This document shows positions 1 to 64,000 of a stretch of 64,000 bases of DNA, piece by piece (the first letter of the stretch is position 1; the number at the start of each line of letters is the position of its first letter). Origin of the DNA: Chloroflexota bacterium (GTDB taxonomy: Bacteria > Chloroflexota > Limnocylindria > Limnocylindrales > CSP1-4). The position numbers and the translations under genes are program-made. Where the stretch lies: the NCBI GenBank assembly GCA_021786265.1, contig JAJYNP010000142.1:62001-126000 (forward strand), written 5' to 3'. The notes below the pieces were generated by a model. That model was not told where the DNA came from. It ran no database searches and saw only the letters and a list, made by a program, of their open reading frames with translations.

Positions 1-343
1 CAATGCCGGCGACACCGCGGCGCATTCCTCGGCTGAGCAGCCGGACCGGTGCCGAAAGTCCCGCCACTGCGGGCCTTCGGTCCCTATGGTCGACGGGGTT
101 CGAGAGACCATGGTTGCCCCATGGTGCCCTGGTGGCTCTCATGCTCCTGTCCCTGGCGGCGCGCTCGCCGCCAGGAGGAACGCGCGTGAGGGCTCAGGAC
201 CGCCCCTGAGCCTCACCGAGGACCCCTTCCGGCTCCCCCGATCGCACGGGAGCCCCGTCCCTCCAGATAGGCGTCGGGCGAGCGCCGCACCCGTCGGCCG
301 CGCCGTCCGCGCCCATGCCGCACGCCCTCTGGAGGTTCCTCCC
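1..343. other. Leader region of the cysteine operon
   Basis: No convincing gene is seen before the acetyltransferase start. An open frame runs through from 86 but lacks protein-like character before 344. A perfect 9-bp stem with a 4-nt loop lies at 153-174 (CTGGCGGCG/CGCCGCCAG) and could be a terminator or attenuator, but it has no T tract and no T-box or S-box consensus is recognisable. Confidence 0.4.
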
Positions 344-1288
344 ATGCGCTCACCTCACCTGGCCGATCCAGGGTCGAGCGATCCGTTTCGCCCCGCTGCC
401 CTGGCACCTCCGGCCGTTCCACGCGACAACGACCCCCGCGGACCGGTACCGCAGCCGCTCTCCGCTCTCGCGGGGCGGATCGCCGCCGCGGAGGCCGCGA
501 GCTTCGGCAGGCTCCCCGACCGTGAGCTCGTGGCGGCGCTCGGGGACCGGGTGGTAGGACTGCTCTTCCCCGACGGCCGCCGCACGCCCCGGTCCACGGC
601 CCAGGTTCGCGCCGAGATCGACGGGCTCTGCCAGGAGCTCGGCGAGGCGCTCCGTCCGCTCGAGGACGAGCTGCCGCAGCCGGCCGCCGACCTCTGCGAG
701 CAGTTCATCGCCGAGCTGCCGGAGATCCACCATCGGCTCGAGCTCGACGCCGCCGCCATCGAGGCCGGAGACCCCGCCGCGCGCAGCGTGTCGGAGGTCG
801 TGCTGGCCTACCCGGGCTTCGCGGCCCTCGCCTTCCATCGCGTCGCCCACGCTTTCCACGAGCTTGGCATCCCGCTCGTGCCACGGCTCCTCGCCGAGAT
901 CGCCCATGCGCGCACGGGCATCGACATCCATCCGGGGGCGATCATCGGGCGCTCCTGCTGCATCGACCATGGCACGGGCCTCGTCATCGGCGAGACGGCC
1001 GTGATCGGCGACGAGGTCAAGCTCTACCAGGGCGTCACGCTCGGCGCGCTCAGCGTGACGAAGGGCGCCGCCGGCACGAAGCGCCACCCTACGATCGAAG
1101 ATCGGGTGGTGATCTATGCCAACGCCACCGTGCTCGGCGGCGAGACCGTCGTCGGCCACGACAGCGTGCTGGGCGGCAACGTCTGGCTCACCAACAGCGT
1201 CCCGCCCTATTCCCTCGTCTACCACACCAGTCAGGTCCGGGTCCGCAGCGTCGCCGAGGCGTTCGAGCCCTCGGACTTCGTGATCTGA
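344..1288 (+). CDS. cysE: Serine O-acetyltransferase (EpsC/CysE type)
   Basis: Transfers acetyl from acetyl-CoA to L-serine, giving O-acetylserine, the carbon skeleton for cysteine synthesis in the cytoplasm. The 314-aa protein has an alpha-helical N-terminal half and a left-handed beta-helix of hexapeptide repeats at about 190-290, including [10 protein letters not shown] (193-202) and [10 protein letters not shown] (208-217), whose Asp-His is the catalytic pair of the family. The frame is open from 86, but the ATG at 344 is preceded by GGAGG at 331-335 and begins the plausible N-terminus. The cysteine synthase follows after 13 nt, so the two form an operon and could assemble as a cysteine synthase complex. 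The length fits the longer EpsC subgroup. Confidence 0.93.
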
Positions 1289-1301
1289 GAAGGAGCCAGC
1301 C

Positions 1302-2216
<915 letters not shown>

Positions 2217-2433
2217 GCACCGATGCGCGCCGGGATGGCGGCACGATTGGTGATGGTGTCGCGCAGCGTCCGCTGGCCGCCCCGAAAGGTGGAGCGTTTC
2301 GGTGTCGCCGACGGAGGAGACCCCGCACGGTCAGGGCCACTGGACTGCACGTGAGGCCAGGTCGACAGGCGAACGGTCGACAGATCCTGGCGATCGACGT
2401 TGCCTGAGCTGAGCTGAGGGCGTGCGCCAGTGG

Positions 2434-2458
2434 CATCCGGGCCCGAGGGGCCCGGATG
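2434..2458. terminator. Bidirectional hairpin between convergent genes
   Basis: A perfect 11-bp stem (CATCCGGGCCC / GGGCCCGGATG) with a 3-nt loop sits between the cysteine synthase gene and the convergent lipoprotein gene. It has no T tract, as is common in high-GC genomes. Confidence 0.6.
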
Positions 2459-2485
2459 GGGGCACCCACCGCGAGCGCGTCCGCT

Positions 2486-3166
2486 TCAGGACGCCGTCGG
2501 CGATGGGTTCGGCTCGATGGTGAGCAGCGACCAGCGCTGGAGGTCCCAGACGAGGCCGACCATCGAGACGTAGTCGTGGGTGGTGCCCTGGTAGGCGATC
2601 GTGACGCGCACCTGCGCGCGGGCGGTGTAGAAGTACCCGCCGGCGCTGCCATAGGTGATGGGCGTGATGACGCGGGCCGCGAGCACCCGCGTGCCCGCCC
2701 AGGCGGCGGCGATCTGGGCCACGTAGGATGCGCGGCCGAGCTGCGCGCGCAGGCCGCTCCACGAGAGGTCGTAGAGCGTGTCCCAGTTCTCCGCACGCAA
2801 CGCGACCAGGACCGCCGACAGCGTCCCCCCGGCGTCGCGCGTGGGGTGCTGCGCGCTGAGCGGGGGCCACGACGGCAGGGCGAGGCTCGGGAGTGCGGTG
2901 GACGCGGGCGAGGCCGGCCCGGGGGGAGCGGACGCAGCCAGGCTGGGCGCTGGTGTCATGGTCACGAGGGGCACCGACAGCGCCGGAACGCTGGCCCCGC
3001 TCGGCACCGCGGTGTGCATACCGGGCGGGGCAGCGTTCCGCGGAGCCGGCGACGGCTGACTCGCCGCACTGCACGCCGCCACGGCCAGCGCGAGGAGCAT
3101 CACAGCCCCCACGCGGGCACCCGCGACCGGGCCGTCGTCTCGTCGTCTCCATCCCCTGGAGGACAT
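2486..3166 (-). CDS. Lipoprotein with C-terminal NTF2-like domain
   Basis: The 226-aa product has a basic N-terminus, a hydrophobic segment and a lipobox-like AVAACS, predicting a lipid-anchored extracytoplasmic protein. A Pro/Ala/Ser-rich linker of about 70 residues leads to a domain of about 110 residues (from GGTLSAVLVALRAENW) with the predicted helix and beta-strand pattern of small NTF2-like folds. This domain is clearly paralogous to the product at 3639-4046 (shared NW/DW..LY.., SYVAQ/DYVAQ, WAG). It is the last gene of the minus-strand secreted cluster, 5 nt beyond the upstream gene. Ligand and role are unknown. Confidence 0.75.
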   Translation of the reverse strand: MSSRGWRRRDDGPVAGARVGAVMLLALAVAACSAASQPSPAPRNAAPPGMHTAVPSGASVPALSVPLVTMTPAPSLAASAPPGPASPASTALPSLALPSWPPLSAQHPTRDAGGTLSAVLVALRAENWDTLYDLSWSGLRAQLGRASYVAQIAAAWAGTRVLAARVITPITYGSAGGYFYTARAQVRVTIAYQGTTHDYVSMVGLVWDLQRWSLLTIEPNPSPTAS

Positions 3167-3171
3167 CCGGG

Positions 3172-3639
3172 TCAGCTGCCCGAGGGCGTCGGGTAGTGGA
3201 TGAGGTCGACCCGAAAGATGGTGGCGAACCTGGCCTGATCCGAGGCTGGTGGCAGGCGTGGATCGGTACCTTTGCGCAGGAACGCGAGCCGGAAGACCGC
3301 GTCGTCCTTCGCCCAGGCAGCGACGGCGACCTCGGTCATGGCCTTCCCGGTATCTTTCTGCGTCGAAGCCCAGCCCCGTTTCTGCAACTGTGTCACATAG
3401 AAGCTCGAGACGTCCATCACCGATGCGTTCGTCCCGAGGAGATGGCCAGAGTCGGCGTAGTTGGTGCCCTCGATGGTGGTTTGCTCATCGAGCCCCCCAG
3501 AGCTCAGCACCACGGCGCCCGGATAGAAAAGGTGATCCTCTGGCATCGCCTGCAGGCGTGCCAGCTGGCTCGTGTCCGTCCCGCACGCCGTCAGGACGAC
3601 GGCCAGGGCGACGGCGGCGGGAACGAGACGAGTGAGCAT
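3172..3639 (-). CDS. Small lipoprotein of unknown function
   Basis: This 155-aa protein has a signal peptide ending in a lipobox (VLTACG), so Cys19 would be lipidated. The mature part contains a DHLFYPGAVVL segment and a single globular domain of about 120 residues in which a short Tyr-rich helix (SSFYVTQLQKRGW) resembles the SxxWYxxxLxxxGW pattern of other secreted proteins in the window, such as that at 32523-33011. Its ATG overlaps the last base of the upstream gene, so translation is probably coupled. No catalytic motif is visible. Confidence 0.7.
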   Translation of the reverse strand: MLTRLVPAAVALAVVLTACGTDTSQLARLQAMPEDHLFYPGAVVLSSGGLDEQTTIEGTNYADSGHLLGTNASVMDVSSFYVTQLQKRGWASTQKDTGKAMTEVAVAAWAKDDAVFRLAFLRKGTDPRLPPASDQARFATIFRVDLIHYPTPSGS

Positions 3640-4046
3640 CAGGATTGTGGATCGATGCTGAAGAGCTTCCAGCCGCTGGGCTCTTCGATGAGCGTGACGT
3701 AGCCGGGATACGTGGTGGTCACTCCCCCGTTTGTCATCGTAACCGACACAGTAGCGCGGGCCATGTCGAACCCGGCACGACCATCGTTGAGCTGCGGCGG
3801 CGAGGTGACCGTGATCGCCGCGATGGTGCCCGACCCGGCCCAGCCCGCCGAGACCTGCGCCACGTAGTCAGCCTGGCTCACTGAGTTCTGCAGGAGGCTG
3901 AAGCTCATGCCGTAGAGCGCGGCCCAGTCCTTCTGCTGCAGCGCGGCCAGGGCCGCGTTCAGGGCGCTGGTTGGGTCTGAGGGCGGCCGCGTATCGACGA
4001 GCTTGTACTGTGCGCCGCCGTACCAGAGCTCGGCGCTGCTGGTCAC
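3639..4046 (-). CDS. NTF2-like domain protein, probably the 3' half of a split gene
   Basis: The 135-aa frame encodes an NTF2-like domain paralogous to the C-terminus of the 2486-3166 product (ALNAALAALQQKDWAALYG, DYVAQVSAGWAG). It has no signal peptide of its own. It begins at a GTG eight codons past a TAG (4070-4068) and is in the same frame as the gene ending there. Read through the stop, the junction VSIQL-stop-AQINPDRVTSS looks like continuous protein. I infer one original protein of about 255 residues (signal peptide, beta domain, NTF2-like domain), now split by a nonsense codon. Confidence 0.6.
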   Translation of the reverse strand: MTSSAELWYGGAQYKLVDTRPPSDPTSALNAALAALQQKDWAALYGMSFSLLQNSVSQADYVAQVSAGWAGSGTIAAITVTSPPQLNDGRAGFDMARATVSVTMTNGGVTTTYPGYVTLIEEPSGWKLFSIDPQS

Positions 4047-4067
4047 GCGATCGGGGTTGATCTGGGC

Positions 4068-4451
4068 CTAGAGTTGGATCGACACCGGATCGGTAGTGCC
4101 GGAGGGCTGGCTCATGCCGAACACGAAGTCCAGGCTCGCGTTCGGGTCGAGCAAGCCCGACCCGCTGTACTGGACCACCACGGAGTGGTCGCTGTTGAAG
4201 TTGACGGTCGCCGCAGCGGTGCCGAAGAAGAGCCCCAAGCCCTGCACCCCGAACGAGAACCTGCCGAAGTTCACGGCGGAAGGATCGAGGTAGATCAGGA
4301 ACTCGGTCTGGCGCGTGTTATCGATGAACGTGTACCGCCCCCCGCTGGGATCCGTCGCACTTGCCTTGCCGCCCGCCATCGTCATCGCGGCGACGAGCGT
4401 GACGGTCGCCAGCGCGCCTGTTCCGAGGAGGGCCACGCGTGACTTCTTCAC
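4068..4451 (-). CDS. Secreted beta-rich protein, 5' half of a split gene
   Basis: The start is GTG with a strong AGGAGG site (4458-4463) that overlaps the stop of the lipase-like gene. Residues 1-32 form a Sec signal peptide ending AGGKASA. The mature 95 residues are rich in aromatic and beta-strand patterns (TEFLIYLDP, FSFGVQGLGLFFG) and match no family I can name. The TAG stop at 4070-4068 is followed in frame by the NTF2-like domain at 3639-4046. Confidence 0.65.
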   Translation of the reverse strand: MKKSRVALLGTGALATVTLVAAMTMAGGKASATDPSGGRYTFIDNTRQTEFLIYLDPSAVNFGRFSFGVQGLGLFFGTAAATVNFNSDHSVVVQYSGSGLLDPNASLDFVFGMSQPSGTTDPVSIQL

Positions 4452-4461
4452 CTCACACCTC

Positions 4462-5823
4462 CTACGGCACGCAGCTGTAGAGGTTGCCGGTCACGCGACC
4501 ACCCACCAGATGCGTGATCTCGGAGACGAGGGGCGTGGAGGTCGGATTCTGGCAGTCCGGGACCATGATCGGGGTCGTGTTCGAGAGGGTGCCACCGAGA
4601 CTCTTGCCCAGATTGCCGTGGAAGACCGGACTGCCGAAGGCTTCGGTCGCCAGGCCCACGGCAAAGGGATCCGCCCATGGGTTCCATTGCAGCTGGTCCT
4701 CCAGGGCCCACTCCCAGTTCTGGCTTCCGGGAGATCCATCCAGGAACCGTGCCCCGCCGGTGGGTGGGACCGCATGTGGGTCGTCGGACCCGGGGAGCAG
4801 GACAAGATCGCCTATGATCCCGGTGGGCAGCGGCAACGACAGACAGGCCGAGAACGGTCCAATGTCAGCGCATGGATGCAGATCAACGCTGATGTCGCCG
4901 TAGGCGTTGAACGACGGCAGCTGCGGGAGATGGGAAGCCGGGGGATTGACCCACCGATACCAGCTGCTCATGGGGGCCAGCTCGTAGTTCGCCGGACGCG
5001 ACCCGGCGGGGTATCCGGCGAGCGGGAGACCCTGCTGGAGGATCTGCGAGATCGGCCACAGGCCGGTGCTGAGGTACGCACCATAGGCTGCGAACGCGCC
5101 CTGCTGAGCACCTTCGAGGTAGAACACGCTATCGACCATGGTGGAGGCCACCCCATCGCCCCGCTCAGACGAGTAGGCCAGGAAGCCTCGCACGATCGCC
5201 GCGCCCATGCTGTTGGCAATCAGGACGACGGGCTGCCCAGTCTGCGCGTACAGCGACTGCACATCGGAGTCGAGCAGGACCGCGTTCAGGCCGATGTCGC
5301 TGGCGCTGTCGCAGATGCTCCCACTGATCGAGGTCAGGTCGACTGGCATCCCGCCATCGGGCTGTGCCGGGAGTTGAACGGAGCGCGACGTGCAGGTGCC
5401 CGAGGTCTTGTCAAAGTCTCCCTTGTCCTGATAGTACTCGAATAGGTTGGTAGTCTCGCCAAGTTGAGCGGTCAAGTAGTCGACAAATCGGGTCCAGTCG
5501 CTTGAGCGATAGCTGGCGCTCCAACCGTGCACAAACTCCACGGGCTTCGGGGCCGACACAAGGCTGATAGTGACCAGGTAGCCGGCGGGGATCATGAACG
5601 TGTAGCCCTGGTCGTAGTAGGCGATCCCGCCAACGTCCTGGATCGTGATGAGATGCGTGCCAGGCTGCACGGACGCGGTGAATGTCCCCTCGCTGTACGC
5701 CGGACCGTACAGCGGTTCCGGAGGCGTCGTGCCGATCGTACTGCCGTCGAGATAGACGGAGTAGTTGTCACCGACGATGTATTCGTCGGCGACTGTCACG
5801 CTCACCGTCTCGGCCTGCGTCAC
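4462..5823 (-). CDS. Secreted lipase/esterase-like alpha/beta hydrolase (body)
   Basis: The 453-residue frame has an N-terminal beta-sandwich of about 85 residues (EYIVGDNYSVYLDG), then a hydrolase region: FVHGW (97-101) as the oxyanion strand and VVLIANSMGAAI with the likely nucleophile Ser205 in an A-N-S-M-G elbow. Four Cys suggest disulfides in a secreted protein. The GTG at 5823 is unlikely to be the true start. The same frame upstream encodes WGDDQWQFAV, typical of the beta domain, back to an in-frame TGA at 5889-5887; the signal peptide lies further upstream in another frame (next entry). Substrate is unknown; a triacylglycerol or polyester hydrolase is possible. Confidence 0.7.
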   Translation of the reverse strand: MTQAETVSVTVADEYIVGDNYSVYLDGSTIGTTPPEPLYGPAYSEGTFTASVQPGTHLITIQDVGGIAYYDQGYTFMIPAGYLVTISLVSAPKPVEFVHGWSASYRSSDWTRFVDYLTAQLGETTNLFEYYQDKGDFDKTSGTCTSRSVQLPAQPDGGMPVDLTSISGSICDSASDIGLNAVLLDSDVQSLYAQTGQPVVLIANSMGAAIVRGFLAYSSERGDGVASTMVDSVFYLEGAQQGAFAAYGAYLSTGLWPISQILQQGLPLAGYPAGSRPANYELAPMSSWYRWVNPPASHLPQLPSFNAYGDISVDLHPCADIGPFSACLSLPLPTGIIGDLVLLPGSDDPHAVPPTGGARFLDGSPGSQNWEWALEDQLQWNPWADPFAVGLATEAFGSPVFHGNLGKSLGGTLSNTTPIMVPDCQNPTSTPLVSEITHLVGGRVTGNLYSCVP

Positions 5824-6026
5824 GGCGAACTGCCACTGATCGTCTCCCCAGCCGTTGACCGTGTCGCTTGTCTGGGGCTCGCCCGATCACCCGGGCGGCT
5901 GGACCTGGATGAGGGCGTCGGTCCCAGATGCTGGAGGCCCGTTCGAGCCCGGGTCGGCAAGGCAGTCGGGGCGCGTATGGCCACCAGCGCGAGAACGGCG
6001 AGGAACACCACGAACTTCCGTCGCAT
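5820..6026 (-). pseudogene. Disrupted 5' end of the lipase-like gene (signal peptide)
   Basis: The ATG at 6026 has a strong GGGAGGT site and encodes a classical signal peptide (MRRKFVVFLAVLALVAI). After about residue 22 this frame loses sense. The frame of the downstream lipase body gives LADPGSNGPPASGTDA, as expected after a signal peptide. One missing base near 5962 would join them, and an in-frame TGA at 5889-5887 (PPG-stop-SGEPQ) is a second lesion. Either the gene is decaying or the assembly carries two errors. Confidence 0.65.
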
Positions 6027-6580
6027 TCGTACCTCCCTTGCGGACGCCGCGCGACATCGATCAGGTAAGGTGTCGGCAGGTCACCTCCTTACAAACCGCT
6101 TGCGGCCCGCCGAACGACGGGTTGACCAGCCAGACACCCAGTGACGGCGCCGCTCGGCGGCCCAACAGCGAAGCGCCCGATCGGCACAATCCTTCTGCCG
6201 GTGCTGTCGTCCGGTGAGTAGCTCGGAGTCAGCGCTGGGGAGCAGGCCGAAGGTGGATGGCCAGGTGGGCGGACACGCAAGCGAGGCAGCGGGGTCATCA
6301 CATGCGGGACCCTCGCGCCCGGTTGCCGAGCCTGCCAACCTGCGTCATCGACGATCCCGCTCCCGGGTCCACTCGGGAGAGCCGAATGCTGTGGACTGGG
6401 ACGTAGAGAGAAGATGGACCGAACAGCCGGCGGTTCCCCACGGGCGCGGATCTGCGAGCAACGCGCCACGACTCGAACAGTCCATGTTGCTCAGCCCCTC
6501 CTCCCGGATGGGGACCGGCCGTCAACTGGGACGCGCGGCGACCATAAACCCCCGCTCGGCGGCGTCAATAGGCATGATTG
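6027..6580. other. Gene-free stretch upstream of the secreted cluster
   Basis: Several overlapping frames are open on both strands, but none has protein-like composition. A perfect TAAGGAGGTGACC Shine-Dalgarno-like string lies on the minus strand at about 6079-6091 without a start codon at proper spacing. Part of this stretch may be the eroded 5' region of the monooxygenase remnant that follows. Confidence 0.35.
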
Positions 6581-6855
6581 CCTACCCCGCCTCCGTGTCA
6601 TGGCCGGGGGGAACGGCCCGAACGTGACCTGGCGGCTTGCCGCGCGCTTCGCCGACGAGCTGAACGTCGACGGGATGGGGCCGGAAGAACTGCGCGACCC
6701 GCCACGAGGGGCAACGCCGGATCCACCTCCTCGGCGGCTATCGCGACCTCGGCGTCAGCCGGGTCATCACCATGATCCGCGGGGCCACCACGAACGACGA
6801 GGTGCTGGCGTCGTCCGCGGCCGACTGCCGGGCGGCCGGCGTGGAGCTCGCGTAA
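6581..6855 (+). pseudogene. Remnant of a luciferase-like (LLM-class) flavin monooxygenase
   Basis: Two frames carry consecutive pieces of the C-terminal end of an LLM-class oxidoreductase. VMAGGNGPNVTWRLAARFA and ELNVDGMGPEELR lie in one frame (about 6597-6695). GGYRDLGVSRVITMIRGA, then ADCRAAGVELA and TAA at 6853-6855, lie in another. The N-terminal two thirds are missing and the frame changes near 6700-6718, so no functional enzyme can be made. Such enzymes usually use F420 or FMN in high-GC bacteria. Confidence 0.65.
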
Positions 6856-7184
6856 GGGTCGGGCCGGACAGCTGATCGACCCCGGGCGAACGCGATCGGG
6901 TGGACGCGATCGGGTGGACACGCCGTCCCGAACGCGCGCGCCGGCCCGGGCCGCGTATGGTCGCGGCGCCCGGACGGATTCCCGCCAGCTGACGACAATG
7001 CACGGCGGCGGTGCAGTCGCGGCTGTGCCCCCAGGCGATATCGCAGGAGGGGCCGGGCAGCCCCAGGGAAATCGTGCGTCAGGCCGCTATCTGCAACGAT
7101 ATACGCAGACGGGTGCCGGGCGAACCGGCAACCAGCCGGCGTACTCGTCGCCTGGCGGGAATCAGGCAGGAAGCCAGCCGCCGG
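6856..7184. other. Intergenic stretch, no gene seen
   Basis: It contains a 14-nt direct repeat (gcgatcgggtggac, near 6894-6922) and no credible coding frame. It probably holds the 3' ends of flanking transcripts. Confidence 0.4.
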
Positions 7185-7688
7185 TCACGCCTGCCGGTCG
7201 AGCTCCTCGCGAAGGGCACCCAGCACCTCGAGCTCGATCCGATCCTTGGGCCGGCCGGCCGCGCGCTTCATTCGGATGAGGTCGTCGACCGAGGCGACCA
7301 GCACGCGCCGGCCCTCGATCTCGAACGGCACGGCCGTTCGGGCCAGCTGCTCGTAGTCGAGGCCCGGATCGGGCGACGCGAGCAGGTCGAGCGGGCCCGA
7401 CTCTGTCTCGAACAGGAACAGGTCGCCGAGCCGGAGCGTGCGGATGTCCACTGGTGGCACCGTGACTCCCGAGGGGAGATCCCGGCGGATCGCCTGCAGG
7501 TCGGCGAGGGCCTCCACGATCGCACACAGGTTGTTCGGGTCGCACGAGTAGCAGACGTCGAGGTCGCGCGTCGCCGACGTCGAGCCGTGGGCCTGCGCCG
7601 CGATCCCGCCGATGACGACGAACCGAATGTCATGGCGTACGAGCACCTCGAGGATCCGGCCGGGCTGGAACACGGACGCTTTGCTCAT
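7185..7688 (-). CDS. Nucleotidyltransferase-fold protein, toxin-like partner of an XRE regulator
   Basis: The 167-aa protein has the minimal nucleotidyltransferase signature of AbiEii/MNT-like families: GG at 27-28, then HGSTSATRDLDV with metal-binding Asp42 and Asp44, and a distal VDDLIRMKRAAGRPKD that ends as in family members (D-Li..K....R.kD). The start is ATG at 7688, overlapping the stop of the HTH gene by 4 nt. Family knowledge: such enzymes paired with HTH proteins act as type II or IV toxin-antitoxin modules, some transferring nucleotides to tRNA or proteins. Its position behind leuS and near a degraded gene fits an accessory module. Target unknown. Confidence 0.75.
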   Translation of the reverse strand: MSKASVFQPGRILEVLVRHDIRFVVIGGIAAQAHGSTSATRDLDVCYSCDPNNLCAIVEALADLQAIRRDLPSGVTVPPVDIRTLRLGDLFLFETESGPLDLLASPDPGLDYEQLARTAVPFEIEGRRVLVASVDDLIRMKRAAGRPKDRIELEVLGALREELDRQA

Positions 7689-8011
7689 TGGGCGACCTTC
7701 CGGAAGGCCCGTCGGAACTCCTCGTACCGTTGATCGGACGCAAGCGCCAGCTGGAGCCGCTCCTCGTCCGGCATCGCGATGAGCCGGCGGATCACGGTGC
7801 GGTCGATGCCGATGCCGAGGCGTGGCTCGAGCTCGAGCCCCCAGCTGCACGCCTCCAGCAGCCGGTCCAGCGTTCCGACGCGGGGGTCGATCCGCCCGCG
7901 CTCGATCCGCGCGATCGTCTCCTGGGGGACACCTGCTGCCTGCGCCAGCTCGCGCTGCGTCCATCCCTTCGACCGCCGCGCGTGCCGCAGCATCCTGCCC
8001 GCCATCGTCAT
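7685..8011 (-). CDS. XRE-family HTH regulator (antitoxin-like)
   Basis: The 108-aa protein has an N-terminal Cro/C1 helix-turn-helix at about residues 8-62 (GWTQRELAQAAGVPQETIARIE), followed by a helical tail with DEERLQLALASDQRYEEF. It precedes and overlaps (ATGA) the nucleotidyltransferase gene, the usual order for an autoregulated antitoxin-toxin pair. It probably represses its own promoter in the short gap 8012-8140. Confidence 0.8.
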   Translation of the reverse strand: MTMAGRMLRHARRSKGWTQRELAQAAGVPQETIARIERGRIDPRVGTLDRLLEACSWGLELEPRLGIGIDRTVIRRLIAMPDEERLQLALASDQRYEEFRRAFRKVAQ

Positions 8012-8140
8012 GTCGTCGGCCTCCTGATGACGGATCCATCATCACCCCAGGCGGAGGAGGCGTCAAGCTCGGCGACGTGAGACCGACGCTCAGGCGGGCT
8101 CCCGGGTGCGCACGTAGAACACGGGGTCGGGAGACATTTC

Positions 8141-10711
8141 CTACCGGACGACGATGTTGACCAGCCGGCCCGGGACGTGGATCACGCGATCCGGAGCGCG
8201 GCCGCCCAGGATCGCGCGGATCTTCTCGCGCTGGAGCACGACCGACTCGACTTCGGCCGGCGACAGGCTGGCCGCCACCTGCACGCGGTCGCGCAGCTTG
8301 CCGTTCACCTGCACGGGCAGCTCGATGGTGTCCTCGGCGACCAGTGCCTCGTTCCAGGCCGGCCACGGCTCGGCGTGGACCGAGCGCCAGGCCTGGCCGC
8401 GGGCCTCGAGCCGACGCGACCAGAGCTCCTCGGTGACGTGCGGGGCGGAGGGCGCGAGCATGTGCAGCAGCAGGTCGACCGCCTCGTCCCACGCCGGGCC
8501 GCCCGCCACCTCGGTCCCCCGGTAGCGCATGAGCACGTTGGTCAGCTCCATCAGGTGCGCCACCATCGTGTTGAAGCGGTAGCTATCGAACTCGGCCGTC
8601 ACCACCTTCAGCGTGCGGTGCGCGGCCGTCAGCAGCGCGCGCTCGGCAGCCCCCGCCGTTTCGCCGGGCGGCAGCCGCCCCGCATCGGGGTCGCCCGCCT
8701 CCACGCCCGCCGGGTCGAGGACCGCCGTCCAGACCCGGTTCAGGAACCGGCTGATGCCGCCGATCCCGGTCGAACTCCAGGGGCCGCCCTGGTCCCAGGG
8801 GCCCATGAACATCAGAAACAGGCGGACGGTGTCGGCGCCGTAGCGCTGCACCAGCTCGTCGGGGTCCTGGACGTTGCCGCGGCTCTTGCTCATCCGCTCG
8901 CCGTCGGCGCCCAGGATCTGCCCCTGGTTGAAGAGTCGCCGGAACGGCTCGCGCTCGTGCACCAGGCCGAGGTCGGCGAGCGCCTTGGCGAAGAAGCGGC
9001 TGTACAGGAGGTGCATGACCGCATGCTCGGCGCCGCCGGTGTACTGGTCGACCGGGCACCACTCGTCCTCGAGCGCGGCGTCGATGGGCCCGTCGTCCTT
9101 GTGCGGCGACAGGTAGCGCCACCAGTACCAGGAGCTGTCCACGAACGTGTCCATGGTGTCCGTCTCGCGCGTGGCGGGGCCACCGCAGCGCGGGCACGTG
9201 GTGCGCAGGAAGCCCTCATGTGCCTTCAGTGGGCTCTCGCCGGTGACCTTGAAGTCGACGTCGTGGGGCAGCAGCACCGGCAGCTGGTCCTCCGGCACCC
9301 CGACGATCCCGTCGCGCTCGCAGTACACGACCGGGATCGGCGTACCCCAGTAGCGCTGGCGGCTGATCAGCCAGTCGCGGATGCGGTACGTGACGGCGGC
9401 CTCGCCCTGGCCGCGCGCCCGCAGGTCGGCGACGATCGCGGCGAACCCGTCCTTCGCCGAGCGATCCGTGTACGGCCCGCTGTTGACCATCACCTCGTCC
9501 TCGGAGTGCGCGACGAACGCGGCCCCACCGTCGCCCCCGGCGGCAACCAGCTCCGCCACCCGCGCCGCTTCGCGCGGGTCGGCGGGAGCGATCACCTGGC
9601 GGATCGGCAGGTCGAACCTGACGGCGAAGGCGTAGTCGCGCTCGTCGTGCGCCGGGACGGCCATGATCGCGCCGGTCCCGTAGCCCAGGAGGACGTAGTC
9701 TGCGATCCAGATCGGGATCCGCTCGCCGTTGACAGGGTTGACCGCGTCGGCACCCAGCGGCACGCCGGTCTTCTCGCGGTCGGTGGAGAGGCGATCGATC
9801 TCGGACTTGCGGCGCGCCTCGTACTGGTAGCGCTCGACCTGCTCGCGCTGCCCCGGGTGCGTGAGCTTCGCCACCAGCGGGTGCTCGGGCGCGAGCACCA
9901 TGAAGGTGGCACCGAAGAGCGTATCCGGTCGGGTCGTGAACACGCGCAGCTCGTCGCCGCCCGGCTGGTACTGGTCGGGGGCGACCGTGAAGGCGACCTC
10001 CGCCCCCTCCGACCGGCCGATCCAGTTGGTCTGCATGACGCGCACCGGTTCGGGCCAGTCGATCCCGTCGAAGCGAAGCAGCTCGTCGGCGTACTTCGTG
10101 ATGCGGAAGAACCACTGCTCCAGGTCGCGCTTGATCACCGGCGTCCCGCAGCGCCAGCAGTGGCGATCCGTGCCCTCGACCTGCTCGCGCGCCAGCACGA
10201 CCTGGTCCCTGGGGCACCAGTCCACCGGCGCCATCGCGCGGTAGGCGAGTCCCGCCTCCAGGAACTTCAGGAAGATCCACTGGTTCCAGCGGTAGTACTC
10301 GGGCTCGCAGGTGACGACCTGGGCCGCCCAGTCGAAGGTAGCGCCCATCGAGCGCAGCTGCCGGCGCATGTTCTCGATGTTGCGCATGGTCCAGTCGGCC
10401 GGGTGGATGCCGTGCTTGATCGCGGCGTTCTCGGCCGGCAGGCCGAACGCGTCGAACCCGATCGGGAAGAAGACGTTGAGCCCGTTCATGCGCCGGTAGC
10501 GCGCGATCGCGTCGGTCGGCGTCTTGATGTACCAGTGCCCGATGTGCAGGTCGCCCGAGGGGTAGGGGTACATCGTGAGCAGGTAGTAGGAGGGCCTGGT
10601 GGTGTCGTGCAGGTCCGTGTGGTGGAGCCCGAGCTCGGCCCACCGCTCCTGCCAGCGGGGCTCGATGGCCGCCGGGTCGTAGCGGTCGATGTGGGTCCGG
10701 TCGGTCACCAT
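8141..10711 (-). CDS. leuS: Leucyl-tRNA synthetase
   Basis: Class I synthetase charging tRNA-Leu. The 856-aa protein has the HIGH motif at 56-59 (LHIGHW) and the KMSKS loop as RMSKS near residue 606, with a CP1 editing domain between them containing the T-rich TTRPDT segment and the conserved GTGAIM/DERD region. The frame is open to 10873, but ATG 10711 begins the family-typical N-terminus ([15 protein letters not shown]) and the upstream extension is Arg/Ala-rich noise. Cys pairs (WCPRD, CWRCG, CPRCG) suggest zinc sites. It is monocistronic, behind tRNA-Ala and its terminator. Confidence 0.96.
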
Positions 10712-10836
10712 CGCGATCCCAGCTTCCTGCCCTCGTGTGGCCGCGGGACGCGTCGCGGCCCTGTCGGTTCGAACCGCTCCGGTCCCGTCGCGACCGCCGG
10801 CACGCGGCGCCACTGCGGGACCCCTCCTAGTTCGAA

Positions 10837-10859
10837 CCCCTCGCCGCTCCGGCGAGGGG
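10837..10859 (-). terminator. Hairpin terminator after tRNA-Ala(GGC)
   Basis: A perfect 9-bp stem (CCCCTCGCC/GGCGAGGGG) with loop GCTCC lies 25 nt past the tRNA 3' end and before leuS. No strong T tract. Confidence 0.55.
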
Positions 10860-10883
10860 TCGTTGGTCGGCACTCGATGAAGG

Positions 10884-10959
10884 TGGTGGAGCTACAGGGA
10901 TTCGAACCCTGGACCTCCTGCATGCCATGCAGGCGCTCTCCCAGCTGAGCTATAGCCCC
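10884..10959 (-). tRNA. tRNA-Ala (anticodon GGC)
   Basis: The cloverleaf is complete: acceptor GGGGCTA/TAGCTCC with the alanine identity wobble G3:U70, D-arm AGCTCAGCTGGGAGAGC, anticodon loop ATGGCAT giving GGC, and T-arm GGTTCGAATCC. The CCA end is encoded (10886-10884). An extended -10 box lies just upstream. Confidence 0.96.
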
Positions 10960-10973
10960 ATCAGAGCCGCGAC

Positions 10974-10982
10974 AGTGTAGCA
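10974..10982 (-). promoter_or_regulatory. Extended -10 promoter TGCTACACT of tRNA-Ala(GGC)
   Basis: The 9-mer is identical to those upstream of tRNA-Ala(CGC) and lepA. It would place transcription start a few bases before the mature 5' end at 10959. Confidence 0.6.
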
Positions 10983-11285
10983 CGGGGAGGTTGGCGATCG
11001 GCGGGGCAAACCCATGGCCCGCTGGGATCCGGCGAGCACGGCCCCCGGTCCGGCCGGGCTCTCCCCGGGCCGATGATCGCCCTGCCGCCCGGTGTCGCAG
11101 CCGCGTCCGCGTGGAGCGTCCGGGTGCCTGGTGTCACCGCGCAGCGCCACTGCCTTCTGCATCTTGACGACAGCCAGTCGCGCTGCCATACCGCGAGACA
11201 GGGAACGACGGCCGCATGCTGGCCCGGAGGAGGCCCGGGCTGCCCGCAGCCGCGCTGCGGGCCGGTGGCCGAAGGGAGGCCAGAA

Positions 11286-12083
11286 GTGAAGAGGCTTGGA
11301 CTCATGCTGGTCGCGCTCGTGGCAGCGCAGTTCCTGGCGCCACGCGCCGCCGCGATCACCTGGGGTCAGCGCGATGGCGTCAACCATCCGGCGGTGGGGG
11401 CGATGATGGCCTACTGGGACCCCACGACGCCGACCACCCTGCAGGAGCTGTGCAGTGGCACGCTGGTGGCCCCGACGGTCTTCCTGACCGCGGCCCACTG
11501 CACGGACTACCTGGTGAACCATCTGCACATCAGCGACGTGTGGGTCACCTTCGATACCGACAGCGCGCAGGGGCCCTACCTCCACGGCGTGATGCACCAG
11601 GATCCCGCCTATCCGGGCCCCGCGTCCGACCCCCACGACATCGCCGTGATCGTGCTCGACGAGCCGGCGGTGGGGATTGCCCCGGCGAGCCTGCCGAAGC
11701 TCGGCGTGTTCGACGCGATGAAGAAGGCGGGCACGCTCAACGGGCAGACCTTCACCGCCGTGGGCTACGGCGACCGGGAGCGCGTCCACGAGCGCGGCGG
11801 GGGTGCACCGCAGTTCGGTTTCGATGGCTACCGCTGGGCGGCCACGTCCGGGTTCAACGCGCTCAACGCGGCATGGCTGCGCCTCTCGCAGAACGCGGCG
11901 ACGGGCAACGGCGGGACGTGCTTCGGCGACTCCGGCGGGCCCAACTTCATCGGCGACACGAGCGTCGTCGGCGGCATCACGATCACCGGCGACAGCGTCT
12001 GCGTGGCGACCAACGTGGACTACCGGGTGGACACCCAGGAGGCGCGGACCTTCCTCGGCCGGTTCGGTGTGCCGCTCCCGTGA
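11286..12083 (+). CDS. Secreted trypsin-like serine protease (S1 family)
   Basis: The 265-aa protein begins at GTG 11286 behind GGGAGG (11274-11279). Residues 1-23 form a signal peptide ending APRAAA. The triad is visible: His71 in LTAAHC, Asp118 in DPHDIAVI and Ser216 in CFGDSGGPN. Cys pairs around the His loop (C56/C72) and the Ser loop match S1 disulfides. The protein lacks extra domains, so it is a small exported peptidase acting on extracellular proteins. It is monocistronic, divergent from the tRNA, with a 300-nt leader region in which no gene is seen. Confidence 0.85.
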   Translation: MKRLGLMLVALVAAQFLAPRAAAITWGQRDGVNHPAVGAMMAYWDPTTPTTLQELCSGTLVAPTVFLTAAHCTDYLVNHLHISDVWVTFDTDSAQGPYLHGVMHQDPAYPGPASDPHDIAVIVLDEPAVGIAPASLPKLGVFDAMKKAGTLNGQTFTAVGYGDRERVHERGGGAPQFGFDGYRWAATSGFNALNAAWLRLSQNAATGNGGTCFGDSGGPNFIGDTSVVGGITITGDSVCVATNVDYRVDTQEARTFLGRFGVPLP

Positions 12084-12228
12084 TCGTATCGATCCAGTGA
12101 TCGCGACCGGAGTTCCGGCCCATGCCGCGATCCACCACAGCGGCCGGCCCCGGTCGACCTGGCCGCCCTGGCGCCGGCTTCGTCGGCCGGCCTCGTCAGC
12201 GCCTGCCGCGACACGGTGGCCACGTCTC

Positions 12229-12490
12229 ATGCTCTTCGGGCGATTCCTGCACCCAGCGCTCGCGCCACGCCCGGAGGGGCCGGCGGACGAGGACACCGAG
12301 GCGGTCCGGCGGATCGTCGCCCAGCTCGAGTCGCTGCCACCCGAGCAGGCCGCCCGCCTGGCCGGGTTCGCCTGCATCCTGGCGCGCGTGGTTGCCGCCG
12401 ACACCTCGGCGGACCCGGCCGAAGTGCACGAGCTGGAGGCGCTCGTGGCCGACTTCGGAGCCGTCTCAACGAGGTCCGGCGCGGGTACGC
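12229..12490 (+). pseudogene. TerB-like domain fragment
   Basis: From ATG 12229 the frame reads a TerB-like helical segment (RRIVAQLESLPPEQAARLAGFA, then ILARVVAADTSADPAEVHE). It loses similarity near 12470, runs into the convergent PadR gene and continues as Arg/Pro noise. A second frame nearby reads NEVRRGYADRLAVVRYAREA and may be a displaced piece. I infer a truncated TerB-family protein. The family is known from tellurite and stress loci. Confidence 0.4.
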
Positions 12491-12511
12491 CGACCGACTG
12501 GCCGTGGTGCG

Positions 12512-12931
12512 CTACGCGCGAGAGGCCGCCCGGGGCAGCAGCCATTCCTTCGGCACGAGCCGTTCCGCGAGCAGTGGTCCCGACCCGGCGGCGAGCCGGC
12601 TGGCCTCGCGCCGGCCGGCGGCCGTGATCGCGTAGCGCCGCGGCAGCCCCGTCGACGCGGCGAGGTAGCCGTCCTCCTCGAGCTGGTGGAGCAACGGGAA
12701 CGTTGGCGGGATCTCTCCCAGCCGACGTGCGTACGGCGCAAGCATGTTCAGCGCGTCGAGCCCGCCGATCGGACCTGCATCCCCGACCACGAGGAGGGCG
12801 CACAGCCGGATGAGGTCCGACGGGTGCCCGGGAGCCAGGGATCGGGGCGGCCGGTCGTGCGTTCGGGAGGACGCACCGGTGGTCGTTCGTGACGGTGCCG
12901 CGGGGACCGCGGGAGAGCCGGATGCAGTCAT
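12512..12931 (-). CDS. PadR-like winged-helix transcriptional regulator
   Basis: The 139-aa protein starts at ATG 12931 behind GGAGGT. After a disordered N-terminal 45 residues comes a winged helix: LIRLCALLVVGDAG, then helix PPTFPLLHQLEEDGYLAAS and wing RRYAITAAGRREASRLA. PadR-type wings typically read R..Y.iT..G. It converges with the TerB-like fragment. Target genes are unknown; its neighbour upstream is the YgjP-like gene on the other strand. Confidence 0.65.
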   Translation of the reverse strand: MTASGSPAVPAAPSRTTTGASSRTHDRPPRSLAPGHPSDLIRLCALLVVGDAGPIGGLDALNMLAPYARRLGEIPPTFPLLHQLEEDGYLAASTGLPRRYAITAAGRREASRLAAGSGPLLAERLVPKEWLLPRAASRA

Positions 12932-13117
12932 GGTCGGAACCTCCACTACTGCGTTCGCGATGTCGCCGCCCGGGCGGTAGCGCCGGCCGGCGAACCGGAG
13001 GTGTCGTCCCCTCAGCCTCGACTGCGCCGCTGAAGGTTCCCTGAAGACCCGACACGCGCCGGGCTGCGACCCGGTTAAGAGTTCGATGCGGACGTTGCGC
13101 GGCGGGGACCCGGCGGG

Positions 13118-13126
13118 TGCGATACT
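13118..13126 (+). promoter_or_regulatory. Extended -10 box TGCGATACT, predicted leaderless start
   Basis: The box ends 7 nt before the ATG at 13134, so transcription would begin at or beside the start codon. No Shine-Dalgarno sequence is present there. Confidence 0.5.
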
Positions 13127-13133
13127 CCGCGCG

Positions 13134-13931
13134 ATGTCCGATCCCGCGGCAGGCGCGCCGCTTCGCGCCATCGACGGCCACGCCGTCGCGCGCGCTCCCG
13201 CCGCGGTGGCACGTGAGGCGTCCGGCGTCGCGTACCTGCTCCGGCGATCGCCCCGCGCCCGCCGGTTGAGGCTGGTCCTGGACGGCGACGGCAACCCGCT
13301 CGTCACGCTCCCGATCCGTGCCCCGGTCCGCGTCGCCGACGAGTTCGTGGCATCACGCCGAGACTGGATCGAGCGCCATCGCGAGCGGTACGCGGCCGAG
13401 CGCGCGCGCCACGAGTCGCGAGGGCCGCTCGGCGACGGTGGGACACTCGACTACTCGGGCCAGCCCCATCGGCTCGAGGTGCGCACCGGGCAGGGCGGAC
13501 GCAGAGCCACGGTCGAGCACGACGATTCGGTCGTGCCGACGATCCGCGTCCGGCTGGCCCCGGCCGACGAACGGCCGCTGGCCCGAGTCCTCGAGACCTG
13601 GCTCCGCCGGGAGGCACGCGCCGCCGTGGAGCGACGAGTGGCCGCCCGGGCGTCGCAGCTCGGCGTCGCCCCGGCCGCGGTCTGGATCCGCGACCAGCGC
13701 AGCCGGTGGGGCAGCGCGTCGCGGACCGGCCGGCTCTCGTTCTCCTGGCGCCTGGTGCTGGCGCCGCCCGCGGTCCTCGACTACGTCGTGGTGCACGAGC
13801 TGGCGCACCTGGCCGTCTTCGGCCACCCGCCCCGGTTCTGGGAGCTCGTCCGCTCGGTGGTGCCGGAGGCGGACCGCGCGCGCCGCTGGCTGCGCGAGCA
13901 CGCCCGGGAGCTGCACTGGTCGCTGGAGTAA
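13134..13931 (+). CDS. YgjP-like (DUF45) metal-dependent hydrolase
   Basis: The 265-aa protein carries the zincin motif HELAHL at 221-226 with a third His in FGHPPRFWE, and upstream the family block WIRDQRSRWGSAS with LSFSWRLVLAPP. This is the YgjP/WLM-type metallopeptidase fold. The biological substrate of the family is unsettled. The N-terminal 40 residues are poorly conserved. It starts at ATG 13134, 7 nt after an extended -10 box and without an SD, suggesting a leaderless mRNA. ATG/GTG codons further upstream (from 13086) are less likely. Confidence 0.85.
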   Translation: MSDPAAGAPLRAIDGHAVARAPAAVAREASGVAYLLRRSPRARRLRLVLDGDGNPLVTLPIRAPVRVADEFVASRRDWIERHRERYAAERARHESRGPLGDGGTLDYSGQPHRLEVRTGQGGRRATVEHDDSVVPTIRVRLAPADERPLARVLETWLRREARAAVERRVAARASQLGVAPAAVWIRDQRSRWGSASRTGRLSFSWRLVLAPPAVLDYVVVHELAHLAVFGHPPRFWELVRSVVPEADRARRWLREHARELHWSLE

Positions 13932-13975
13932 CGCCGGGCTCGAGCAGCGCCGGACCCCCGCGGGTCCGCGGGCCC

Positions 13976-14740
13976 CTACCGCTGACGGTGGTACAACCGG
14001 TACGCGTACCGGAACCGCGAGCCGTCGACCCTCGCGAGGATCGCCTCGGCGGATCGCTCGCCGAACTCCATGGCCAGCACGCGAGCCAGCGCCTTGCGGG
14101 ACGGTGCCCGCCACTCGCTCATCACGGTGGTTCCCATGAACCCCTGCGCGGTCCAGAAGTCGTCCAGGCGGTCCGCCAGCCCGGGCTCGTCGGCCGCGTA
14201 GCCGAACTCCCGCAGGAACGCGGAAAAGTCGCCTTCCCGAAGGTCGTTGTCGACGATCACGATCTGCCCGCCGGGCCGGACCACGCGCAGCGCCTCCGCG
14301 ATACCGGGTTCGCAACTCCGCACCCGCCCGCTCTCCGGGCCGAAGAAATACGCCAGGCGCGAGTGCAGCAGGTCCACCGATGCGTCGCGGAGCGGGATCG
14401 CCTCGGCCCCCGCCGCCAGGACACTGATGCGCGCGCCCACGACCTCCGGCTCGGCCGCGATCCTGCGGTGCAGCTGGGTCAGCATCCGGGGCGCCGGCTC
14501 CACCGCGAACACATGCGCGGCGCGCTGCGCGTAGCGCACCGCGTGGTAGCCGCCGCCCGCGCCCACGTCGGCCACCACCAGTCCGTCCATGCTGACCAGC
14601 CGGTCCATGAACGCCTCGATCCGCGCATCGGGATCGGCGATCCGGTTCTCCAGCTCGTAGGTCACCGCATCGTGGGCGCCGGGATAGTCGTAGACGAACG
14701 GCTCGGTCGGCAGAGGTGTGATGGGCAGGCCGTCGCTCAT
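13976..14740 (-). CDS. SAM-dependent methyltransferase (class I)
   Basis: The 254-aa protein has motif I VVADVGAGGGYH (55-66), an acidic strand-2 end (AVEPAPRM), and motif III near RVVRPGGQIVIVDNDL, all typical of a Rossmann methyltransferase. The C-terminal third (FRYAYRLYHRQR) is unusual and gives no substrate clue. The ATG at 14740 lies 1 nt after the uppS stop, so it is translationally coupled as last gene of a deacetylase-uppS-methyltransferase operon. A quinone, isoprenoid or small-molecule methyltransferase is possible but not demonstrated. Confidence 0.8.
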   Translation of the reverse strand: MSDGLPITPLPTEPFVYDYPGAHDAVTYELENRIADPDARIEAFMDRLVSMDGLVVADVGAGGGYHAVRYAQRAAHVFAVEPAPRMLTQLHRRIAAEPEVVGARISVLAAGAEAIPLRDASVDLLHSRLAYFFGPESGRVRSCEPGIAEALRVVRPGGQIVIVDNDLREGDFSAFLREFGYAADEPGLADRLDDFWTAQGFMGTTVMSEWRAPSRKALARVLAMEFGERSAEAILARVDGSRFRYAYRLYHRQR

Positions 14741-14741
14741 C

Positions 14742-15659
14742 TCACCGGCCGTAGCGCCGCGCGCGCTGCTGGAACGTCCGCAGGGCACGCAGGAAGTCGA
14801 TCTCGCGGAACGCCGGCCAGTAGGCGTCGCAGAAGTAGAACTCGCTGTGGGCGCTCTGCCAGGGCAGGAAGCCCGAGAGCCGGACCTCGCCGCTGGTCCG
14901 GATGATCAGGTCGGGGTCCGGCCGTCCCGTCGTGTAAAGGTGCCGCGAGAGCTGCTCGGCGTCGATCCGTCCGGGCAGCTCGTCTGCCGGCACACCCTGG
15001 CCGATCAGGTCGCGCACCGCCTCGCGGCACGCGTCGACGAGCTCGTCGTGTCCGCTGTACGCCACGGCGAACGTCGCGAGCGGTCCCTGGCTCGTGGCCG
15101 TCGCCGCCTCCGCGGCTTCGATGGCCGCCCGCACGCGATCGGGGAGGGCGTCGCGCCGCCCGATGACGCGGACGCGCATCGGCGCGGGCCGGCTCCTGCC
15201 CCGTCTGGCCAGCCCGGCGAGCCGCTCGGTCACGACGTCGAGCAGCGCCGCCAGCTCCTCTGGCGACCGCTCCATGTTCTCGATCGACAGCGCCCAGAGG
15301 GTGACCTCGCTGATGCCGAGCGCGCGGCACCAGGCCAGGACCTCGAGGATCTTGTCTGCCCCGCGGCGGTGCCCCGCGGCAGGATCCGCCAGCCCCTCCC
15401 GCTGGGCCCAGCGGCGGTTGCCGTCCATGATGATCGCCACGTGGCTCGGTCGTGGCCGGGACATCACCTGGCCGCGGAGCCGGTAGGCGTACATGCGGTA
15501 GACGGGAGCCAGGGCGAGCGACCCGAACTGATGCCGCACGGAGCGGAGCAGCGTGGTGGCACGGGCCCGATGCGTGCCGGGACGTCCGTGGGCCGCACGC
15601 GCGCCGGGCGGTCCAGGGAGCTCTCTCGAGAGCCTGGACAGATCCATCATCCGCATCAT
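14742..15659 (-). CDS. uppS: Isoprenyl transferase (undecaprenyl diphosphate synthase)
   Basis: Condenses isopentenyl diphosphate in cis onto farnesyl diphosphate to make the C55 carrier lipid for cell-wall synthesis. The catalytic Asp is D79 in IIMDGNRRWA. Other family blocks are ALSIENMERSPEE, the SGHDEL region, and the C-terminal PDLIIRTSGEVRLSGFLPW. The N-terminal extension of about 70 residues resembles that of actinobacterial-type enzymes. ATG 15659 overlaps the deacetylase stop by 4 nt. Several in-frame ATGs follow within 15 nt. Confidence 0.93.
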   Translation of the reverse strand: MMRMMDLSRLSRELPGPPGARAAHGRPGTHRARATTLLRSVRHQFGSLALAPVYRMYAYRLRGQVMSRPRPSHVAIIMDGNRRWAQREGLADPAAGHRRGADKILEVLAWCRALGISEVTLWALSIENMERSPEELAALLDVVTERLAGLARRGRSRPAPMRVRVIGRRDALPDRVRAAIEAAEAATATSQGPLATFAVAYSGHDELVDACREAVRDLIGQGVPADELPGRIDAEQLSRHLYTTGRPDPDLIIRTSGEVRLSGFLPWQSAHSEFYFCDAYWPAFREIDFLRALRTFQQRARRYGR

Positions 15660-16546
15660 AGCGGCCGCCGTGCCAGGCCGGCCGGCCCCGGCAGCGGGTT
15701 CGCGGCCTGCCACCGCTCCACCACGCGGTCGAGCCTGTCGAACGCCACCCCGTCGAGCGATCTCGCCGTCTCGATGAAGCGCTCCAGCATGGCGATCCGG
15801 TGCCCGCGTCCGATCGCCTCCGGGTGCATCGTCAGGGTGAGGACGCCGCCAGGCTCGTGCTGGTGCGCGTACCGCAGTTCGGCCGTCCAGATCTCCTCCA
15901 CCTTCGAGGGTGCCGACAGGGGCCCCACGCCCTGCCGGCCCGGTTCGAAGTGGGGCCAGTCGTCCAGCGACCAGCTGATCGGGACCTCCACGACCCGTCC
16001 GGGTTCCCCCAGCCGGGAACCGCGCACGTCGTGGACGTCGCCGCGCCGGACCCGGTACAGGTGGACGTCGTCGGCCATCAGCGACGAGTCGTAAGTGAAG
16101 CCCAGCTCCTCGACAAGCTCCAGCACGTCCTCGGAGAGCGACCAGTACGGGGCGCGGAAGCCGCGCGGGCGGTGGCCCGATGCCGCGGCCACCGCCTCCG
16201 TGCTGCGCAGCATGACGTCGCGCACGGCCGCCCGGTCGAGTTTCGCCAGGTCCTCATGCGCCCAGCCGTGGCAGCCGACCTCGTGGCCGGCGTCCGCGAT
16301 CGCGGCGACACTGTCGGGGAAGGTCGTCACGGTATGGCCCGGCACGAAGAAGGTGGCGGCGATGCGCTGCCTTCGGAGGAGGTCGAGGATCCTCGGCACG
16401 CCGACACGCGGCCCGAACTCGCCGCGCGAGAGCAGCACGGGGCCGCCGCCGCGTTCGACTTCCGACGAGATCGCGTCGTGGTCGAATGTCAGCGCGACCG
16501 TCAGTCGAGGGCCCCGGGTCGTCGGCTGTGCCACGGTGCCAATCAT
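15656..16546 (-). CDS. Polysaccharide deacetylase (NodB homology domain)
   Basis: The 296-aa protein has NodB motifs: TFDHD (20-24) with catalytic and metal Asp, HEVGCHGWAHED with the two zinc His (93 and 97), and FRAPYWS. PVTP-like and WSLDDWPHF segments and the C-terminal TMHPEAIGRGHR match the PuuE/peptidoglycan-deacetylase-like clade that acts on N-acetyl groups or allantoin. No signal peptide is evident, so it may act inside the cell. ATG 16546 was chosen because homology begins at once; upstream frame is noise. First gene of the uppS operon; divergent from the histidine kinase. Confidence 0.82.
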   Translation of the reverse strand: MIGTVAQPTTRGPRLTVALTFDHDAISSEVERGGGPVLLSRGEFGPRVGVPRILDLLRRQRIAATFFVPGHTVTTFPDSVAAIADAGHEVGCHGWAHEDLAKLDRAAVRDVMLRSTEAVAAASGHRPRGFRAPYWSLSEDVLELVEELGFTYDSSLMADDVHLYRVRRGDVHDVRGSRLGEPGRVVEVPISWSLDDWPHFEPGRQGVGPLSAPSKVEEIWTAELRYAHQHEPGGVLTLTMHPEAIGRGHRIAMLERFIETARSLDGVAFDRLDRVVERWQAANPLPGPAGLARRPL

Positions 16547-16669
16547 GCCCCTGTTGCCCCTGGTCCGGCGAGCGCCGGCGCCGTCGGGCCTCGGCAGCGC
16601 GCTCTGGCCACCCGCGCTAGTGTTGCGTGCCTCAAGGACCGGCCCTGGCGCATGCGAGGGGGATGATCG

Positions 16670-17899
16670 GTGACCTTCGACCGGAGGCGGCCGACCGTGG
16701 CCGCGTCGCAGCGTGATCGGTGGCCCACCGGGGGTGTCTCGGGGCTGCTGTTCGGCGCCGCGCTCGGCCTGGTCGCCGCGGTCGCCAAGGTGCCGGTGAA
16801 CGTCGTGGCCGGGGGAGACGTCGGGCTCCTGCCGCTGGTGCTCGGCGTGGGGCTCGGGACGTGGTACGGGGATCGCATCGCCGGAGTGTCCGCCACGGTC
16901 ACCTCGGCGATCGTGGACACTTACCTGTTCTCCCTGCAGGATGGCAACCTGGCGCTCGCCGCCCCGCGGCACTGGGCGGCGCTGCTCCTGTACCTCGTCG
17001 TCGGCATGGCCGCGGTCCTCGTGGTCGCGAGCCTCCACGACGCGCGCGAGCGCGAGGCCGTGGCCGCGGCGGCCCGTGAGCGGCTCAACCGCACGCTCGC
17101 CGAGCGCGAGGAACGCCTCGCGGTGCTGCTCGAGCAGGAGCGCCAGGCGAAGCAGCTCCGCGACGCCTTCATCGACATCGTGTCGCACGAGCTCCGCACG
17201 CCGATCACGCTGATCGTCGGATCGGCCAGGCTGCTCCGCCGGTCGGCGCGTCATCTTGCCGGGGACGAGCGCGAGATGGTCGATGGCATCGAATCGGGGG
17301 CGGAGCGGCTCGCCCGACTCGTCGAGGATCTGGTGATCCTGGTGCGGGCTGAGCACGGGGCGATCGCGGCGGCTGACGAGCCCGTGCGCCTGGAACCGGT
17401 GCTCGGGCACGTGGTCGCCGCGGAGATCGAGCGCTGGCCGGACGTGCCGGTCGATCTGATCGTGGATGGCCCCCTGCCGCTGGTGCGCGGCGAGGAGCGC
17501 TACCTGGAGCAGGTCCTCGGGAATCTCCTGTCCAACGCCGCGAAGTACAACTCGCCGGACGGGCGTGTGCAGGTCCGGGCGGCGGCCGAAGGCGATGGCG
17601 TGGTCGTCCGCGTGCTGGACGACGGACCCGGCATCGTCGAAGAGGAGGCGGATCGCCTCTTCGACCTCTTCTACCGCTCGGGATCGACCGCACGGTCGGT
17701 CAGCGGGAGCGGCATCGGCCTGTACGTCTGCCGGCGGCTGGTGGAGGCGATGAGCGGGAGCATCGCCGCCCGGCGGCGCCCGGAGGGCGGGTCGGAGTTC
17801 GCCGTCAGCCTGCTCCTGTACGCGGACGATGTCGACCTGCCCGACGGGGTGGCGTCGACCGCGCCGCCGGAGCCGGAGGAGGCCGCGCTGAGGCCCTGA
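16670..17899 (+). CDS. Membrane sensor histidine kinase
   Basis: The 409-aa protein has four hydrophobic segments in residues 22-122 with short loops, typical of a DUF4118/KdpD-like sensor, a coiled coil at about 123-165, and a HisKA domain with phospho-acceptor His173 in SHELRTP. The ATPase domain shows the N box NLLSNAAKYN, G1 DDGPGI and G2 GSGIGLYV. The start is GTG behind GAGGGGG. No response regulator adjoins it, so it is an orphan kinase whose partner lies elsewhere. Confidence 0.9.
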   Translation: MTFDRRRPTVAASQRDRWPTGGVSGLLFGAALGLVAAVAKVPVNVVAGGDVGLLPLVLGVGLGTWYGDRIAGVSATVTSAIVDTYLFSLQDGNLALAAPRHWAALLLYLVVGMAAVLVVASLHDAREREAVAAAARERLNRTLAEREERLAVLLEQERQAKQLRDAFIDIVSHELRTPITLIVGSARLLRRSARHLAGDEREMVDGIESGAERLARLVEDLVILVRAEHGAIAAADEPVRLEPVLGHVVAAEIERWPDVPVDLIVDGPLPLVRGEERYLEQVLGNLLSNAAKYNSPDGRVQVRAAAEGDGVVVRVLDDGPGIVEEEADRLFDLFYRSGSTARSVSGSGIGLYVCRRLVEAMSGSIAARRRPEGGSEFAVSLLLYADDVDLPDGVASTAPPEPEEAALRP

Positions 17900-18044
17900 C
17901 CCGCGGGCGCGCGGCGCGTCAGGCCGCTGGACCTGTCCCGGCAACCATGGCCCCGGTTCGCTGGCGCAGCCAGGAGCCGATCGGCGATCGGCCGGGGCGC
18001 CAGGGGGCAGCTCCGAGAGACGCTGTAAGCGCGGCCATTTGGCC

Positions 18045-18053
18045 TGCTAGAGT
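18045..18053 (+). promoter_or_regulatory. Extended -10 box TGCTAGAGT ahead of the cytochrome b operon
   Basis: It matches the TGnTANNNT pattern seen elsewhere in the window and leaves a leader of about 155 nt before the 53-aa membrane peptide gene. The gap 17900-18215 holds no other recognisable gene. Confidence 0.45.
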
Positions 18054-18215
18054 GGGGGCAATCGGACCCTGTTGTTGTGCCGTTTGTCCTCAGAGCATTG
18101 CCTTGGCCAAGTCACCCACCCGATGCAACGTGGTGCAGGAGCCTCATGGACCGGTCGGCGGGGCGAGAAGGACCCCGCCAGGGCATGAGCCGGACGAAGG
18201 GAAGGAGGAGCCTGG

Positions 18216-18377
18216 TTGGACGCGCCCGCGCAGTACCTGTCGTGGAACTTCGTTCTGATCTCGGTGCCGAACGTCCTGATGATCGTCGGGATGATCGTGG
18301 TGTTCCTGCTGGCGCTCGTCGCGCCGTTCCCGCACGACGAGTCCGGGCAGGGGCGATCGGGTGGCCGGGATGACTGA
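18216..18377 (+). CDS. 53-aa single-span membrane peptide of the cytochrome b operon
   Basis: A TTG start behind GAAGGAGGAG (18201-18210) opens a short frame encoding one transmembrane helix (about residues 11-37, VLISVPNVLMIVGMIVVFLL) and a polar tail (PFPHDESGQG). Its stop lies within the cytochrome b gene, overlapping the latter's ATG 18370 by 8 nt, so translation is coupled. By position and size it may be a small accessory subunit of the quinol oxidase complex. I know no family for it. Confidence 0.65.
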   Translation: MDAPAQYLSWNFVLISVPNVLMIVGMIVVFLLALVAPFPHDESGQGRSGGRDD

Positions 18378-19029
18378 CCGCAGCCCCACGCGCGACGACG
18401 AGACCGGGAACTGGACGCTGGCGATCCGGCGCTGGCTGGAGCACCGGCTGCCGCTCGACTCCCTGCTTCCTCACCGGCTGCCCTATTACGTCGGGTCCTG
18501 GGTCTACGTGTTCGGGGTCGTCGCCATCGCCGGCCTCGTGTGGATCGTGGCCTCCGGCGTCGTGCTCGCCTTCTTCGGGCCCCAGTGGTGGCACATCTCT
18601 GGCGTCGGACGTTTCGTGAACAGCCTGCACTTCTGGGCGGTGCAGGTCTTCTTCGTCTTCATGGTGCTGCACCTGTGGGGCCAGTACTTCATGGCCGGCT
18701 GGCGCGACGGCCGGGCGCCGACGTGGATGATCGGCGTGGTGATCTTCGCCGTCAGCGTCGTCACCGCCTTCACCGGCTATCTCTCGCAGCAGAACTTCGA
18801 TGCCCAGTGGATCGCGGTGAACGCAAAGGACGCGACGAACGCGGCCGGCATCGGAGCCTTCTTCAACGTGCTGAACTTCGGCCAGATGTACGGGCTGCAC
18901 GTGATGATCTTCCCGATCCTGGTCACCACGCTGGTCGCCCTCCACGTCGTGCAGGTCCGCATGCGGGGCGTGGTCAAGCCCATCGATCCCGCCGGCTCCG
19001 CGCGGGAGAGCGGGGAGGCGGCGAAGTGA
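18370..19029 (+). CDS. Cytochrome b N-terminal (b6-type) subunit
   Basis: The 219-aa protein has four transmembrane helices. Helix B carries His87 and His101 (14 apart) and helix D carries His177 and His192 (15 apart), ligating two hemes b. The 15-residue spacing in helix D is that of b6-type cytochromes rather than mitochondrial cytochrome b. Conserved GQYFMAGWRDGRAPTWM and FTGYLSQQNFDAQWA-like segments precede the Qo-side region. It is the core of a menaquinol:acceptor oxidoreductase. No Rieske or cytochrome c gene is adjacent. A GTG at 18361 is an alternative start. Confidence 0.88.
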   Translation: MTDRSPTRDDETGNWTLAIRRWLEHRLPLDSLLPHRLPYYVGSWVYVFGVVAIAGLVWIVASGVVLAFFGPQWWHISGVGRFVNSLHFWAVQVFFVFMVLHLWGQYFMAGWRDGRAPTWMIGVVIFAVSVVTAFTGYLSQQNFDAQWIAVNAKDATNAAGIGAFFNVLNFGQMYGLHVMIFPILVTTLVALHVVQVRMRGVVKPIDPAGSARESGEAAK

Positions 19030-19976
19030 GCGACATGGCGTCGTCCCAGGAGCGCTACTACGCGGGCATCCGGATGGTGCGGTACGACCTGGTCAAGGAG
19101 CTCGTGATCGCCCTGGTCGTCACGGCCGTTCTGGTCGTCGTCGCGGCCGCCGCATTCTCGTCACCCGACGACCCGCCGGTCACGATCCAGAGCTGGGCGC
19201 AGAGCGACCCGGTCGACTTCGTGACGACGGCCGTCTCCGAGCTGTCCGGGCAGAGCGAGACCGCCGTCTACGGCCAGCCGTACAACGACACGGCAGGCGC
19301 GGCGCAGGCGATCGGACCCATCCAGCCGGCGGTCTGGGCGGGCGTCAGCACCCCGATCGACCCGGCGCAGGACTTCGTCCTCAAGCCGCTGTCGCTCGCC
19401 GCGACCGGTGACCCGTCGCTCTCGGCGGCCCTGCAGACGTACCAGCAGGCGAGCTCGACCCAGCAGGGGGCGTGGCTCGACGCGTACACCAGGGCGCTCG
19501 CCAACGCGTCCGCCTCCGGCGGGCAGGTGGTCGTCGTCGCCGGCGATTACGGGCCGTTGCCGACGCTCATGGGCAGCCTGCTCGGCGTGGCCAGAACGGG
19601 CGGTCTCGACGGCCTGCTGCTCAGCAGCGGCCACTTCTTCCAGACCGATTTCACCCGCCCGCTGCTGTTCATGGGCGACGGGTCCTACCTGTCGAACCTG
19701 GCGGCGGCCGCGCACCTCACGGGCGACCAGTGGGGGATGATGAACGAGACCGGCAGCTATCCGGGCCAGACGTGGCTGTGGCTGTACACGTTCTGGTACC
19801 AGATCCCGCCGTTCTCCACCGCTCCCAACGCGGACCTGGTGGTGGTCATCCTGATGATCGTGCTGACGGCCCTGCTGGCCCTGGTGCCGTTCATCCCGGT
19901 GCTGCGCGACATCCCGCGCTGGGTGCCGGTCCATCGCGTGATCTGGCGGAGGTACTACCGGGGACGGGAGGCGTAG
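19026..19976 (+). CDS. Cytochrome b C-terminal-type subunit with a large extracytoplasmic domain
   Basis: The 316-aa protein overlaps the cytochrome b gene by GTGA. A first helix (about 26-46) is followed by a hydrophilic insert of roughly 200 residues, then a segment WYQIPPFS and one or two helices near 275-295, and a basic tail (HRVIWRRYYRGRE). A normal subunit IV is about 160 aa with three helices and a PEWY motif. Here the motif is not recognisable and a globular extracytoplasmic domain of unknown fold takes up most of the chain. Assignment rests on position and the membrane ends. Confidence 0.65.
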   Translation: MSDMASSQERYYAGIRMVRYDLVKELVIALVVTAVLVVVAAAAFSSPDDPPVTIQSWAQSDPVDFVTTAVSELSGQSETAVYGQPYNDTAGAAQAIGPIQPAVWAGVSTPIDPAQDFVLKPLSLAATGDPSLSAALQTYQQASSTQQGAWLDAYTRALANASASGGQVVVVAGDYGPLPTLMGSLLGVARTGGLDGLLLSSGHFFQTDFTRPLLFMGDGSYLSNLAAAAHLTGDQWGMMNETGSYPGQTWLWLYTFWYQIPPFSTAPNADLVVVILMIVLTALLALVPFIPVLRDIPRWVPVHRVIWRRYYRGREA

Positions 19977-20100
19977 AGGGTCGCGGATCCGACCTCCCTG
20001 CTCGACCGGTCAAGCGCAGGGCGATGAGCCCGCGGTGTGCGCCCTGGCCGTATGGTCTCCTGCGACGATAGCTTCACGATCAGTGAGCCGCACAGATTCC

Positions 20101-20134
20101 GACCGCCGCCCCGCAAGCTTGCGGGGCGGCGGTC
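20101..20134. terminator. Perfect 34-bp palindrome between convergent genes
   Basis: GACCGCCGCCCCGCAAG is followed directly by its exact reverse complement. As RNA it folds into a very stable hairpin on either strand. It separates the cytochrome operon from the minus-strand fragment at 20159, consistent with a bidirectional terminator. Confidence 0.7.
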
Positions 20135-20158
20135 GAGTTCAGAGGATGGGTCGAGCGG

Positions 20159-20826
20159 TCAGGGGCTCTTCACGCCCGAATGGATCTGGAGGTTGCCGGC
20201 ATCGAGCTGGTGCCGGACGCTGTCGGCCTTGGAGCACACGTCGTTCGCCGGGAAGTCGTCGGCGGGCGTGCCGCCGGAATATGAGTCGTATTTCAACGTG
20301 GCGCTCGGGTCGTACAGGAGGATGCAGATGCTGTCGTTGTCCTTGCCGGGCTCGCCGTAGTCGGCCGCCCGCACGTCGACGCTCCAGCCATCCACGCCAT
20401 TGAAGCGGCCGGTGGCCGTGAAGTTGGACCAGTTCGCGTTGGCCGGTGGCGGTGACGGCGCGGGCCCGCATGTCATCGCGAACTGCAGGCTGGTGATGGC
20501 CGTGGAGTGGAACATGCCGCCGTCGAGGCTGTTGTTGTTGACGTTGTGGAAGTTGGTTTGCCATTGGCCGACCAGGGTGGCCCAGTCCTTGCACTGGTAG
20601 GTGCCACCCGGAGCGCTCGAGTCGACCGAGATGGTCTCGGTGAAGACGGCGTCCGCACCCGACGTGACGGTCTGGCTGGCCGGGCTGAAGGAGGTGTGAA
20701 TCGGCGCGGCGCAGTCGCTCTGCATCGCGACCGTGGCGGGCAGGCTCTCCAGCCCCTCGAGGATGACCGCCGCGATCTCATCCGGGCCGACACCGGGAGG
20801 GCGCCCGCGAGTTCCAAAGGAGGGAG
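20159..20826 (-). pseudogene. 3' fragment of a secreted adhesin-like protein, abutting a tRNA gene
   Basis: From ATG 20725 the frame gives 188 aa, but protein-like sequence in the same frame extends upstream (DEIAAVILEGLESLPATVAM) right up to the tRNA-Ala 3' end at 20827, with no start codon. The visible part has an Ig-like stretch (FSPASQTVTSGADAVFTET) with paired Cys, then a Thr/Asn-rich domain ending in HQLDAGNLQIHSG. I infer the C-terminal end of a larger secreted protein cut off at the tRNA gene by rearrangement. Confidence 0.55.
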
Positions 20827-20902
20827 TGGTGGAGATGAGGGGACTCGAACCCCTGACCCCCGCGATGCGAACGCGGTGCTCTTCCAGCTGAGCTACATCC
20901 CC
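20827..20902 (-). tRNA. tRNA-Ala (anticodon CGC)
   Basis: Acceptor GGGGATG/CATCTCC with G3:U70, D-arm AGCTCAGCTGGAAGAGC, anticodon loop TTCGCAT giving CGC, T-arm GGTTCGAGTCC, and encoded CCA (20829-20827). The accessory region begins beside it, which suits a tRNA integration site. Confidence 0.96.
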
Positions 20903-20946
20903 ACCGAGAACGGGCCGAAGGCCCGGGCCCCGTCAGGGCGCATGGG

Positions 20947-20955
20947 AGTGTAGCA
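20947..20955 (-). promoter_or_regulatory. Extended -10 promoter TGCTACACT of tRNA-Ala(CGC)
   Basis: Identical 9-mer to the box of the other tRNA-Ala gene, located 45 nt before the mature 5' end. Confidence 0.55.
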
Positions 20956-21033
20956 GGTCGCGCCCGGCGGCAGTATCGTGGCAGGGCGTCCGACGACGGG
21001 GCGTCCGAGCGGCGCTCCACCCCAGGGGATCCC

Positions 21034-21759
21034 ATGGAACCGATGTCGAGCCCGGAACTCCGGCTGCTGCCCCTCGACCGCGCCGCGAACCTCGTCACAC
21101 GGCTCGGGTTCGTGCTCGTCCACGACGAGCGGCTGGGGGAGGCGACTGCGCCGGCCGGGTCGCATCTCGTCGTGGCGCTCCGCGACAGCCCCACGCTGTC
21201 CCACTTCGATCCGGACCGGATGACGTGGTACGTCACCTCCGCCGGGAAGGGCCAGATGGTGGAGTTCCACCGGTCGCGCGTGCTTCCGGAGCAGACGGCC
21301 GTGGCGTGGGGGCACGTCCACGTGGTCGACCGCCTCGAGATCCAGAACGCGTTCCTGACGTTCGGTGGCGTCCTGCGGGCCGCGCAGGTCGATCCCCGGA
21401 CGACGATCGTCGTCCTCGACTCGCCGGCGCCCATCCTGCGCTGGAGCGGTCACAGCCAGGACGTCGACCCGGTCGCCCCGGAGGTCGCGGCGTTCTTCGC
21501 GCGGCTCCTGGTGCCGATCGACTTCACGCCGGGGGCCGAGGCGCGGATCGCGAGCCTGTCGCCGATGGCTCTGTACAGCGCGTTCGTCGCCGACCTGCGG
21601 GGGCGATACCAGGGCGCGCGGCCGCTCCGCGAGACGAACCCCCGGTTCAGCGAGTGGCTCATGCACGAGGCGCACCGGCTCGAGACGGCCCGCCCGGGCG
21701 ATTGGGAGGCCGGGCACCGGATGCTGCTGGACCTGGAGCTGGCGACCGCGCCGGTCTGA
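21034..21759 (+). CDS. Conserved-looking protein of unknown function
   Basis: The 241-aa soluble protein has even coding character and no signal peptide or membrane segment. It contains well-ordered alpha/beta segments (AGSHLVVALRDSPTLSHF, TWYVTSAGKGQMVEFHRS) and a C-terminal helical half (SPMALYSAFVADLRGRYQG). I recognise no family or active-site motif. ATG 21034 opens the frame; a second ATG lies three codons on. The stop codon falls inside the first unit of a 29-bp tandem repeat. It is divergent from the tRNA and monocistronic. Confidence 0.75.
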   Translation: MEPMSSPELRLLPLDRAANLVTRLGFVLVHDERLGEATAPAGSHLVVALRDSPTLSHFDPDRMTWYVTSAGKGQMVEFHRSRVLPEQTAVAWGHVHVVDRLEIQNAFLTFGGVLRAAQVDPRTTIVVLDSPAPILRWSGHSQDVDPVAPEVAAFFARLLVPIDFTPGAEARIASLSPMALYSAFVADLRGRYQGARPLRETNPRFSEWLMHEAHRLETARPGDWEAGHRMLLDLELATAPV

Positions 21760-21837
21760 TACCCCGCGCCGGCCCGACACCGGTCTGATACCCCGCGCCG
21801 GCCCGACACCGGTCTGATACCCCGCGCCGGCCCTGAC
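21751..21837. repeat. Three 29-bp tandem repeats over a gene's stop codon
   Basis: Units begin at 21751, 21780 and 21809 (ccggtctgataccccgcgcc plus ggcccgaca). The first unit contains the last codons and TGA of the 21034 gene, so the gene end and its stop are triplicated downstream. The third unit has one inserted t. Confidence 0.9.
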
Positions 21838-22001
21838 ATCCTGCCTCGCGCGGCCCTCGATGAATAGAGCGTCCGTCCTATCACGGATCGGGCGATGAAC
21901 CGCCCGATCCAGCTGCCTGATCACCCGGCCGACCCGTCGAGGGAAAGCCTGCCTCGGGCGATCGAGCGCAGGAGCTTCGACTCCTCGCGCACGACCGCGG
22001 G

Positions 22002-22496
22002 ATGTGGGCGCTATACGGCTTGAGCGGACCCGTGATCGGTTCGTTCATCGGGTTCGGTCTGTTCCCGAGCCCCGTCCTCAACAGTGCTCATGCATTCGAG
22101 GGAACCATTCTCGTCTGGGTCCTCCTCGTGGCGGCGCTGACGGTCGGACTGGCGTTCTCCATCCGGTCCATCGTGCAGGAGCGACACGTCTTCGAGCATC
22201 GGCGCAGGCATCTGTCGGTGTCCGCGTACCTGCTCTCGAAGGCCGCATTCCTGGGGTGCGTTGCGGCCGTCAATGCAGGAGTGCTTGCCACCATCGGCCT
22301 TCAGGCGCAGACACTGCCTCCGACCCGGACGAGCGACCTCGCGGCGCTGCCAACCACCGGGTTGTTCGTGCCGGACCTGCGTCAGGAACTCGTGCTCGAG
22401 GTCGTCTGCGTTGCTGTGGCGGCAACGTTCTTGGGCCTCCTTCTTTCCTCGCTCGTGGCCGGGGAGGTGTCTGGCTCCGTCGCATGGTTCCGATGA
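22002..22496 (+). pseudogene. Fragment of an ABC-2 type transporter membrane domain
   Basis: The frame encodes hydrophobic helices and the signature of FHA/ABC fusion exporters: FEHRRRHLSVSAYLLSKAAF, then GCVAAVNAGVLATIGLQ and a further pair of helices. No ATPase domain precedes it, upstream sequence (LLAHDRG) is only a stub, and it stops mid-helix-bundle (SLVAGEVSGSVAWFR) where family members continue about 100 residues. I infer a remnant truncated at both ends. Confidence 0.55.
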
Positions 22497-22593
22497 CGAC
22501 GGCTCGCGGCGAAGGTGATCTGACCGAGCACGTGATGCTGTTTCTGGCCTGGAAACCCTGTTAAGCCGTTACCTGCTGGGAGGAAGGACAAGA

Positions 22594-23202
22594 GTGACAA
22601 GGTCGTCGCGGAGGGGGTGGTGGCGCGGCCGCGGCTCCGCACTAGTCGCTGGGGCAGTCACGGCGCTCTCTATCGCAGCCTGCAGTGGCGCTCCGTCAAT
22701 GCCGGTCTACACCGTGAGTCAGGGCGCGCCGTCCTCTGCCCCCACGACGCCGGCCCCCACGACGCCGGCCCCCACGACGCCGGCCCCCACGACGCCGGCT
22801 ACTCTCCTGACGATCCCTCGAAACTCGAACCGCGGGGTCGCATGGGTGGCGCCGACAACCGGCATCTGGCAGTTCGACTATGTCTCGGGCGCTTACTCCG
22901 TGTACCCGCAGGGGCAATCGCCTGCCGGTCAGCCAACGTGGTTGGCATCGGTCGCGATCTTCAAGGGCCGCCCCATCTGGGACGGTGAGACGTTGGTCGT
23001 GAAGGACGCGTGGCTCGTGATCGGGTGGGGCGGCCAGTACTTCCTCGGGCAGACAGACGCCGAGGCCGCCGCGGCCGGGCAGTCTCTGATTGGGCGACTC
23101 GAGAAGGGGGATCGCATCACACTGATCACGGTTGACAAGCAGAGCAGGTACTTCGACAACTCCGGCAGCAATGTGCGGATCCGTATCTCGTTGGTTCCAT
23201 AG
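22594..23202 (+). CDS. Lipoprotein with Pro-Thr repeat linker
   Basis: The 202-aa product starts at GTG 22594 behind GGAGGAAGG. Its signal sequence ends in a lipobox (SIAACSG). A linker of four PTTPA units follows, encoded by a 15-bp tandem repeat, then a compact domain of about 130 residues (GIWQFDYVSGAYSVYPQG) with beta-rich pattern. The linker probably spaces the domain from the membrane. Function unknown. Confidence 0.75.
   Translation: MTRSSRRGWWRGRGSALVAGAVTALSIAACSGAPSMPVYTVSQGAPSSAPTTPAPTTPAPTTPAPTTPATLLTIPRNSNRGVAWVAPTTGIWQFDYVSGAYSVYPQGQSPAGQPTWLASVAIFKGRPIWDGETLVVKDAWLVIGWGGQYFLGQTDAEAAAAGQSLIGRLEKGDRITLITVDKQSRYFDNSGSNVRIRISLVP
22738..22797 (+). repeat. 15-bp in-frame tandem repeat, four copies
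   Basis: The unit gcccccacgacgccg encodes the PTTPA linker of the lipoprotein. The length is a multiple of three, so copy changes keep the frame. Confidence 0.9.
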
Positions 23203-23626
23203 GGGACCTCAGCGCTGCAATGCAACTGGGTGACAGCGGGCATGCCTATCTTGCCCGTAGGCGGACAGCGACCTCCACGCTGACGGACAGCTGGTCTCCA
23301 GGTCGGCGGTCACCGAACCGCCATCGCGATCTCCCCGGCGGGCGACGGTTGTGGTGTTGGAAGCCACCCCCGTCGTTCCCAGCCCGGACTGGAGGATCGT
23401 GAAGAAGTCTGACAGCATCGCCCAGCCTGCCTCCGGGTGCCAAGGGGTGGAGCATCGCGGGTGATCCTTTCCCCGCCCTCGCTCCTGTCAGCCATTGCTG
23501 GAGGCTGGGCGTCTCACCCGATTCTGGCAGAGAGGGCTGCGCCCATGCTGCTAGGCCAGGCGCGTGGGCTTCGCAGGCTCGCGTACGTTATCGACGGAAG
23601 TCGACAGGAAGGCAGAGGTCAGTCAC
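23203..23626. other. Intergenic stretch with possible gene debris
   Basis: A plus-strand segment near 23340-23410 reads VVVLEATPVVPSPDWRIVKK, which looks protein-like, but it has no start and ends within 60 codons. No other credible gene is seen. Confidence 0.3.
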
Positions 23627-24046
23627 ATGGGACTTGCTCTGGAGAATCTCGACACCCGCACGCGAGACTTGATGCTGGCGGAGGTAGAGGTCGATATCAC
23701 AGGCGACCGCCTCTACACGAGCACCCGGTTCACCCCCGGCGGGGTCGCCCAATGCCCGGATCTGCTTCGCGAGGCCGTGAGGAATGGGAACGACGACAGC
23801 CTCGCCGCCTCGCTGTGGGCTGCAGGCGCGTTCGCCGAACACGAAGTGGGCCGGCGGGGGCCAAAGACCTTTCGAAAGCGCGTTCCCACGAATGCCGCGC
23901 AGACGTTCGCTGAAAGCGAGTTCAACCGGTTCTACCTCAGAGGACTATGCCTGAGGGCCACAGCCGAAGGTCTGCCGTATGTCGAGGTCTACCGAGCGAA
24001 GGCAGTTGAGGACCCGAGACCCGAATCCGTTGCATGGTGGGCATGA
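23627..24046 (+). CDS. Hypothetical 139-aa protein
   Basis: A soluble protein with no signal peptide. It has a beta-hairpin start (AEVEVDITGDRLYTSTRF), a helical middle, and a conserved-looking C-terminal block (AESEFNRFYLRGLCLRA, EVYRAKAVEDPRPES). ATG 23627 was chosen because upstream codons are noise; an AGAGGTCA string precedes it. Codon use is less GC-biased than in the housekeeping genes, suggesting transfer. Its stop overlaps the next frame (ATGA), so the two are a unit. No family recognised. Confidence 0.6.
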   Translation: MGLALENLDTRTRDLMLAEVEVDITGDRLYTSTRFTPGGVAQCPDLLREAVRNGNDDSLAASLWAAGAFAEHEVGRRGPKTFRKRVPTNAAQTFAESEFNRFYLRGLCLRATAEGLPYVEVYRAKAVEDPRPESVAWWA

Positions 24047-24532
24047 GATTGGACCCTGCTTCGCTCCTTGCCGACCTGCGTGCGAACATCGGCTTGGACA
24101 CCGCCCTTGGACTGCCGCCCGGCCCCAACTCCGGGCTGAGTGCCAGGATCCCGAAGGACCACCACGCGAGCGAGGCCTGACGATTTCGCCGGTCTGGCAG
24201 TGTTGGCAGCATCGGTGTGGGCGCAAGACGAGGAGGACGTGCGGGTAGACGTCGATGCCGCGGGCCTGAACGACCTCGTGCGCAGCCTTTGGGCGAAGCG
24301 GAGAGATCGGATTGCGACGGTGAACGCGACAAGGCCCGACTTGACGAGCACCCGACTCTGCGTGGTCGCGGTAAGCCTGATCCATCAAGCCGCGGATCTC
24401 GCAAAGCAGGGGAGCGTCATCGACTATGCATCTGCCGTCGTGCGGGCCGACGTCGCACCTGAAAGGTTGCTCGGACTGCCAGCCGGCCCGGCCAGGACCC
24501 CAGCTCGCCTTGGTCTGCTCAAAGCAGCGTGA
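24043..24532 (+). CDS. Hypothetical protein, probably frameshifted
   Basis: ATG 24043 overlaps the previous stop and opens 45 codons (MRLDPASLLADLRANIG) ending at TGA 24178-24180. Another frame, open from 24140 to 24532, continues with soluble helical sequence (DDFAGLAVLAASVWAQDEED, LCVVAVSLIHQAADL). The two join smoothly if one frameshift occurs near 24170, giving one protein of about 160 residues. Two overlapping genes is the alternative. Function unknown. Confidence 0.5.
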
Positions 24533-24742
24533 CAGGCGTCGCCGGCGCCCGAGCTGGGCGAACGCGTGCTCGACCTTCACGAACGGCACGATCGGCGAGA
24601 GCGTCTGGCCCGGCGGCGCAGGCGGGATCTGGACGTGGCCAGCCGTGCCTGCTGGCCTGCGGAGCCTCCGGCTTGAGCGGCGAAGCGCCGGCCCTGCCTG
24701 GCGCAACGCAGGCAGGGCCGGTCCAGAATGGTCGCGCGACGG

Positions 24743-25072
24743 CTATGGAACGGCCGCGGGCCCAGGGCTGAGCACGGGTCCGCGCCCGGTCGCGGCCAGG
24801 AGCCAGCCCAAGAGGCCGGCGATCAACAGGGCGGAGGCGATCATCAGCAGGCCCGCGAGAAGCGCGAGCTCGGACGGGATCGTCGAGCCCCCGACCGACT
24901 TGGCTTCGCGTCGTGCGCGGACACCGAGCAGGACCAACAGTGGCCCGCCCAGGAACCCGCTGAGCGGGACGACCGCGGCCAGGACCACGAGCACGATCGT
25001 CGCGAACAGCGTGACGGTCGGCGTCAGCGGTCCCGACACGGCGGGCGTCGGCTCGCGGCGCGACCAGCCCAT
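24743..25072 (-). CDS. Small membrane protein
   Basis: The 109-aa product has two hydrophobic segments (about 19-48 and 68-92) and an Arg-rich loop (GVRARREAKSVGG), a layout common to DUF4190/DUF3040-like small membrane proteins. It starts 3 nt after the stop of the secreted protein gene at 25076, so the two form an operon. Function unknown. Confidence 0.6.
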   Translation of the reverse strand: MGWSRREPTPAVSGPLTPTVTLFATIVLVVLAAVVPLSGFLGGPLLVLLGVRARREAKSVGGSTIPSELALLAGLLMIASALLIAGLLGWLLAATGRGPVLSPGPAAVP

Positions 25073-25075
25073 CGC

Positions 25076-25684
25076 CTAGGTTCCTCCGCCGCTCCCCGAG
25101 AGCCCGCCGGCCGCCGTGACGGTCATGTCGAGCCACGGGTAGACGTACTGCCACGGATAGACGATGTTGAGGACGAACTGGGCCTGCGTGAAGGCACGGA
25201 ACGACCACTGCCCCACGCCGCCCCAGGTCGGATCCTGGATGATCGACCCGCTCCACCCGAACATGTAGACCTCGACCCAGTGCGTGCGCTGCACGCTCGT
25301 GAGCGTGGAGCCGTTGCCGCACCAGTCGATCCTCTGCTTCAGGGAGAAGAGCTCGTAGCCGAAGTTGTTGTAGCCCGAGCGGCCCCAGGTGACCGTCCAG
25401 CATCCGCCGGCGAGAGGCACGAAGCCTCCACCCAGCGCAGACACCGGAGACGGCGCCGACGTCTCGGTGACGAGCTTCGCGACCTGGAGTTCGGCGAGCA
25501 CCTGCTGCTGCTGGTCGGGCGACAGAGCCTCGAAGGCCGCGCGCGTGTCGGGCGCCGCGGCGAGATCGCGGATCAGTCGATCCGCCGACGGCCCGGCGGC
25601 GGCGACGCTGGCGGGCAGTGCGAGGGTCAGGCCGATTGCCAGGGCGAGCAGGGCGTACACGGCCCGGAAACGTGATCTGTTCAT
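25076..25684 (-). CDS. Secreted protein of unknown function
   Basis: The 202-aa product has a signal peptide (residues 1-29, cut after AAA), a helical segment resembling FEALSPDQQQQVLAELQV, and a C-terminal domain rich in Trp, Tyr and Gly (WTVTWGRSGYNNFGYELFS, WVEVYMFGW). Two Cys may form a disulfide. ATG 25684 was chosen over longer upstream frame because the signal peptide begins there. It is divergent from the LuxR-type membrane regulator, which may control it. Confidence 0.7.
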   Translation of the reverse strand: MNRSRFRAVYALLALAIGLTLALPASVAAAGPSADRLIRDLAAAPDTRAAFEALSPDQQQQVLAELQVAKLVTETSAPSPVSALGGGFVPLAGGCWTVTWGRSGYNNFGYELFSLKQRIDWCGNGSTLTSVQRTHWVEVYMFGWSGSIIQDPTWGGVGQWSFRAFTQAQFVLNIVYPWQYVYPWLDMTVTAAGGLSGSGGGT

Positions 25685-25889
25685 GGAGACGCCTCTTGTT
25701 CGGGTTCGATGCGCGTGTCGCGCATCGAGTCGGCTTGGTCGGAGACACGCGAGAAGAGGTCTGTGGCCCCCGGCATCACCCCCCTTCGGCACTCGATGCG
25801 TGTCGTCGTGTTCGGCACGCTCTCCATCGTCGGATCGAGTGCAGCCAATGGGAATCGGCGATACCGATGGACTTCCCTCAGCGATACCG

Positions 25890-26414
25890 ATGAACTCCGC
25901 CTCGTCCGGCACCGTGCCGGGCTCCGCGCCTCCTGCTCGCAGGTCCGTGGACCTCTCGGTCCTGACCCGTGCCGAGAGCGATGTCGTGGCGCTTGCGCTC
26001 GACGGGCTGTCGGTGCGCGAGATCAGCGAGCGCCTCGTCGTGTCCGAGTCCACCGTGCACACGCATCTCACGCACGTCTATCAGAAGCTCGGGGTGAAGG
26101 GACGACTCGATCTCCTCGCGCTCTCGCGGTCACCGCAGGCGGCACCGCAACCCCTCGAAGTTGCGTCGCCACGGGCCAGCAGCGCGAGGGGGTTCGAGGC
26201 AGGCATCGCGATCGCCATCATCGGCATCCTCGTCGCCCTCGTCCTGCCCATCGCCGCCGTCGGGATCGCGCCGGCGTTGCTGGCAGCCGGCGTCGTCACG
26301 GCGCGCAAGCGGTCGCTCGACCTCGGCGGCGCTCGACTGCCGCTCCTCGTGGGAGCGCTGGTCTGCCTCCTCCTCGCCCTGATGGGCTTCCTCTTCGCGC
26401 GCGTCGCCGCCTAA
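25890..26414 (+). CDS. LuxR-type HTH protein with C-terminal membrane helices
   Basis: The 174-aa protein has a GerE/LuxR helix-turn-helix at about 22-80 (LTRAESDVVALALDGLSVRE, then VVSESTVHTHLTHVYQKLGV) and two transmembrane helices at about 103-130 and 145-170. It lacks receiver or ligand domains. A membrane-tethered DNA-binding protein is implied. An in-frame ATG at 25848 would add 14 residues. It is divergent from the secreted-protein operon 24743-25684, sharing the intervening region. Confidence 0.75.
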   Translation: MNSASSGTVPGSAPPARRSVDLSVLTRAESDVVALALDGLSVREISERLVVSESTVHTHLTHVYQKLGVKGRLDLLALSRSPQAAPQPLEVASPRASSARGFEAGIAIAIIGILVALVLPIAAVGIAPALLAAGVVTARKRSLDLGGARLPLLVGALVCLLLALMGFLFARVAA

Positions 26415-26717
26415 TGGTCGGCGTACGTGGCCCGGCGAAGCGCTGGACTGGCAGGCACCAGGACGGGTGGACGGGCTCCCGTCGCTCGGCTGTCCTGTAC
26501 CGAGCTGCCGGCGACGGCTCTTGGGCGCGTCGATGACGGGTAACAGGAGTGCAACGTCGTCGCATGGAGCGGGACGGATGCGAAGCGCCAACGGCGCATC
26601 GCGTTCGGCCAAGTCCCGCGCCCGCGCCTTCGCTGAGCCGCGCGAAGGGGGCCTGACCGGGAGACAGCGGCGAGTCGTACCCTTCGGGTATGGCCGGACC
26701 GGGGGCTTCGAGGTTTC

Positions 26718-27167
26718 TTGGGTAGCCTCGAGCACTACAAGTTCGTCTATGACGAGGCCGTGCGCGGGATCGAGGGCCAGCGCGAGGCCGTCGACGAGAT
26801 CCGATCGCGATGCGGGATTCTCCTCAGTGCTGCGGCGATCCTGGCCGGGTTCCTCGGCCCCGATGCGCTGAAGCAAGGGGCGCAGCCGATAGGGGTCGGT
26901 GTTGCTGCGTTCGCCCTTGTCCTGACCGTGGCCCCAACCGTGTTCATCCTGCTTCCGACACGCGGCTGGGCGTTCACGCTCGGGACACAGAAACTCCTCG
27001 CCGACTACGTCGAGACCGACCCGCCTGCGTCGATGGAGGAGCTCTACCGGTCGATCGCCTGGTATCTCGAGATTGACTGGGAGGAGAACCGAAAGATGCT
27101 CAAGCGCAGGTACTCTTCAGCATCGCTGCGGGCGGCCTCGTCGGTGAGATACTCGGGTTGCTCATAG
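26718..27167 (+). CDS. Membrane protein with helical N-terminus (frameshifted C-terminus)
   Basis: A TTG start opens a frame with an amphipathic helix (HYKFVYDEAVRGIEGQREA), two transmembrane segments (about 34-50 and 57-80) and a soluble acidic region (YLEIDWEENRKMLKRR). In frame it ends in non-hydrophobic residues at 27167. Shifting one base at about 27112 gives a third membrane helix (LFSIAAGGLVGEILGLLIAI) and a stop at 27191-27193 that overlaps the next ATG. So a 1-nt deletion is inferred. The layout resembles small multi-helix SLATT-like proteins seen in nucleotide-signalling loci, but this is not proven. Confidence 0.6.
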   Translation: MGSLEHYKFVYDEAVRGIEGQREAVDEIRSRCGILLSAAAILAGFLGPDALKQGAQPIGVGVAAFALVLTVAPTVFILLPTRGWAFTLGTQKLLADYVETDPPASMEELYRSIAWYLEIDWEENRKMLKRRYSSASLRAASSVRYSGCS

Positions 27168-27189
27168 CCATCGCGTTCAGGTCATCCAC

Positions 27190-27333
27190 ATGACCGGCGA
27201 CAACAAGACCGGCCCGCATGGGGAGCCCCCGCGCCCCATCAAGCCAGCTCCTCCGACGCGGCCAGATCCGTCGAAGTCCGAGGAGCGCGGCGGATCGCCG
27301 CGCCCATCAGGCAAGGGAGAGAAGAAGCGGTGA
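27190..27333 (+). CDS. Proline-rich micro-protein 1 (47 aa)
   Basis: ATG 27190 overlaps the frame-corrected stop of the membrane protein (ATGA). The product is Pro/Lys/Arg/Glu-rich with the core PAPPTRPDPSK (residues 19-29) and a basic tail (GKGEKKR). No hydrophobic segment, so it is soluble and probably disordered. Its stop overlaps the GTG of the next micro-gene. It shares its core motif with the following genes. Confidence 0.6.
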   Translation: MTGDNKTGPHGEPPRPIKPAPPTRPDPSKSEERGGSPRPSGKGEKKR

Positions 27334-27461
27334 ACGACAAGAAGCCTGTGCCAGCCCCGAGCCCAGCTCCGCCGAACCGGCCGAACCCGACGAACACCGA
27401 GACGAAGGCGCCGCTCCTGCCCGACGTCCGCAAGGTCGAGATCCCGGCGAAGAGGACGTAG
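27330..27461 (+). CDS. Proline-rich micro-protein 2 (43 aa)
   Basis: GTG 27330 overlaps the stop of micro-gene 1 (GTGA). The core reads PAPPNRPNPTN (residues 12-22), an N-for-D variant of the shared motif, followed by VRKVEIPAKRT. It ends at TAG 27459-27461, after which the same frame continues as plausible Pro-rich protein to 27686 (next entry). Confidence 0.55.
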   Translation: MNDKKPVPAPSPAPPNRPNPTNTETKAPLLPDVRKVEIPAKRT

Positions 27462-27686
27462 GATGCCGGAGGAAAGGCCGCCCCACCCGAGCTCCCGCCG
27501 CCGAGGACTGAACAGACGACGGCTCCTGTGTCGCCCGCGTCGCCGACGCGCGGCGATCCGATGAAGACCGCCACGGCGGAGGAGCATCTGACTGTACTCG
27601 ATGCCGAGGGGTCCGCTCGCGGCAGCAACACCCGCCGGAGAGCGCGGACAGATGAGCCACCAGAGACGACCGGCGACGCCCGCTGA
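27462..27686 (+). pseudogene. Proline-rich unit 3, in frame behind a TAG
   Basis: The frame of micro-gene 2 stays open past its TAG and encodes a further unit with PASPTRGDPMK in the motif position and a charged tail. It either belongs to an interrupted longer micro-gene 2 or starts alone at GTG 27528 (52 aa), without a clear ribosome site. It overlaps micro-gene 4 by 35 nt. Confidence 0.4.
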
Positions 27687-27813
27687 GCCGAAGGAGCTCC
27701 CGAGCTCGGTGACGCCAGAGCCGCCCACCCGGCTCGACCCATCGAAGATGCAGGCGAGGCGCGACTGGGAGCCCTTGTGGCGCGTCGAAGAGGAGAGAGA
27801 ACTCCTGCGATGA
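27652..27813 (+). CDS. Proline-rich micro-protein 4 (53 aa)
   Basis: ATG 27652 with a moderate GGAG upstream. The product begins MSHQRRPATP, has PEPPTRLDPSK with DPSK at 29-32, and ends in a charged helix (WRVEEERELLR). Length and the position of DPSK equal those of micro-protein 5. Its stop overlaps the start of micro-gene 5 (ATGA). Confidence 0.6.
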   Translation: MSHQRRPATPAEPKELPSSVTPEPPTRLDPSKMQARRDWEPLWRVEEERELLR

Positions 27814-27971
27814 GCCGCGAGCGCCGGACACCGTCCCCGCCGACACGGCCGCCATCACTGCCACCGCCGCCACCACCGCCACCCCTGCGGCCCGATCCAT
27901 CCAAGCCGATCGTTGCGCCGCACGTGGGCCCACCGATCACGACGACGACGAGCCGACCTAAGCGCGCCTGA
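27810..27971 (+). CDS. Proline-rich micro-protein 5 (53 aa)
   Basis: ATG 27810 behind GAGGAGAGAG. The product begins MSRERRTPSP, has a run of nine prolines, then LRPDPSK with DPSK at 29-32, and ends TTTTSRPKRA. It closes the coupled chain of micro-genes. The run of prolines would normally need EF-P for translation. Confidence 0.6.
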   Translation: MSRERRTPSPPTRPPSLPPPPPPPPLRPDPSKPIVAPHVGPPITTTTSRPKRA

Positions 27972-28687
27972 TGCCTGACGCTCAGGGCGACGGCACTCGT
28001 GATCTCTGCGAACGCGTTGTCGGACCGGACGCGGTCGACCCGTGGCAAAGCCCGGAGCGTGGGGTTGAGCTCCGCCGGGCAGCCGGCCTCTGGCCATTGA
28101 GTCGCACCCCGTTGGTGACGACCGCGTCCTCGCCCAGTCGCTCTTCGACGAAGGAGACATAGTCCACCTCCACACATGCTCGAGCGTCGCGCGTTTGCTC
28201 TTCGGATCCGGACGAGGCGACCGTCCGCGCTCCGCGCGTCTGCGGCGGTCGGGCATGCCAGCGTCCCGATCGAGGTCCCGGATCTTGCGCGGCAGTCGCG
28301 TGCTCGACGGCCAGCGAGAGTCGGACTCGTCATGGGGCAGGTGCCAGGCGAGGACCGTGAGCTTGCCGCACCGCGACCGACGTGATCCCGGGCCCTCGCC
28401 GGGCTAGGATCCGAGCGTAGAAGGAGCACAAGGGACCGGCGCGCGAACGGCGGCGTGGGCCGCCTCGCTGCGCAGGCCCGGACATAGCCCGGGCCTGCGG
28501 CGTCAACAGGCGCCATTTGACGACCGGGACCGCGCCGTCCTCGCAGCGGCAGCTTCTCAGGTCTCTGGCGTCACAGTGCGACGCCGCCGGTCGCTGCCCC
28601 TCGCTCAGGGGCCCGGGGTACCTCGCTGTGATATTCGATCCCGAGCGGCCACTCGAGGGCGGGTGACCGTCCGGCGCCCTCGCGAGA
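27972..28687. other. Gene-poor stretch between micro-genes and the SLOG gene
   Basis: A minus-strand segment near 28090-28173 (MEVDYVSFVEERLGEDAVV) looks protein-like for about 30 residues and then dissolves, so gene debris is likely. The rest shows no credible coding frame apart from the hairpin at 28471-28499. Confidence 0.35.
28471..28499 (-). terminator. Hairpin downstream of the TIR/SLOG operon
   Basis: An 11-bp perfect stem (CGCAGGCCCGG/CCGGGCCTGCG) with a 7-nt loop lies about 190 nt past the SLOG gene stop on the minus strand. No T tract. Confidence 0.5.
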
Positions 28688-29381
28688 TCAGAGACGCCCG
28701 CTGACCAGCGACAGCGCCTCGTGCACCACAGCTGGATATCGGTGCGATCCGCGGAGTCGAGCGGACAGTGTCTCTGGCAAATCCCCTTGAGCAGCGAGCG
28801 TCCCTGCAGCGCCACCTGCTGCGCCGAGCGGAAAGGCTGGGATCGTCGGCAGGAGCGCGCGAACGAGTTCAAGTTCGTCCACCACGCCCTCCATCCCACC
28901 GACGAAAAACGCTGCGACGGGTTGCGTCTCCTCGACCATTGTCCGCCGCATGAGATCCAAACTGCGAAGGTGTCGGAGGTCGCCCGTGGGGCTTTCTCCC
29001 GCGACGGCATCTGTCCACCGGATCGTCCCGCGACCAAGTCGTTCGAGGGCCAACGTCTCGTCGGTCACAAGCGGGGCGAACAGTCGCGACTGGTAGACAA
29101 CGACGAGATGTGCGTCCTCGGTTGTCTCAGCCGCTCGACGCCCATACTCCGCTTCGCTTGCGACCATGAGCACGAGCGGCGTGATCGTCGGGTGACCACC
29201 GAAGACCAGTCTGCCGTTGCCCGCGAAGACCCCTCGCGCGATCGCCACGATTGCATCGTGCGATCTCAGCCTGACGCGCCGGTGGAAAGCCCTCCGCACG
29301 CTCTCCGGACGGAAAGCTCGCGGAAAGAAAGATGAAACGGTCTGCCAGGTCAACAGCCTCAACGCCATGGCGTAGCGTCAT
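28688..29381 (-). CDS. SLOG-family nucleotide-binding-like protein (one frameshift)
   Basis: ATG 29381 overlaps the stop of the TIR gene (ATGA) and reads ADRFIFLSASFPSGERAEGF. At about 29258 one extra base shifts the frame; the other frame continues DAIVAIARGVFAGNGRLVFG, GHPTITPLVLMVASE and later AAFFVGGMEGVVDELELVR to TGA at 28690-28688. The corrected protein of about 230 residues has the Rossmann-like SLOG pattern: FLSAS strand, LVFGGHP glycine loop, and GGMEG with an acidic helix. SLOG domains bind NAD-derived or cyclic nucleotide ligands in systems such as Thoeris. Here it would be the sensor or effector partner of the TIR protein. Confidence 0.65.
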
Positions 29382-30538
29382 CGGGCGGCACCTGCCAGCG
29401 ATTGCAGTTGGCTCAACTCCAGGTCGCGTTCGGACGCCACCCACTCGAGGAGCTCGAACTGGACAGGGTCGAGGTCGCTCGTCTCGTGGACGAGGCGCCC
29501 TAGCGGGTTGGCGACCGCGAGGCTTGGTGCTCGTCGACTTCGGTCAAGGATTCGAAGGTCCATCGGCCGCGGCGGACGGGGTGTGATGCGAAGCAGCTCG
29601 GCCCGCGCAGTTGGATGTTCGATCAGCAAGCTCCAGTCCGGTTGCGCGGTAACGCCCCAACCTGCTGCCTGCAGGATGTCCTTTGCGCTTCTGAAGAGGT
29701 AATCCCGTCGGCGCAGGATCGCCTCATCATGCCGCTGGTCGATGACATCGACGAATGCGCGCAGCACCCGCGCACGAAGCCGTCGATCTGTCCCTCGACC
29801 CGATACGTCGCGGGACGCCACCCGGGTTCGGAAGGGCTCCGGGACGGCCGTGACTAGTCGCTCCGGACGCGTTCCTGGCAGGGACAGCACGGCGAAGCCC
29901 AGATGGTTCTTGAGCGCGTAGCTGACCTCATGCTGCACCCACCTGGAGTCGGCCGCAGCGTCGCTCTCCACGACCAGCACGAAGGACTTGTCGGAGAGCT
30001 CCACGTCAAGTTGTCGTTCCCAGTCCTCGCCTGGCTGCATACGGAATCGATCGAGGAAGACGTCAAAGCCTCTCTCGCTGAGTGCTGCCCAGAGCTGCCG
30101 GGCTATCCGGTCTGCGTCCCGCCGCCCGTACGAGATGAACACGCGACGGTCGGTCTCGGCTAGCCCGAGAGCAGCCAGCACGTACTCAGTTACCCGATGG
30201 CTGTCTTCATCCCACACCAGACCTTGGACCCTACGGAGGTTCGGCGGAAGCACCGAATCCGAGAACGAGTCAGGTCGACGGATCACCGGAAGGATGGCAA
30301 CGTCGGCCCCGATGACGCGATCAAGGTCTCGGATGATCCGGCGGCTGGATGCTGCGTCCGCCGTGGCCAAGAGAACTACTGCCAGAAGCCCGTCGAGGCT
30401 AGTTGGGGGCCTGGCCGAGAACCGGACGCTCCTCGGATCGAACGACGCGGCTCGCAGTCGCTCGCGAAGGGCCGACTCGATCTCGCGGGACCAGGAGTCG
30501 CTGCCATCATGCAGAACAACGACCCGCCGCGGGATCAT
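29378..30538 (-). CDS. TIR-domain protein (predicted NAD-processing), antiviral-like
   Basis: The 386-aa protein has three parts: an N-terminal alpha/beta region (1-125) of unknown family, a TIR_2-type domain (about 131-222: RRVFISYGRRDADRIARQLW, FDVFLDRFRMQPGEDWERQL, SFVLVVESDAAADSRWVQHE), and a C-terminal 160-residue region. Glu174 in EDWERQL aligns with the catalytic Glu of NAD-cleaving TIR domains, so enzymatic activity is plausible. It lies 2 nt after the TIR-like gene and overlaps the SLOG gene, a three-gene operon. Base composition is less GC-biased than in the flanking housekeeping genes. Confidence 0.8.
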   Translation of the reverse strand: MIPRRVVVLHDGSDSWSREIESALRERLRAASFDPRSVRFSARPPTSLDGLLAVVLLATADAASSRRIIRDLDRVIGADVAILPVIRRPDSFSDSVLPPNLRRVQGLVWDEDSHRVTEYVLAALGLAETDRRVFISYGRRDADRIARQLWAALSERGFDVFLDRFRMQPGEDWERQLDVELSDKSFVLVVESDAAADSRWVQHEVSYALKNHLGFAVLSLPGTRPERLVTAVPEPFRTRVASRDVSGRGTDRRLRARVLRAFVDVIDQRHDEAILRRRDYLFRSAKDILQAAGWGVTAQPDWSLLIEHPTARAELLRITPRPPRPMDLRILDRSRRAPSLAVANPLGRLVHETSDLDPVQFELLEWVASERDLELSQLQSLAGAAR

Positions 30539-30540
30539 GG

Positions 30541-30888
30541 CTACGCCAGCAGCTTCTTCAGGTTGTCCCAGTTCCAGGCGTAAGTGCGGCCGCCATCCGG
30601 CACCGCCCAGTCCTCCGATCCGTTCTTGTAGCCGATGATCTGGAACTTCCGCTTTGCCAGGTCATTGGCCATCTTCACTTCTTTCCGAACGCCCGAGGCG
30701 GAGCGAGTCTTTGGCCCAAGCATTACGACGAAGACGTCGCAGCGCCCGATGGCCTTCTTGGCCTTCTCCTCCCACTCCTTCTGTGGCTGCTCCTCCTTGA
30801 GGGACACATCGGATACCTCGAAGGGGGAGTCGGGCAGCTTCGCCAACACGCCGACGGTCGTGTCGTCCCCATGGGCTTCCCGGCTCAT
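30541..30888 (-). CDS. TIR-like (DUF1863/ThsB-type) protein, 5'-truncated
   Basis: The 115 residues from ATG 30888 cover the ThsB-type TIR-like domain from its first helix: AKLPDSPFEVSDVSLKEEQP, DVFVVMLGPKTRSASGVRKE, FQIIGYKNG and the C-terminal WNWDNLKKLL. The first strand and loop, usually FISF/DxD, are missing. Sequence upstream instead joins a plus-strand imuA remnant at a duplicated ggcttccc segment. The gene heads the TIR-like/TIR/SLOG operon. Family knowledge: ThsB proteins sense phage and make an NAD-derived signal. The truncation may have inactivated it. Confidence 0.65.
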   Translation of the reverse strand: MSREAHGDDTTVGVLAKLPDSPFEVSDVSLKEEQPQKEWEEKAKKAIGRCDVFVVMLGPKTRSASGVRKEVKMANDLAKRKFQIIGYKNGSEDWAVPDGGRTYAWNWDNLKKLLA

Positions 30889-31036
30889 GGGCTTCCCGGC
30901 GCTCGATGCCATCCTGGGTCCCGGCGGGCTCGTGCGCGAGGTCCAGGTGACGCTCCGTGGCGATGCGTCGAGCGGCAAGACCACGCCCGCCCTCCGGCTC
31001 GTCGCGGAGGCGCCAGCTCGGACCCATCGCGCCGCA
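30887..31036 (+). pseudogene. imuA: imuA remnant (RecA-like ATPase, N-terminal piece)
   Basis: The frame from ATG 30887 reads GFPALDAILGPGGLVREVQV followed by GDASSGKTTPALRLVAEA, the Walker A region of ImuA/RecA-like proteins of the SOS mutasome. It breaks after about 45 codons. The 5' end overlaps the start of the minus-strand TIR-like gene. Confidence 0.55.
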
Positions 31037-31610
31037 GGCAGCCCGGGTCGCGCGCCTCGAGTGGCAGCTCGCCGATCTCGTGTTCCGGTCCGGCACAGGG
31101 CGCGTGCTGCGTGCGACGGTCCGTGACCCGGAGATGCGGCTGCCTGAGGAGCGCATCGACTGGGCAGAGGCATCGCCGGGAGCGGCACCGGCGGGGGCGG
31201 TACGGTCGGCAGGGGCGCCGCAGCCCGGGTCCAGCCCCCCGATTGGCAGTGCCGCAGCCCGAGGCGCCGCGATGCCGCAGCCCGAGGCGCCGCGATGCCG
31301 CAGCCCGAGGCGCCGCGATGCCGCAGCCCGAGGCGCCGCGATGCCGCGCCTGCTCGAGGAACATCCGACGATCGCCGTCGAGCTTGACAACGAAGGCGGG
31401 CTCGTCCCCTTCGCATGGAACGGCCGCCGCGAGAAGGTCGAGGTCTGCAACCGCTGGCGGGTCGGGGAAGCGTGGTGGCGTCGGCCGATCCGTCGCTTCT
31501 ACTGCAAGATTGCCGGGCAGCGGCTCCTTGCGCTCGTCTACCGCGATGGGATCGACGGAACGTAGCACCTCGAACGCCTGTGCGACCGGCGGCCGTACCG
31601 ACAGGACACG
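30990..31610 (+). pseudogene. imuB: imuB C-terminal remnant fused to a DUF6504-like domain
   Basis: In another frame follows the C-terminal end of the Y-family polymerase homologue ImuB (ARVARLEWQLADLVFRSGTG, RATVRDPEMRLPEERIDWAE), a 23-bp repeat block, then a DUF6504-type domain (EVCNRWRVGEAWWRRPIRRF, LLALVYRDGIDG). A TAG at 31563-31565 stands where family members have Trp (DGT-stop-HLERLCD). Together with the imuA piece this is a collapsed imuA-imuB-DUF6504 cassette with most of both genes deleted. Confidence 0.55.
31252..31343 (+). repeat. Four 23-bp tandem repeats
   Basis: The unit ccgcagcccgaggcgccgcg plus atg occurs four times exactly. The three extra copies add 69 nt, a multiple of three, so the flanking imuB and DUF6504 pieces remain in one frame although a single unit would not. 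Confidence 0.92.
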
Positions 31611-32522
31611 GCGCGCACGTGCCCCCGTGCAGTGCCGGGCGAGGCGAGCGCGCCGCGCGCGTGCCCCTGTGCGGCGCCGTATCGCTTGTAGTGTTGGGAG
31701 ACCGTGGAAGCTGCACGGATGACCGCCCGGGCGCTCGGGTTTCGACGGGGCGGACGGCCCAGTGCCTGGTGTCGCGCCCACGCCGACAGGGTCGCTCCCG
31801 TGCACGTGGTCCCTCGCGGCGACGTGGCCCCCCGCCCGCCCGGCAGGCAGCCGTACGCTGGTCTCGGACGGGCTACGGTGTCCCTCACGGAGCTCGCAGG
31901 CCGCAGCCGCGCGCATTCCCCAGCGCGCTGCAGGAAGGGTCCGGCACAGATGTCCGCGCGCAGTGGCCGAGGCCCGCGTGGCCGGCCGGTAACACTTCTG
32001 GTGATACGGCCACGGTCGACCCAGCGGGGGCACGGTCGACCCAGCGGGGGCGGTCGGTCCGGGCGTGGTGCCCTCTGCTGTTGCGCCGTCGGCGGTTGCG
32101 GTCAGCAAAGTCCCGGACACGACTCGACCCCGGCCGTGTGGCCGGGGTCGAGGTCCAGCGCCGCTTTCCGAGCCGGGGAGGAGGAGAACCCGGACCGACC
32201 ACGGCCGCACCAGTGGGGAGATGGTGGTATTCAAATGACGAAGCGGCTTGCCCCGGTGTGACGCCTTGCTCAGGAGATTCCGCGGATATCGGCGCCGGAA
32301 CGCACCCGCGTCTGCCGCCGACCGGCCCCGGTAGGGAGCGGCGGCCGCGATATCGGCGCCGGAACGCACCCGCGCCGGTCCAGAAGGCAGTGGCCGTCGC
32401 CGAAGCGGATCCGGAACGCAGCAGCACCGGTCCAGAACACAGTCGCACCTGCCGCCGACCACCCCCTCCGGACCCAGAAGGGACCCGCGCCCGCGCCGGC
32501 CGCCGCGCCGGCCGCCGAACCG
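31611..32522. other. Gene-poor repeat-bearing stretch
   Basis: No credible gene. It holds a 20-bp direct repeat (cacggtcgacccagcggggg at 32011-32030 and 32031-32050) and a 26-bp dispersed repeat (starting gatatcggcgccggaacgca, at 32285-32310 and 32349-32374). GC is very high and all six frames are long only by composition. Confidence 0.5.
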
Positions 32523-33011
32523 TCAGGTCGACGGACAGGTCGCCGCGACCAGCACGAAGATGAACGTCAGCGTGCCCATCGGCTTGTACGTGACCTGCGC
32601 TCTGCAGCCGGAGCCCAGGCTGCCGCCATCGAACTCGGCCACCACGGATCCATCCTCGGCCGGGTTGCTGATGCTGGTCTGCTTGTACCCGACGGGGGAG
32701 AGTGCCGTGGCATACCAGCCGCTGACCGTGGAAACCGGGGCGCTGGTCGAGATCGACTGCGTGACTGCGTCGGTGGTGGCGCCGTTCGCGTCGGCTGCAC
32801 CCGGATACCGCGGGAACGAAACAGGGGCCTGGTCAAGGATCACGCCCCACGAGGTGGCGGTGGTGGAGACCGACCCGGTCGGCGATATCGCCGGCGCGTA
32901 CGACGCGGTCGCCGGATGCGGACTCGCCGGCTGCGGACTCGCCGTCCCGCCGGCGGTGCATGCGCCCAGGAGCAGCAGGAGCGCCGCGCACGCGGCGAGG
33001 CGCACGCGCAT
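32523..33011 (-). CDS. Lipoprotein of unknown function
   Basis: The 162-aa product has a clear lipobox (LLLGAC, Cys18) and a Ser/Pro/Thr linker, then a domain of about 110 residues with PRYPGAAD, VSGWYATALSPVGY and SGCRAQVTYK. The SxxWYxxxLxxxGY pattern recalls the lipoprotein at 3172-3639. Two Cys could pair. Its ATG overlaps the stop of a 35-aa membrane peptide gene (TGATG). Confidence 0.7.
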   Translation of the reverse strand: MRVRLAACAALLLLLGACTAGGTASPQPASPHPATASYAPAISPTGSVSTTATSWGVILDQAPVSFPRYPGAADANGATTDAVTQSISTSAPVSTVSGWYATALSPVGYKQTSISNPAEDGSVVAEFDGGSLGSGCRAQVTYKPMGTLTFIFVLVAATCPST

Positions 33012-33118
33012 CAGGGGTGTCCCGGCGGGAGGGCTGCCGCCACGAACACGACGAGCAGCGCGACGAGCACGAAGATGAAGACCCCGATGCCGACGAAGTC
33101 ACGGGTGGTCGGTCGCAT
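33011..33118 (-). CDS. 35-aa single-span membrane peptide
   Basis: ATG 33118 opens a frame for one transmembrane helix (GVFIFVLVALLVVFVAAA) with a short basic N-terminus (MRPTTRDF). It is coupled by TGATG to the lipoprotein gene. A small inverted repeat (ccgaggatacctcgg) lies just upstream. No family known. Confidence 0.5.
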   Translation of the reverse strand: MRPTTRDFVGIGVFIFVLVALLVVFVAAALPPGHP

Positions 33119-33159
33119 GCGCCGAGGATACCTCGGACCGCAACGCGGAACAGGGCCCC

Positions 33160-33165
33160 TACAAT
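33160..33165 (+). promoter_or_regulatory. -10 box TACAAT for the ABC exporter
   Basis: A consensus-like hexamer 41 nt before the GTG at 33206, in the divergent gap. It lacks the TGn extension. Confidence 0.4.
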
Positions 33166-33205
33166 CGGCCCCGGCAGCCACAGGTCTCGCGGAGGCATGC
33201 ATCGG

Positions 33206-34138
33206 GTGAACGACTGCGCGATCCGGACGGACGAACTGACGCGCGACTTCGGCAGGCTCCGCGCGGTCGACGGGCTGTCGCTCGAGGTTCCCACGGGCGC
33301 CATCTTCGGCTTCCTCGGCCCCAACGGCTCGGGCAAGACCACGACGATCCGCCTGCTGCTGGGCCTGCTCGAGCCGACCGGCGGGACGGCGATCGTGCTC
33401 GGGCACGACGCGCGGACGGACCCGGGGGCGATCAGAGATCGTTGCGGGGCGCTCCTCGAATACTCCGGGCTGTACGAGCGGATGACGGCCCAGGACAACC
33501 TCGAGTTCTATGCCAGGGTGTGGCACCTGCGGCCTGCCGAGCGGCGGGAACGCGTCCGGGACCTGCTCACCGGGCTGGGGCTGTGGGACCGGCGTCGCGA
33601 GATCGTGGGGACCTGGAGCCGCGGCATGAAGCAGAAGCTCGCGGTCGCGCGGGCCCTGCTGCATCGCCCGGCGCTCGTCTTCCTCGACGAGCCGACGGCC
33701 GGGCTCGACCCGATCGCCGCGGCCGCCCTGCGCGACGACCTGACCCGGCTCGCACGGCGCGAGGGCGTGACGGTGTTCCTGACGACGCACAACCTCGCGG
33801 AGGCGGAGAGGTTGTGCGACCAGGTGGGGGTGATCCGTTCCGGGCGCCTGCTGGCCGTGGGACGCCCCGACGAGCTACGGGCGCAGGCACGGCGGGACCG
33901 CATGGAGGTCACCGGGCGCGGTATCGATGACCGGGTCGTGCAGCTTGTCGAGGCCCAGCCCGCGGTGGAGGCGGCCGAGATGGCCGACGGGCGCATGACC
34001 CTGCGTCTGCGCGACGGACAGGACACCTCGCCGCTGGTCGCGCTGCTGGTGCGCGAGGGGGTGGCCATCGACGAGGTGCGCAAGGGCGGGGCCGATCTCG
34101 AGGAGGCGTTCATGGCACTGGTCGGGGCCGACGCCTGA
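33206..34138 (+). CDS. ABC transporter ATP-binding protein (ABC-2 exporter)
   Basis: The 310-aa ATPase has Walker A GPNGSGKTT, a signature loop degenerate as WSRGMKQKLAVARAL, Walker B LVFLDEPTAGLD and the switch His in TTHNLAEAE. A C-terminal extension of about 90 residues is typical of CcmA/DrrA-like exporters. GTG 33206 is 10 nt after GGAGG; the ATG at 33197 is too close. The permease follows after a repeat block. Substrate unknown. Confidence 0.9.
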   Translation: MNDCAIRTDELTRDFGRLRAVDGLSLEVPTGAIFGFLGPNGSGKTTTIRLLLGLLEPTGGTAIVLGHDARTDPGAIRDRCGALLEYSGLYERMTAQDNLEFYARVWHLRPAERRERVRDLLTGLGLWDRRREIVGTWSRGMKQKLAVARALLHRPALVFLDEPTAGLDPIAAAALRDDLTRLARREGVTVFLTTHNLAEAERLCDQVGVIRSGRLLAVGRPDELRAQARRDRMEVTGRGIDDRVVQLVEAQPAVEAAEMADGRMTLRLRDGQDTSPLVALLVREGVAIDEVRKGGADLEEAFMALVGADA

Positions 34139-34220
34139 CGGCGGGACGCCTGACGGCGGGACGCCTGACGGCGGGACGCCTGACGGCGGGACGCCTGACG
34201 GCGGGACGCCTGATGGCGGG
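34131..34220 (+). repeat. Six 15-bp tandem repeats over a stop codon
   Basis: The unit acgcctgacggcggg is repeated six times (the last with one change). The first unit contains the final Ala codon and TGA of the ATPase gene, and the array ends at the Shine-Dalgarno of the permease. Each unit keeps a TGA in the same frame, so the stop codon is present six times. Confidence 0.93.
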
Positions 34221-34232
34221 AGGAGGCGCATC

Positions 34233-34970
34233 GTGATCGCCGACGTCATGACGATCGCCTGGAAGGACCTGCGCGAGGTGCTGCTGCAGTCGGGCACGCT
34301 GCGCAGGTCGCTCCGAGGGCTGGTGTTCTCGTTCCTGGTCTTCGGCGTGTTCCTGCCGCTCCAGATCGGGCCCGATCTGGTCCGCGAGCCCGCGGCGATC
34401 CTGCCGTTCGCCTGGGTGCCGCTGCTGCTGGCGAGCGGGATGGTGGCGGACGGCATCGCGGGTGAACGCGAGCGGCACACGCTCGAGACACTGCTTGCGA
34501 GCCGGCTCTCGGATCGCTCGATCCTGCTGGGCAAGATCGTCGCGGCGGTCGCCTATGGGTGGGGTTTCATGGTCGTCAGCGCCATCGTCGGCCTGGTCAC
34601 GGTCAACCTGGCGAACGCGGGCCACGGCATCCTGGTGTACGAGCCGGACGCCATCGTGCTGCTCGGCGGGTTCGGGCTGCTCGGCGCCGGGCTCGTGGCG
34701 TGCGGGGGCGCGCTGGTCGCGCTGCGGGCGCCGACGGTGCGCCAGGCGGCGCAGAACATGAACCTGGCGATCTTCGCGGTCGTCCTGGTGCCGGTGCTCG
34801 TGCTCCAGGTGCTGCCGCTGGACGTCCGCCGCCAGGTAGTCACGACGCTGAACGGCCTCGATTGGGTGACGATCGGGGGCGGCGCAGCCGTGGTCCTGGT
34901 GCTCGCCGACCTGCTCCTGCTGACCGCCGCGATGGCGCGATTCCAGCGAGCGAGGCTGATCCTGGACTGA
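34233..34970 (+). CDS. ABC-2 type permease
   Basis: The 245-aa protein has six hydrophobic segments and the ABC-2 features ADGIAGERERHTLETLLASR and SDRSILLGKIVAAV between helices 2 and 3. GTG 34233 lies behind AGGAGG (34221-34226). It pairs with the ATPase at 33206 as a two-gene exporter. Confidence 0.9.
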   Translation: MIADVMTIAWKDLREVLLQSGTLRRSLRGLVFSFLVFGVFLPLQIGPDLVREPAAILPFAWVPLLLASGMVADGIAGERERHTLETLLASRLSDRSILLGKIVAAVAYGWGFMVVSAIVGLVTVNLANAGHGILVYEPDAIVLLGGFGLLGAGLVACGGALVALRAPTVRQAAQNMNLAIFAVVLVPVLVLQVLPLDVRRQVVTTLNGLDWVTIGGGAAVVLVLADLLLLTAAMARFQRARLILD

Positions 34971-36821
34971 TCCGCTGCCGGACCGCGTGCGCAGGGGAGT
35001 CAGTGAGGGGGTCCTACGCACCGCCCGGGGGCCCGCTGCCCGTTCCGCTGCGCCCGGGCGGAGCGGCTCACCGGTCACCCTTTTCCCTGGCCATGCCGGC
35101 GGACCCGCGTCGCTCGGGGATGAGATAGAGCCCGCCCCCCTTCCGGGTCGCGTGCCCGGACCCGCGTCGCTCGGAGATGACCATTCCCCGGATGCCACCT
35201 CGACCGGCCGTGTGGACGGGTCGGTCTCACCGGCGATCGCACAGGCGCTCGCGGCCGCGACGGGTTCGTCGCCGAGATGGTCAGCTGAATCACGCGCGGG
35301 GAGGCCGCTGGCGGGCCGGGGGGCGCGAAGCGACCGGTGTGGCCCTCGGCCTCAGGGGAGCACGGGAACGGCCGGCAGGTGTGCGGCGCAGACGTGGGGC
35401 GGACTGAGGGCGGGCGGCGGACGACAGCTCTGCCATGTCGCGTGCCGGACCCGGTGCCGGTCGCGTGCCGGACCCGATGCCGGTCGCGTGCCGGACCCGA
35501 TGCCGGACCCGATGGCAACCCGTCGCGGCATGTCGGACGACGAGGGCGGCCCGGGCGACACCCCAGTGAGCGTGGCGTGGCTGCGCGGAGAGGGCCCCCG
35601 CCGCTCCCGCATCGCTCACCCCCCCCGCATCGCTCGCTCCCGCTCCGCCCCCCGGTCTGCCCCCCGCATCACTACAAGTGTTGCCAGGACGACTTCGTGG
35701 GGCTCGGTCGGCGACGCGCGGCGGGTGGAACGGGACCTCCCCCGCAGGTGCCGCAAATGGCGCGGCAGGGCAGGGGTTTCGCGGCCCCCACGAGACGGTC
35801 CCCGCCGCGAACGGGGTCGCAGGTGCTCGGGCGGTCCAGGATTACGGCCCGCCGCGCCCGGTTTCCTGGCTGCTCAACACTACAAGTGATGCGCCCGGCG
35901 GCGAGCCTGCGCCCGGCGGCGAGCCTGCGCCCGGCGGCGAGCCTGCGCCCGGCGGCGAGCCTGCGCCCGGCGGCGAGCCTGCGCCCGACGCCGAGCCTGC
36001 GCCCGGCGGCGAGCCTGCGGCCGGCGGCGAGCCTGCGCCCGGCGGGGGGTGTCTCGGCCGGCGGTGAGCCTGGAGGCGCCATGACCGACACGGCCGGTGG
36101 TGGCGTGGGTGCCCGAGGTGGCACGGGTGTCCCGGGCGTGAGCGATGAGGGGCCTACGGCGCCGTTACGGGCCGCCGCATCGATCCGGGGAACCGGCGTG
36201 CTGCCGCCCGCGGATCGGGCGATCGACCGGGCCGGCGTGAGGGACGGCCACCGCGCGACCGGGCCGGCGTGAGGGACGGCCACCGCGCGACCGACGACTG
36301 CCCGACAATCGGCTGTGCAATCGGGGGCGCAATCGGCGGCGCGACCGATGACCACGGGACAGACAGCGGCGCGGTCGTCGGAGCAATGGACGGGTCTCCC
36401 TCCTGACACGAGACCGACCACCCGGGCCGCGCGCGCAGTCGGAGCTTCCCCGCCGCGCCCGGTTCCGCGGCGTGGTCCGGCGGCACGCGCTCCTGGGTCG
36501 ACGGCGAGCTGCAGCGCGAGGCGAGCGTCGTGAACGTGGCCGCGCGTGAGGTGCGGGCGCTCTCGGACGTGGCGCGGACGGCCGGGGGACCGGGAGTTCC
36601 CGACGGCGTCCGAGCGCAGGGCTACCCGGGGATAGCGCAGGGCTACCCGGGGATGCCGCGCGGGTGATCCCGGCCGTACAGCGCAGGGCTACCCGGGGAT
36701 GCCGCGCGGGTGATCGATGCGGCACGGGCGATCCCGGCCGTGTAGCTGATCCCGGCCGTGTAGCTGATCCCGGCCACGCGGGAGTTCCGCGTCGCCCGGG
36801 AGGCCCACGCCGCGCGGGATC
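34971..36821. other. 1.85-kb gene-free, repeat-rich island
   Basis: No frame has protein character. The stretch is filled with short tandem repeats: ggacccgcgtcgctcggg at about 35101 and 35159, cgtgccggacccgatgccgg copies around 35442-35513, an 18-bp array at 35891-36046, gcgcagggctacccggggat three times near 36610-36700, and tgatcccggccgtgtagc copies near 36740-36775. The 9-mer ctacaagtg appears at 35672 and 35880. It looks like a repeat-expansion island rather than decayed genes. Confidence 0.6.
35891..36046 (+). repeat. 18-bp tandem array, eight to nine copies
   Basis: The unit gcgcccggcggcgagcct starts at 35891 and repeats every 18 nt with few changes; unit 6 reads gcgcccgacgccgagcct. 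It would encode an APGGEP repeat, but no start codon or flanking domain supports a gene. Confidence 0.9.
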
Positions 36822-37508
36822 TCAGTGGGCCCGCTTCGACTCCGGGCGCCTGGCCTGCCGGCGCTGCTCGCGCTTGCGGGCCTCCGCCGCCTCACGGCTG
36901 CGGACCTGGGACCGCCGGAGGAAATCGCGGTACCACGAGGCGAACCAGCCGAAGATCGCTCCGGTCAACGTGAACTGGGCGAGCTGCCAGATCGAGTACA
37001 CCACCCGGTCGCCCGCGTTCATGGTGTCCAGGGAGCCGAACACCCCGATCAGCCCCAGCGCCAGGACCAGGAACAGCGCCGACGCCAGGAGACCCAGGAT
37101 GGCCCCGAACAGGTACGCCGCGCGGGGCGCCATGAAGCCGGCCACGAAGAACAGCAGCGTCGGCTGGAGAAACGCGAGCTGCACGTAGAACGAGGGGATG
37201 CTCCCGCCCGACATCTCGCCCTTCGGCAGGACGGCCGCCAGCACCGCGCCGAGAACCAGCAACCCGTACGGGGCCAGGATCCACGGCTTGGCGCGGACGA
37301 TCTCCGGCAGGGCTCGCACGTCGGCGCGCACGTCCGGCGCCCGCATCTGTCCCAGGCCGCGCCGCAGGCTCGCGACCAGGGACGTCGGTTGTGACGCCGC
37401 CTTCTCGGTTGACGTGACGTCGCTGTCAACCGCGACCGCCTGCTCCACCTGCAACGTGCGGAAGCGCCGCCGGGCCTCGGCACGCTCGGTCCTCTTTGCG
37501 CGGGCCAA
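36822..37508 (-). CDS. Membrane protein of unknown function
   Basis: The 228-aa product starts at TTG 37508 behind AGAAGGAG. It has a charged N-terminal 95 residues, four hydrophobic helices (about 93-110, 122-142, 145-172 and a final one near 185-205) and a highly basic C-terminus (REAAEARKREQRRQARRPES) that could contact nucleic acid or the ribosome, as in YidC-like tails. No family motif is visible. It is divergent from the large surface protein gene. Confidence 0.7.
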   Translation of the reverse strand: MARAKRTERAEARRRFRTLQVEQAVAVDSDVTSTEKAASQPTSLVASLRRGLGQMRAPDVRADVRALPEIVRAKPWILAPYGLLVLGAVLAAVLPKGEMSGGSIPSFYVQLAFLQPTLLFFVAGFMAPRAAYLFGAILGLLASALFLVLALGLIGVFGSLDTMNAGDRVVYSIWQLAQFTLTGAIFGWFASWYRDFLRRSQVRSREAAEARKREQRRQARRPESKRAH

Positions 37509-37805
37509 CGGTGACTCCTTCTGCGTGTCGGGCGATGTGTGGGAGGCGCGTGCCAGGACCCGGTGGGGAGCGCAACCTGGGCCACAGGCTCGACCGATGC
37601 TGCGCATGGTACCCCACGCGTGTGCCGGGATCGCCGGAAGGTGGCCAACCTGCCCGTTTGAACCGCTCAGGCCGGCTCGCCCGCCGTACCGGGCCGGCAC
37701 GCGGATCGCGAGCGGCGACAAAGCGCGACGTAAGCGCCGGTGAACCCGGCACGAAGCGCCGTGCGCTACAAGTGGGCAACCGCCGGCGCTCCCCGGAGGT
37801 GCACC

Positions 37806-40800
37806 ATGAACCGTTCGGCCCATGCCTGCCGTTCCCGCCAGGGGGTCCCGCGTGGCGCGCTCGTCGCGAGCACGCTGCTGATCCTGAGCGCCAGTGGCCT
37901 CGCCATGGGTGCCGGAGGGACCACGCTGTCCGCTGTCGCATGGCCGGCCTCCCCGTCGCTCCTGCTGAGCGAGGTGCAGACGGGCGGCACGAGCGCCTCC
38001 GACGAGTTCATCGAGCTCTACAACGCCGGCGCGGATGACGTCGACCTGTCGCAACTCGAGGTCGTCTACGTGACGTCCACCGGCGGGACCGTCACCCGCA
38101 AGGCCACATGGACGGCGACGCTCACCGTGGGCCCCCGGCGACATGTGCTGCTGGCGAACGCGGCCGGGATCTACGCGACCGGCGCCGACACGACGTACTC
38201 CGGCGGGCTGTCGGGGACCGGCGGCAGCGTGGTGCTGCGGCCGGTCGGTGGCGCGCCGATCGACGCGGTCGGCTGGGGGGACGCGACCAACGGCTACGTC
38301 GAGGGGTCCGTGGCGCCTGCCCCCGCCTCGGGATCGAGCATCGAGCGGCGTCCGGGCGGCCTCGACGGCAACGCGCGTGACACGAACGACAACGCCGCCG
38401 ACTTCATCGTGGTGGCCTCGCCGACTCCCCAACGGCTATCCGATCCTCCGGTGCCCCCTGCGCCGCCCTCACCGACGCCCGAACCCACGCCCGACCCGAC
38501 CGGGACGGCGTCGCCGACCCCAGAACCGACACCCGCACCGCTCCCGACACCCGAACCGAGCGCGACGGAATCGCCGACGTCCACGCCCGAACCCACGCCC
38601 GATCCGACCGGGACGGCGTCGCCGACCCCCGAGCCGACCGCGACGCCTCCGGTGCCGCCTCCGACTGCCACCCCATCATCGAGCCCGAGCCCGAGCCCGA
38701 GCCCGACCCCGAGCCCCACCCCGACCCCGTCGCCCACCCCGGTCCCGTCGCCCACCCCGGTCCCTCTGGCCATCGCCGAGGCCCGCACCCTGTCCGACGG
38801 CGCGCAGGCCACGATCGCCGGCACACTGACGACGCCCGCCTCCTTCATCGAATCCGGGCTGGAGGCATTCATCGAGGATGACACTGCCGGCATCGCGATC
38901 CACCTGGCGACGGCGTGGCCGCCGCTGGCGATGGGAGACGGGCTGCGCGCCCACGGCACGATCGACACGCGATACGGCCAGCGGATCCTCCGCGTGGCCT
39001 CGGCGGCCGACCTCGAGCCGGTCTCGGTGCCGGGGCCTGCCGCTCCGGTGCACGTCGCGACCGGAGCGGCCAGGGAATCATGGGAAGGTCGCCAGCTGGC
39101 GATCACCGCCACCGTCCAGTCGTCACGGACCTCCCTCGCCGACGGGTTCGGGGTCGACGTGGACGACGGCAGCGGCCCGCTCCGGATCGTCGCCGTGGTC
39201 GCCAGCGGGGTCGTGTCCGCGGACCTGCCGGCAGGCCGGAACGTCATCGTGACCGGCGTGCTGGGTCAGCACGACTCGGGCGGCACCGGCGTGGAGGGCT
39301 ACCGCGTCTACGTTCGTGACCGCTCGGACGTGGTGCTGCTCCCGGAACCCACGCCCAGCCCCAGCCCAACGCCCAGCCCCAGCCCCACGCCCACTCCCAG
39401 CCCGTCGCCATCGCCGACGCCGTCTCCCACCCCGAGCCCCTCACCGACCCCGAGCCCCAGCCCCACCCCGTCACCGTCGCCCAGCACCGAGCCGCAACCG
39501 ACTCCGATCGGCTCGGCGCGCCGGCTCAGCGCTGGAACGCGCGTGACGATCGAGGGCGTCGTGACGTCGGAGACGGGCGCGATCCTGGACCTGCGGACTG
39601 TCGCCGTGCAGGACGCGACCGGGGGGATCCTGGTCCTGCTGCCATCTCGCGACGCGCCCATCCTGGCGCGGGGAGACCTCGTCACGGCGACCGGGAAGCT
39701 GGCCTCCCGCTCGGGCAGGCTGGAGCTCAGCGTGTCGACGGGCAGCGACGTCCGTATCGAGGGCGTCGACCTGCTTCCCGCGCCCCGCAGCGTGGGCTCC
39801 ACCGATCTCGGGGAGACGGTCGAGGGACTCCTGGTGCGATCCTCCGGGGTCGTCTCCCGCGTGACCCGCGCGACATCCGGCTCGGCGACCCTGATCCTCG
39901 CAGACTCTGACGGCACCTTCACGGTCTCGTGCTGGCACCCCTGTGCCACGGGCGTCAAGAAGGGCGCGCGGCTGCAGGCCTCCGGGATCGCCGGCCAGCG
40001 CTGGTCCCGTTCCGGCGCGGCGGACGGGTATCGCATCTGGCCCCGTGATGCCGCCGACGTCGTGGCGCTCGCTCCCGAATCTGGAGGCGATCCGCCGGCC
40101 GGGGAAGGCGGGGGCAGCACGGACACCCCGGGCGCCGGCGAACCGCCCGGCGACGCGGCCGTGTCGACGATCGCCGCCGCCAGGAAACAGCCCGCGGCGG
40201 AGGCGACGATCGAGGCCACGGTCACCACCTCGCCCGGATTCGTGGACCCGGACGTCCGCCGCGTGGTGGTGCAGGACGGCTCCGGGGCGATCCTGGTCCG
40301 GCTTCCCGCCGACGGGCCGACGGTCGCGATCGGCGACCGGATCCGGCTGACGGGGCGCGTCGGCACGTACGGCGCCGCGCCTCAGCTCGCCGCGGAGGAC
40401 GTCGTCGCAGTGTCGCACGGTGCTTCCCCGGCTCCCCTCGTACTGTCCGCCGCGCCGGAGCACGCGGACGAGTGGCGGCTGGTGCGCGTCGATGGCCGCG
40501 TACAGACCGTCCGCCGGTACGGCACGACCTGGCGGGCCGAGATCCGCATCTCCGGCGCGGCGACCGTGCCCGTCCAGGGCACCAGCCGCAGCGGCGTGCC
40601 ATCGACCGCACTCATCGAGGGTCGGGACGCCAGCGTGGTCGGGATCGTGCGGCGGCCGTCGACCGGCGCGTCCGACCAGCGGCTGGCCGTCCTGCCGCGC
40701 TTCCCGGCCGATGTCGCGCTCGGGCCGGGCGATGCGTCGGGGGCGCCCGGGACCGCGCTCTCGGTCGGGACCTCGGGCGGCGGCGCCCCGGACTCGGCCG

Positions 40801-41474
40801 GCAGCGGTACCGGGGCCGGCAGCACGGCCGCAAACGACCAGCGCGACGCCGGCACGGAGGCGCTCGACGTGGACCTGGCCGAGATCGGGACCCACCTCGG
40901 AGAACTGGTGCGCGTCGGCGGGCTCGTCTCGGCGATCCGTGCCGACGGCGTGCAGCTCGACGACGGCACGGGCGTCGGCGAGGTCCGGCTCGAGGGCGAC
41001 GCGACGACCATGCGGACGGCCATCGAGACCGGCGAAACGCTCAACGTGACGGGGGTGGTGGAGCGCACGGCCGGCGGCGACCCGATCGTCGTCGTGCGTG
41101 ATCCCGCGACCGTGGCGCGCGTCGGTCGACTGGGCGAGAGCGTCCCCCTGATTGCCGCGTCCGGTGGATCGTCGGCCGGTCCCGCAGGGGACGGGCAGGA
41201 CCTCCGGCAGGTTGCCGAACTCCGGGTCGGCCCGGTCGCGATGGCGGTCCCGGGAGGCCTGGCGCCCTGGGTCCTCGTCGTCTCCGGGGTGACGCTCACG
41301 CTTGCCATCGCCGCCGTCATCACCGTCCGGCGACGGCTGCTGGCCGGGCACCGGGAACGGTCGGGGCGGGGCGTGGTGGCGCGTCTGTCCGCGCTGCTCA
41401 CGGTGCCTGCGGGTCGGGTCCCGGCGGGCTGTGCCCCGGCGGGCCGTGCCCCGGCGGGCCGTGCCGATGAGTAG
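37806..41474 (+). CDS. Giant surface protein: lamin-tail domain plus OB-fold repeats
   Basis: The 1222-aa protein starts at ATG 37806 behind GGAGGT. It has a signal segment (about 18-45), a lamin-tail domain (about 52-205: [40 protein letters not shown]), a PTE/PS-rich linker, then about five OB-fold-like nucleic-acid-binding modules of the YhcR/YdeI kind (pattern ..G..ATIAG.L.., [30 protein letters not shown]), a second PS-rich linker near 515-570, and a C-terminal membrane helix (1152-1175). Such proteins usually sit on extracellular nucleases; no nuclease domain is present here. The C-terminal tail has PAGRA repeats from a 15-bp duplication. Confidence 0.8.
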
Positions 41475-41659
41475 CCCGGGGTCGGATGCTCCCTGGCGTC
41501 CCGCACCGACGAGCGGTCGCTGGCAGATCGCGCCCTGGCCTCCCGCACCGCGTCCACCGCGTCGAACGGGGGCTCCCGGTGCCGCCGCAGCGGCTTCCCC
41601 GTCCGCGCGGCCCCAGCCAAAGCCGCGTGCTCGCTTGACGCTCGCGTTTCGGCTTCTCT

Positions 41660-42568
41660 ATGCTCGGCGCCAGCTCCGCGGTTCGTGCGGAGGCGGCATC
41701 GAGGAACGTTGACTTGCCGAACGCGGACTCCCGCGTTGCGCTGCCCGACTCGGGGCGCCAGTACCACGTCGCGCTCGCCCCCGGCGAGCTCGCGGAGTAC
41801 ATCCTTCTCCCGGGCGACCCCGACCGCATCGAGCGCATCGCCTCCAGGCTCGACAACGTCGAGTTCACCCGTCGCCACCGCGAGTTCGTCAGCGTCACGG
41901 GCACCTACCGCGGCCTGCGCGTGTCCGCCGTGTCGACCGGCATCGGGGCGGACAACATCGAGATCGTGCTCGCCGAGATCCTCGCGATCACGTCGCGCCC
42001 CGCCTTCGTCCGCGTCGGGTCGTGCGGCGTGCTGCGCGAGGAGATCGGCCTCGGCGAGCTCGTGGTGACGACCGGAGCGGTCCGGCTGGAGGCCACCACG
42101 AAGTACTTCGTGCACGAGGGGTACCCGGCGGTCGCGGATTACGCGACCGTCGCGGCACTCCTCGAGGCGGCCGCGCGGTGCGACAAGCGGGTGCACGCCG
42201 GCATCACGGCGACGGCTCCCGGCTTCTACGGCGCACAGGGCCGGCCCATCCCGCAGCTGCCGATCCGGTTCCCGGACCTGGCCGAGGAGATGCGCCGGCA
42301 GGGCGTCGTGAACTTCGAGATGGAGGGGTCGGCGGTACTCGTGCTCGCCGGGCTGGCCGGATGCCGCGCCGGCGTAGTCTGCACGGCGTTCGCGCAGCGG
42401 ACGACAGGTGAGTTCCTGGAGGGGGAGGCGAGGGAGCGAGCGGAGTCGGACTGCATCGAGGTGGGCCTGGAGGCCCTGATGGTCCTGTCCGAGATGGACC
42501 GCCAGGTCCGCGAGGCGGGAGCGGCCAGCTGGCGCCCGGGACTCTGGTCCGCGGGCACGGTCGGCTGA
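41660..42568 (+). CDS. Nucleoside phosphorylase (uridine phosphorylase-like)
   Basis: Cleaves a nucleoside with phosphate to base and ribose 1-phosphate. Family blocks are ILLPGDPDRIERIA (phosphate site), SAVSTGIGADNIEIVLAE, FVRVGSCGVL and VVNFEMEGSAVLVLAG, as in PNP_UDP_1 enzymes. The substrate-specific residues do not let me choose between uridine and purine substrates. ATG 41660 lacks a ribosome site; TTG 41714 behind GAGG (41701-41704) is a credible alternative start giving 284 aa. It is monocistronic. Confidence 0.82.
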   Translation: MLGASSAVRAEAASRNVDLPNADSRVALPDSGRQYHVALAPGELAEYILLPGDPDRIERIASRLDNVEFTRRHREFVSVTGTYRGLRVSAVSTGIGADNIEIVLAEILAITSRPAFVRVGSCGVLREEIGLGELVVTTGAVRLEATTKYFVHEGYPAVADYATVAALLEAAARCDKRVHAGITATAPGFYGAQGRPIPQLPIRFPDLAEEMRRQGVVNFEMEGSAVLVLAGLAGCRAGVVCTAFAQRTTGEFLEGEARERAESDCIEVGLEALMVLSEMDRQVREAGAASWRPGLWSAGTVG

Positions 42569-42649
42569 GCATTCCAGCAACCGACGGCCCGCGGGCGCTT
42601 CCCGCACCGTCACCAGTGCCGGGCCACCCGGCGAGAGGAGCACGATTCG

Positions 42650-42790
42650 ATGGCTGAAGCGTACTGCGTCAAGTGCAAGGCCAAGCGCGAGGTGAAGGAC
42701 GCCGAGCAGGTCACCATGAAGAACGGCAAGCACGCCCTCAAGGGCAAGTGCCCCGTCTGCGGGACCAGCGTCTTCAAGATCGGCGGCTGA
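42650..42790 (+). CDS. DUF5679 zinc-ribbon protein (46 aa)
   Basis: ATG 42650 behind GAGAGGAG opens a 46-codon gene with two CxxC knuckles (YCVKCKAKREV and GKCPVCGTSVF) and the EQVTMKNGKHALKG middle typical of DUF5679. It should bind one zinc. A strong hairpin terminator follows. Role unknown. Confidence 0.88.
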   Translation: MAEAYCVKCKAKREVKDAEQVTMKNGKHALKGKCPVCGTSVFKIGG

Positions 42791-42812
42791 CCGGCGCCAT
42801 CTCGCGTCCCTG

Positions 42813-42844
42813 GCGAAGGCCCCGGCGCATGCCGGGGCCTTCGC
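42813..42844 (+). terminator. Hairpin terminator after the zinc-ribbon gene
   Basis: A perfect 14-bp stem (GCGAAGGCCCCGGC/GCCGGGGCCTTCGC) with loop GCAT, 22 nt after the stop. Confidence 0.8.
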
Positions 42845-42941
42845 ATACCTTCCCGCGCCGCCGAGCGCTTCACCGGCATCGGGTGCGCCGCCCGGCCTGC
42901 GCGGAGTGGGCCGTCCGGGCCATCGGGTGCCGGAATCCGGT

Positions 42942-42950
42942 TGGTACAAT
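42942..42950 (+). promoter_or_regulatory. Extended -10 promoter TGGTACAAT of the glycolytic operon
   Basis: The best -10 match in the window. Transcription would start about 42957, giving gap a leader of about 340 nt, or a leaderless start for the frame at 42960. Confidence 0.6.
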
Positions 42951-42959
42951 CGCGGTGCG

Positions 42960-43196
42960 ATGAAGGACTGCCTGACGGCGAGGCCCCCCGGAACGACGGA
43001 GCCGACCGTTCCCGCGTCCGATCCCCACGAGGCCCTCGCCTGCCGGCACGACGGCCGACAACCGGCGCCGGTGGTCGGGCCGCGCGTCTCCCTGGCCTCG
43101 AGCGATGGCTCCGTCACCCGACGTCTCCGCCGCTCGCTCGCGAGCCGGGGCTCCACGGATCACTTAGCCGCCCGCGCCGCGATCCGGGGCGCCTGA
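42960..43196 (+). CDS. Possible 78-aa leader ORF ahead of gap
   Basis: ATG 42960 lies just past the predicted transcription start, so it could be translated leaderless. The product is Arg/Ala/Pro-rich with no recognisable fold ([18 protein letters not shown]). It may be a chance frame in a long 5' untranslated region. Kept because of its exact position relative to the promoter. Confidence 0.25.
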
Positions 43197-43296
43197 GCCA
43201 CCGGGTCAAGTCGGGCCCGTGCCCGACGGGGTCCCGCGCCCCTCGTATCACGCCATCGATGCGCCCGCGCTTGCGGGCACCAGGAGGACACGCACC

Positions 43297-44304
43297 ATGA
43301 CCGTTCGCGTCGGGATCAACGGGTTCGGCCGTATCGGCCGCCAGGCCCTGAAGGCCATCATCGAGCGCGCGCCCGAGCTCGAGGTTGTCGCCGTCAACGA
43401 CATCGTGGACGTCGCCACCAACGCGCTCCTGTTCAAGCACGACTCTACTTATGGCGCGTTCTCCGGCACGGTCGAGCACACGGACGACGCGATCGTCGTC
43501 AACGGCCACGTCATCAGGAGTCTGATGGTGGCGAACCCCGCCGACCTGCCGTGGCGCGACCTGGGCGTGGACATCGTGATCGAGTCGACCGGCCGCTTCA
43601 CCGACGCCGACAAGGCGCGCGCGCACGTCGAGGCGGGCGCCGAGAAGGTCATCATCTCCGCGCCGGCGAAGAAGGAGGACGTCACCATCGTCCTCGGCGT
43701 CAACGAGGAGGCGTACGACCCGGCGGCCCACACGATCATCAGCAACGCGAGCTGCACCACGAACTGCCTGGCCCCCGCGGCGAAGGTGATCCACGACACC
43801 TTCGGGATCGAGCGCGGCCTCATGAACACCATCCACAGCTACACGAACGACCAGCGCATCCTGGACGTCGCGCACAAGGATCCGCGGCGCGCCCGGTCCG
43901 CCGGCCTCAACATCATCCCGACCACGACCGGCGCTGCCAGGGCGCTCTCGCTGGTGATCCCCGACCTCAAGGGCAAGCTCGACGGGTTCAGCCTTCGCGT
44001 CCCGACCCCCACCGTGAGCATCGTCGACCTGACGGTGGACCTCGCGAAGCAGACCACCGCCGAGGAGATCAACGCGGCGTTCCGCGCGGCCGAGGCCGGC
44101 CCCATGAAGGGGATCCTCGGGGTGAACGACGAGCCGCTCGTCTCGACCGACTTCAAGGGCGACTCGCGCTCCTCGATCGTCGAGTCCGCGTACACGCTGG
44201 TCGTGGGCGGCCGCTTCGCCAAGGTCCTCGCCTGGTACGACAACGAGTGGGGCTACAGCTGCCGCGTCGCCGACCTGGCGAAGTACGTCGCCGAGCGCCT
44301 GTAG
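43297..44304 (+). CDS. gap: Glyceraldehyde-3-phosphate dehydrogenase
   Basis: Glycolytic oxidation of glyceraldehyde 3-phosphate. The 335-aa protein has the NAD-binding start [11 protein letters not shown], active-site Cys153 in SNASCTTNC, and the C-terminal [14 protein letters not shown] behind AGGAGG. First of a gap-pgk-eno operon; triosephosphate isomerase, often between pgk and eno, is absent here. Confidence 0.97.
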
Positions 44305-44338
44305 GCGCGCCCGCGACGGACGCACGAGAGGACGACTC

Positions 44339-46854
<2,516 letters not shown>

Positions 46855-46945
46855 CCCTCCGCCGCGAGCGTGCGGCGGCTGTTCGAGGCATCATCTCGGG
46901 GGCGCGGACGCGGTCCCGCCCCCGAGCGCGATTCCCGGAGGGTCA

Positions 46946-47557
46946 ATGATCCGCGTCCTGGACCGGGGCGCCATCTTCGCCGGCTGGGTCGGCGCAGGGA
47001 TGGCCGCGGTCATCGTGCTGAGCTTCGAACTCGTGATCCCGGTGCAGCCGGTGGTCTTCTACTCCGCGCCGTTCGCCGGCCTGCTGATCGGGTACTACGC
47101 GAACGCCCGATCCGAGCGGGCCGGGGGCGCCTGGGGCCGGCTCGCCGCGAACGCCGTGTACGCCGGCCTGGTCACGGGGGTCACGCTGGCGCTGCTCTAC
47201 GGTGCGCTCCGGCTGCTGTTCTTCTACGCGGACCAGGGGTACAGCGCCGACAACCAGGGCGGCGCGGTGACGTGCCGCACGGGCGCCGACTGCACCTACC
47301 GGCGCTACCTGACAGACCCGGCGTACGCGGCGGAGCTGCGCGCTGCCGGCGTCACGGACGCAGCCGGGTTCGAGCGCTACTTCCTGGCCGAGCAGCTGAA
47401 CGGCGGAGTCACGCTCGTCCTCTGGACGCTCGTGCCGGCGCTTCTCGGGGGTCTCGCGTACGGCGCGTCGAACCCGCGGCCGCAGGGGCGCGCGCGGGTG
47501 GATCCGCCGGGCCAGTCCCCGGGTGCCCCGGCGGCACTCCCGCCGGCCGGCGAGTAG
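46946..47557 (+). CDS. Membrane protein with four helices, unknown function
   Basis: The 203-aa protein begins at ATG 46946 behind GGAGGG. Three helices lie in residues 8-95; a soluble loop of about 60 residues with two Cys (VTCRTGADCTYRRY) precedes a final helix near 158-175. The loop with its Cys pair is probably extracytoplasmic. No family recognised. It follows eno by 91 nt and ends before a strong terminator, so it may be the last gene of the glycolytic operon. Confidence 0.7.
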   Translation: MIRVLDRGAIFAGWVGAGMAAVIVLSFELVIPVQPVVFYSAPFAGLLIGYYANARSERAGGAWGRLAANAVYAGLVTGVTLALLYGALRLLFFYADQGYSADNQGGAVTCRTGADCTYRRYLTDPAYAAELRAAGVTDAAGFERYFLAEQLNGGVTLVLWTLVPALLGGLAYGASNPRPQGRARVDPPGQSPGAPAALPPAGE

Positions 47558-47610
47558 GTGCGGCGAGCCGGTTCGGCGAGCAGGCGCCGCGAGCAGGCGC
47601 CGCCACGATG

Positions 47611-47636
47611 AGGCCCCGGGTTCTCACCCGGGGCCT
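47611..47636. terminator. Hairpin between convergent genes
   Basis: A perfect 11-bp stem (AGGCCCCGGGT/ACCCGGGGCCT) with loop TCTC between the membrane protein gene and rpsT. Confidence 0.75.
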
Positions 47637-47725
47637 GGGATCTGCAGGCAATCCGACCCGCCTGCGCAGTGCCGGACCGGGTCGGTGCGGCAGGCCCGCA
47701 GATGCCCGCCGCACGATCGCCAGGG

Positions 47726-48502
47726 TTACGCCTCGGGCTGCTTCTTTGCGCGAGGCGCGCGGGCGGGCTTCTTCTCGGCGGGAGCGCTCTCGGCATCCGC
47801 CTTGCCGGCCCGCGGGCTGCGCGTCGCCCTGGGGGCCGTCTCCTTGCCTGCGGCGGTCTCCTTCGAGGCGGTCCTGCCGGCGGTGGCGCGCGGCGACCGG
47901 GTCGCTGCGGTCTTCGGCGCGGCGGCTGCCTTTGGCGCGCCGGCCTTTGGCGCGCCGGCCTTTGGCGCGCCGGCCTTTGTGCCGGCGGTCCGGGCTGTCG
48001 CCGCCGGCGCGGCAGCGGTCGCTGCCGTCGAGCCCTCGGTCGCCTCGCCCCGGGTGGCGCGATGGACGGCGGCGCGAGCCTTGCCCGCCGCCGTCTGCTC
48101 GCCCTTGGCCTTCGTCGCGCGCGAGGCGGCGACGCGGGCCTTGGCCGCCTTCGCGGATGCCGCCTTGCCGGTGGTCTTCGTTGCCCGCGCGGTGCCCACC
48201 ACGGCCGACCCGGCGAGCGCGGCGCTGACCTTGCGCATCAGCCGGCTCTTGCGGCGGGCGGCGGCGTTCAGGTGGATCGCCCCCGACCTGGCCGCCTTGT
48301 CGAGCGCCGACTCGGCCTCCGGGATCGTCGCCGTTGCAAGCTCGGCGTCTCCGGTGATCGCCGCGCGCAGTGCCTTGGACACGAGCGTCCTGGCCCGCGA
48401 CTCGCGAGGCTGGTTGATCTCGTGCCGGCGCGCGGCCTGGCGGTCGCGCTTGATGGCCTGGGGCGTTCGTGCGCCCTTCCAGTTTCGAGCCGAGTGTGCC
48501 AA
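47726..48502 (-). CDS. rpsT: Ribosomal protein S20 with a histone-H1-like C-terminal tail
   Basis: Residues 1-92 are a normal bS20 (KRDRQAARRHEINQPRESRA, ALDKAARSGAIHLNAAARRK SRLMRK in two blocks). The remaining 165 residues are Ala/Lys/Arg/Thr/Pro-rich, with APKAG repeats, like histone H1 or AlgP-type tails. S20 is normally 85-95 aa. The start is TTG 48502 behind GAGGA, 85 nt from an extended -10 box. The tail might bind rRNA or DNA. The DNA of the tail has small in-frame repeats (gcgccggcctttg-type units near 47936-47975). Confidence 0.88.
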   Translation of the reverse strand: MAHSARNWKGARTPQAIKRDRQAARRHEINQPRESRARTLVSKALRAAITGDAELATATIPEAESALDKAARSGAIHLNAAARRKSRLMRKVSAALAGSAVVGTARATKTTGKAASAKAAKARVAASRATKAKGEQTAAGKARAAVHRATRGEATEGSTAATAAAPAATARTAGTKAGAPKAGAPKAGAPKAAAAPKTAATRSPRATAGRTASKETAAGKETAPRATRSPRAGKADAESAPAEKKPARAPRAKKQPEA

Positions 48503-48586
48503 GGCGGATCGATCCTCGATGCGGTGCTGATGTGACGGCGGGGCACGCCAGTGCGGCGCCGCCGTTTCCGGCCGACGCGACCGCCC

Positions 48587-48595
48587 ATGGTATCA
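48587..48595 (-). promoter_or_regulatory. Extended -10 promoter TGATACCAT of rpsT
   Basis: Located about 85 nt upstream of the rpsT TTG, back to back with the lepA promoter. Confidence 0.45.
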
Positions 48596-48627
48596 GGTCG
48601 TCGCCGTCCGGGCGAGGGGGTCGCCTC

Positions 48628-48636
48628 TGCTACACT
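48628..48636 (+). promoter_or_regulatory. Extended -10 promoter TGCTACACT of lepA, predicted leaderless
   Basis: The same 9-mer as both tRNA-Ala promoters. It ends 11 nt before the lepA ATG, so the mRNA would have a leader of about five bases or fewer. Confidence 0.55.
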
Positions 48637-48647
48637 CGCCGCGCCCC

Positions 48648-50459
48648 ATGATCCCCCAGGAGCGGCTTCGCAACTTCTGCATCATCGCGCACGTCGACCA
48701 CGGAAAGTCCACGCTGGCGGACCGTTTCCTGGAGCTGACCCACACCATCGACGCGCGCCAGATGACCAGCCAGGTCCTCGATTCGATGGACCTGGAGCGT
48801 GAGCACGGGATCACCATCAAGGCCCGCGCCGTTCGGCTGCATCACACGGCCCGGGATGGCGAGACCTACGCGCTGAACCTGATCGACACCCCCGGGCACG
48901 TCGACTTCACGTACGAGGTGAGCCGGTCGCTGCAGGCGTGCGAGGGCGCCATCCTCGTCGTCGATGCCGCCCAGGGGATCGAGGCGCAGACGCTCGCGAA
49001 CGTCTACCTCGCCCTCGAGCACGACCTGGTGATCATCCCGGTCGTCAACAAGATCGATCTGCCCTCCGCGCAGCCGGAGCTGGTGGTCGAGGAGCTCGAG
49101 AACGTGCTGGCGATCCCACGCGAGGAGGTGATCCTCGCGTCGGCCAAGGAGGGGACCGGCGTCGCCGAGATCCTGGAGGCCGTGGTCCAGCGCATCCCGC
49201 CACCGGGAGGCGATCCCGCCGCGCCGCCCCGTGGACTCATCTTCGACTCGCACTACGATGCCTACAAGGGCGTGGTCGCCTACGTGCGGCTCGCCGAGGG
49301 CACCCTCCATGCGCACGAGTCGGTGCGGCTCATGGCGTCCGGCGCGGAGAGCGAGCTCCTCGAGCTGGGCGTCTTCCGGCCCCAGCTCGTGCCTGTCGAG
49401 ACGCTGTCGGCCGGCGAGGTCGGGTACGTGGCCACCGGCCTGAAGAGCGTGCGCGACTGCCAGGTCGGGGACACGCTGACGTCGGCCGAACACCCCGCCA
49501 CCTCCCCGCTGCCCGGGTACAAGGCCGCCACGCCGCTCGTGTTCGCGGGGATCTACCCGATCAACGGTCCGGACTACCCCCTGTTGCGCGACGCCCTCGA
49601 GAAGCTCCACCTGAACGACGCCTCGATCACCTTCGAGCCGGAGAGCTCGGTCGCCCTCGGGTTCGGGTTCCGGTGCGGGTTCCTCGGGCTGCTCCACATG
49701 GAGATCGTGCAGGAACGGCTCGAGCGCGAGTTCGACCTCGACCTGATCGCGTCGGCGCCGTCGGTGGAGTACCTGGTCACGCTGACCGGCGGACGCGGCG
49801 AGATTCGCGTGGACAACCCCGCCGAGCTGCCGGGCCCGTCCGACATCGAGCAGATCGCCGAGCCATGGGTGCGCGTCAAGATCGTCACGCCGAACACGTA
49901 CATCGGGACGCTGATGGAGCTGGCCAAGCTCAGGCGTGGCGCGTTCCAGTCGATGGAGTACCTGGACCAGACGCGGGTGCTCATGCAGTTCGAGCTGCCG
50001 CTGGCCGAGGTGATCGTCGACTTCTACGACCAGCTGAAGAGCCGCACGCAGGGCTACGCGAGCATGGACTACGAGGAGATCGGGTACCGGCCGGAACGCC
50101 TGGTGAAGCTCGAGATCCTGGTTAACGGTGAGCCGGTCGATGCGCTCTCGATGATCGTGCACCGAGAGGACGCCCAGGCACAGGGGCGCATGCTGGCCGA
50201 ACGGCTCAAGAAGCTGATCCCGCGCCAGATGTTCGAGGTGCCGATCCAGGCCGCCATCGGGAGCACCGTGGTCGCCCGCGAGACCATCGGGGCGATGCGG
50301 AAGAACGTGCTCGCGAAGTGCTACGGTGGCGACATCACGCGCAAGCGCAAGCTGCTGGAGAAGCAGCGCGAGGGCAAGCAGCGCATGAAGCGCGTGGGCC
50401 AGGTGGAGATCCCGCAGGAGGCGTTCCTCGCGATCCTGCGGACCGACGAAGGATCCTGA
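48648..50459 (+). CDS. lepA: Elongation factor 4 (LepA)
   Basis: Ribosome-bound GTPase that back-translocates or assists stalled ribosomes. The 603-aa protein has P-loop [10 protein letters not shown], switch [16 protein letters not shown], and the EF4-specific C-terminal domain ([20 protein letters not shown]). Start ATG 48648 without a Shine-Dalgarno site fits the leaderless promoter. The CPBP protease and hemW follow on the same strand; lepA-hemW linkage is common in bacteria. Confidence 0.97.
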
Positions 50460-50491
50460 GGGGTCGGGGGCCAGAGGACTCGGAGGCGACC

Positions 50492-51214
50492 ATGCCCGTG
50501 CCGGTCGACGAGTTGCGGACGCTGATGGCGATCGCGCTGTCCGGCCTGCTGCTCCTGCTCCGGCTGGACGCGCCCCGGTTCTCGGGGGCCGAGTACGACG
50601 TGGAGCCGTCCGAGTACGACGTGGAGCCGTCCGGCGACTCGATCGGCGGGCTCGCGGTCCGGACGGCCTGGCCGGGGCTGGCGATCGTGCTCACGGCCGG
50701 GGTTGCGCTGCTGCTGCCGGCGGGTCGCTCGGCCGTCGGCCTCGGCGCGCCCACGATCTTCTCCTCGGCGACCATCGTCTGGGTGATCCTCGGCTCCGCG
50801 GTGGGCATCGGCGCCGTGCTCGGTCTGGCCTGGATCCGGGTGCCCGGCTGGCCGCCGCGCCTGAACCCGCCGGATGCCGTTCCGAGGTTCGCCTTCGACG
50901 CCGTCGCGACGGCGATCGTCGACGAGCTGACGTTTCGCGGCGTGCTCCTGGGGCTCCTGCTCCTGGCCGGACTGCCCGCCTGGGTCGCCTTCCTGGTCCA
51001 GCTGCTCGTCTACGGGATCGAGACCCGCCTCGGGCGGTACGCCATGACGCTCGGCCTGCTCGCGGAGGCCCTGGCGCTCGGCGCGCTCACCGGGGTGCTC
51101 GCGATCGCGACCGGCGGGGTCGCGGCGCCGCTGGTGGCCCACGCGGTGATCCGCTTCGTCGCGCTCGACGTCGAGGGCGCCCTGCCGCCGATCGTGCCGC
51201 GCCGGCTCGCCTGA
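50492..51214 (+). CDS. CPBP-family intramembrane protease-like protein
   Basis: The 240-aa membrane protein carries the CPBP motif as DELTFRGVLLGL (motif 1, with D in place of the first E) and motif 2 HAVIRF, with five or six helices. Family members process proteins in the membrane or serve in bacteriocin immunity. ATG 50492 behind GGAGG. A 21-bp direct duplication (gagtacgacgtggagccgtc type) doubles EYDVEPS near residue 35. Confidence 0.78.
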   Translation: MPVPVDELRTLMAIALSGLLLLLRLDAPRFSGAEYDVEPSEYDVEPSGDSIGGLAVRTAWPGLAIVLTAGVALLLPAGRSAVGLGAPTIFSSATIVWVILGSAVGIGAVLGLAWIRVPGWPPRLNPPDAVPRFAFDAVATAIVDELTFRGVLLGLLLLAGLPAWVAFLVQLLVYGIETRLGRYAMTLGLLAEALALGALTGVLAIATGGVAAPLVAHAVIRFVALDVEGALPPIVPRRLA

Positions 51215-51226
51215 ACAGGGGAGGGC

Positions 51227-52561
51227 GTGCCCGATACCGACGAAGCGCGCGGTCCCGCTCGCGCGCTGCCCCAGGCGCCCGGCGACCACGATGCGCACGG
51301 TCCTCCGCGTCCACCGGTGGCCCTGTACGTGCACGTCCCCTTCTGCCTGTCGCTCTGTCCGTACTGCGACTTCGTGGTGTACGCGGGGCGATCTCCGCGG
51401 GGACCGGCGTCGCGGGTTGAGGCATATCTCGCCGCGCTCGCCGCCGAGCTCGATCTGCGCGCCGATTCGTGGGATGCGTCCGGCGGCGGGAGGCCGCCGC
51501 TGCGCAGCGTCTATCTCGGTGGCGGCACGCCGTCCCTGCTCCCCTCGGTAGCGGTCGCCCGCCTGCTCGACCACGTGCGGCGCCGGTTCGGGATCGAGGA
51601 CGGCGCCGAGGTGACCATCGAGGCCAATCCGGGCCCCGAGGAGCGCGGGGACCCGGCCGCGCTCGTCGGGGCGGGCGTCACGCGACTGAGCCTCGGGGCC
51701 CAGAGCATGGAACCGTCGGAGCTGCGGCGGCTGGGCCGGCGGCACAGTCCCGAAGACGTCCTTGCCGCCGTGGCGCAGGCGCGCCGGGCGGGCATCGGCT
51801 CGGTCAGCGTCGACGTCCTGTACGACGTGCCGGGCCAGACGGAGGCGACATGGCGGCGCACGCTCGGGGCGCTGCTCGACGCCGGCGTCGACCACGTATC
51901 GGCTTACGCGCTGACCCTCGACGACCCCGATACCGAGGGGCTCACGGGCCCGCTGGGGGACCACCTGCCCACCCGTCCCGGTGCGCGGGCGTGGCGCTCG
52001 CGGGCGCGGGCCGAACAGGACGACGACCGGGCCGCGGACCTGTACCTGCTCGCGGACGAGCTGTTCGAGCAGCACGGCCTGCACTGGTACGAGCTGTCGA
52101 ACTGGGCGCAGCCCGGGCATGAGAGCCGGCACAACCTGGCGTACTGGCACCACGAGCCGTACGAGGCGATCGGGCCGGGCGCGCATGCCTTCGACGGGCG
52201 CTCGCTGCGCCGATGGAACGCGGCCCGGCTGGACGGGTACCTTGCCGCGCTGCTGCCGGGTTCGGGCGTGGCGCCGGGTGCGGGCGTGGCGCCGGGTTCG
52301 ACGCCTCCCAGCGTGCCGCCGCGCCTGCCCCCGGGCGGCGAGGAGCGGCTGGACCCCGCGATGTTCGCGGCCGAGGAGGCGATCCTCGGCCTCAGGCTCC
52401 GCGAGGGGATCGGCCCGCAGGTGGCCAGGCGGCCCGCGGTCTCGGAGGCGCTCGGCTGGGCCCGCGCTCACGGCCTCATCGACGAAACCGGGGACGGGCG
52501 CGTCCGGCTGTCGCTGCGGGGACGTCTGCTCTCCAACGAGATCTTCGTGCGCATCTCCTGA
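51227..52561 (+). CDS. hemW: HemW (heme chaperone, radical SAM)
   Basis: The 444-aa protein has the radical SAM CxxxCxxC at Cys40, Cys44 and Cys47 (VPFCLSLCPYCDF) and family blocks YLGGGTPSLL, TIEANPG, SLGAQSM, SVDVLYDVPGQT, HYELSNWA-like (HWYELSNWA) and GPGAHAFDG. It lacks the coproporphyrinogen oxidase C-terminal features of HemN. GTG 51227 behind GGGAGGG. A small 18-bp repeat (ggcgtggcgccgggttcg type) expands a GVAPG loop near residue 350. Confidence 0.9.
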   Translation: MPDTDEARGPARALPQAPGDHDAHGPPRPPVALYVHVPFCLSLCPYCDFVVYAGRSPRGPASRVEAYLAALAAELDLRADSWDASGGGRPPLRSVYLGGGTPSLLPSVAVARLLDHVRRRFGIEDGAEVTIEANPGPEERGDPAALVGAGVTRLSLGAQSMEPSELRRLGRRHSPEDVLAAVAQARRAGIGSVSVDVLYDVPGQTEATWRRTLGALLDAGVDHVSAYALTLDDPDTEGLTGPLGDHLPTRPGARAWRSRARAEQDDDRAADLYLLADELFEQHGLHWYELSNWAQPGHESRHNLAYWHHEPYEAIGPGAHAFDGRSLRRWNAARLDGYLAALLPGSGVAPGAGVAPGSTPPSVPPRLPPGGEERLDPAMFAAEEAILGLRLREGIGPQVARRPAVSEALGWARAHGLIDETGDGRVRLSLRGRLLSNEIFVRIS

Positions 52562-52661
52562 CGCCGGTTCTCGACGCGTCCGTGCCAGTTCGGTTCACCC
52601 ACCCGGAATCATGTGCCCGCGCGAGGATCTGACCGAGGGCCTGTGCAGCAGGGCCCATTGT

Positions 52662-52670
52662 TGCGATAAT
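52662..52670 (+). promoter_or_regulatory. Extended -10 promoter TGCGATAAT of the cobalamin uptake operon
   Basis: It sits just upstream of the riboswitch aptamer, placing transcription start near 52677. Confidence 0.6.
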
Positions 52671-52677
52671 CGGCCGA

Positions 52678-52832
52678 CAACCGAATAGCCGCTCGGCGGC
52701 GGGGAAGCCGGTGCAAGTCCGGCGCTGTCGCGCAACTGTGAACGGGGAGCGGCCGACCAGGCGCCACTGGGACCAACGGTCCCGGGAAGGCGGTCGGCCC
52801 GCGGCGATCCGTGAGCCAGGAGACCCGGTCCG
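52678..52832 (+). ncRNA. Cobalamin riboswitch
   Basis: The aptamer shows the conserved core: GGGAAGCCGGTGCAAGTCCG, then GCTGTCGCGCAACTGTGA, GCCACTGGGACC...CCCGGGAAGGCGG, and the B12 box GAGCCAGGAGACC near 52813-52825. It should repress the operon when B12 is plentiful. No clear terminator lies between it and the ATG at 52932, so translational control by sequestering the GGAGG site is likely. Confidence 0.93.
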
Positions 52833-52931
52833 AGCGGACTGCTGATCCCCGCCCGCGCGCCATGGGTGGGAGGCTTCCGGACGCTCGGACCTCCCGGCGG
52901 GTGGGGCCTGAGCGCTGCCGGAGGTTTCCAG

Positions 52932-54968
52932 ATGCGAGCGCGCTTCGGCGCGGCCAGCGCGATACTGGCCGTCGTCCTTGTCTCGTCCCTCGTCGCCGTG
53001 CCCGTCGCCCGGGCGCAGAACGATCCCGCCTCGCGTGCGCTGCAGTATCTCGCGGCGCACCAGGCGCCCGACGGCTCGCTTGACGAGTCGGTGGGCGAGA
53101 CCGAGGATCTCATCCTCGGTCTCGCGGCGGCGGGATACGACCCCGCTGCGCTTCGGTCGACGGGCGGCCGTACGCCCTTCGACTTCCTCGCCGCCAGGGT
53201 GTCCGCCGCCACCGCCGATGCCGGCAAGACCGCGAAGCTCATCCTCGCGCTGGTGGCGGACGCGCGTGACCCGGGGGTCTTCGCGGGCCAGGACCTCCCC
53301 GCGCGCCTGCAGACCTTCTACGATCCCGCCTCCGGCCACTACGGCGACGGCGCGACGTTCGCGCAGTCGCTCGCGATCCTCGCCCTGGTGGGGGCGGCCG
53401 CGCCCGGCTTCCCGGTTCCACCGGCGGCCGTGGCCGCGCTGCGCGGCGCGCAGGACAGCGACGGCAGCTGGAACTACCTGGGCACGAAGGACGCCTCGGC
53501 CGGTGGCGACACCAACTCCACCGCGGTGGCCGTCATGGCCCTCGTCGCGGCGGGGAGCGCGGCAACCGACCCGGCGCTCGTCCACGCCCTCGCCTACCTC
53601 CACGCACAGCAGCAGCCCGACGGCGGGTTCCCGTACCAGGCGGGCTCGGGGAGCGATCCGGACTCGGACGCGCTCGTGATCGAGGCTCTCGCGGCGGCGG
53701 GACAGGATCTCGCGGGCGCCGATTGGACGCGGGACGGTCACTCGCCGTTCGTGAGCCTCCTCGGCTTCCAGGACGCCGCGACCGGAGGCTTCCGCTTCCC
53801 CGGCAACCCGAAGCCCGACGCGTTCACCACCAGCCAGGTGCCGCAGGGGCTCGAGGCATTGCCGCTTCCTGTGCGGACCACGGTCTCGGCCGGGTCGGGG
53901 CTCGGCGCGGACGGCGCTCGGGCGAGCGCGGCACTCCGCTACCTGTCCGGCGCGCAGCGGGCCGACGGCTCGCTGGACGGCTCCCCCGGGGAGACCGAGG
54001 ACTTCGTGCTGGGAACGGCGGCGGCGGGCTACGACCCGGCGACCCTCACGACCTGCGGCGGTGGCTCGGCATACGGTTTCCTTGCGTCCGACATGGCCGC
54101 CGCGACCGCGGACGCGGGCAAGACGGCCAAGCTCATCCTGGCGGTCGCTGCCGGCCGGCGCGATCCCCGCGCGTTCGCGGGGCAGGACCTCCTTGCGCGC
54201 CTCAACGCCTTCTACGACGCGTCCTCCGGTGCGTTCGGCGCCGGCGCGACCTTCACGCAGGCGCTCGCGATCCTTGCCCTTCAGGCTACGGCGCAACCGG
54301 TTCCGGCCGCGGCGGTCGCCCATCTCGGGGCGCTCCAGGATGCCGACGGCAGCTGGAACTACGGGGCGGCGGCCGGAGCGACGGCGGGCGACACGAACTC
54401 GACCGCGGTGGCCCTCATGGCCCTCGCCGCGGTCGGCGACGCGGGCCCCGTGCCTGCCGCGCTGGCGTACCTGCACGGCCAGCAGCGCCCCGATGGCGGC
54501 TTCCCGGACCAGGCGGGCGCCGGCGCGACGAGCGACCCCGACTCCGACGCCCTCGTCATCGAAGCACTGACCGCCCTGCACCAGTCCCCGGCCGCGTCGG
54601 CGTGGACGCAGTCCGGCCACACCGTCCTCGAGAACCTCCGCTCGTTCCAGGCCGCCGGCGGCGGGTTCGTCTTCCCGGGCAATACGGCCCCCGACGCGTT
54701 CACCACGAGCCAGGTGCCCGCGGGGCTCGAGCGCGTGCCGCTCCCGGGGCTTGCGCCATGGACCGCGGGCCGGGCCGTCGCGGCGCGGAACTGCGGCGTC
54801 GCACCGGGCGCCACGCCGAGGTCGACGGTCCCGCCAACGCTGCCGGCGACCTCGACCGTGGAGCCGTCGGGCCCGGACGGTGGTCCCGACACCTTCCTGC
54901 TCGTCCTCGTCGCCGGCGCGCTCGTGCTCGGCGTCGGGCTGCTGGTCACGCGACCGGCGCGCCGCTGA
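52932..54968 (+). CDS. Transcobalamin-like alpha-toroid surface protein, internally duplicated
   Basis: The 678-aa protein has a signal peptide (1-33), two tandem halves of about 300 residues each (RALQYLAAHQAPDGSLDESV versus AALRYLSGAQRADGSLDGSP; DAGKTAKLILALVA versus DAGKTAKLILAVAA; NSTAVAVMALVAAG versus NSTAVALMALAAVG), a Thr/Pro linker and a C-terminal membrane helix (about 653-673). Each half has the prenyltransferase/squalene-cyclase-like alpha/alpha toroid repeats also found in the alpha domain of transcobalamin and intrinsic factor. Behind a cobalamin riboswitch and before a DUF4430 protein and an ECF transporter, it probably captures B12 outside the membrane. ATG 52932 follows GGAGG. 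Confidence 0.8.
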   Translation: MRARFGAASAILAVVLVSSLVAVPVARAQNDPASRALQYLAAHQAPDGSLDESVGETEDLILGLAAAGYDPAALRSTGGRTPFDFLAARVSAATADAGKTAKLILALVADARDPGVFAGQDLPARLQTFYDPASGHYGDGATFAQSLAILALVGAAAPGFPVPPAAVAALRGAQDSDGSWNYLGTKDASAGGDTNSTAVAVMALVAAGSAATDPALVHALAYLHAQQQPDGGFPYQAGSGSDPDSDALVIEALAAAGQDLAGADWTRDGHSPFVSLLGFQDAATGGFRFPGNPKPDAFTTSQVPQGLEALPLPVRTTVSAGSGLGADGARASAALRYLSGAQRADGSLDGSPGETEDFVLGTAAAGYDPATLTTCGGGSAYGFLASDMAAATADAGKTAKLILAVAAGRRDPRAFAGQDLLARLNAFYDASSGAFGAGATFTQALAILALQATAQPVPAAAVAHLGALQDADGSWNYGAAAGATAGDTNSTAVALMALAAVGDAGPVPAALAYLHGQQRPDGGFPDQAGAGATSDPDSDALVIEALTALHQSPAASAWTQSGHTVLENLRSFQAAGGGFVFPGNTAPDAFTTSQVPAGLERVPLPGLAPWTAGRAVAARNCGVAPGATPRSTVPPTLPATSTVEPSGPDGGPDTFLLVLVAGALVLGVGLLVTRPARR

Positions 54969-54970
54969 CC

Positions 54971-55915
54971 ATGGCCGGCCGCGGCGGGCGCGTGGGGGAG
55001 GGGAACGCGGTGCCGCAGGGCCGGGGGCGGCGCCTGGCCGCGCGGCTCGCGCGGTTCCGACGACCCAGCCTCGCGCTGGCCCTCGCAGGGTGCCTGCTCG
55101 GCGCGGTCGGCGCCTCGGCGCCGCTGCCATTCCTGACCCGCCACTGCGCGGCCGGGGACGGGCCGAGCCACGTCGCCCTGGTCGTCGAGCACGGGGACGG
55201 ACGCCTGCTCGTCGAGTGCGTCGCGTTCAGCGGGCCGGCGATCAGCGGGTCCGACGTACTCAGGTTGAGCGGTATCGAGGCCGCCACCACCGGGTACGCC
55301 GGCCTGGGACAGGCGGTGTGTCAGCTCGACGGCGAGCCTGCCACGTACCCACCGGGGTGCTTCACCGACAGCGGGCCGTACTGGGCGCTGTTCGTGGCGC
55401 GCGCCGGCGGCGCGTGGACCGTGTCCAGCCTCGGGATCAGCAGCCAGACCTTCCGCGACGGTGACGCCGAGGGCTTCCGCTACGACCCGCAGACCGGGGC
55501 TCCCGCGCCTCCGGCGGCGGCCGGTCGCTGCCCGCCGGCACCGCTCCCGACCGTCCGGCCCTCACCGACGCGGTCCCCGTCAGCGGTCACCGCGCCGGCG
55601 GCGACCTCCCCGCGCGCGTCTCGTGCCACACCATCGGCGACGTCCCTGGCCGCGGCGCAGACTCCCGGGCCGACCGTGACGCCGCCGACGACGAGCGCCC
55701 TTCCGCTCGTCGTCGCGTCCCAGACCACGACGCCGGGCGGTTCGACCGCCGGTCTTGCCGGGCCCGTCCCGAGCGGCGTGGCACCGCCGCGGCCCGGGGA
55801 GGCCCAGGCCTCCTCGATGACCACGGCCTGGCCATCCTGGGCTGCCCTGGGTCTCGCGACGCTGCTCCTCACCACGCTCGGGCTCGGCGCGCGGCGGCGC
55901 CGCAGGGTCCCGTGA
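54971..55915 (+). CDS. DUF4430/transcobalamin beta-domain-like membrane-anchored protein
   Basis: The 314-aa protein has an N-terminal hydrophobic signal (about 28-45), then a domain of about 120 residues with the DUF4430 layout: VALVVEHGDGRLLVECVAF, SGSDVLRLSGIEA, VCQLDGEPA, GPYWALFVARAGGAWTVS and GDAEGFRYDP. This is the bacterial counterpart of the beta domain that caps B12 in transcobalamin. A Pro/Thr/Ser linker and a C-terminal helix with an Arg-rich end (GARRRRRVP) anchor it. It begins 2 nt after the alpha-toroid gene, so the two-domain carrier appears split into two proteins. It overlaps the ECF T-component gene (GTGA). Confidence 0.8.
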   Translation: MAGRGGRVGEGNAVPQGRGRRLAARLARFRRPSLALALAGCLLGAVGASAPLPFLTRHCAAGDGPSHVALVVEHGDGRLLVECVAFSGPAISGSDVLRLSGIEAATTGYAGLGQAVCQLDGEPATYPPGCFTDSGPYWALFVARAGGAWTVSSLGISSQTFRDGDAEGFRYDPQTGAPAPPAAAGRCPPAPLPTVRPSPTRSPSAVTAPAATSPRASRATPSATSLAAAQTPGPTVTPPTTSALPLVVASQTTTPGGSTAGLAGPVPSGVAPPRPGEAQASSMTTAWPSWAALGLATLLLTTLGLGARRRRRVP

Positions 55916-56751
55916 ACCCTCGCGCGCTCCTCCTCTGGTCCGCTGCCGCACTCGTCGTCGACCTCGCGACCAACGATCCGCTGTACCGCGCCCTCGTGGT
56001 GCTCGCGACGGTCGACGTGCTCGCGGCCCTCGCGCCGCGGGGACGACGCCTGCGCCCCACGCTCGCCGCTGCCGCGCTCTTCGGCGGGCTTGCCATCGGG
56101 CTCAACGCCCTCCTCAGCCACACCGGAGTCCACGTCATCGCGGCCCTGCCCGACGCGTGGCCGCTGGTCGGCGGACCCCTCACCGTGGAGTCCGTGGGAT
56201 ACGGGATCGGAGCCGCGCTCGGGATCGTCGGCGCCGTGCTCGCGGTCGCGCCCATCTCGCTCGTCCTCGAGCCCCACGAACTCATCGACGCCCTGCCGGC
56301 GCGGTTCGAGCGCAGCGGGCTCGCCGTGGCCATCGCGCTCAACCTCGTGCCCGGGATCGGGCGCAACGCGATCGCCATTCGCGATGCCGAGCGGATGCGG
56401 GGCTGGCGCCCCCGTGGACCGCGCTCCTGGGCCGACATCCTGGTGCCCACCATGCTGAGCGCGATCGAGGATGCCCTCACACTCGCCGAGGCGATGGAGG
56501 CGCGCGCCTACGGCACCGTTGTCCGAACTCGCTTCGCCACGGTGGGGTGGCGCCGTCGCGACGCGCTCGCGGTCGCCGGCGCCTGGCTCGCTGCCGGTCT
56601 CTTCATCGTCGGGCGCCTGCGCGGGTGGACGCTCGACTGGGAACCGTACCCCGCGCTGACGCTGCCGCCCGTGGACACCGTCCTCGTGGCGGCATGCCTC
56701 CTGCTCGTGCTGCCCGGACTGCCGTGGCCCTCGTCCGCGTCGAGCGTCTGA
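55912..56751 (+). CDS. ECF transporter transmembrane (T) component
   Basis: The 279-aa protein has five or six helices and the two coupling motifs of EcfT/CbiQ proteins: AERMRGW (A-x-R-G type) and MEARAYG, in cytoplasmic helices that meet the ATPases. It starts at GTG overlapping the DUF4430 gene and overlaps the ATPase gene. It is the shared membrane scaffold of the predicted cobalamin importer. Confidence 0.88.
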   Translation: MNPRALLLWSAAALVVDLATNDPLYRALVVLATVDVLAALAPRGRRLRPTLAAAALFGGLAIGLNALLSHTGVHVIAALPDAWPLVGGPLTVESVGYGIGAALGIVGAVLAVAPISLVLEPHELIDALPARFERSGLAVAIALNLVPGIGRNAIAIRDAERMRGWRPRGPRSWADILVPTMLSAIEDALTLAEAMEARAYGTVVRTRFATVGWRRRDALAVAGAWLAAGLFIVGRLRGWTLDWEPYPALTLPPVDTVLVAACLLLVLPGLPWPSSASSV

Positions 56752-58262
56752 CCTACGCGTACCCGGCGTCGAGCTCGCCCGCGCTGCGCGAGGTGACCGC
56801 CGAGCTCGAGCCCGGGCTCACCGTCCTCGCGGGCGGGTCGGGGAGCGGGAAGTCCTCGCTCCTCCGCCTGCTTGACGGCCTCGTGCCGCACTTCCACGGC
56901 GGCCGGATCGCCGGCCGGGCGATCGTGGCCGGCCACGACGTCGTGCGGACGCCGACGCGCACCCTGGCCCGTCACGTCGGGTTCGTGTTCCAGGACCCCG
57001 AACTCTCCTTCGTCTACGGCACGGTCGAGCGCGAGGTCGCGTTTGCGCTCGAGAACCTGGGCGTGCCGGCCCTCGAGATGCATCGCCGGGTGGACGCGGC
57101 ACTCGAGCGCCTCGGCATCGGCGCGTTGCGGCGACGCCAGATCGGGACGTTGTCGGGGGGAGAGCGGCAGCGCGTGGCAATCGCCGCGGCCCTCGTTCTG
57201 CGCCCGGCGATCATCGCGCTCGATGAGCCGACCGCGCAGCTCGATGCGGCCGGCGCGGCCGCGGTCATCGAGGCGTGCGTCGAGCTCGCCGCGAGTGGCC
57301 TGACGGTGATCGTGGCGGAGCACCGCCTCGAGCGGCTGCTCCCGTGTGCCGACCGGGTGATCGTGCTGGAGGCGGGGTGCGTGGCCGGCCCGGACTCGCC
57401 GGCCGCGCTTGCCGGCCGGCTGCCGTCGCCGCCCCAGGTCGTCGAGCTCGGCCTGGGCTGCGGGTGGGAGCCTCTTCCGCTCACGGTGGAGGAGGCGCGG
57501 CCGCGCGCCCCCCGGCTGCGCCATCGGCACGGCAGCGGTCACGAGGCCCCGGGTCCCGTCGCGTGGTCCCTCCTCGACGCGGCCGCCGGCCCCGCGGACA
57601 TGCCCGTCGTCGAGCACGCCGAGCTGACCGGGCGTCGCGGCGAGGTGGTGGTGCTGATGGGTCCGAACGGGCACGGCAAGACCAGCGTCCTGCGCACGCT
57701 GGCGGGCCTTCGCGCCCCCCTCGCGGGACGGGTCGAGCGGGTGCCCGGCCGCGTGGCCTACGTCCCGCAGAACCCCGGCGCGATCCTGCACCGGCCGAGC
57801 GTCCGTGCCGAGGTCGCGCTCACGCTGCGCCGGACGCGGAGCAGCGAACCGCCCGGACGCATTCTCGAGGATCTCGGCCTGGACCAGCTCGCGGATCGCT
57901 ATCCCCGCGACCTGAGCGCGGGGGAACGCCAGCGCGCGGCGATCGCCGCCGCACTGGCCGGGTCGCCGGATCTCGCCGTGCTCGACGAGCCGACGCGCGG
58001 GATGGACCGCGCCGCGCGCGACGCGATGGCGGCGCTGCTTCGGCGCCTGCGCGGGCAGGGCTCGGCGGTTGTCCTCGCGACCCACGACAGCACCCTCGCG
58101 GCCGCCGTCGCCGACCGGATCGTCGAGGTCCGGGAGGGCCGCCTCGTCGAGCTCGGGGCACCCGATCGGGCGCTCTCGGACGGCAGCGCCTACGCGACGC
58201 AGGTCGGCCAGCTGTACCCGGGGGGACCGGTCACCGTCGCGGAGGTCCTGGCGCGCCGATGA
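56724..58262 (+). CDS. Fused ECF transporter ATPase (A1-A2)
   Basis: The 512-aa protein has two ABC domains in one chain. First: Walker A GGSGSGKSS, Q-loop FVFQDPEL, signature LSGGERQRVA, Walker B IIALDEP. Second: Walker A GPNGHGKTS, signature LSAGERQRAA, Walker B LAVLDEPTRGMD, His switch ATHDSTLAA. Separate EcfA1 and EcfA2 proteins are more common, but fusions are known. GTG 56724 lies inside the end of the T-component gene. It energises the S component encoded next. Confidence 0.92.
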   Translation: MALVRVERLTYAYPASSSPALREVTAELEPGLTVLAGGSGSGKSSLLRLLDGLVPHFHGGRIAGRAIVAGHDVVRTPTRTLARHVGFVFQDPELSFVYGTVEREVAFALENLGVPALEMHRRVDAALERLGIGALRRRQIGTLSGGERQRVAIAAALVLRPAIIALDEPTAQLDAAGAAAVIEACVELAASGLTVIVAEHRLERLLPCADRVIVLEAGCVAGPDSPAALAGRLPSPPQVVELGLGCGWEPLPLTVEEARPRAPRLRHRHGSGHEAPGPVAWSLLDAAAGPADMPVVEHAELTGRRGEVVVLMGPNGHGKTSVLRTLAGLRAPLAGRVERVPGRVAYVPQNPGAILHRPSVRAEVALTLRRTRSSEPPGRILEDLGLDQLADRYPRDLSAGERQRAAIAAALAGSPDLAVLDEPTRGMDRAARDAMAALLRRLRGQGSAVVLATHDSTLAAAVADRIVEVREGRLVELGAPDRALSDGSAYATQVGQLYPGGPVTVAEVLARR

Positions 58263-59047
58263 GGCTGGTCATGCTGTCGCTGGCGGGGCTCGGGCTTTTC
58301 CTGTGGCCGTTCGCCGGGCGCAGCGTACCCGCGGATGCGCCGGCGTTCGCGGTCGCGCTCGGCTCTCTCGGCGCGCTCCTGCTCGTCGAGCTCGGGGCCC
58401 GGCGCCTCGACGCGCGCGGGCTCGCGCTGCTCGCGGCGATCGCCGCCATCGACGCCGGGCTGCGCCTCGCGTTCGTGACGGGGATCGGCGGCTTCAGCCC
58501 GATCTTCTTCCTCATCCTGTGCGCCGGGTACACCTTCGGCCCGGCCTTCGGCTTCGAGGCCGGTGCGGTGGCCCTCCTCGTGTCCGCGGTCGCGACCGGC
58601 GGCGTGGGCCCCTGGTTGCCCTACCAGGTGTTCGCGGCGGGATGGGTCGGGGCCCTGGCCGGGCTGGCCGCCGGGCGCCGCCGCGGCATCCCGGGTCGGC
58701 GCGACCTGGTGATCCTCGCGCTCGTCGGACTCGCGACCGGCTTCGCCTACGGCGCCCTGATGGACGTGTGGGACTGGACGTTCTTCGCAGGTTCGCCCGA
58801 CCTCGGCTGGCTTCCGGGCGCGCCGCTCGGGGAGACGATCGCCCGGTTTGCGCGCTTCTACCTCGTCACGTCGCTCGCCTACGACAGCTTCCGCGCGGTG
58901 GGCAACGCGCTGCTCGTCCTGGCGCTCGGCGCGCCCATCCTCGCGGCGCTGGCACGCCTGCGCGCCCGGCTGTACTTCGAGGTCGTCGACCTGGACGCGC
59001 CGGCGCGCGCCACGCCGGCCGCCGACGATCTGGCAGCGGGGCGATGA
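58259..59047 (+). CDS. ECF transporter substrate-specific (S) component, predicted cobalamin
   Basis: The 262-aa protein has about six helices, with the GGFSPIFFLILCAGYTFGPA segment and a large C-terminal acidic tail. It resembles CbrT-type S components associated with B12 riboswitches. Substrate is inferred from the riboswitch and the transcobalamin-like genes. ATG overlaps the ATPase stop by 4 nt. It ends the operon. Confidence 0.85.
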   Translation: MRLVMLSLAGLGLFLWPFAGRSVPADAPAFAVALGSLGALLLVELGARRLDARGLALLAAIAAIDAGLRLAFVTGIGGFSPIFFLILCAGYTFGPAFGFEAGAVALLVSAVATGGVGPWLPYQVFAAGWVGALAGLAAGRRRGIPGRRDLVILALVGLATGFAYGALMDVWDWTFFAGSPDLGWLPGAPLGETIARFARFYLVTSLAYDSFRAVGNALLVLALGAPILAALARLRARLYFEVVDLDAPARATPAADDLAAGR

Positions 59048-59103
59048 GCACCGAACGCCCGTGACCGGGGGCCGTCGTCGAACGCGACCCATCCCGCCGC
59101 TCG

Positions 59104-59112
59104 TGCTACTCT
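59104..59112 (+). promoter_or_regulatory. Extended -10 promoter TGCTACTCT of the thiamine operon
   Basis: It lies about 20 nt before the TPP aptamer; start of transcription near 59119. Confidence 0.6.
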
Positions 59113-59129
59113 GCGGGCAACCGCATATC

Positions 59130-59221
59130 GCCTCCGGGGAGCGCTCGCGCGCTGAGAGGGTGGCATCCGCCACCGACCCGCCGAACCTGATCTGGGTCAT
59201 GCCAGCGAAGGAAGCAGGCCT
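59130..59221 (+). ncRNA. TPP riboswitch (THI element)
   Basis: Conserved core strings are present: CCGGGGAGCG, GCTGAGAGGG, CACCGACCCGCCGAACCTGA, TCTGGGTCATGCCAGCG and AAGGAAGCAGG. It is followed by a terminator hairpin, so thiamine diphosphate probably ends transcription before thiD. Confidence 0.95.
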
Positions 59222-59232
59222 CACCTGACTCG

Positions 59233-59261
59233 ATGCCGTCCTCTTCGGGGGGCGGCATTTC
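59233..59261 (+). terminator. Riboswitch-controlled terminator
   Basis: A hairpin ATGCCG...CGGCAT (59233-59238 with 59253-59258, with inner TCC/GGG pairs) ends in TTT, 12 nt past the aptamer. It is the likely expression platform. Confidence 0.75.
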
Positions 59262-59285
59262 GTACCTCCGGAGGGACGACGTCGG

Positions 59286-60143
59286 GTGAGATCGATCGGT
59301 GGGATGGCCAGTGGCGGCTACTCGGCCACAGGCAGCGGCCCGGCTCGACCTCGGGCGCTGACCGTCGCCGGCTCCGATTCGGGTGGGGGCGCCGGGATCC
59401 AGGCGGACCTCAAGACGTTCGCCGCGCTCGGTGTGTACGGCGCATCGGTCCTCACGGCCATCACCGCCCAGAACACCGTGGGCGTCCGGGCGGTCCACGA
59501 TGTGCCGCCCGAGATGGTCGCCGCCCAGATCGACGCCGTCCTCGAGGACATCGGCACCGACGCGGTGAAGACCGGCATGCTGTCGAGCGCGGCGGTCATC
59601 GACGCCGTGGTCGAGCGCCTGCGCGCGCATCGGGTGACGCGCCTCGTCGTCGACCCGGTGATGGTCGCCAGGAGCGGCGACCGGCTCCTGCACGAGGATG
59701 CCGTGGCCGCTCTCCGGGAGCTGCTCATCCCGCTGGCCGAGGTCGTCACCCCCAACGCCCCGGAGGCGAGCGTCCTTGCCGGTCTCGAGGTCGTCGACGA
59801 CCCCAGCGCCCGCGAGGCCGCCCGCCGGATCCACGCGCTCGGGCCGAGCCTGGTCATCGTCAAGGGCGGCCACCTTGGGGGCGAGCGGTCGGACGACGTC
59901 GCCTTCGACGGGGCCACGTTCGAGGTTCTGTCCGCGCCGCGGATCGACACGCCCCACACCCACGGGACCGGCTGCACGTTTTCGGCCGCGATCGCGGCGG
60001 AACTCGCCCGGGGTCGATCGTCGCTCGAGGCTGCCCGGGCGGCGAAGACGTTCCTGCACGGCGCGATCGAGCACGCGGAGCCGCTCGGCTCCGGCCATGG
60101 ACCGGTCAATCACCTCTGGAGGCACTCCGATGTCCGAGCCTGA
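59286..60143 (+). CDS. thiD: Hydroxymethylpyrimidine (phosphate) kinase
   Basis: Phosphorylates HMP and HMP-P to HMP-PP. The 285-aa protein has [17 protein letters not shown], the KTGML and VVDPVM blocks, the VTPNAPEA region and the catalytic [12 protein letters not shown] (Cys in GTGC). GTG 59286 gives an N-terminal extension of about 24 residues; a later start is possible. First gene after the TPP riboswitch; overlaps thiM by 14 nt. Confidence 0.93.
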
Positions 60144-60954
60144 TCTGGCCGCGGTGACGGCCGATGCCCTCGCCGAGATCCGGACCCGCCACCCGCTCAT
60201 CCACCAGATCACGAACTACGTCGTGATGAACGACACCGCGAACGTCACGCTCCACATCGGCGCCTCGCCGGTCATGGCCCACGCGGTCGGCGAAGTCCGC
60301 GAGATGGTCCGCTACGCCGGCGCCCTCGTGCTCAACATCGGGACCCTCGAGCCGGCCTGGATCGATGCGATGCTCGCCGCCGGCGAGGAAGCCAACGAGC
60401 GCGGGGTTCCCGTCATCCTCGATCCGGTCGGGACCGGCGCGACGACGCTTCGGACCGAGGCCGTCGAGGAGATTCTCGCCGCCGTTCGGGTCGACGTCGT
60501 GCGCGGCAACCCGGCCGAGCTCGCGGCGATCGCCGGTCTCGCGGCCGAGATCCGGGGGGTGGACTCGGTCTCGTCGGACGCGCCCGACACGGCTGCCCGG
60601 ATCGTCGCCCGCCGGACCGGCGGTGCGGCGGTCGTCAGCGGGCCGATCGACCACGTCGCCGACGCGACGCGCGCGGCGCAGATCGCGAATGGCCACCCGC
60701 TCATGGGTGCGATCACCGGCTCGGGCTGCATGGCGACGGCGCTCGTCGGCGCGTTCCGGGCCGTCCAGCCAGACCCGTTCCTGGCCGCGGCGTCCTCGAT
60801 GGTCGCCTTCGGGGTGGCGGGCGAGATCGCCGCGGAGCGCAGCGCCGGGCCGGGCACCTTCCGCCAGCACCTCATGGATGCCGTGTACGGGCTCGACGGA
60901 CCCGCGATCCGGTCCCGGGCCCGGGCGACGGTGACGGTGGTCGGGCCGGCGTGA
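60130..60954 (+). CDS. thiM: Hydroxyethylthiazole kinase
   Basis: Phosphorylates the thiazole moiety for salvage. The 274-aa protein shows LIHQITNYVVMNDTAN, ALVLNIGTL, VILDPVGTGAT, VVRGNPAE and ITGSGCMATAL with the catalytic Cys. ATG 60130 lies inside the end of thiD, and its stop overlaps thiE. Confidence 0.95.
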   Translation: MSEPDLAAVTADALAEIRTRHPLIHQITNYVVMNDTANVTLHIGASPVMAHAVGEVREMVRYAGALVLNIGTLEPAWIDAMLAAGEEANERGVPVILDPVGTGATTLRTEAVEEILAAVRVDVVRGNPAELAAIAGLAAEIRGVDSVSSDAPDTAARIVARRTGGAAVVSGPIDHVADATRAAQIANGHPLMGAITGSGCMATALVGAFRAVQPDPFLAAASSMVAFGVAGEIAAERSAGPGTFRQHLMDAVYGLDGPAIRSRARATVTVVGPA

Positions 60955-61652
60955 TCGTGACCAGCAGCCTCCGCCGGCGGCGCCAGGAGCAGCTCGGCGC
61001 TGCCGGCGTCTACCTCGTGACCGAGGAGGCGCTCAGCGCCGGGCGGCCCTCCGAGGAGGTCGGCCGGGCCGCCCTTGCGGCGGGCGTCCGGCTGATCCAG
61101 GTCCGCGAGAAGGAAGGGACCGCCCGCAGGGCTCATGCCATCTCGCTCGCCCTCCGAAGGGCGACGCGCGAGCGTCAGGCCCTCCTCCTGGTGAACGACC
61201 GGCTCGACCTCGCTCTCGCCGCCGGGGCCGACGGGGTCCACCTCGGCCAGGGCGACCTGCCGGTCGGCGTCGCTCGGGCCATGCTTGGCCCGGATGCACT
61301 CATCGGCCTCTCGATCACCGAGCCCGAACAGCTCGACGCGCCCGACGTCCACGAGGCGGACTACCTGGGGGTGGGCGCGGTCTTCCCGACGGGGTCCAAG
61401 GCGGACGCGCACTTCAGCGGCCTCGATCTCCTGACGGCGGCCCGCGCAGCGGTCGACCTGCCGATCGTCGCGATCGGCGGGATCACGACGGAGAACGCAG
61501 CCGAGGCTGTCCGGGCAGGCGCCCACGTCGTCGCAGTCATCAGTGCGATCACCGGGGCACCGGACCCTGCCGCCGCCGCCCGCCGCCTCCTCGAGGCGGT
61601 CGGGCCGGGCCGGGCGGCGCCCGGCTCTCCGCTCCGCGAGGCGAGACCATGA
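60951..61652 (+). CDS. thiE: Thiamine phosphate synthase
   Basis: Joins HMP-PP and thiazole phosphate. The 233-aa TIM barrel has RLIQVREKEGTARR, LLVNDRLDLA, GVHLGQGDLP, YLGVGAVFPTGSK and IVAIGGITTENA. The first phosphate-binding loop reads REKEG where many enzymes have RDK. GTG overlaps the thiM stop. Confidence 0.94.
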   Translation: MIVTSSLRRRRQEQLGAAGVYLVTEEALSAGRPSEEVGRAALAAGVRLIQVREKEGTARRAHAISLALRRATRERQALLLVNDRLDLALAAGADGVHLGQGDLPVGVARAMLGPDALIGLSITEPEQLDAPDVHEADYLGVGAVFPTGSKADAHFSGLDLLTAARAAVDLPIVAIGGITTENAAEAVRAGAHVVAVISAITGAPDPAAAARRLLEAVGPGRAAPGSPLREARP

Positions 61653-62632
61653 CCGACCCACGGAACGAATTCGAGCTCATCGCCGAGCTGGCGGCGCTCT
61701 TCGAGCCACCGGACGACGGCCTCGGGATCGGCGACGACGCGGCGACGTGGCCTGCGGCGAGCGGCGCCGTCCAGGTCGGGACCACCGACATGCTCGTCGA
61801 GGGCGTCCACTTCCGTCTCGATTGGACGACCCCCGCGGACCTCGGGTGGAAGGCTCTCGCGGTGAACCTCTCCGACCTCGCGGCGATGGGCGCCGCGCCG
61901 CGGCGAGCGCTCGTCTCGGTCGCCGTCGATCCGGCGCGCCGGGGGCTCATCATCGAGATCTACCGCGGGCTCAAGGACCTGGCGGAGCGGACCGGCACCC
62001 TGGTCGTCGGCGGCGACACGGTCCGATCGCCCGGACCGCTCGTCATCAACGTTGCGCTCGTCGGAGAGGCCGACCCCGCACGGCTCCTCCGGCGCGATGC
62101 GGCTCGCCCGGGCGACCTCGTGGCGGTGACGGGGAGGCTGGGCGCCTCCGCGGCGGGGCTGGCGCTGCTCTCGGACGGTCGGGACCCGCGCGACCCCGCC
62201 GCCGCACCGCTCCTCGTCGCCCATCACCGGCCCTCGCCGCGCCTCGCCGCCGGGCGCCTGCTCGCAGCGCACGGGGTTCGCTGCACGATCGACATCAGCG
62301 ACGGGCTCGCGAGCGAGGCGCTCCATCTCGCCCGCGCGAGCGGGGTCGGCATCGAGATCGACGTCGATCGCGTGCCGCTCGAGCCGGCAGCGGTCCGGCT
62401 TCTGGGCGGGCGACGGAGCCGCGAGCTGGCGCTGGCGGGCGGCGAGGACTACGAGCTCCTGTGCACCGTCGGGCGGCGGCTCGTGGACGACCTTGCCCCG
62501 GCTCTCGAGGCCGACGGAGGCCTGACGATTCTCGGCGAGGTCACCGATGCAATGGCGGCCGGCACGGTCCGGTTCGTCGACGCCGGCCAGCCGATCGAGC
62601 TGGCCGAGAAAGGGTACGAGGCGTTCCGATGA
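61649..62632 (+). CDS. thiL: Thiamine-monophosphate kinase
   Basis: Makes thiamine diphosphate from TMP. The 327-aa protein has GIGDDAATW, TTDMLVEGVHF, the NLSDLAAMGA helix, VVGGDTVRS, CTIDISDGLASE and GGEDYELL, all in family order. ATG overlaps the thiE stop; the next gene overlaps its own stop. Confidence 0.95.
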   Translation: MTDPRNEFELIAELAALFEPPDDGLGIGDDAATWPAASGAVQVGTTDMLVEGVHFRLDWTTPADLGWKALAVNLSDLAAMGAAPRRALVSVAVDPARRGLIIEIYRGLKDLAERTGTLVVGGDTVRSPGPLVINVALVGEADPARLLRRDAARPGDLVAVTGRLGASAAGLALLSDGRDPRDPAAAPLLVAHHRPSPRLAAGRLLAAHGVRCTIDISDGLASEALHLARASGVGIEIDVDRVPLEPAAVRLLGGRRSRELALAGGEDYELLCTVGRRLVDDLAPALEADGGLTILGEVTDAMAAGTVRFVDAGQPIELAEKGYEAFR

Positions 62633-63957
62633 CGACCCAGGTGCAGGCACTCGGGATCCCGCGCGACGACCTCGCGGCCGCCGGGCTCGGGATCGAGCCG
62701 GTCCCCGGTCGCCATCGCGTGCTCGGCTTCCTGGACTACTTCGTCCTGTGGGCCGATCTTGGCGTGGGTCTCCTCGTCCTGCTCGCCGGGACGCTCCTCG
62801 TGCCCGGACTCGGGTTCTGGCCGGCGCTGGCGGCGATCGTCCTCGGCACGCTGCTGGGGAACCTCCTGCTGGGGCTGGCCGGGGTGATCGGGAGCGACCA
62901 CGGCGTGCCCTCGATGGTCAGCCTGCGACCCAGCTTCGGTCTGTTCGGCAGCTACCTGCCCAGCCTGGTCAACGTGGTCCAGCTCATCGGCTGGGGCGCC
63001 TTCGAGGTGATCTTCATGTCCCAGGCCTCGGCGCGCCTGGCCACCCCGCTCCTGGGCCCCGGGAGCTACCCGGTCTGGGCGATCCTGTGGAGCGCGGCCG
63101 TCGTCCTCATGGGCCTGGGCGGTCCGCTCATCGTCGTCCGCCAGTGGCTCGAGAAGGCCGGGATCTGGATCGTCCTCGCCACCGCCGCCTGGATGGTCGT
63201 CTACATCGTCACCCACTTCGACCTCGCCGCGGCGCTCGCCCGGCCGGGCGACGGGAGCCTGACGTTCGCCCAGGCGATCGATCTGGTCGTCGTCATGCCG
63301 GTGAGCTGGCTGCCGCTGGTGGCCGACTACAACCGCTTCGCGCGCGACACTCGATCGGCGTTCTGGGGCACGGTCATCGGCTACGGTGTGGCGAACATCA
63401 GCTTCTACGCGCTCGGCGTCCTGCTCATCCTGGTCCTGCCGGCGGGCGACCTCATCGGCTCGATCCTGTCGGTCGCCTTCGGCGCGGCGGGCCTCGCGCT
63501 CCTCCTGGGCGACGAGACCGACAACGCCTTCGCCGACGTCTACTCGGCGGCGATCTCGCTGAAGAACGTCCGGCCGGGCCTCTCGACGCGCGGGCTCGTG
63601 GTCGGGATCGGCGGGATCGTCCTCGCCATCGCGCTGGCGGTCGATCTCGCGCAGTACCAGAACTTCCTCTATCTCGTCGGCTCGCTCTTCACCCCGCTGT
63701 TCGGTGTCCTGATCGGAGACTACTTTCTGCTCCGCCGGCGCGCCTGCGGAACCGACGACTTCTACCCGACGGGCCGCTCCGGGAACGGCGCGAGCGGGGT
63801 GAATATCGTGGCGCTCCTCGCCTGGGGGGCCGGGATCGCGAGCTACCTGCTCGTCATCGATCTCGTCCCCTGGCTCGGAGGCACACTCCCGTCGCTCGCC
63901 GTGAGCCTGGTCGCGTACGTCGGGCTGACGCGGCTCCGGCGCGTCGCGGTGCGGTGA
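62629..63957 (+). CDS. NCS1-type permease (CytX-like, predicted HMP transporter)
   Basis: The 442-aa protein has about 12 helices and NCS1 features: DYFVLWADLGVGLLVLLAG, VIGSDHGVPSMVSLRPSFG, QLIGWGAFEVIF, WLPLVADYNRFARD and GVLIGDYFLLRRR. As last gene of a TPP-riboswitch operon it most likely imports the HMP moiety, as CytX does, rather than cytosine. ATG overlaps the thiL stop. An imperfect GC-rich hairpin follows the stop up to the window end. Confidence 0.88.
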   Translation: MTTQVQALGIPRDDLAAAGLGIEPVPGRHRVLGFLDYFVLWADLGVGLLVLLAGTLLVPGLGFWPALAAIVLGTLLGNLLLGLAGVIGSDHGVPSMVSLRPSFGLFGSYLPSLVNVVQLIGWGAFEVIFMSQASARLATPLLGPGSYPVWAILWSAAVVLMGLGGPLIVVRQWLEKAGIWIVLATAAWMVVYIVTHFDLAAALARPGDGSLTFAQAIDLVVVMPVSWLPLVADYNRFARDTRSAFWGTVIGYGVANISFYALGVLLILVLPAGDLIGSILSVAFGAAGLALLLGDETDNAFADVYSAAISLKNVRPGLSTRGLVVGIGGIVLAIALAVDLAQYQNFLYLVGSLFTPLFGVLIGDYFLLRRRACGTDDFYPTGRSGNGASGVNIVALLAWGAGIASYLLVIDLVPWLGGTLPSLAVSLVAYVGLTRLRRVAVR

Positions 63958-64000
63958 GCGCACGGCGCCCCGGGCATGGACGGGGCCCGGCGCCGGTGGC

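Follow-up and report, generated by a model that had tools for sequence, protein, structure and literature searches.

A divergent and probably inactivated type III Thoeris-like operon in a Chloroflexota bacterium and its relatives on genomes and plasmids

Introduction

Among the Thoeris systems, type I pairs the TIR protein ThsB with ThsA, in which a SIR2 domain is fused to a SLOG domain, type II combines a single effector gene with one or more TIR genes (PMC11204291, portion available), and type IV uses N7-cADPR and a caspase-like protease (PMC12847820, portion available). The type closest to the locus reported here, type III, is represented in NCBIfam (release 20.0) by the models NF058525 (Thoeris_type3_ThcA), a bare SLOG without any other domain, and NF058526 (Thoeris_type3_ThcB4). 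No description of type III Thoeris was found in the literature searched, namely the available portions of PMC13232231, PMC12948488, PMC12847820, PMC12578639, PMC11204291 and PMC13142454, and the name is that given by NCBIfam alone.

An earlier note on this DNA had presented a TIR-like, a TIR and a SLOG gene as a possible new Thoeris-related system without SIR2. The relation to Thoeris holds, as both type III models match (the ThcB4 model below its cut-off), but the novelty does not, since NCBIfam already contains models for these very genes. As a discovery, a system already present in the NCBI protein family library is ordinary; what it offers is a ThcA/ThcB4 pair that travels together, sometimes as one protein, which points to a messenger-sensing SLOG directly driving a TIR enzyme.

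A Three-Gene Locus Matching the Type III Models

In the window, by which we mean the whole 64,000-nucleotide stretch of DNA analysed, three co-directional minus-strand genes follow each other in the order small TIR, 386-aa TIR (ThcB4-like) and SLOG (ThcA-like). The 3' end of the small TIR gene lies at 30541, and two nucleotides separate it from the ATG (30538) of the 386-aa TIR gene, which is open throughout (29378-30538) and lies directly upstream of the SLOG gene, its TGA (29380-29378) sharing a 4-nt ATGA overlap with the SLOG start at 29381; these coordinates agree with the close coupling described earlier. The genes are more than chance open reading frames, because they have relatives that are 88% identical over the full 386 aa (ThcB4-like), 79% identical over residues 19-229 of P0018 (SLOG) and 83% identical over residues 20-125 of P0138 (small TIR, tblastn). 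The window also carries genes for leucyl-tRNA synthetase, enolase and LepA and therefore looks chromosomal. The proposal of a tRNA-bounded island at the locus was rejected on the ARAGORN positions, as the only two tRNAs of the window (10884-10959 and 20827-20902) lie about 18 and 8 kb away.

The SLOG protein scores 120.5 bits against the ThcA model (cut-off 110) in its main open frame, the frame break notwithstanding, and matches the Pfam family SLOG cluster3 (PF18180, E 7e-27). Its predicted fold is closest to the messenger-binding SLOG domain of BcThsA. The 386-aa protein matches positions 3-365 of the 375 of the ThcB4 model with 197 bits, and we call it a divergent type III-like ThcB4 and no certified equivalog because the curated NCBIfam cut-off of 220 bits is missed. 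Its relatives fall on both sides of this cut-off, with P0001 (187 bits) and P0005 (192 bits) below it and P0014 (295 bits; 29% identical to the window protein) and L017 (222 bits; 35% identical) above it. On the sequence matches, the locus is thus of a known kind, type III Thoeris-like, with the ThcA model passed and the ThcB4 model being the best match below cut-off. PADLOC matches both TIR proteins to ThsB models and gives no match for the SLOG protein. No SIR2 domain was matched by Pfam, PADLOC or NCBIfam in the four translations of the locus, and the gene layout likewise bears out a SLOG that is separate from its enzyme and coupled to a TIR enzyme.

The ThcB4-like protein consists of an N-terminal alpha/beta domain (about residues 1-125), a TIR domain (about 129-272; Pfam TIR_2 at residues 133-212, E 2e-19) and a C-terminal domain (about 276-386). 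The central TIR domain was thus correctly recognized in the earlier note, but the glutamate named there as catalytic, Glu174, was ruled out: this residue is not conserved in an alignment of 13 rows (the window protein and 12 of 16 relatives, with P0003, P0004, P0015 and P0016 left out), whereas Glu204, in a S-x-W-V-x-x-E stretch, is invariant in all 13 rows and in 26/26 rows of a wider alignment. Glu204 aligns with the glutamate that closes the SARM1 stretch W-V-H-K-E, which we take to be the catalytic Glu642 of SARM1. The TIR fold and the catalytic glutamate together make the protein a predicted NADase; the fold search covered residues 128-273. The N-terminal domain resembles a degenerate second TIR only faintly (hhalign P 0.003 over 125 columns at a probability of 4%; a second SARM1 match of 9.3 bits; second profile matches with iE 0.08 and 18).

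A Window Copy That Is Probably Dead

Two of the three genes look damaged. The small ThsB-like TIR (30541-30888, minus strand) counts 115 aa from the ATG at 30888, against about 125 aa in intact relatives, and is placed by the Pfam model ThsB_TIR (PF08937) at 21.9 bits, just above the cut-off of 21.2, with TIR_2 (PF13676) below cut-off. When a profile of the family was run against the 765 stop-to-stop frames of the window, only model positions 25-125 of 125 were matched, and the start of the gene, the part before position 25, was found in none of these frames. The V-F-V-S-F-D-F-D stretch, which by inference is the first beta strand, is absent, and the part with the invariant glutamate is kept. 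The ThsB-type (DUF1863) assignment of the earlier note therefore stands for a gene that lacks its 5' end: as judged from alignment, tblastn and profile, it is a 5'-truncated remnant from which the first 20-24 or so positions are gone.

The thcA-like gene (28688-29381, minus strand) is likewise broken to all appearance, its coding sequence lying in two frames, with an N-terminal piece at about 29381-29259 and the main open frame at 28688-29368. By tblastn, residues 1-41 of the open relative P0018 match 29381-29259, and residues 19-229 match 29338-28691 in another frame; the profile match over the 765 frames gives the same split. The stand-alone SLOG of the earlier note is hence confirmed in its domain, with no fused enzyme, but not as an intact gene.

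The upstream end of the small TIR is fused, at 30870-30900, to an opposite-strand recA-like remnant, and the tandem repeat finder places a 16-bp direct duplication (1.9 copies) on this junction. The remnant region (30870-31565, plus strand) is decayed: an open reading frame at 30635-31126 matches RecA (PF00154) with 18.6 bits against a cut-off of 27, and the recA-like part is followed by a perfect tandem repeat of 23 bp in 4.3 copies (31250-31347) and a coding-like remnant with a terminal stop. Two divergent genes, the small TIR and the recA-like one, seem to have lost their common upstream region, so the promoter of the operon was probably lost too. With the N-terminus of the small TIR missing, probably along with the promoter side of the operon, and with ThcA divided over two frames, the copy in the window is probably dead, unless assembly errors account for the breaks.

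About 1.5 kb beyond ThcA lies a gene for a 149-aa protein with two hydrophobic segments (26718-27167, plus strand), which was rejected as a part of the system, as it has no Pfam match and does not convincingly resemble the proteins encoded next to related loci. Small proteins that resemble one another, with hydrophobic segments and a common R-x-A-x-N-S-x-x-x-K-x-W motif, occur near the ThcA loci L010 (8278-8712), L014 (1390-1902) and L020 (8149-8586), that of L014 adjoining another TIR gene, a possible separate two-gene module.

The ThcA-ThcB4 Pair in Other Genomes and Plasmids

GTDB genome contigs were scanned with a ThcA alignment and one peptide pattern, which matched 25 stretches, and 23 loci were confirmed, a count that omits ThcA genes without the pattern. 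At 14 of the 23 (L004, L005, L006, L009, L010, L011, L012, L014-L019 and L022; in L006 the start is missing, and in L016 the end of ThcA) a full ThcB4 directly precedes ThcA, at a distance of no more than about 150 nt, as found with a profile that contained none of these loci. Two more carry both as a fusion, either with N-domain, TIR, C-domain and SLOG in one 627-aa protein (L008, a Ca. Bathycorpusculum MAG, 5837-7720) or with TIR and SLOG in 552 aa (L023). ThcB4 is reduced to remnants at five loci (L001, L002, L003, L007 and L013), and none was found beside ThcA at the remaining two (L020, and L021, whose contig stops a short way upstream). ThcA was detected in 2 of 301 genomes of the phylum of the closest MAGs, both already in the set, and the small TIR family in 5 of the 301 at E below 1e-20 and in 12 at E 0.001.

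Three Chloroflexi "fen" MAGs retain an open small TIR and an open ThcA beside an internally deleted ThcB4. L001 (6358-7660) and L002 (967-2270) have one deletion in common, which is about 0.9 kb long and takes away most of ThcB4, and that of L003 (5253-6438) is larger. These deletions could reflect the cost of an active ThcB4 or else assembly trouble; L013, by comparison, was rejected as a real loss of ThcB4 and ThcA, because its gaps contain runs of N. All nine dN/dS ratios calculated are below 1 (small TIR 0.24-0.82 in six pairs, ThcA 0.26-0.68 in three), and they derive from few differences.

On plasmids, the ThcA of Sphingobium L025 matches 29 records (E 1e-5) and its ThcB4 matches 29 (E 1e-30), the two lists being identical and the pair at most 60 nt apart in each; these are not 29 independent events, as several records are near-copies. 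The complete trio, in the gene order of the window, is present on L025 (TIR 162 aa, ThcB4 386 aa, ThcA 218 aa) beside integrases, on the Sulfitobacter plasmid L058 (123, 379 and 201 aa) near a tyrosine recombinase, and on the plasmid L026. The proteins of L025 (497 and 263 bits) and L058 (388 and 216 bits) pass both type III models. ThcB4, ThcA and a ThsB-type TIR also stand together on L057, a contig from a viral collection; a pattern scan for ThcB4 relatives in viral contigs matched 87 stretches, of which none was confirmed, and this pattern missed the ThcB4 of L057, which came to light by way of ThcA. The earlier note had regarded a failure of the TIR, SLOG and small TIR genes ever to co-occur as an argument against itself, which does not apply, because the trio recurs in genome loci and on plasmids. 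The Pseudomonas locus L019 additionally carries, near its ThcA/ThcB4 pair and next to a ThsB-type TIR, a patatin phospholipase (274-1890; NCBIfam CBASS_lipase) that contains a SLOG cluster2 domain.

An Interchangeable Third Gene

The third gene of these operons, the small ThsB-like TIR, is interchangeable. Within 7 kb on each side of ThcA, a TIR of about 125 aa of the window family was found at 7 of the 23 genome loci (in L011 as a 109-aa frame only), ThsB-type TIRs of another branch at 7, and a small TIR of either branch at 11, many loci being cut by contig ends. Seven ORFs from six of these loci, all verified as PF08937, seeded the ThsB-type profile, and the plasmid proteins of L060, L061 and L062 seeded the caspase profile, so that matches at the seed loci arise by construction. 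Taking a small ThsB-type TIR as a defining trait of type III is our own assumption, and in the window this gene is present in truncated form.

Of 634 candidates, 630 are relatives of the small TIR, and the family extends to another kind of neighbour. Searching plasmids by tblastn with the small TIR P0140 gave 40 records, with identities of mostly 31-57% and a minimum of 30.1%. A caspase lies within about 0.6 kb of the TIR in at least 30 of the 40 (from the 60 of 89 caspase matches listed), adjoining, in a Paenarthrobacter record, the second TIR of that record. One of the 40, the best match (Sulfitobacter S190, 57%), neighbours ThcB4 and ThcA; nine had neither kind of neighbour among the matches listed, seven of them enterobacterial records that may have an unlisted caspase match. 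Caspase neighbours also occur in L050, L053, L059, L060, L061 and L062, which comprise plasmids, a genome from the same phylum as L001 and a viral-collection contig. Proteins with an L-E-Q-Y-K-like start stand beside relatives of the approximately 125-aa TIR in L052, L055, L056, L062 and L063, four of the five having hydrophobic segments. For two of the caspases, NCBIfam gives the name "caspase, EACC1-associated type", at a score below its cut-off, and not type IV Thoeris; by analogy with the available part of PMC12847820, we infer that the TIR-caspase operons are type IV Thoeris-like.

It is tempting, though rather doubtful, to see in the small TIR a plug-in messenger maker common to the SLOG/TIR pair of type III and the caspase of type IV-like operons. 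If that were the case and the family made a single product in either context, the signal sensed by ThcA would be that of the caspase, N7-cADPR according to the available part of PMC12847820, and bacteria would exchange effectors under a common alarm signal. Such a reading assumes that the TIR family predicts the product; against it, the caspase-side TIRs are only 30-50% identical in sequence to the type III-side query P0140, and the type III copies cluster in the small-TIR tree, which is mostly poorly resolved (4 of 32 inner branches starred). The presence of related small TIRs in both kinds of operon nevertheless gives a direct way to test the type III messenger.

Proposed Working and Alternatives

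In our view the locus is likely a type III Thoeris-like operon for phage defence, divergent and probably no longer active; in its intact relatives a TIR-made messenger would act on ThcA, and ThcA on ThcB4. Infection would trigger the small interchangeable TIR, which would convert NAD+ into a small messenger; this would be bound in the SLOG pocket of ThcA, as its predicted fold suggests, and the loaded ThcA would switch on its partner ThcB4, whose TIR (Glu204) would consume NAD+ or make a second product, the cell being stopped before the phage matures. That ThcA and ThcB4 belong together follows from gene neighbourhood and fusion, and the predicted structures make plausible the suggestion of the earlier note that NAD is consumed by a TIR in place of SIR2 and that the SLOG senses the ligand. 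Against this reading stand the ThcB4 score in the window (197 versus 220 bits), the remnants of ThcB4 at 5/23 loci and its absence at 2/23, and the small TIR found at only 11/23.

ThcB4 could also be a second signal maker rather than a killer. In a stronger form of this idea, it would serve as such a signal maker or as a scaffold, and a two-gene system of small TIR and ThcA could act by itself. This would account for L001, L002 and L003, where these two genes are open beside mere pieces of ThcB4, and for the dN/dS values below 1 in 9/9 pairs (0.24-0.82); we hold it to be unlikely, however, because ThcB4 is kept with ThcA in 29/29 plasmid records, parts of it are fused to ThcA in L008 and L023, the ThcA model comprises a SLOG and nothing else, L001 and L002 share one deletion, and the dN/dS values come from few differences. 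A system unrelated to any named Thoeris type is highly improbable: ThcB4 does fall below the curated cut-off and the five small-TIR relatives scanned have no NCBIfam match at E 0.01, but the same gene order recurs on the alphaproteobacterial plasmids L025 and L058, whose proteins pass both type III models, and together with the NCBIfam models themselves these plasmids largely refute the idea of a new system without SIR2.

A different question is whether the breaks are assembly or sequencing errors in an organism that has a working type III Thoeris operon, which we consider somewhat unlikely. The ThcB4 frame is uninterrupted and its product shares 88% identity with relatives, open relatives of the damaged genes exist (SLOG P0018, 229 aa; small TIR P0138, 125 aa), and the runs of N in the gaps of the related locus L013 indicate that such metagenomic loci are sometimes misassembled. 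On the other side, the recA-like remnant to which the small TIR is joined shows decay of its own, the 16-bp duplication lies on the junction, neighbouring frames contain stops, and the truncated protein P0137 was found on two contigs, possibly from one sample.

Relation to Described Thoeris Systems

Like type III as modelled in NF058525 and NF058526, the window has a SLOG protein, ThcA, downstream of an adjoining three-domain TIR protein, ThcB4, and small ThsB-type TIR genes stand beside many copies; unlike it, the window ThcB4 is a divergent branch below cut-off, the small TIR is truncated and ThcA lies in two frames. Type II (TM-macro ThsA) resembles the locus in having a single effector gene accompanied by one or more TIR genes, as given in the available portion of PMC11204291, but the Pfam macro domain was not matched on the window translations scanned. 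The type IV-like TIR-caspase operons have small TIRs 30-50% identical to P0140, beside a caspase in at least 30 of 40 plasmid records; their partner is the caspase, whereas in the window it is ThcA/ThcB4, and the caspase profile matched none of the 765 frames, leaving the operon there without a caspase-like effector. Type I, finally, has in common with the locus that the input comes from a TIR and that the SLOG is predicted to bind a messenger derived from NAD, but the SLOG of the locus stands alone, no SIR2, fused to SLOG or otherwise, being found on the four locus translations scanned, and the constant partner of the SLOG is a TIR protein in place of SIR2.
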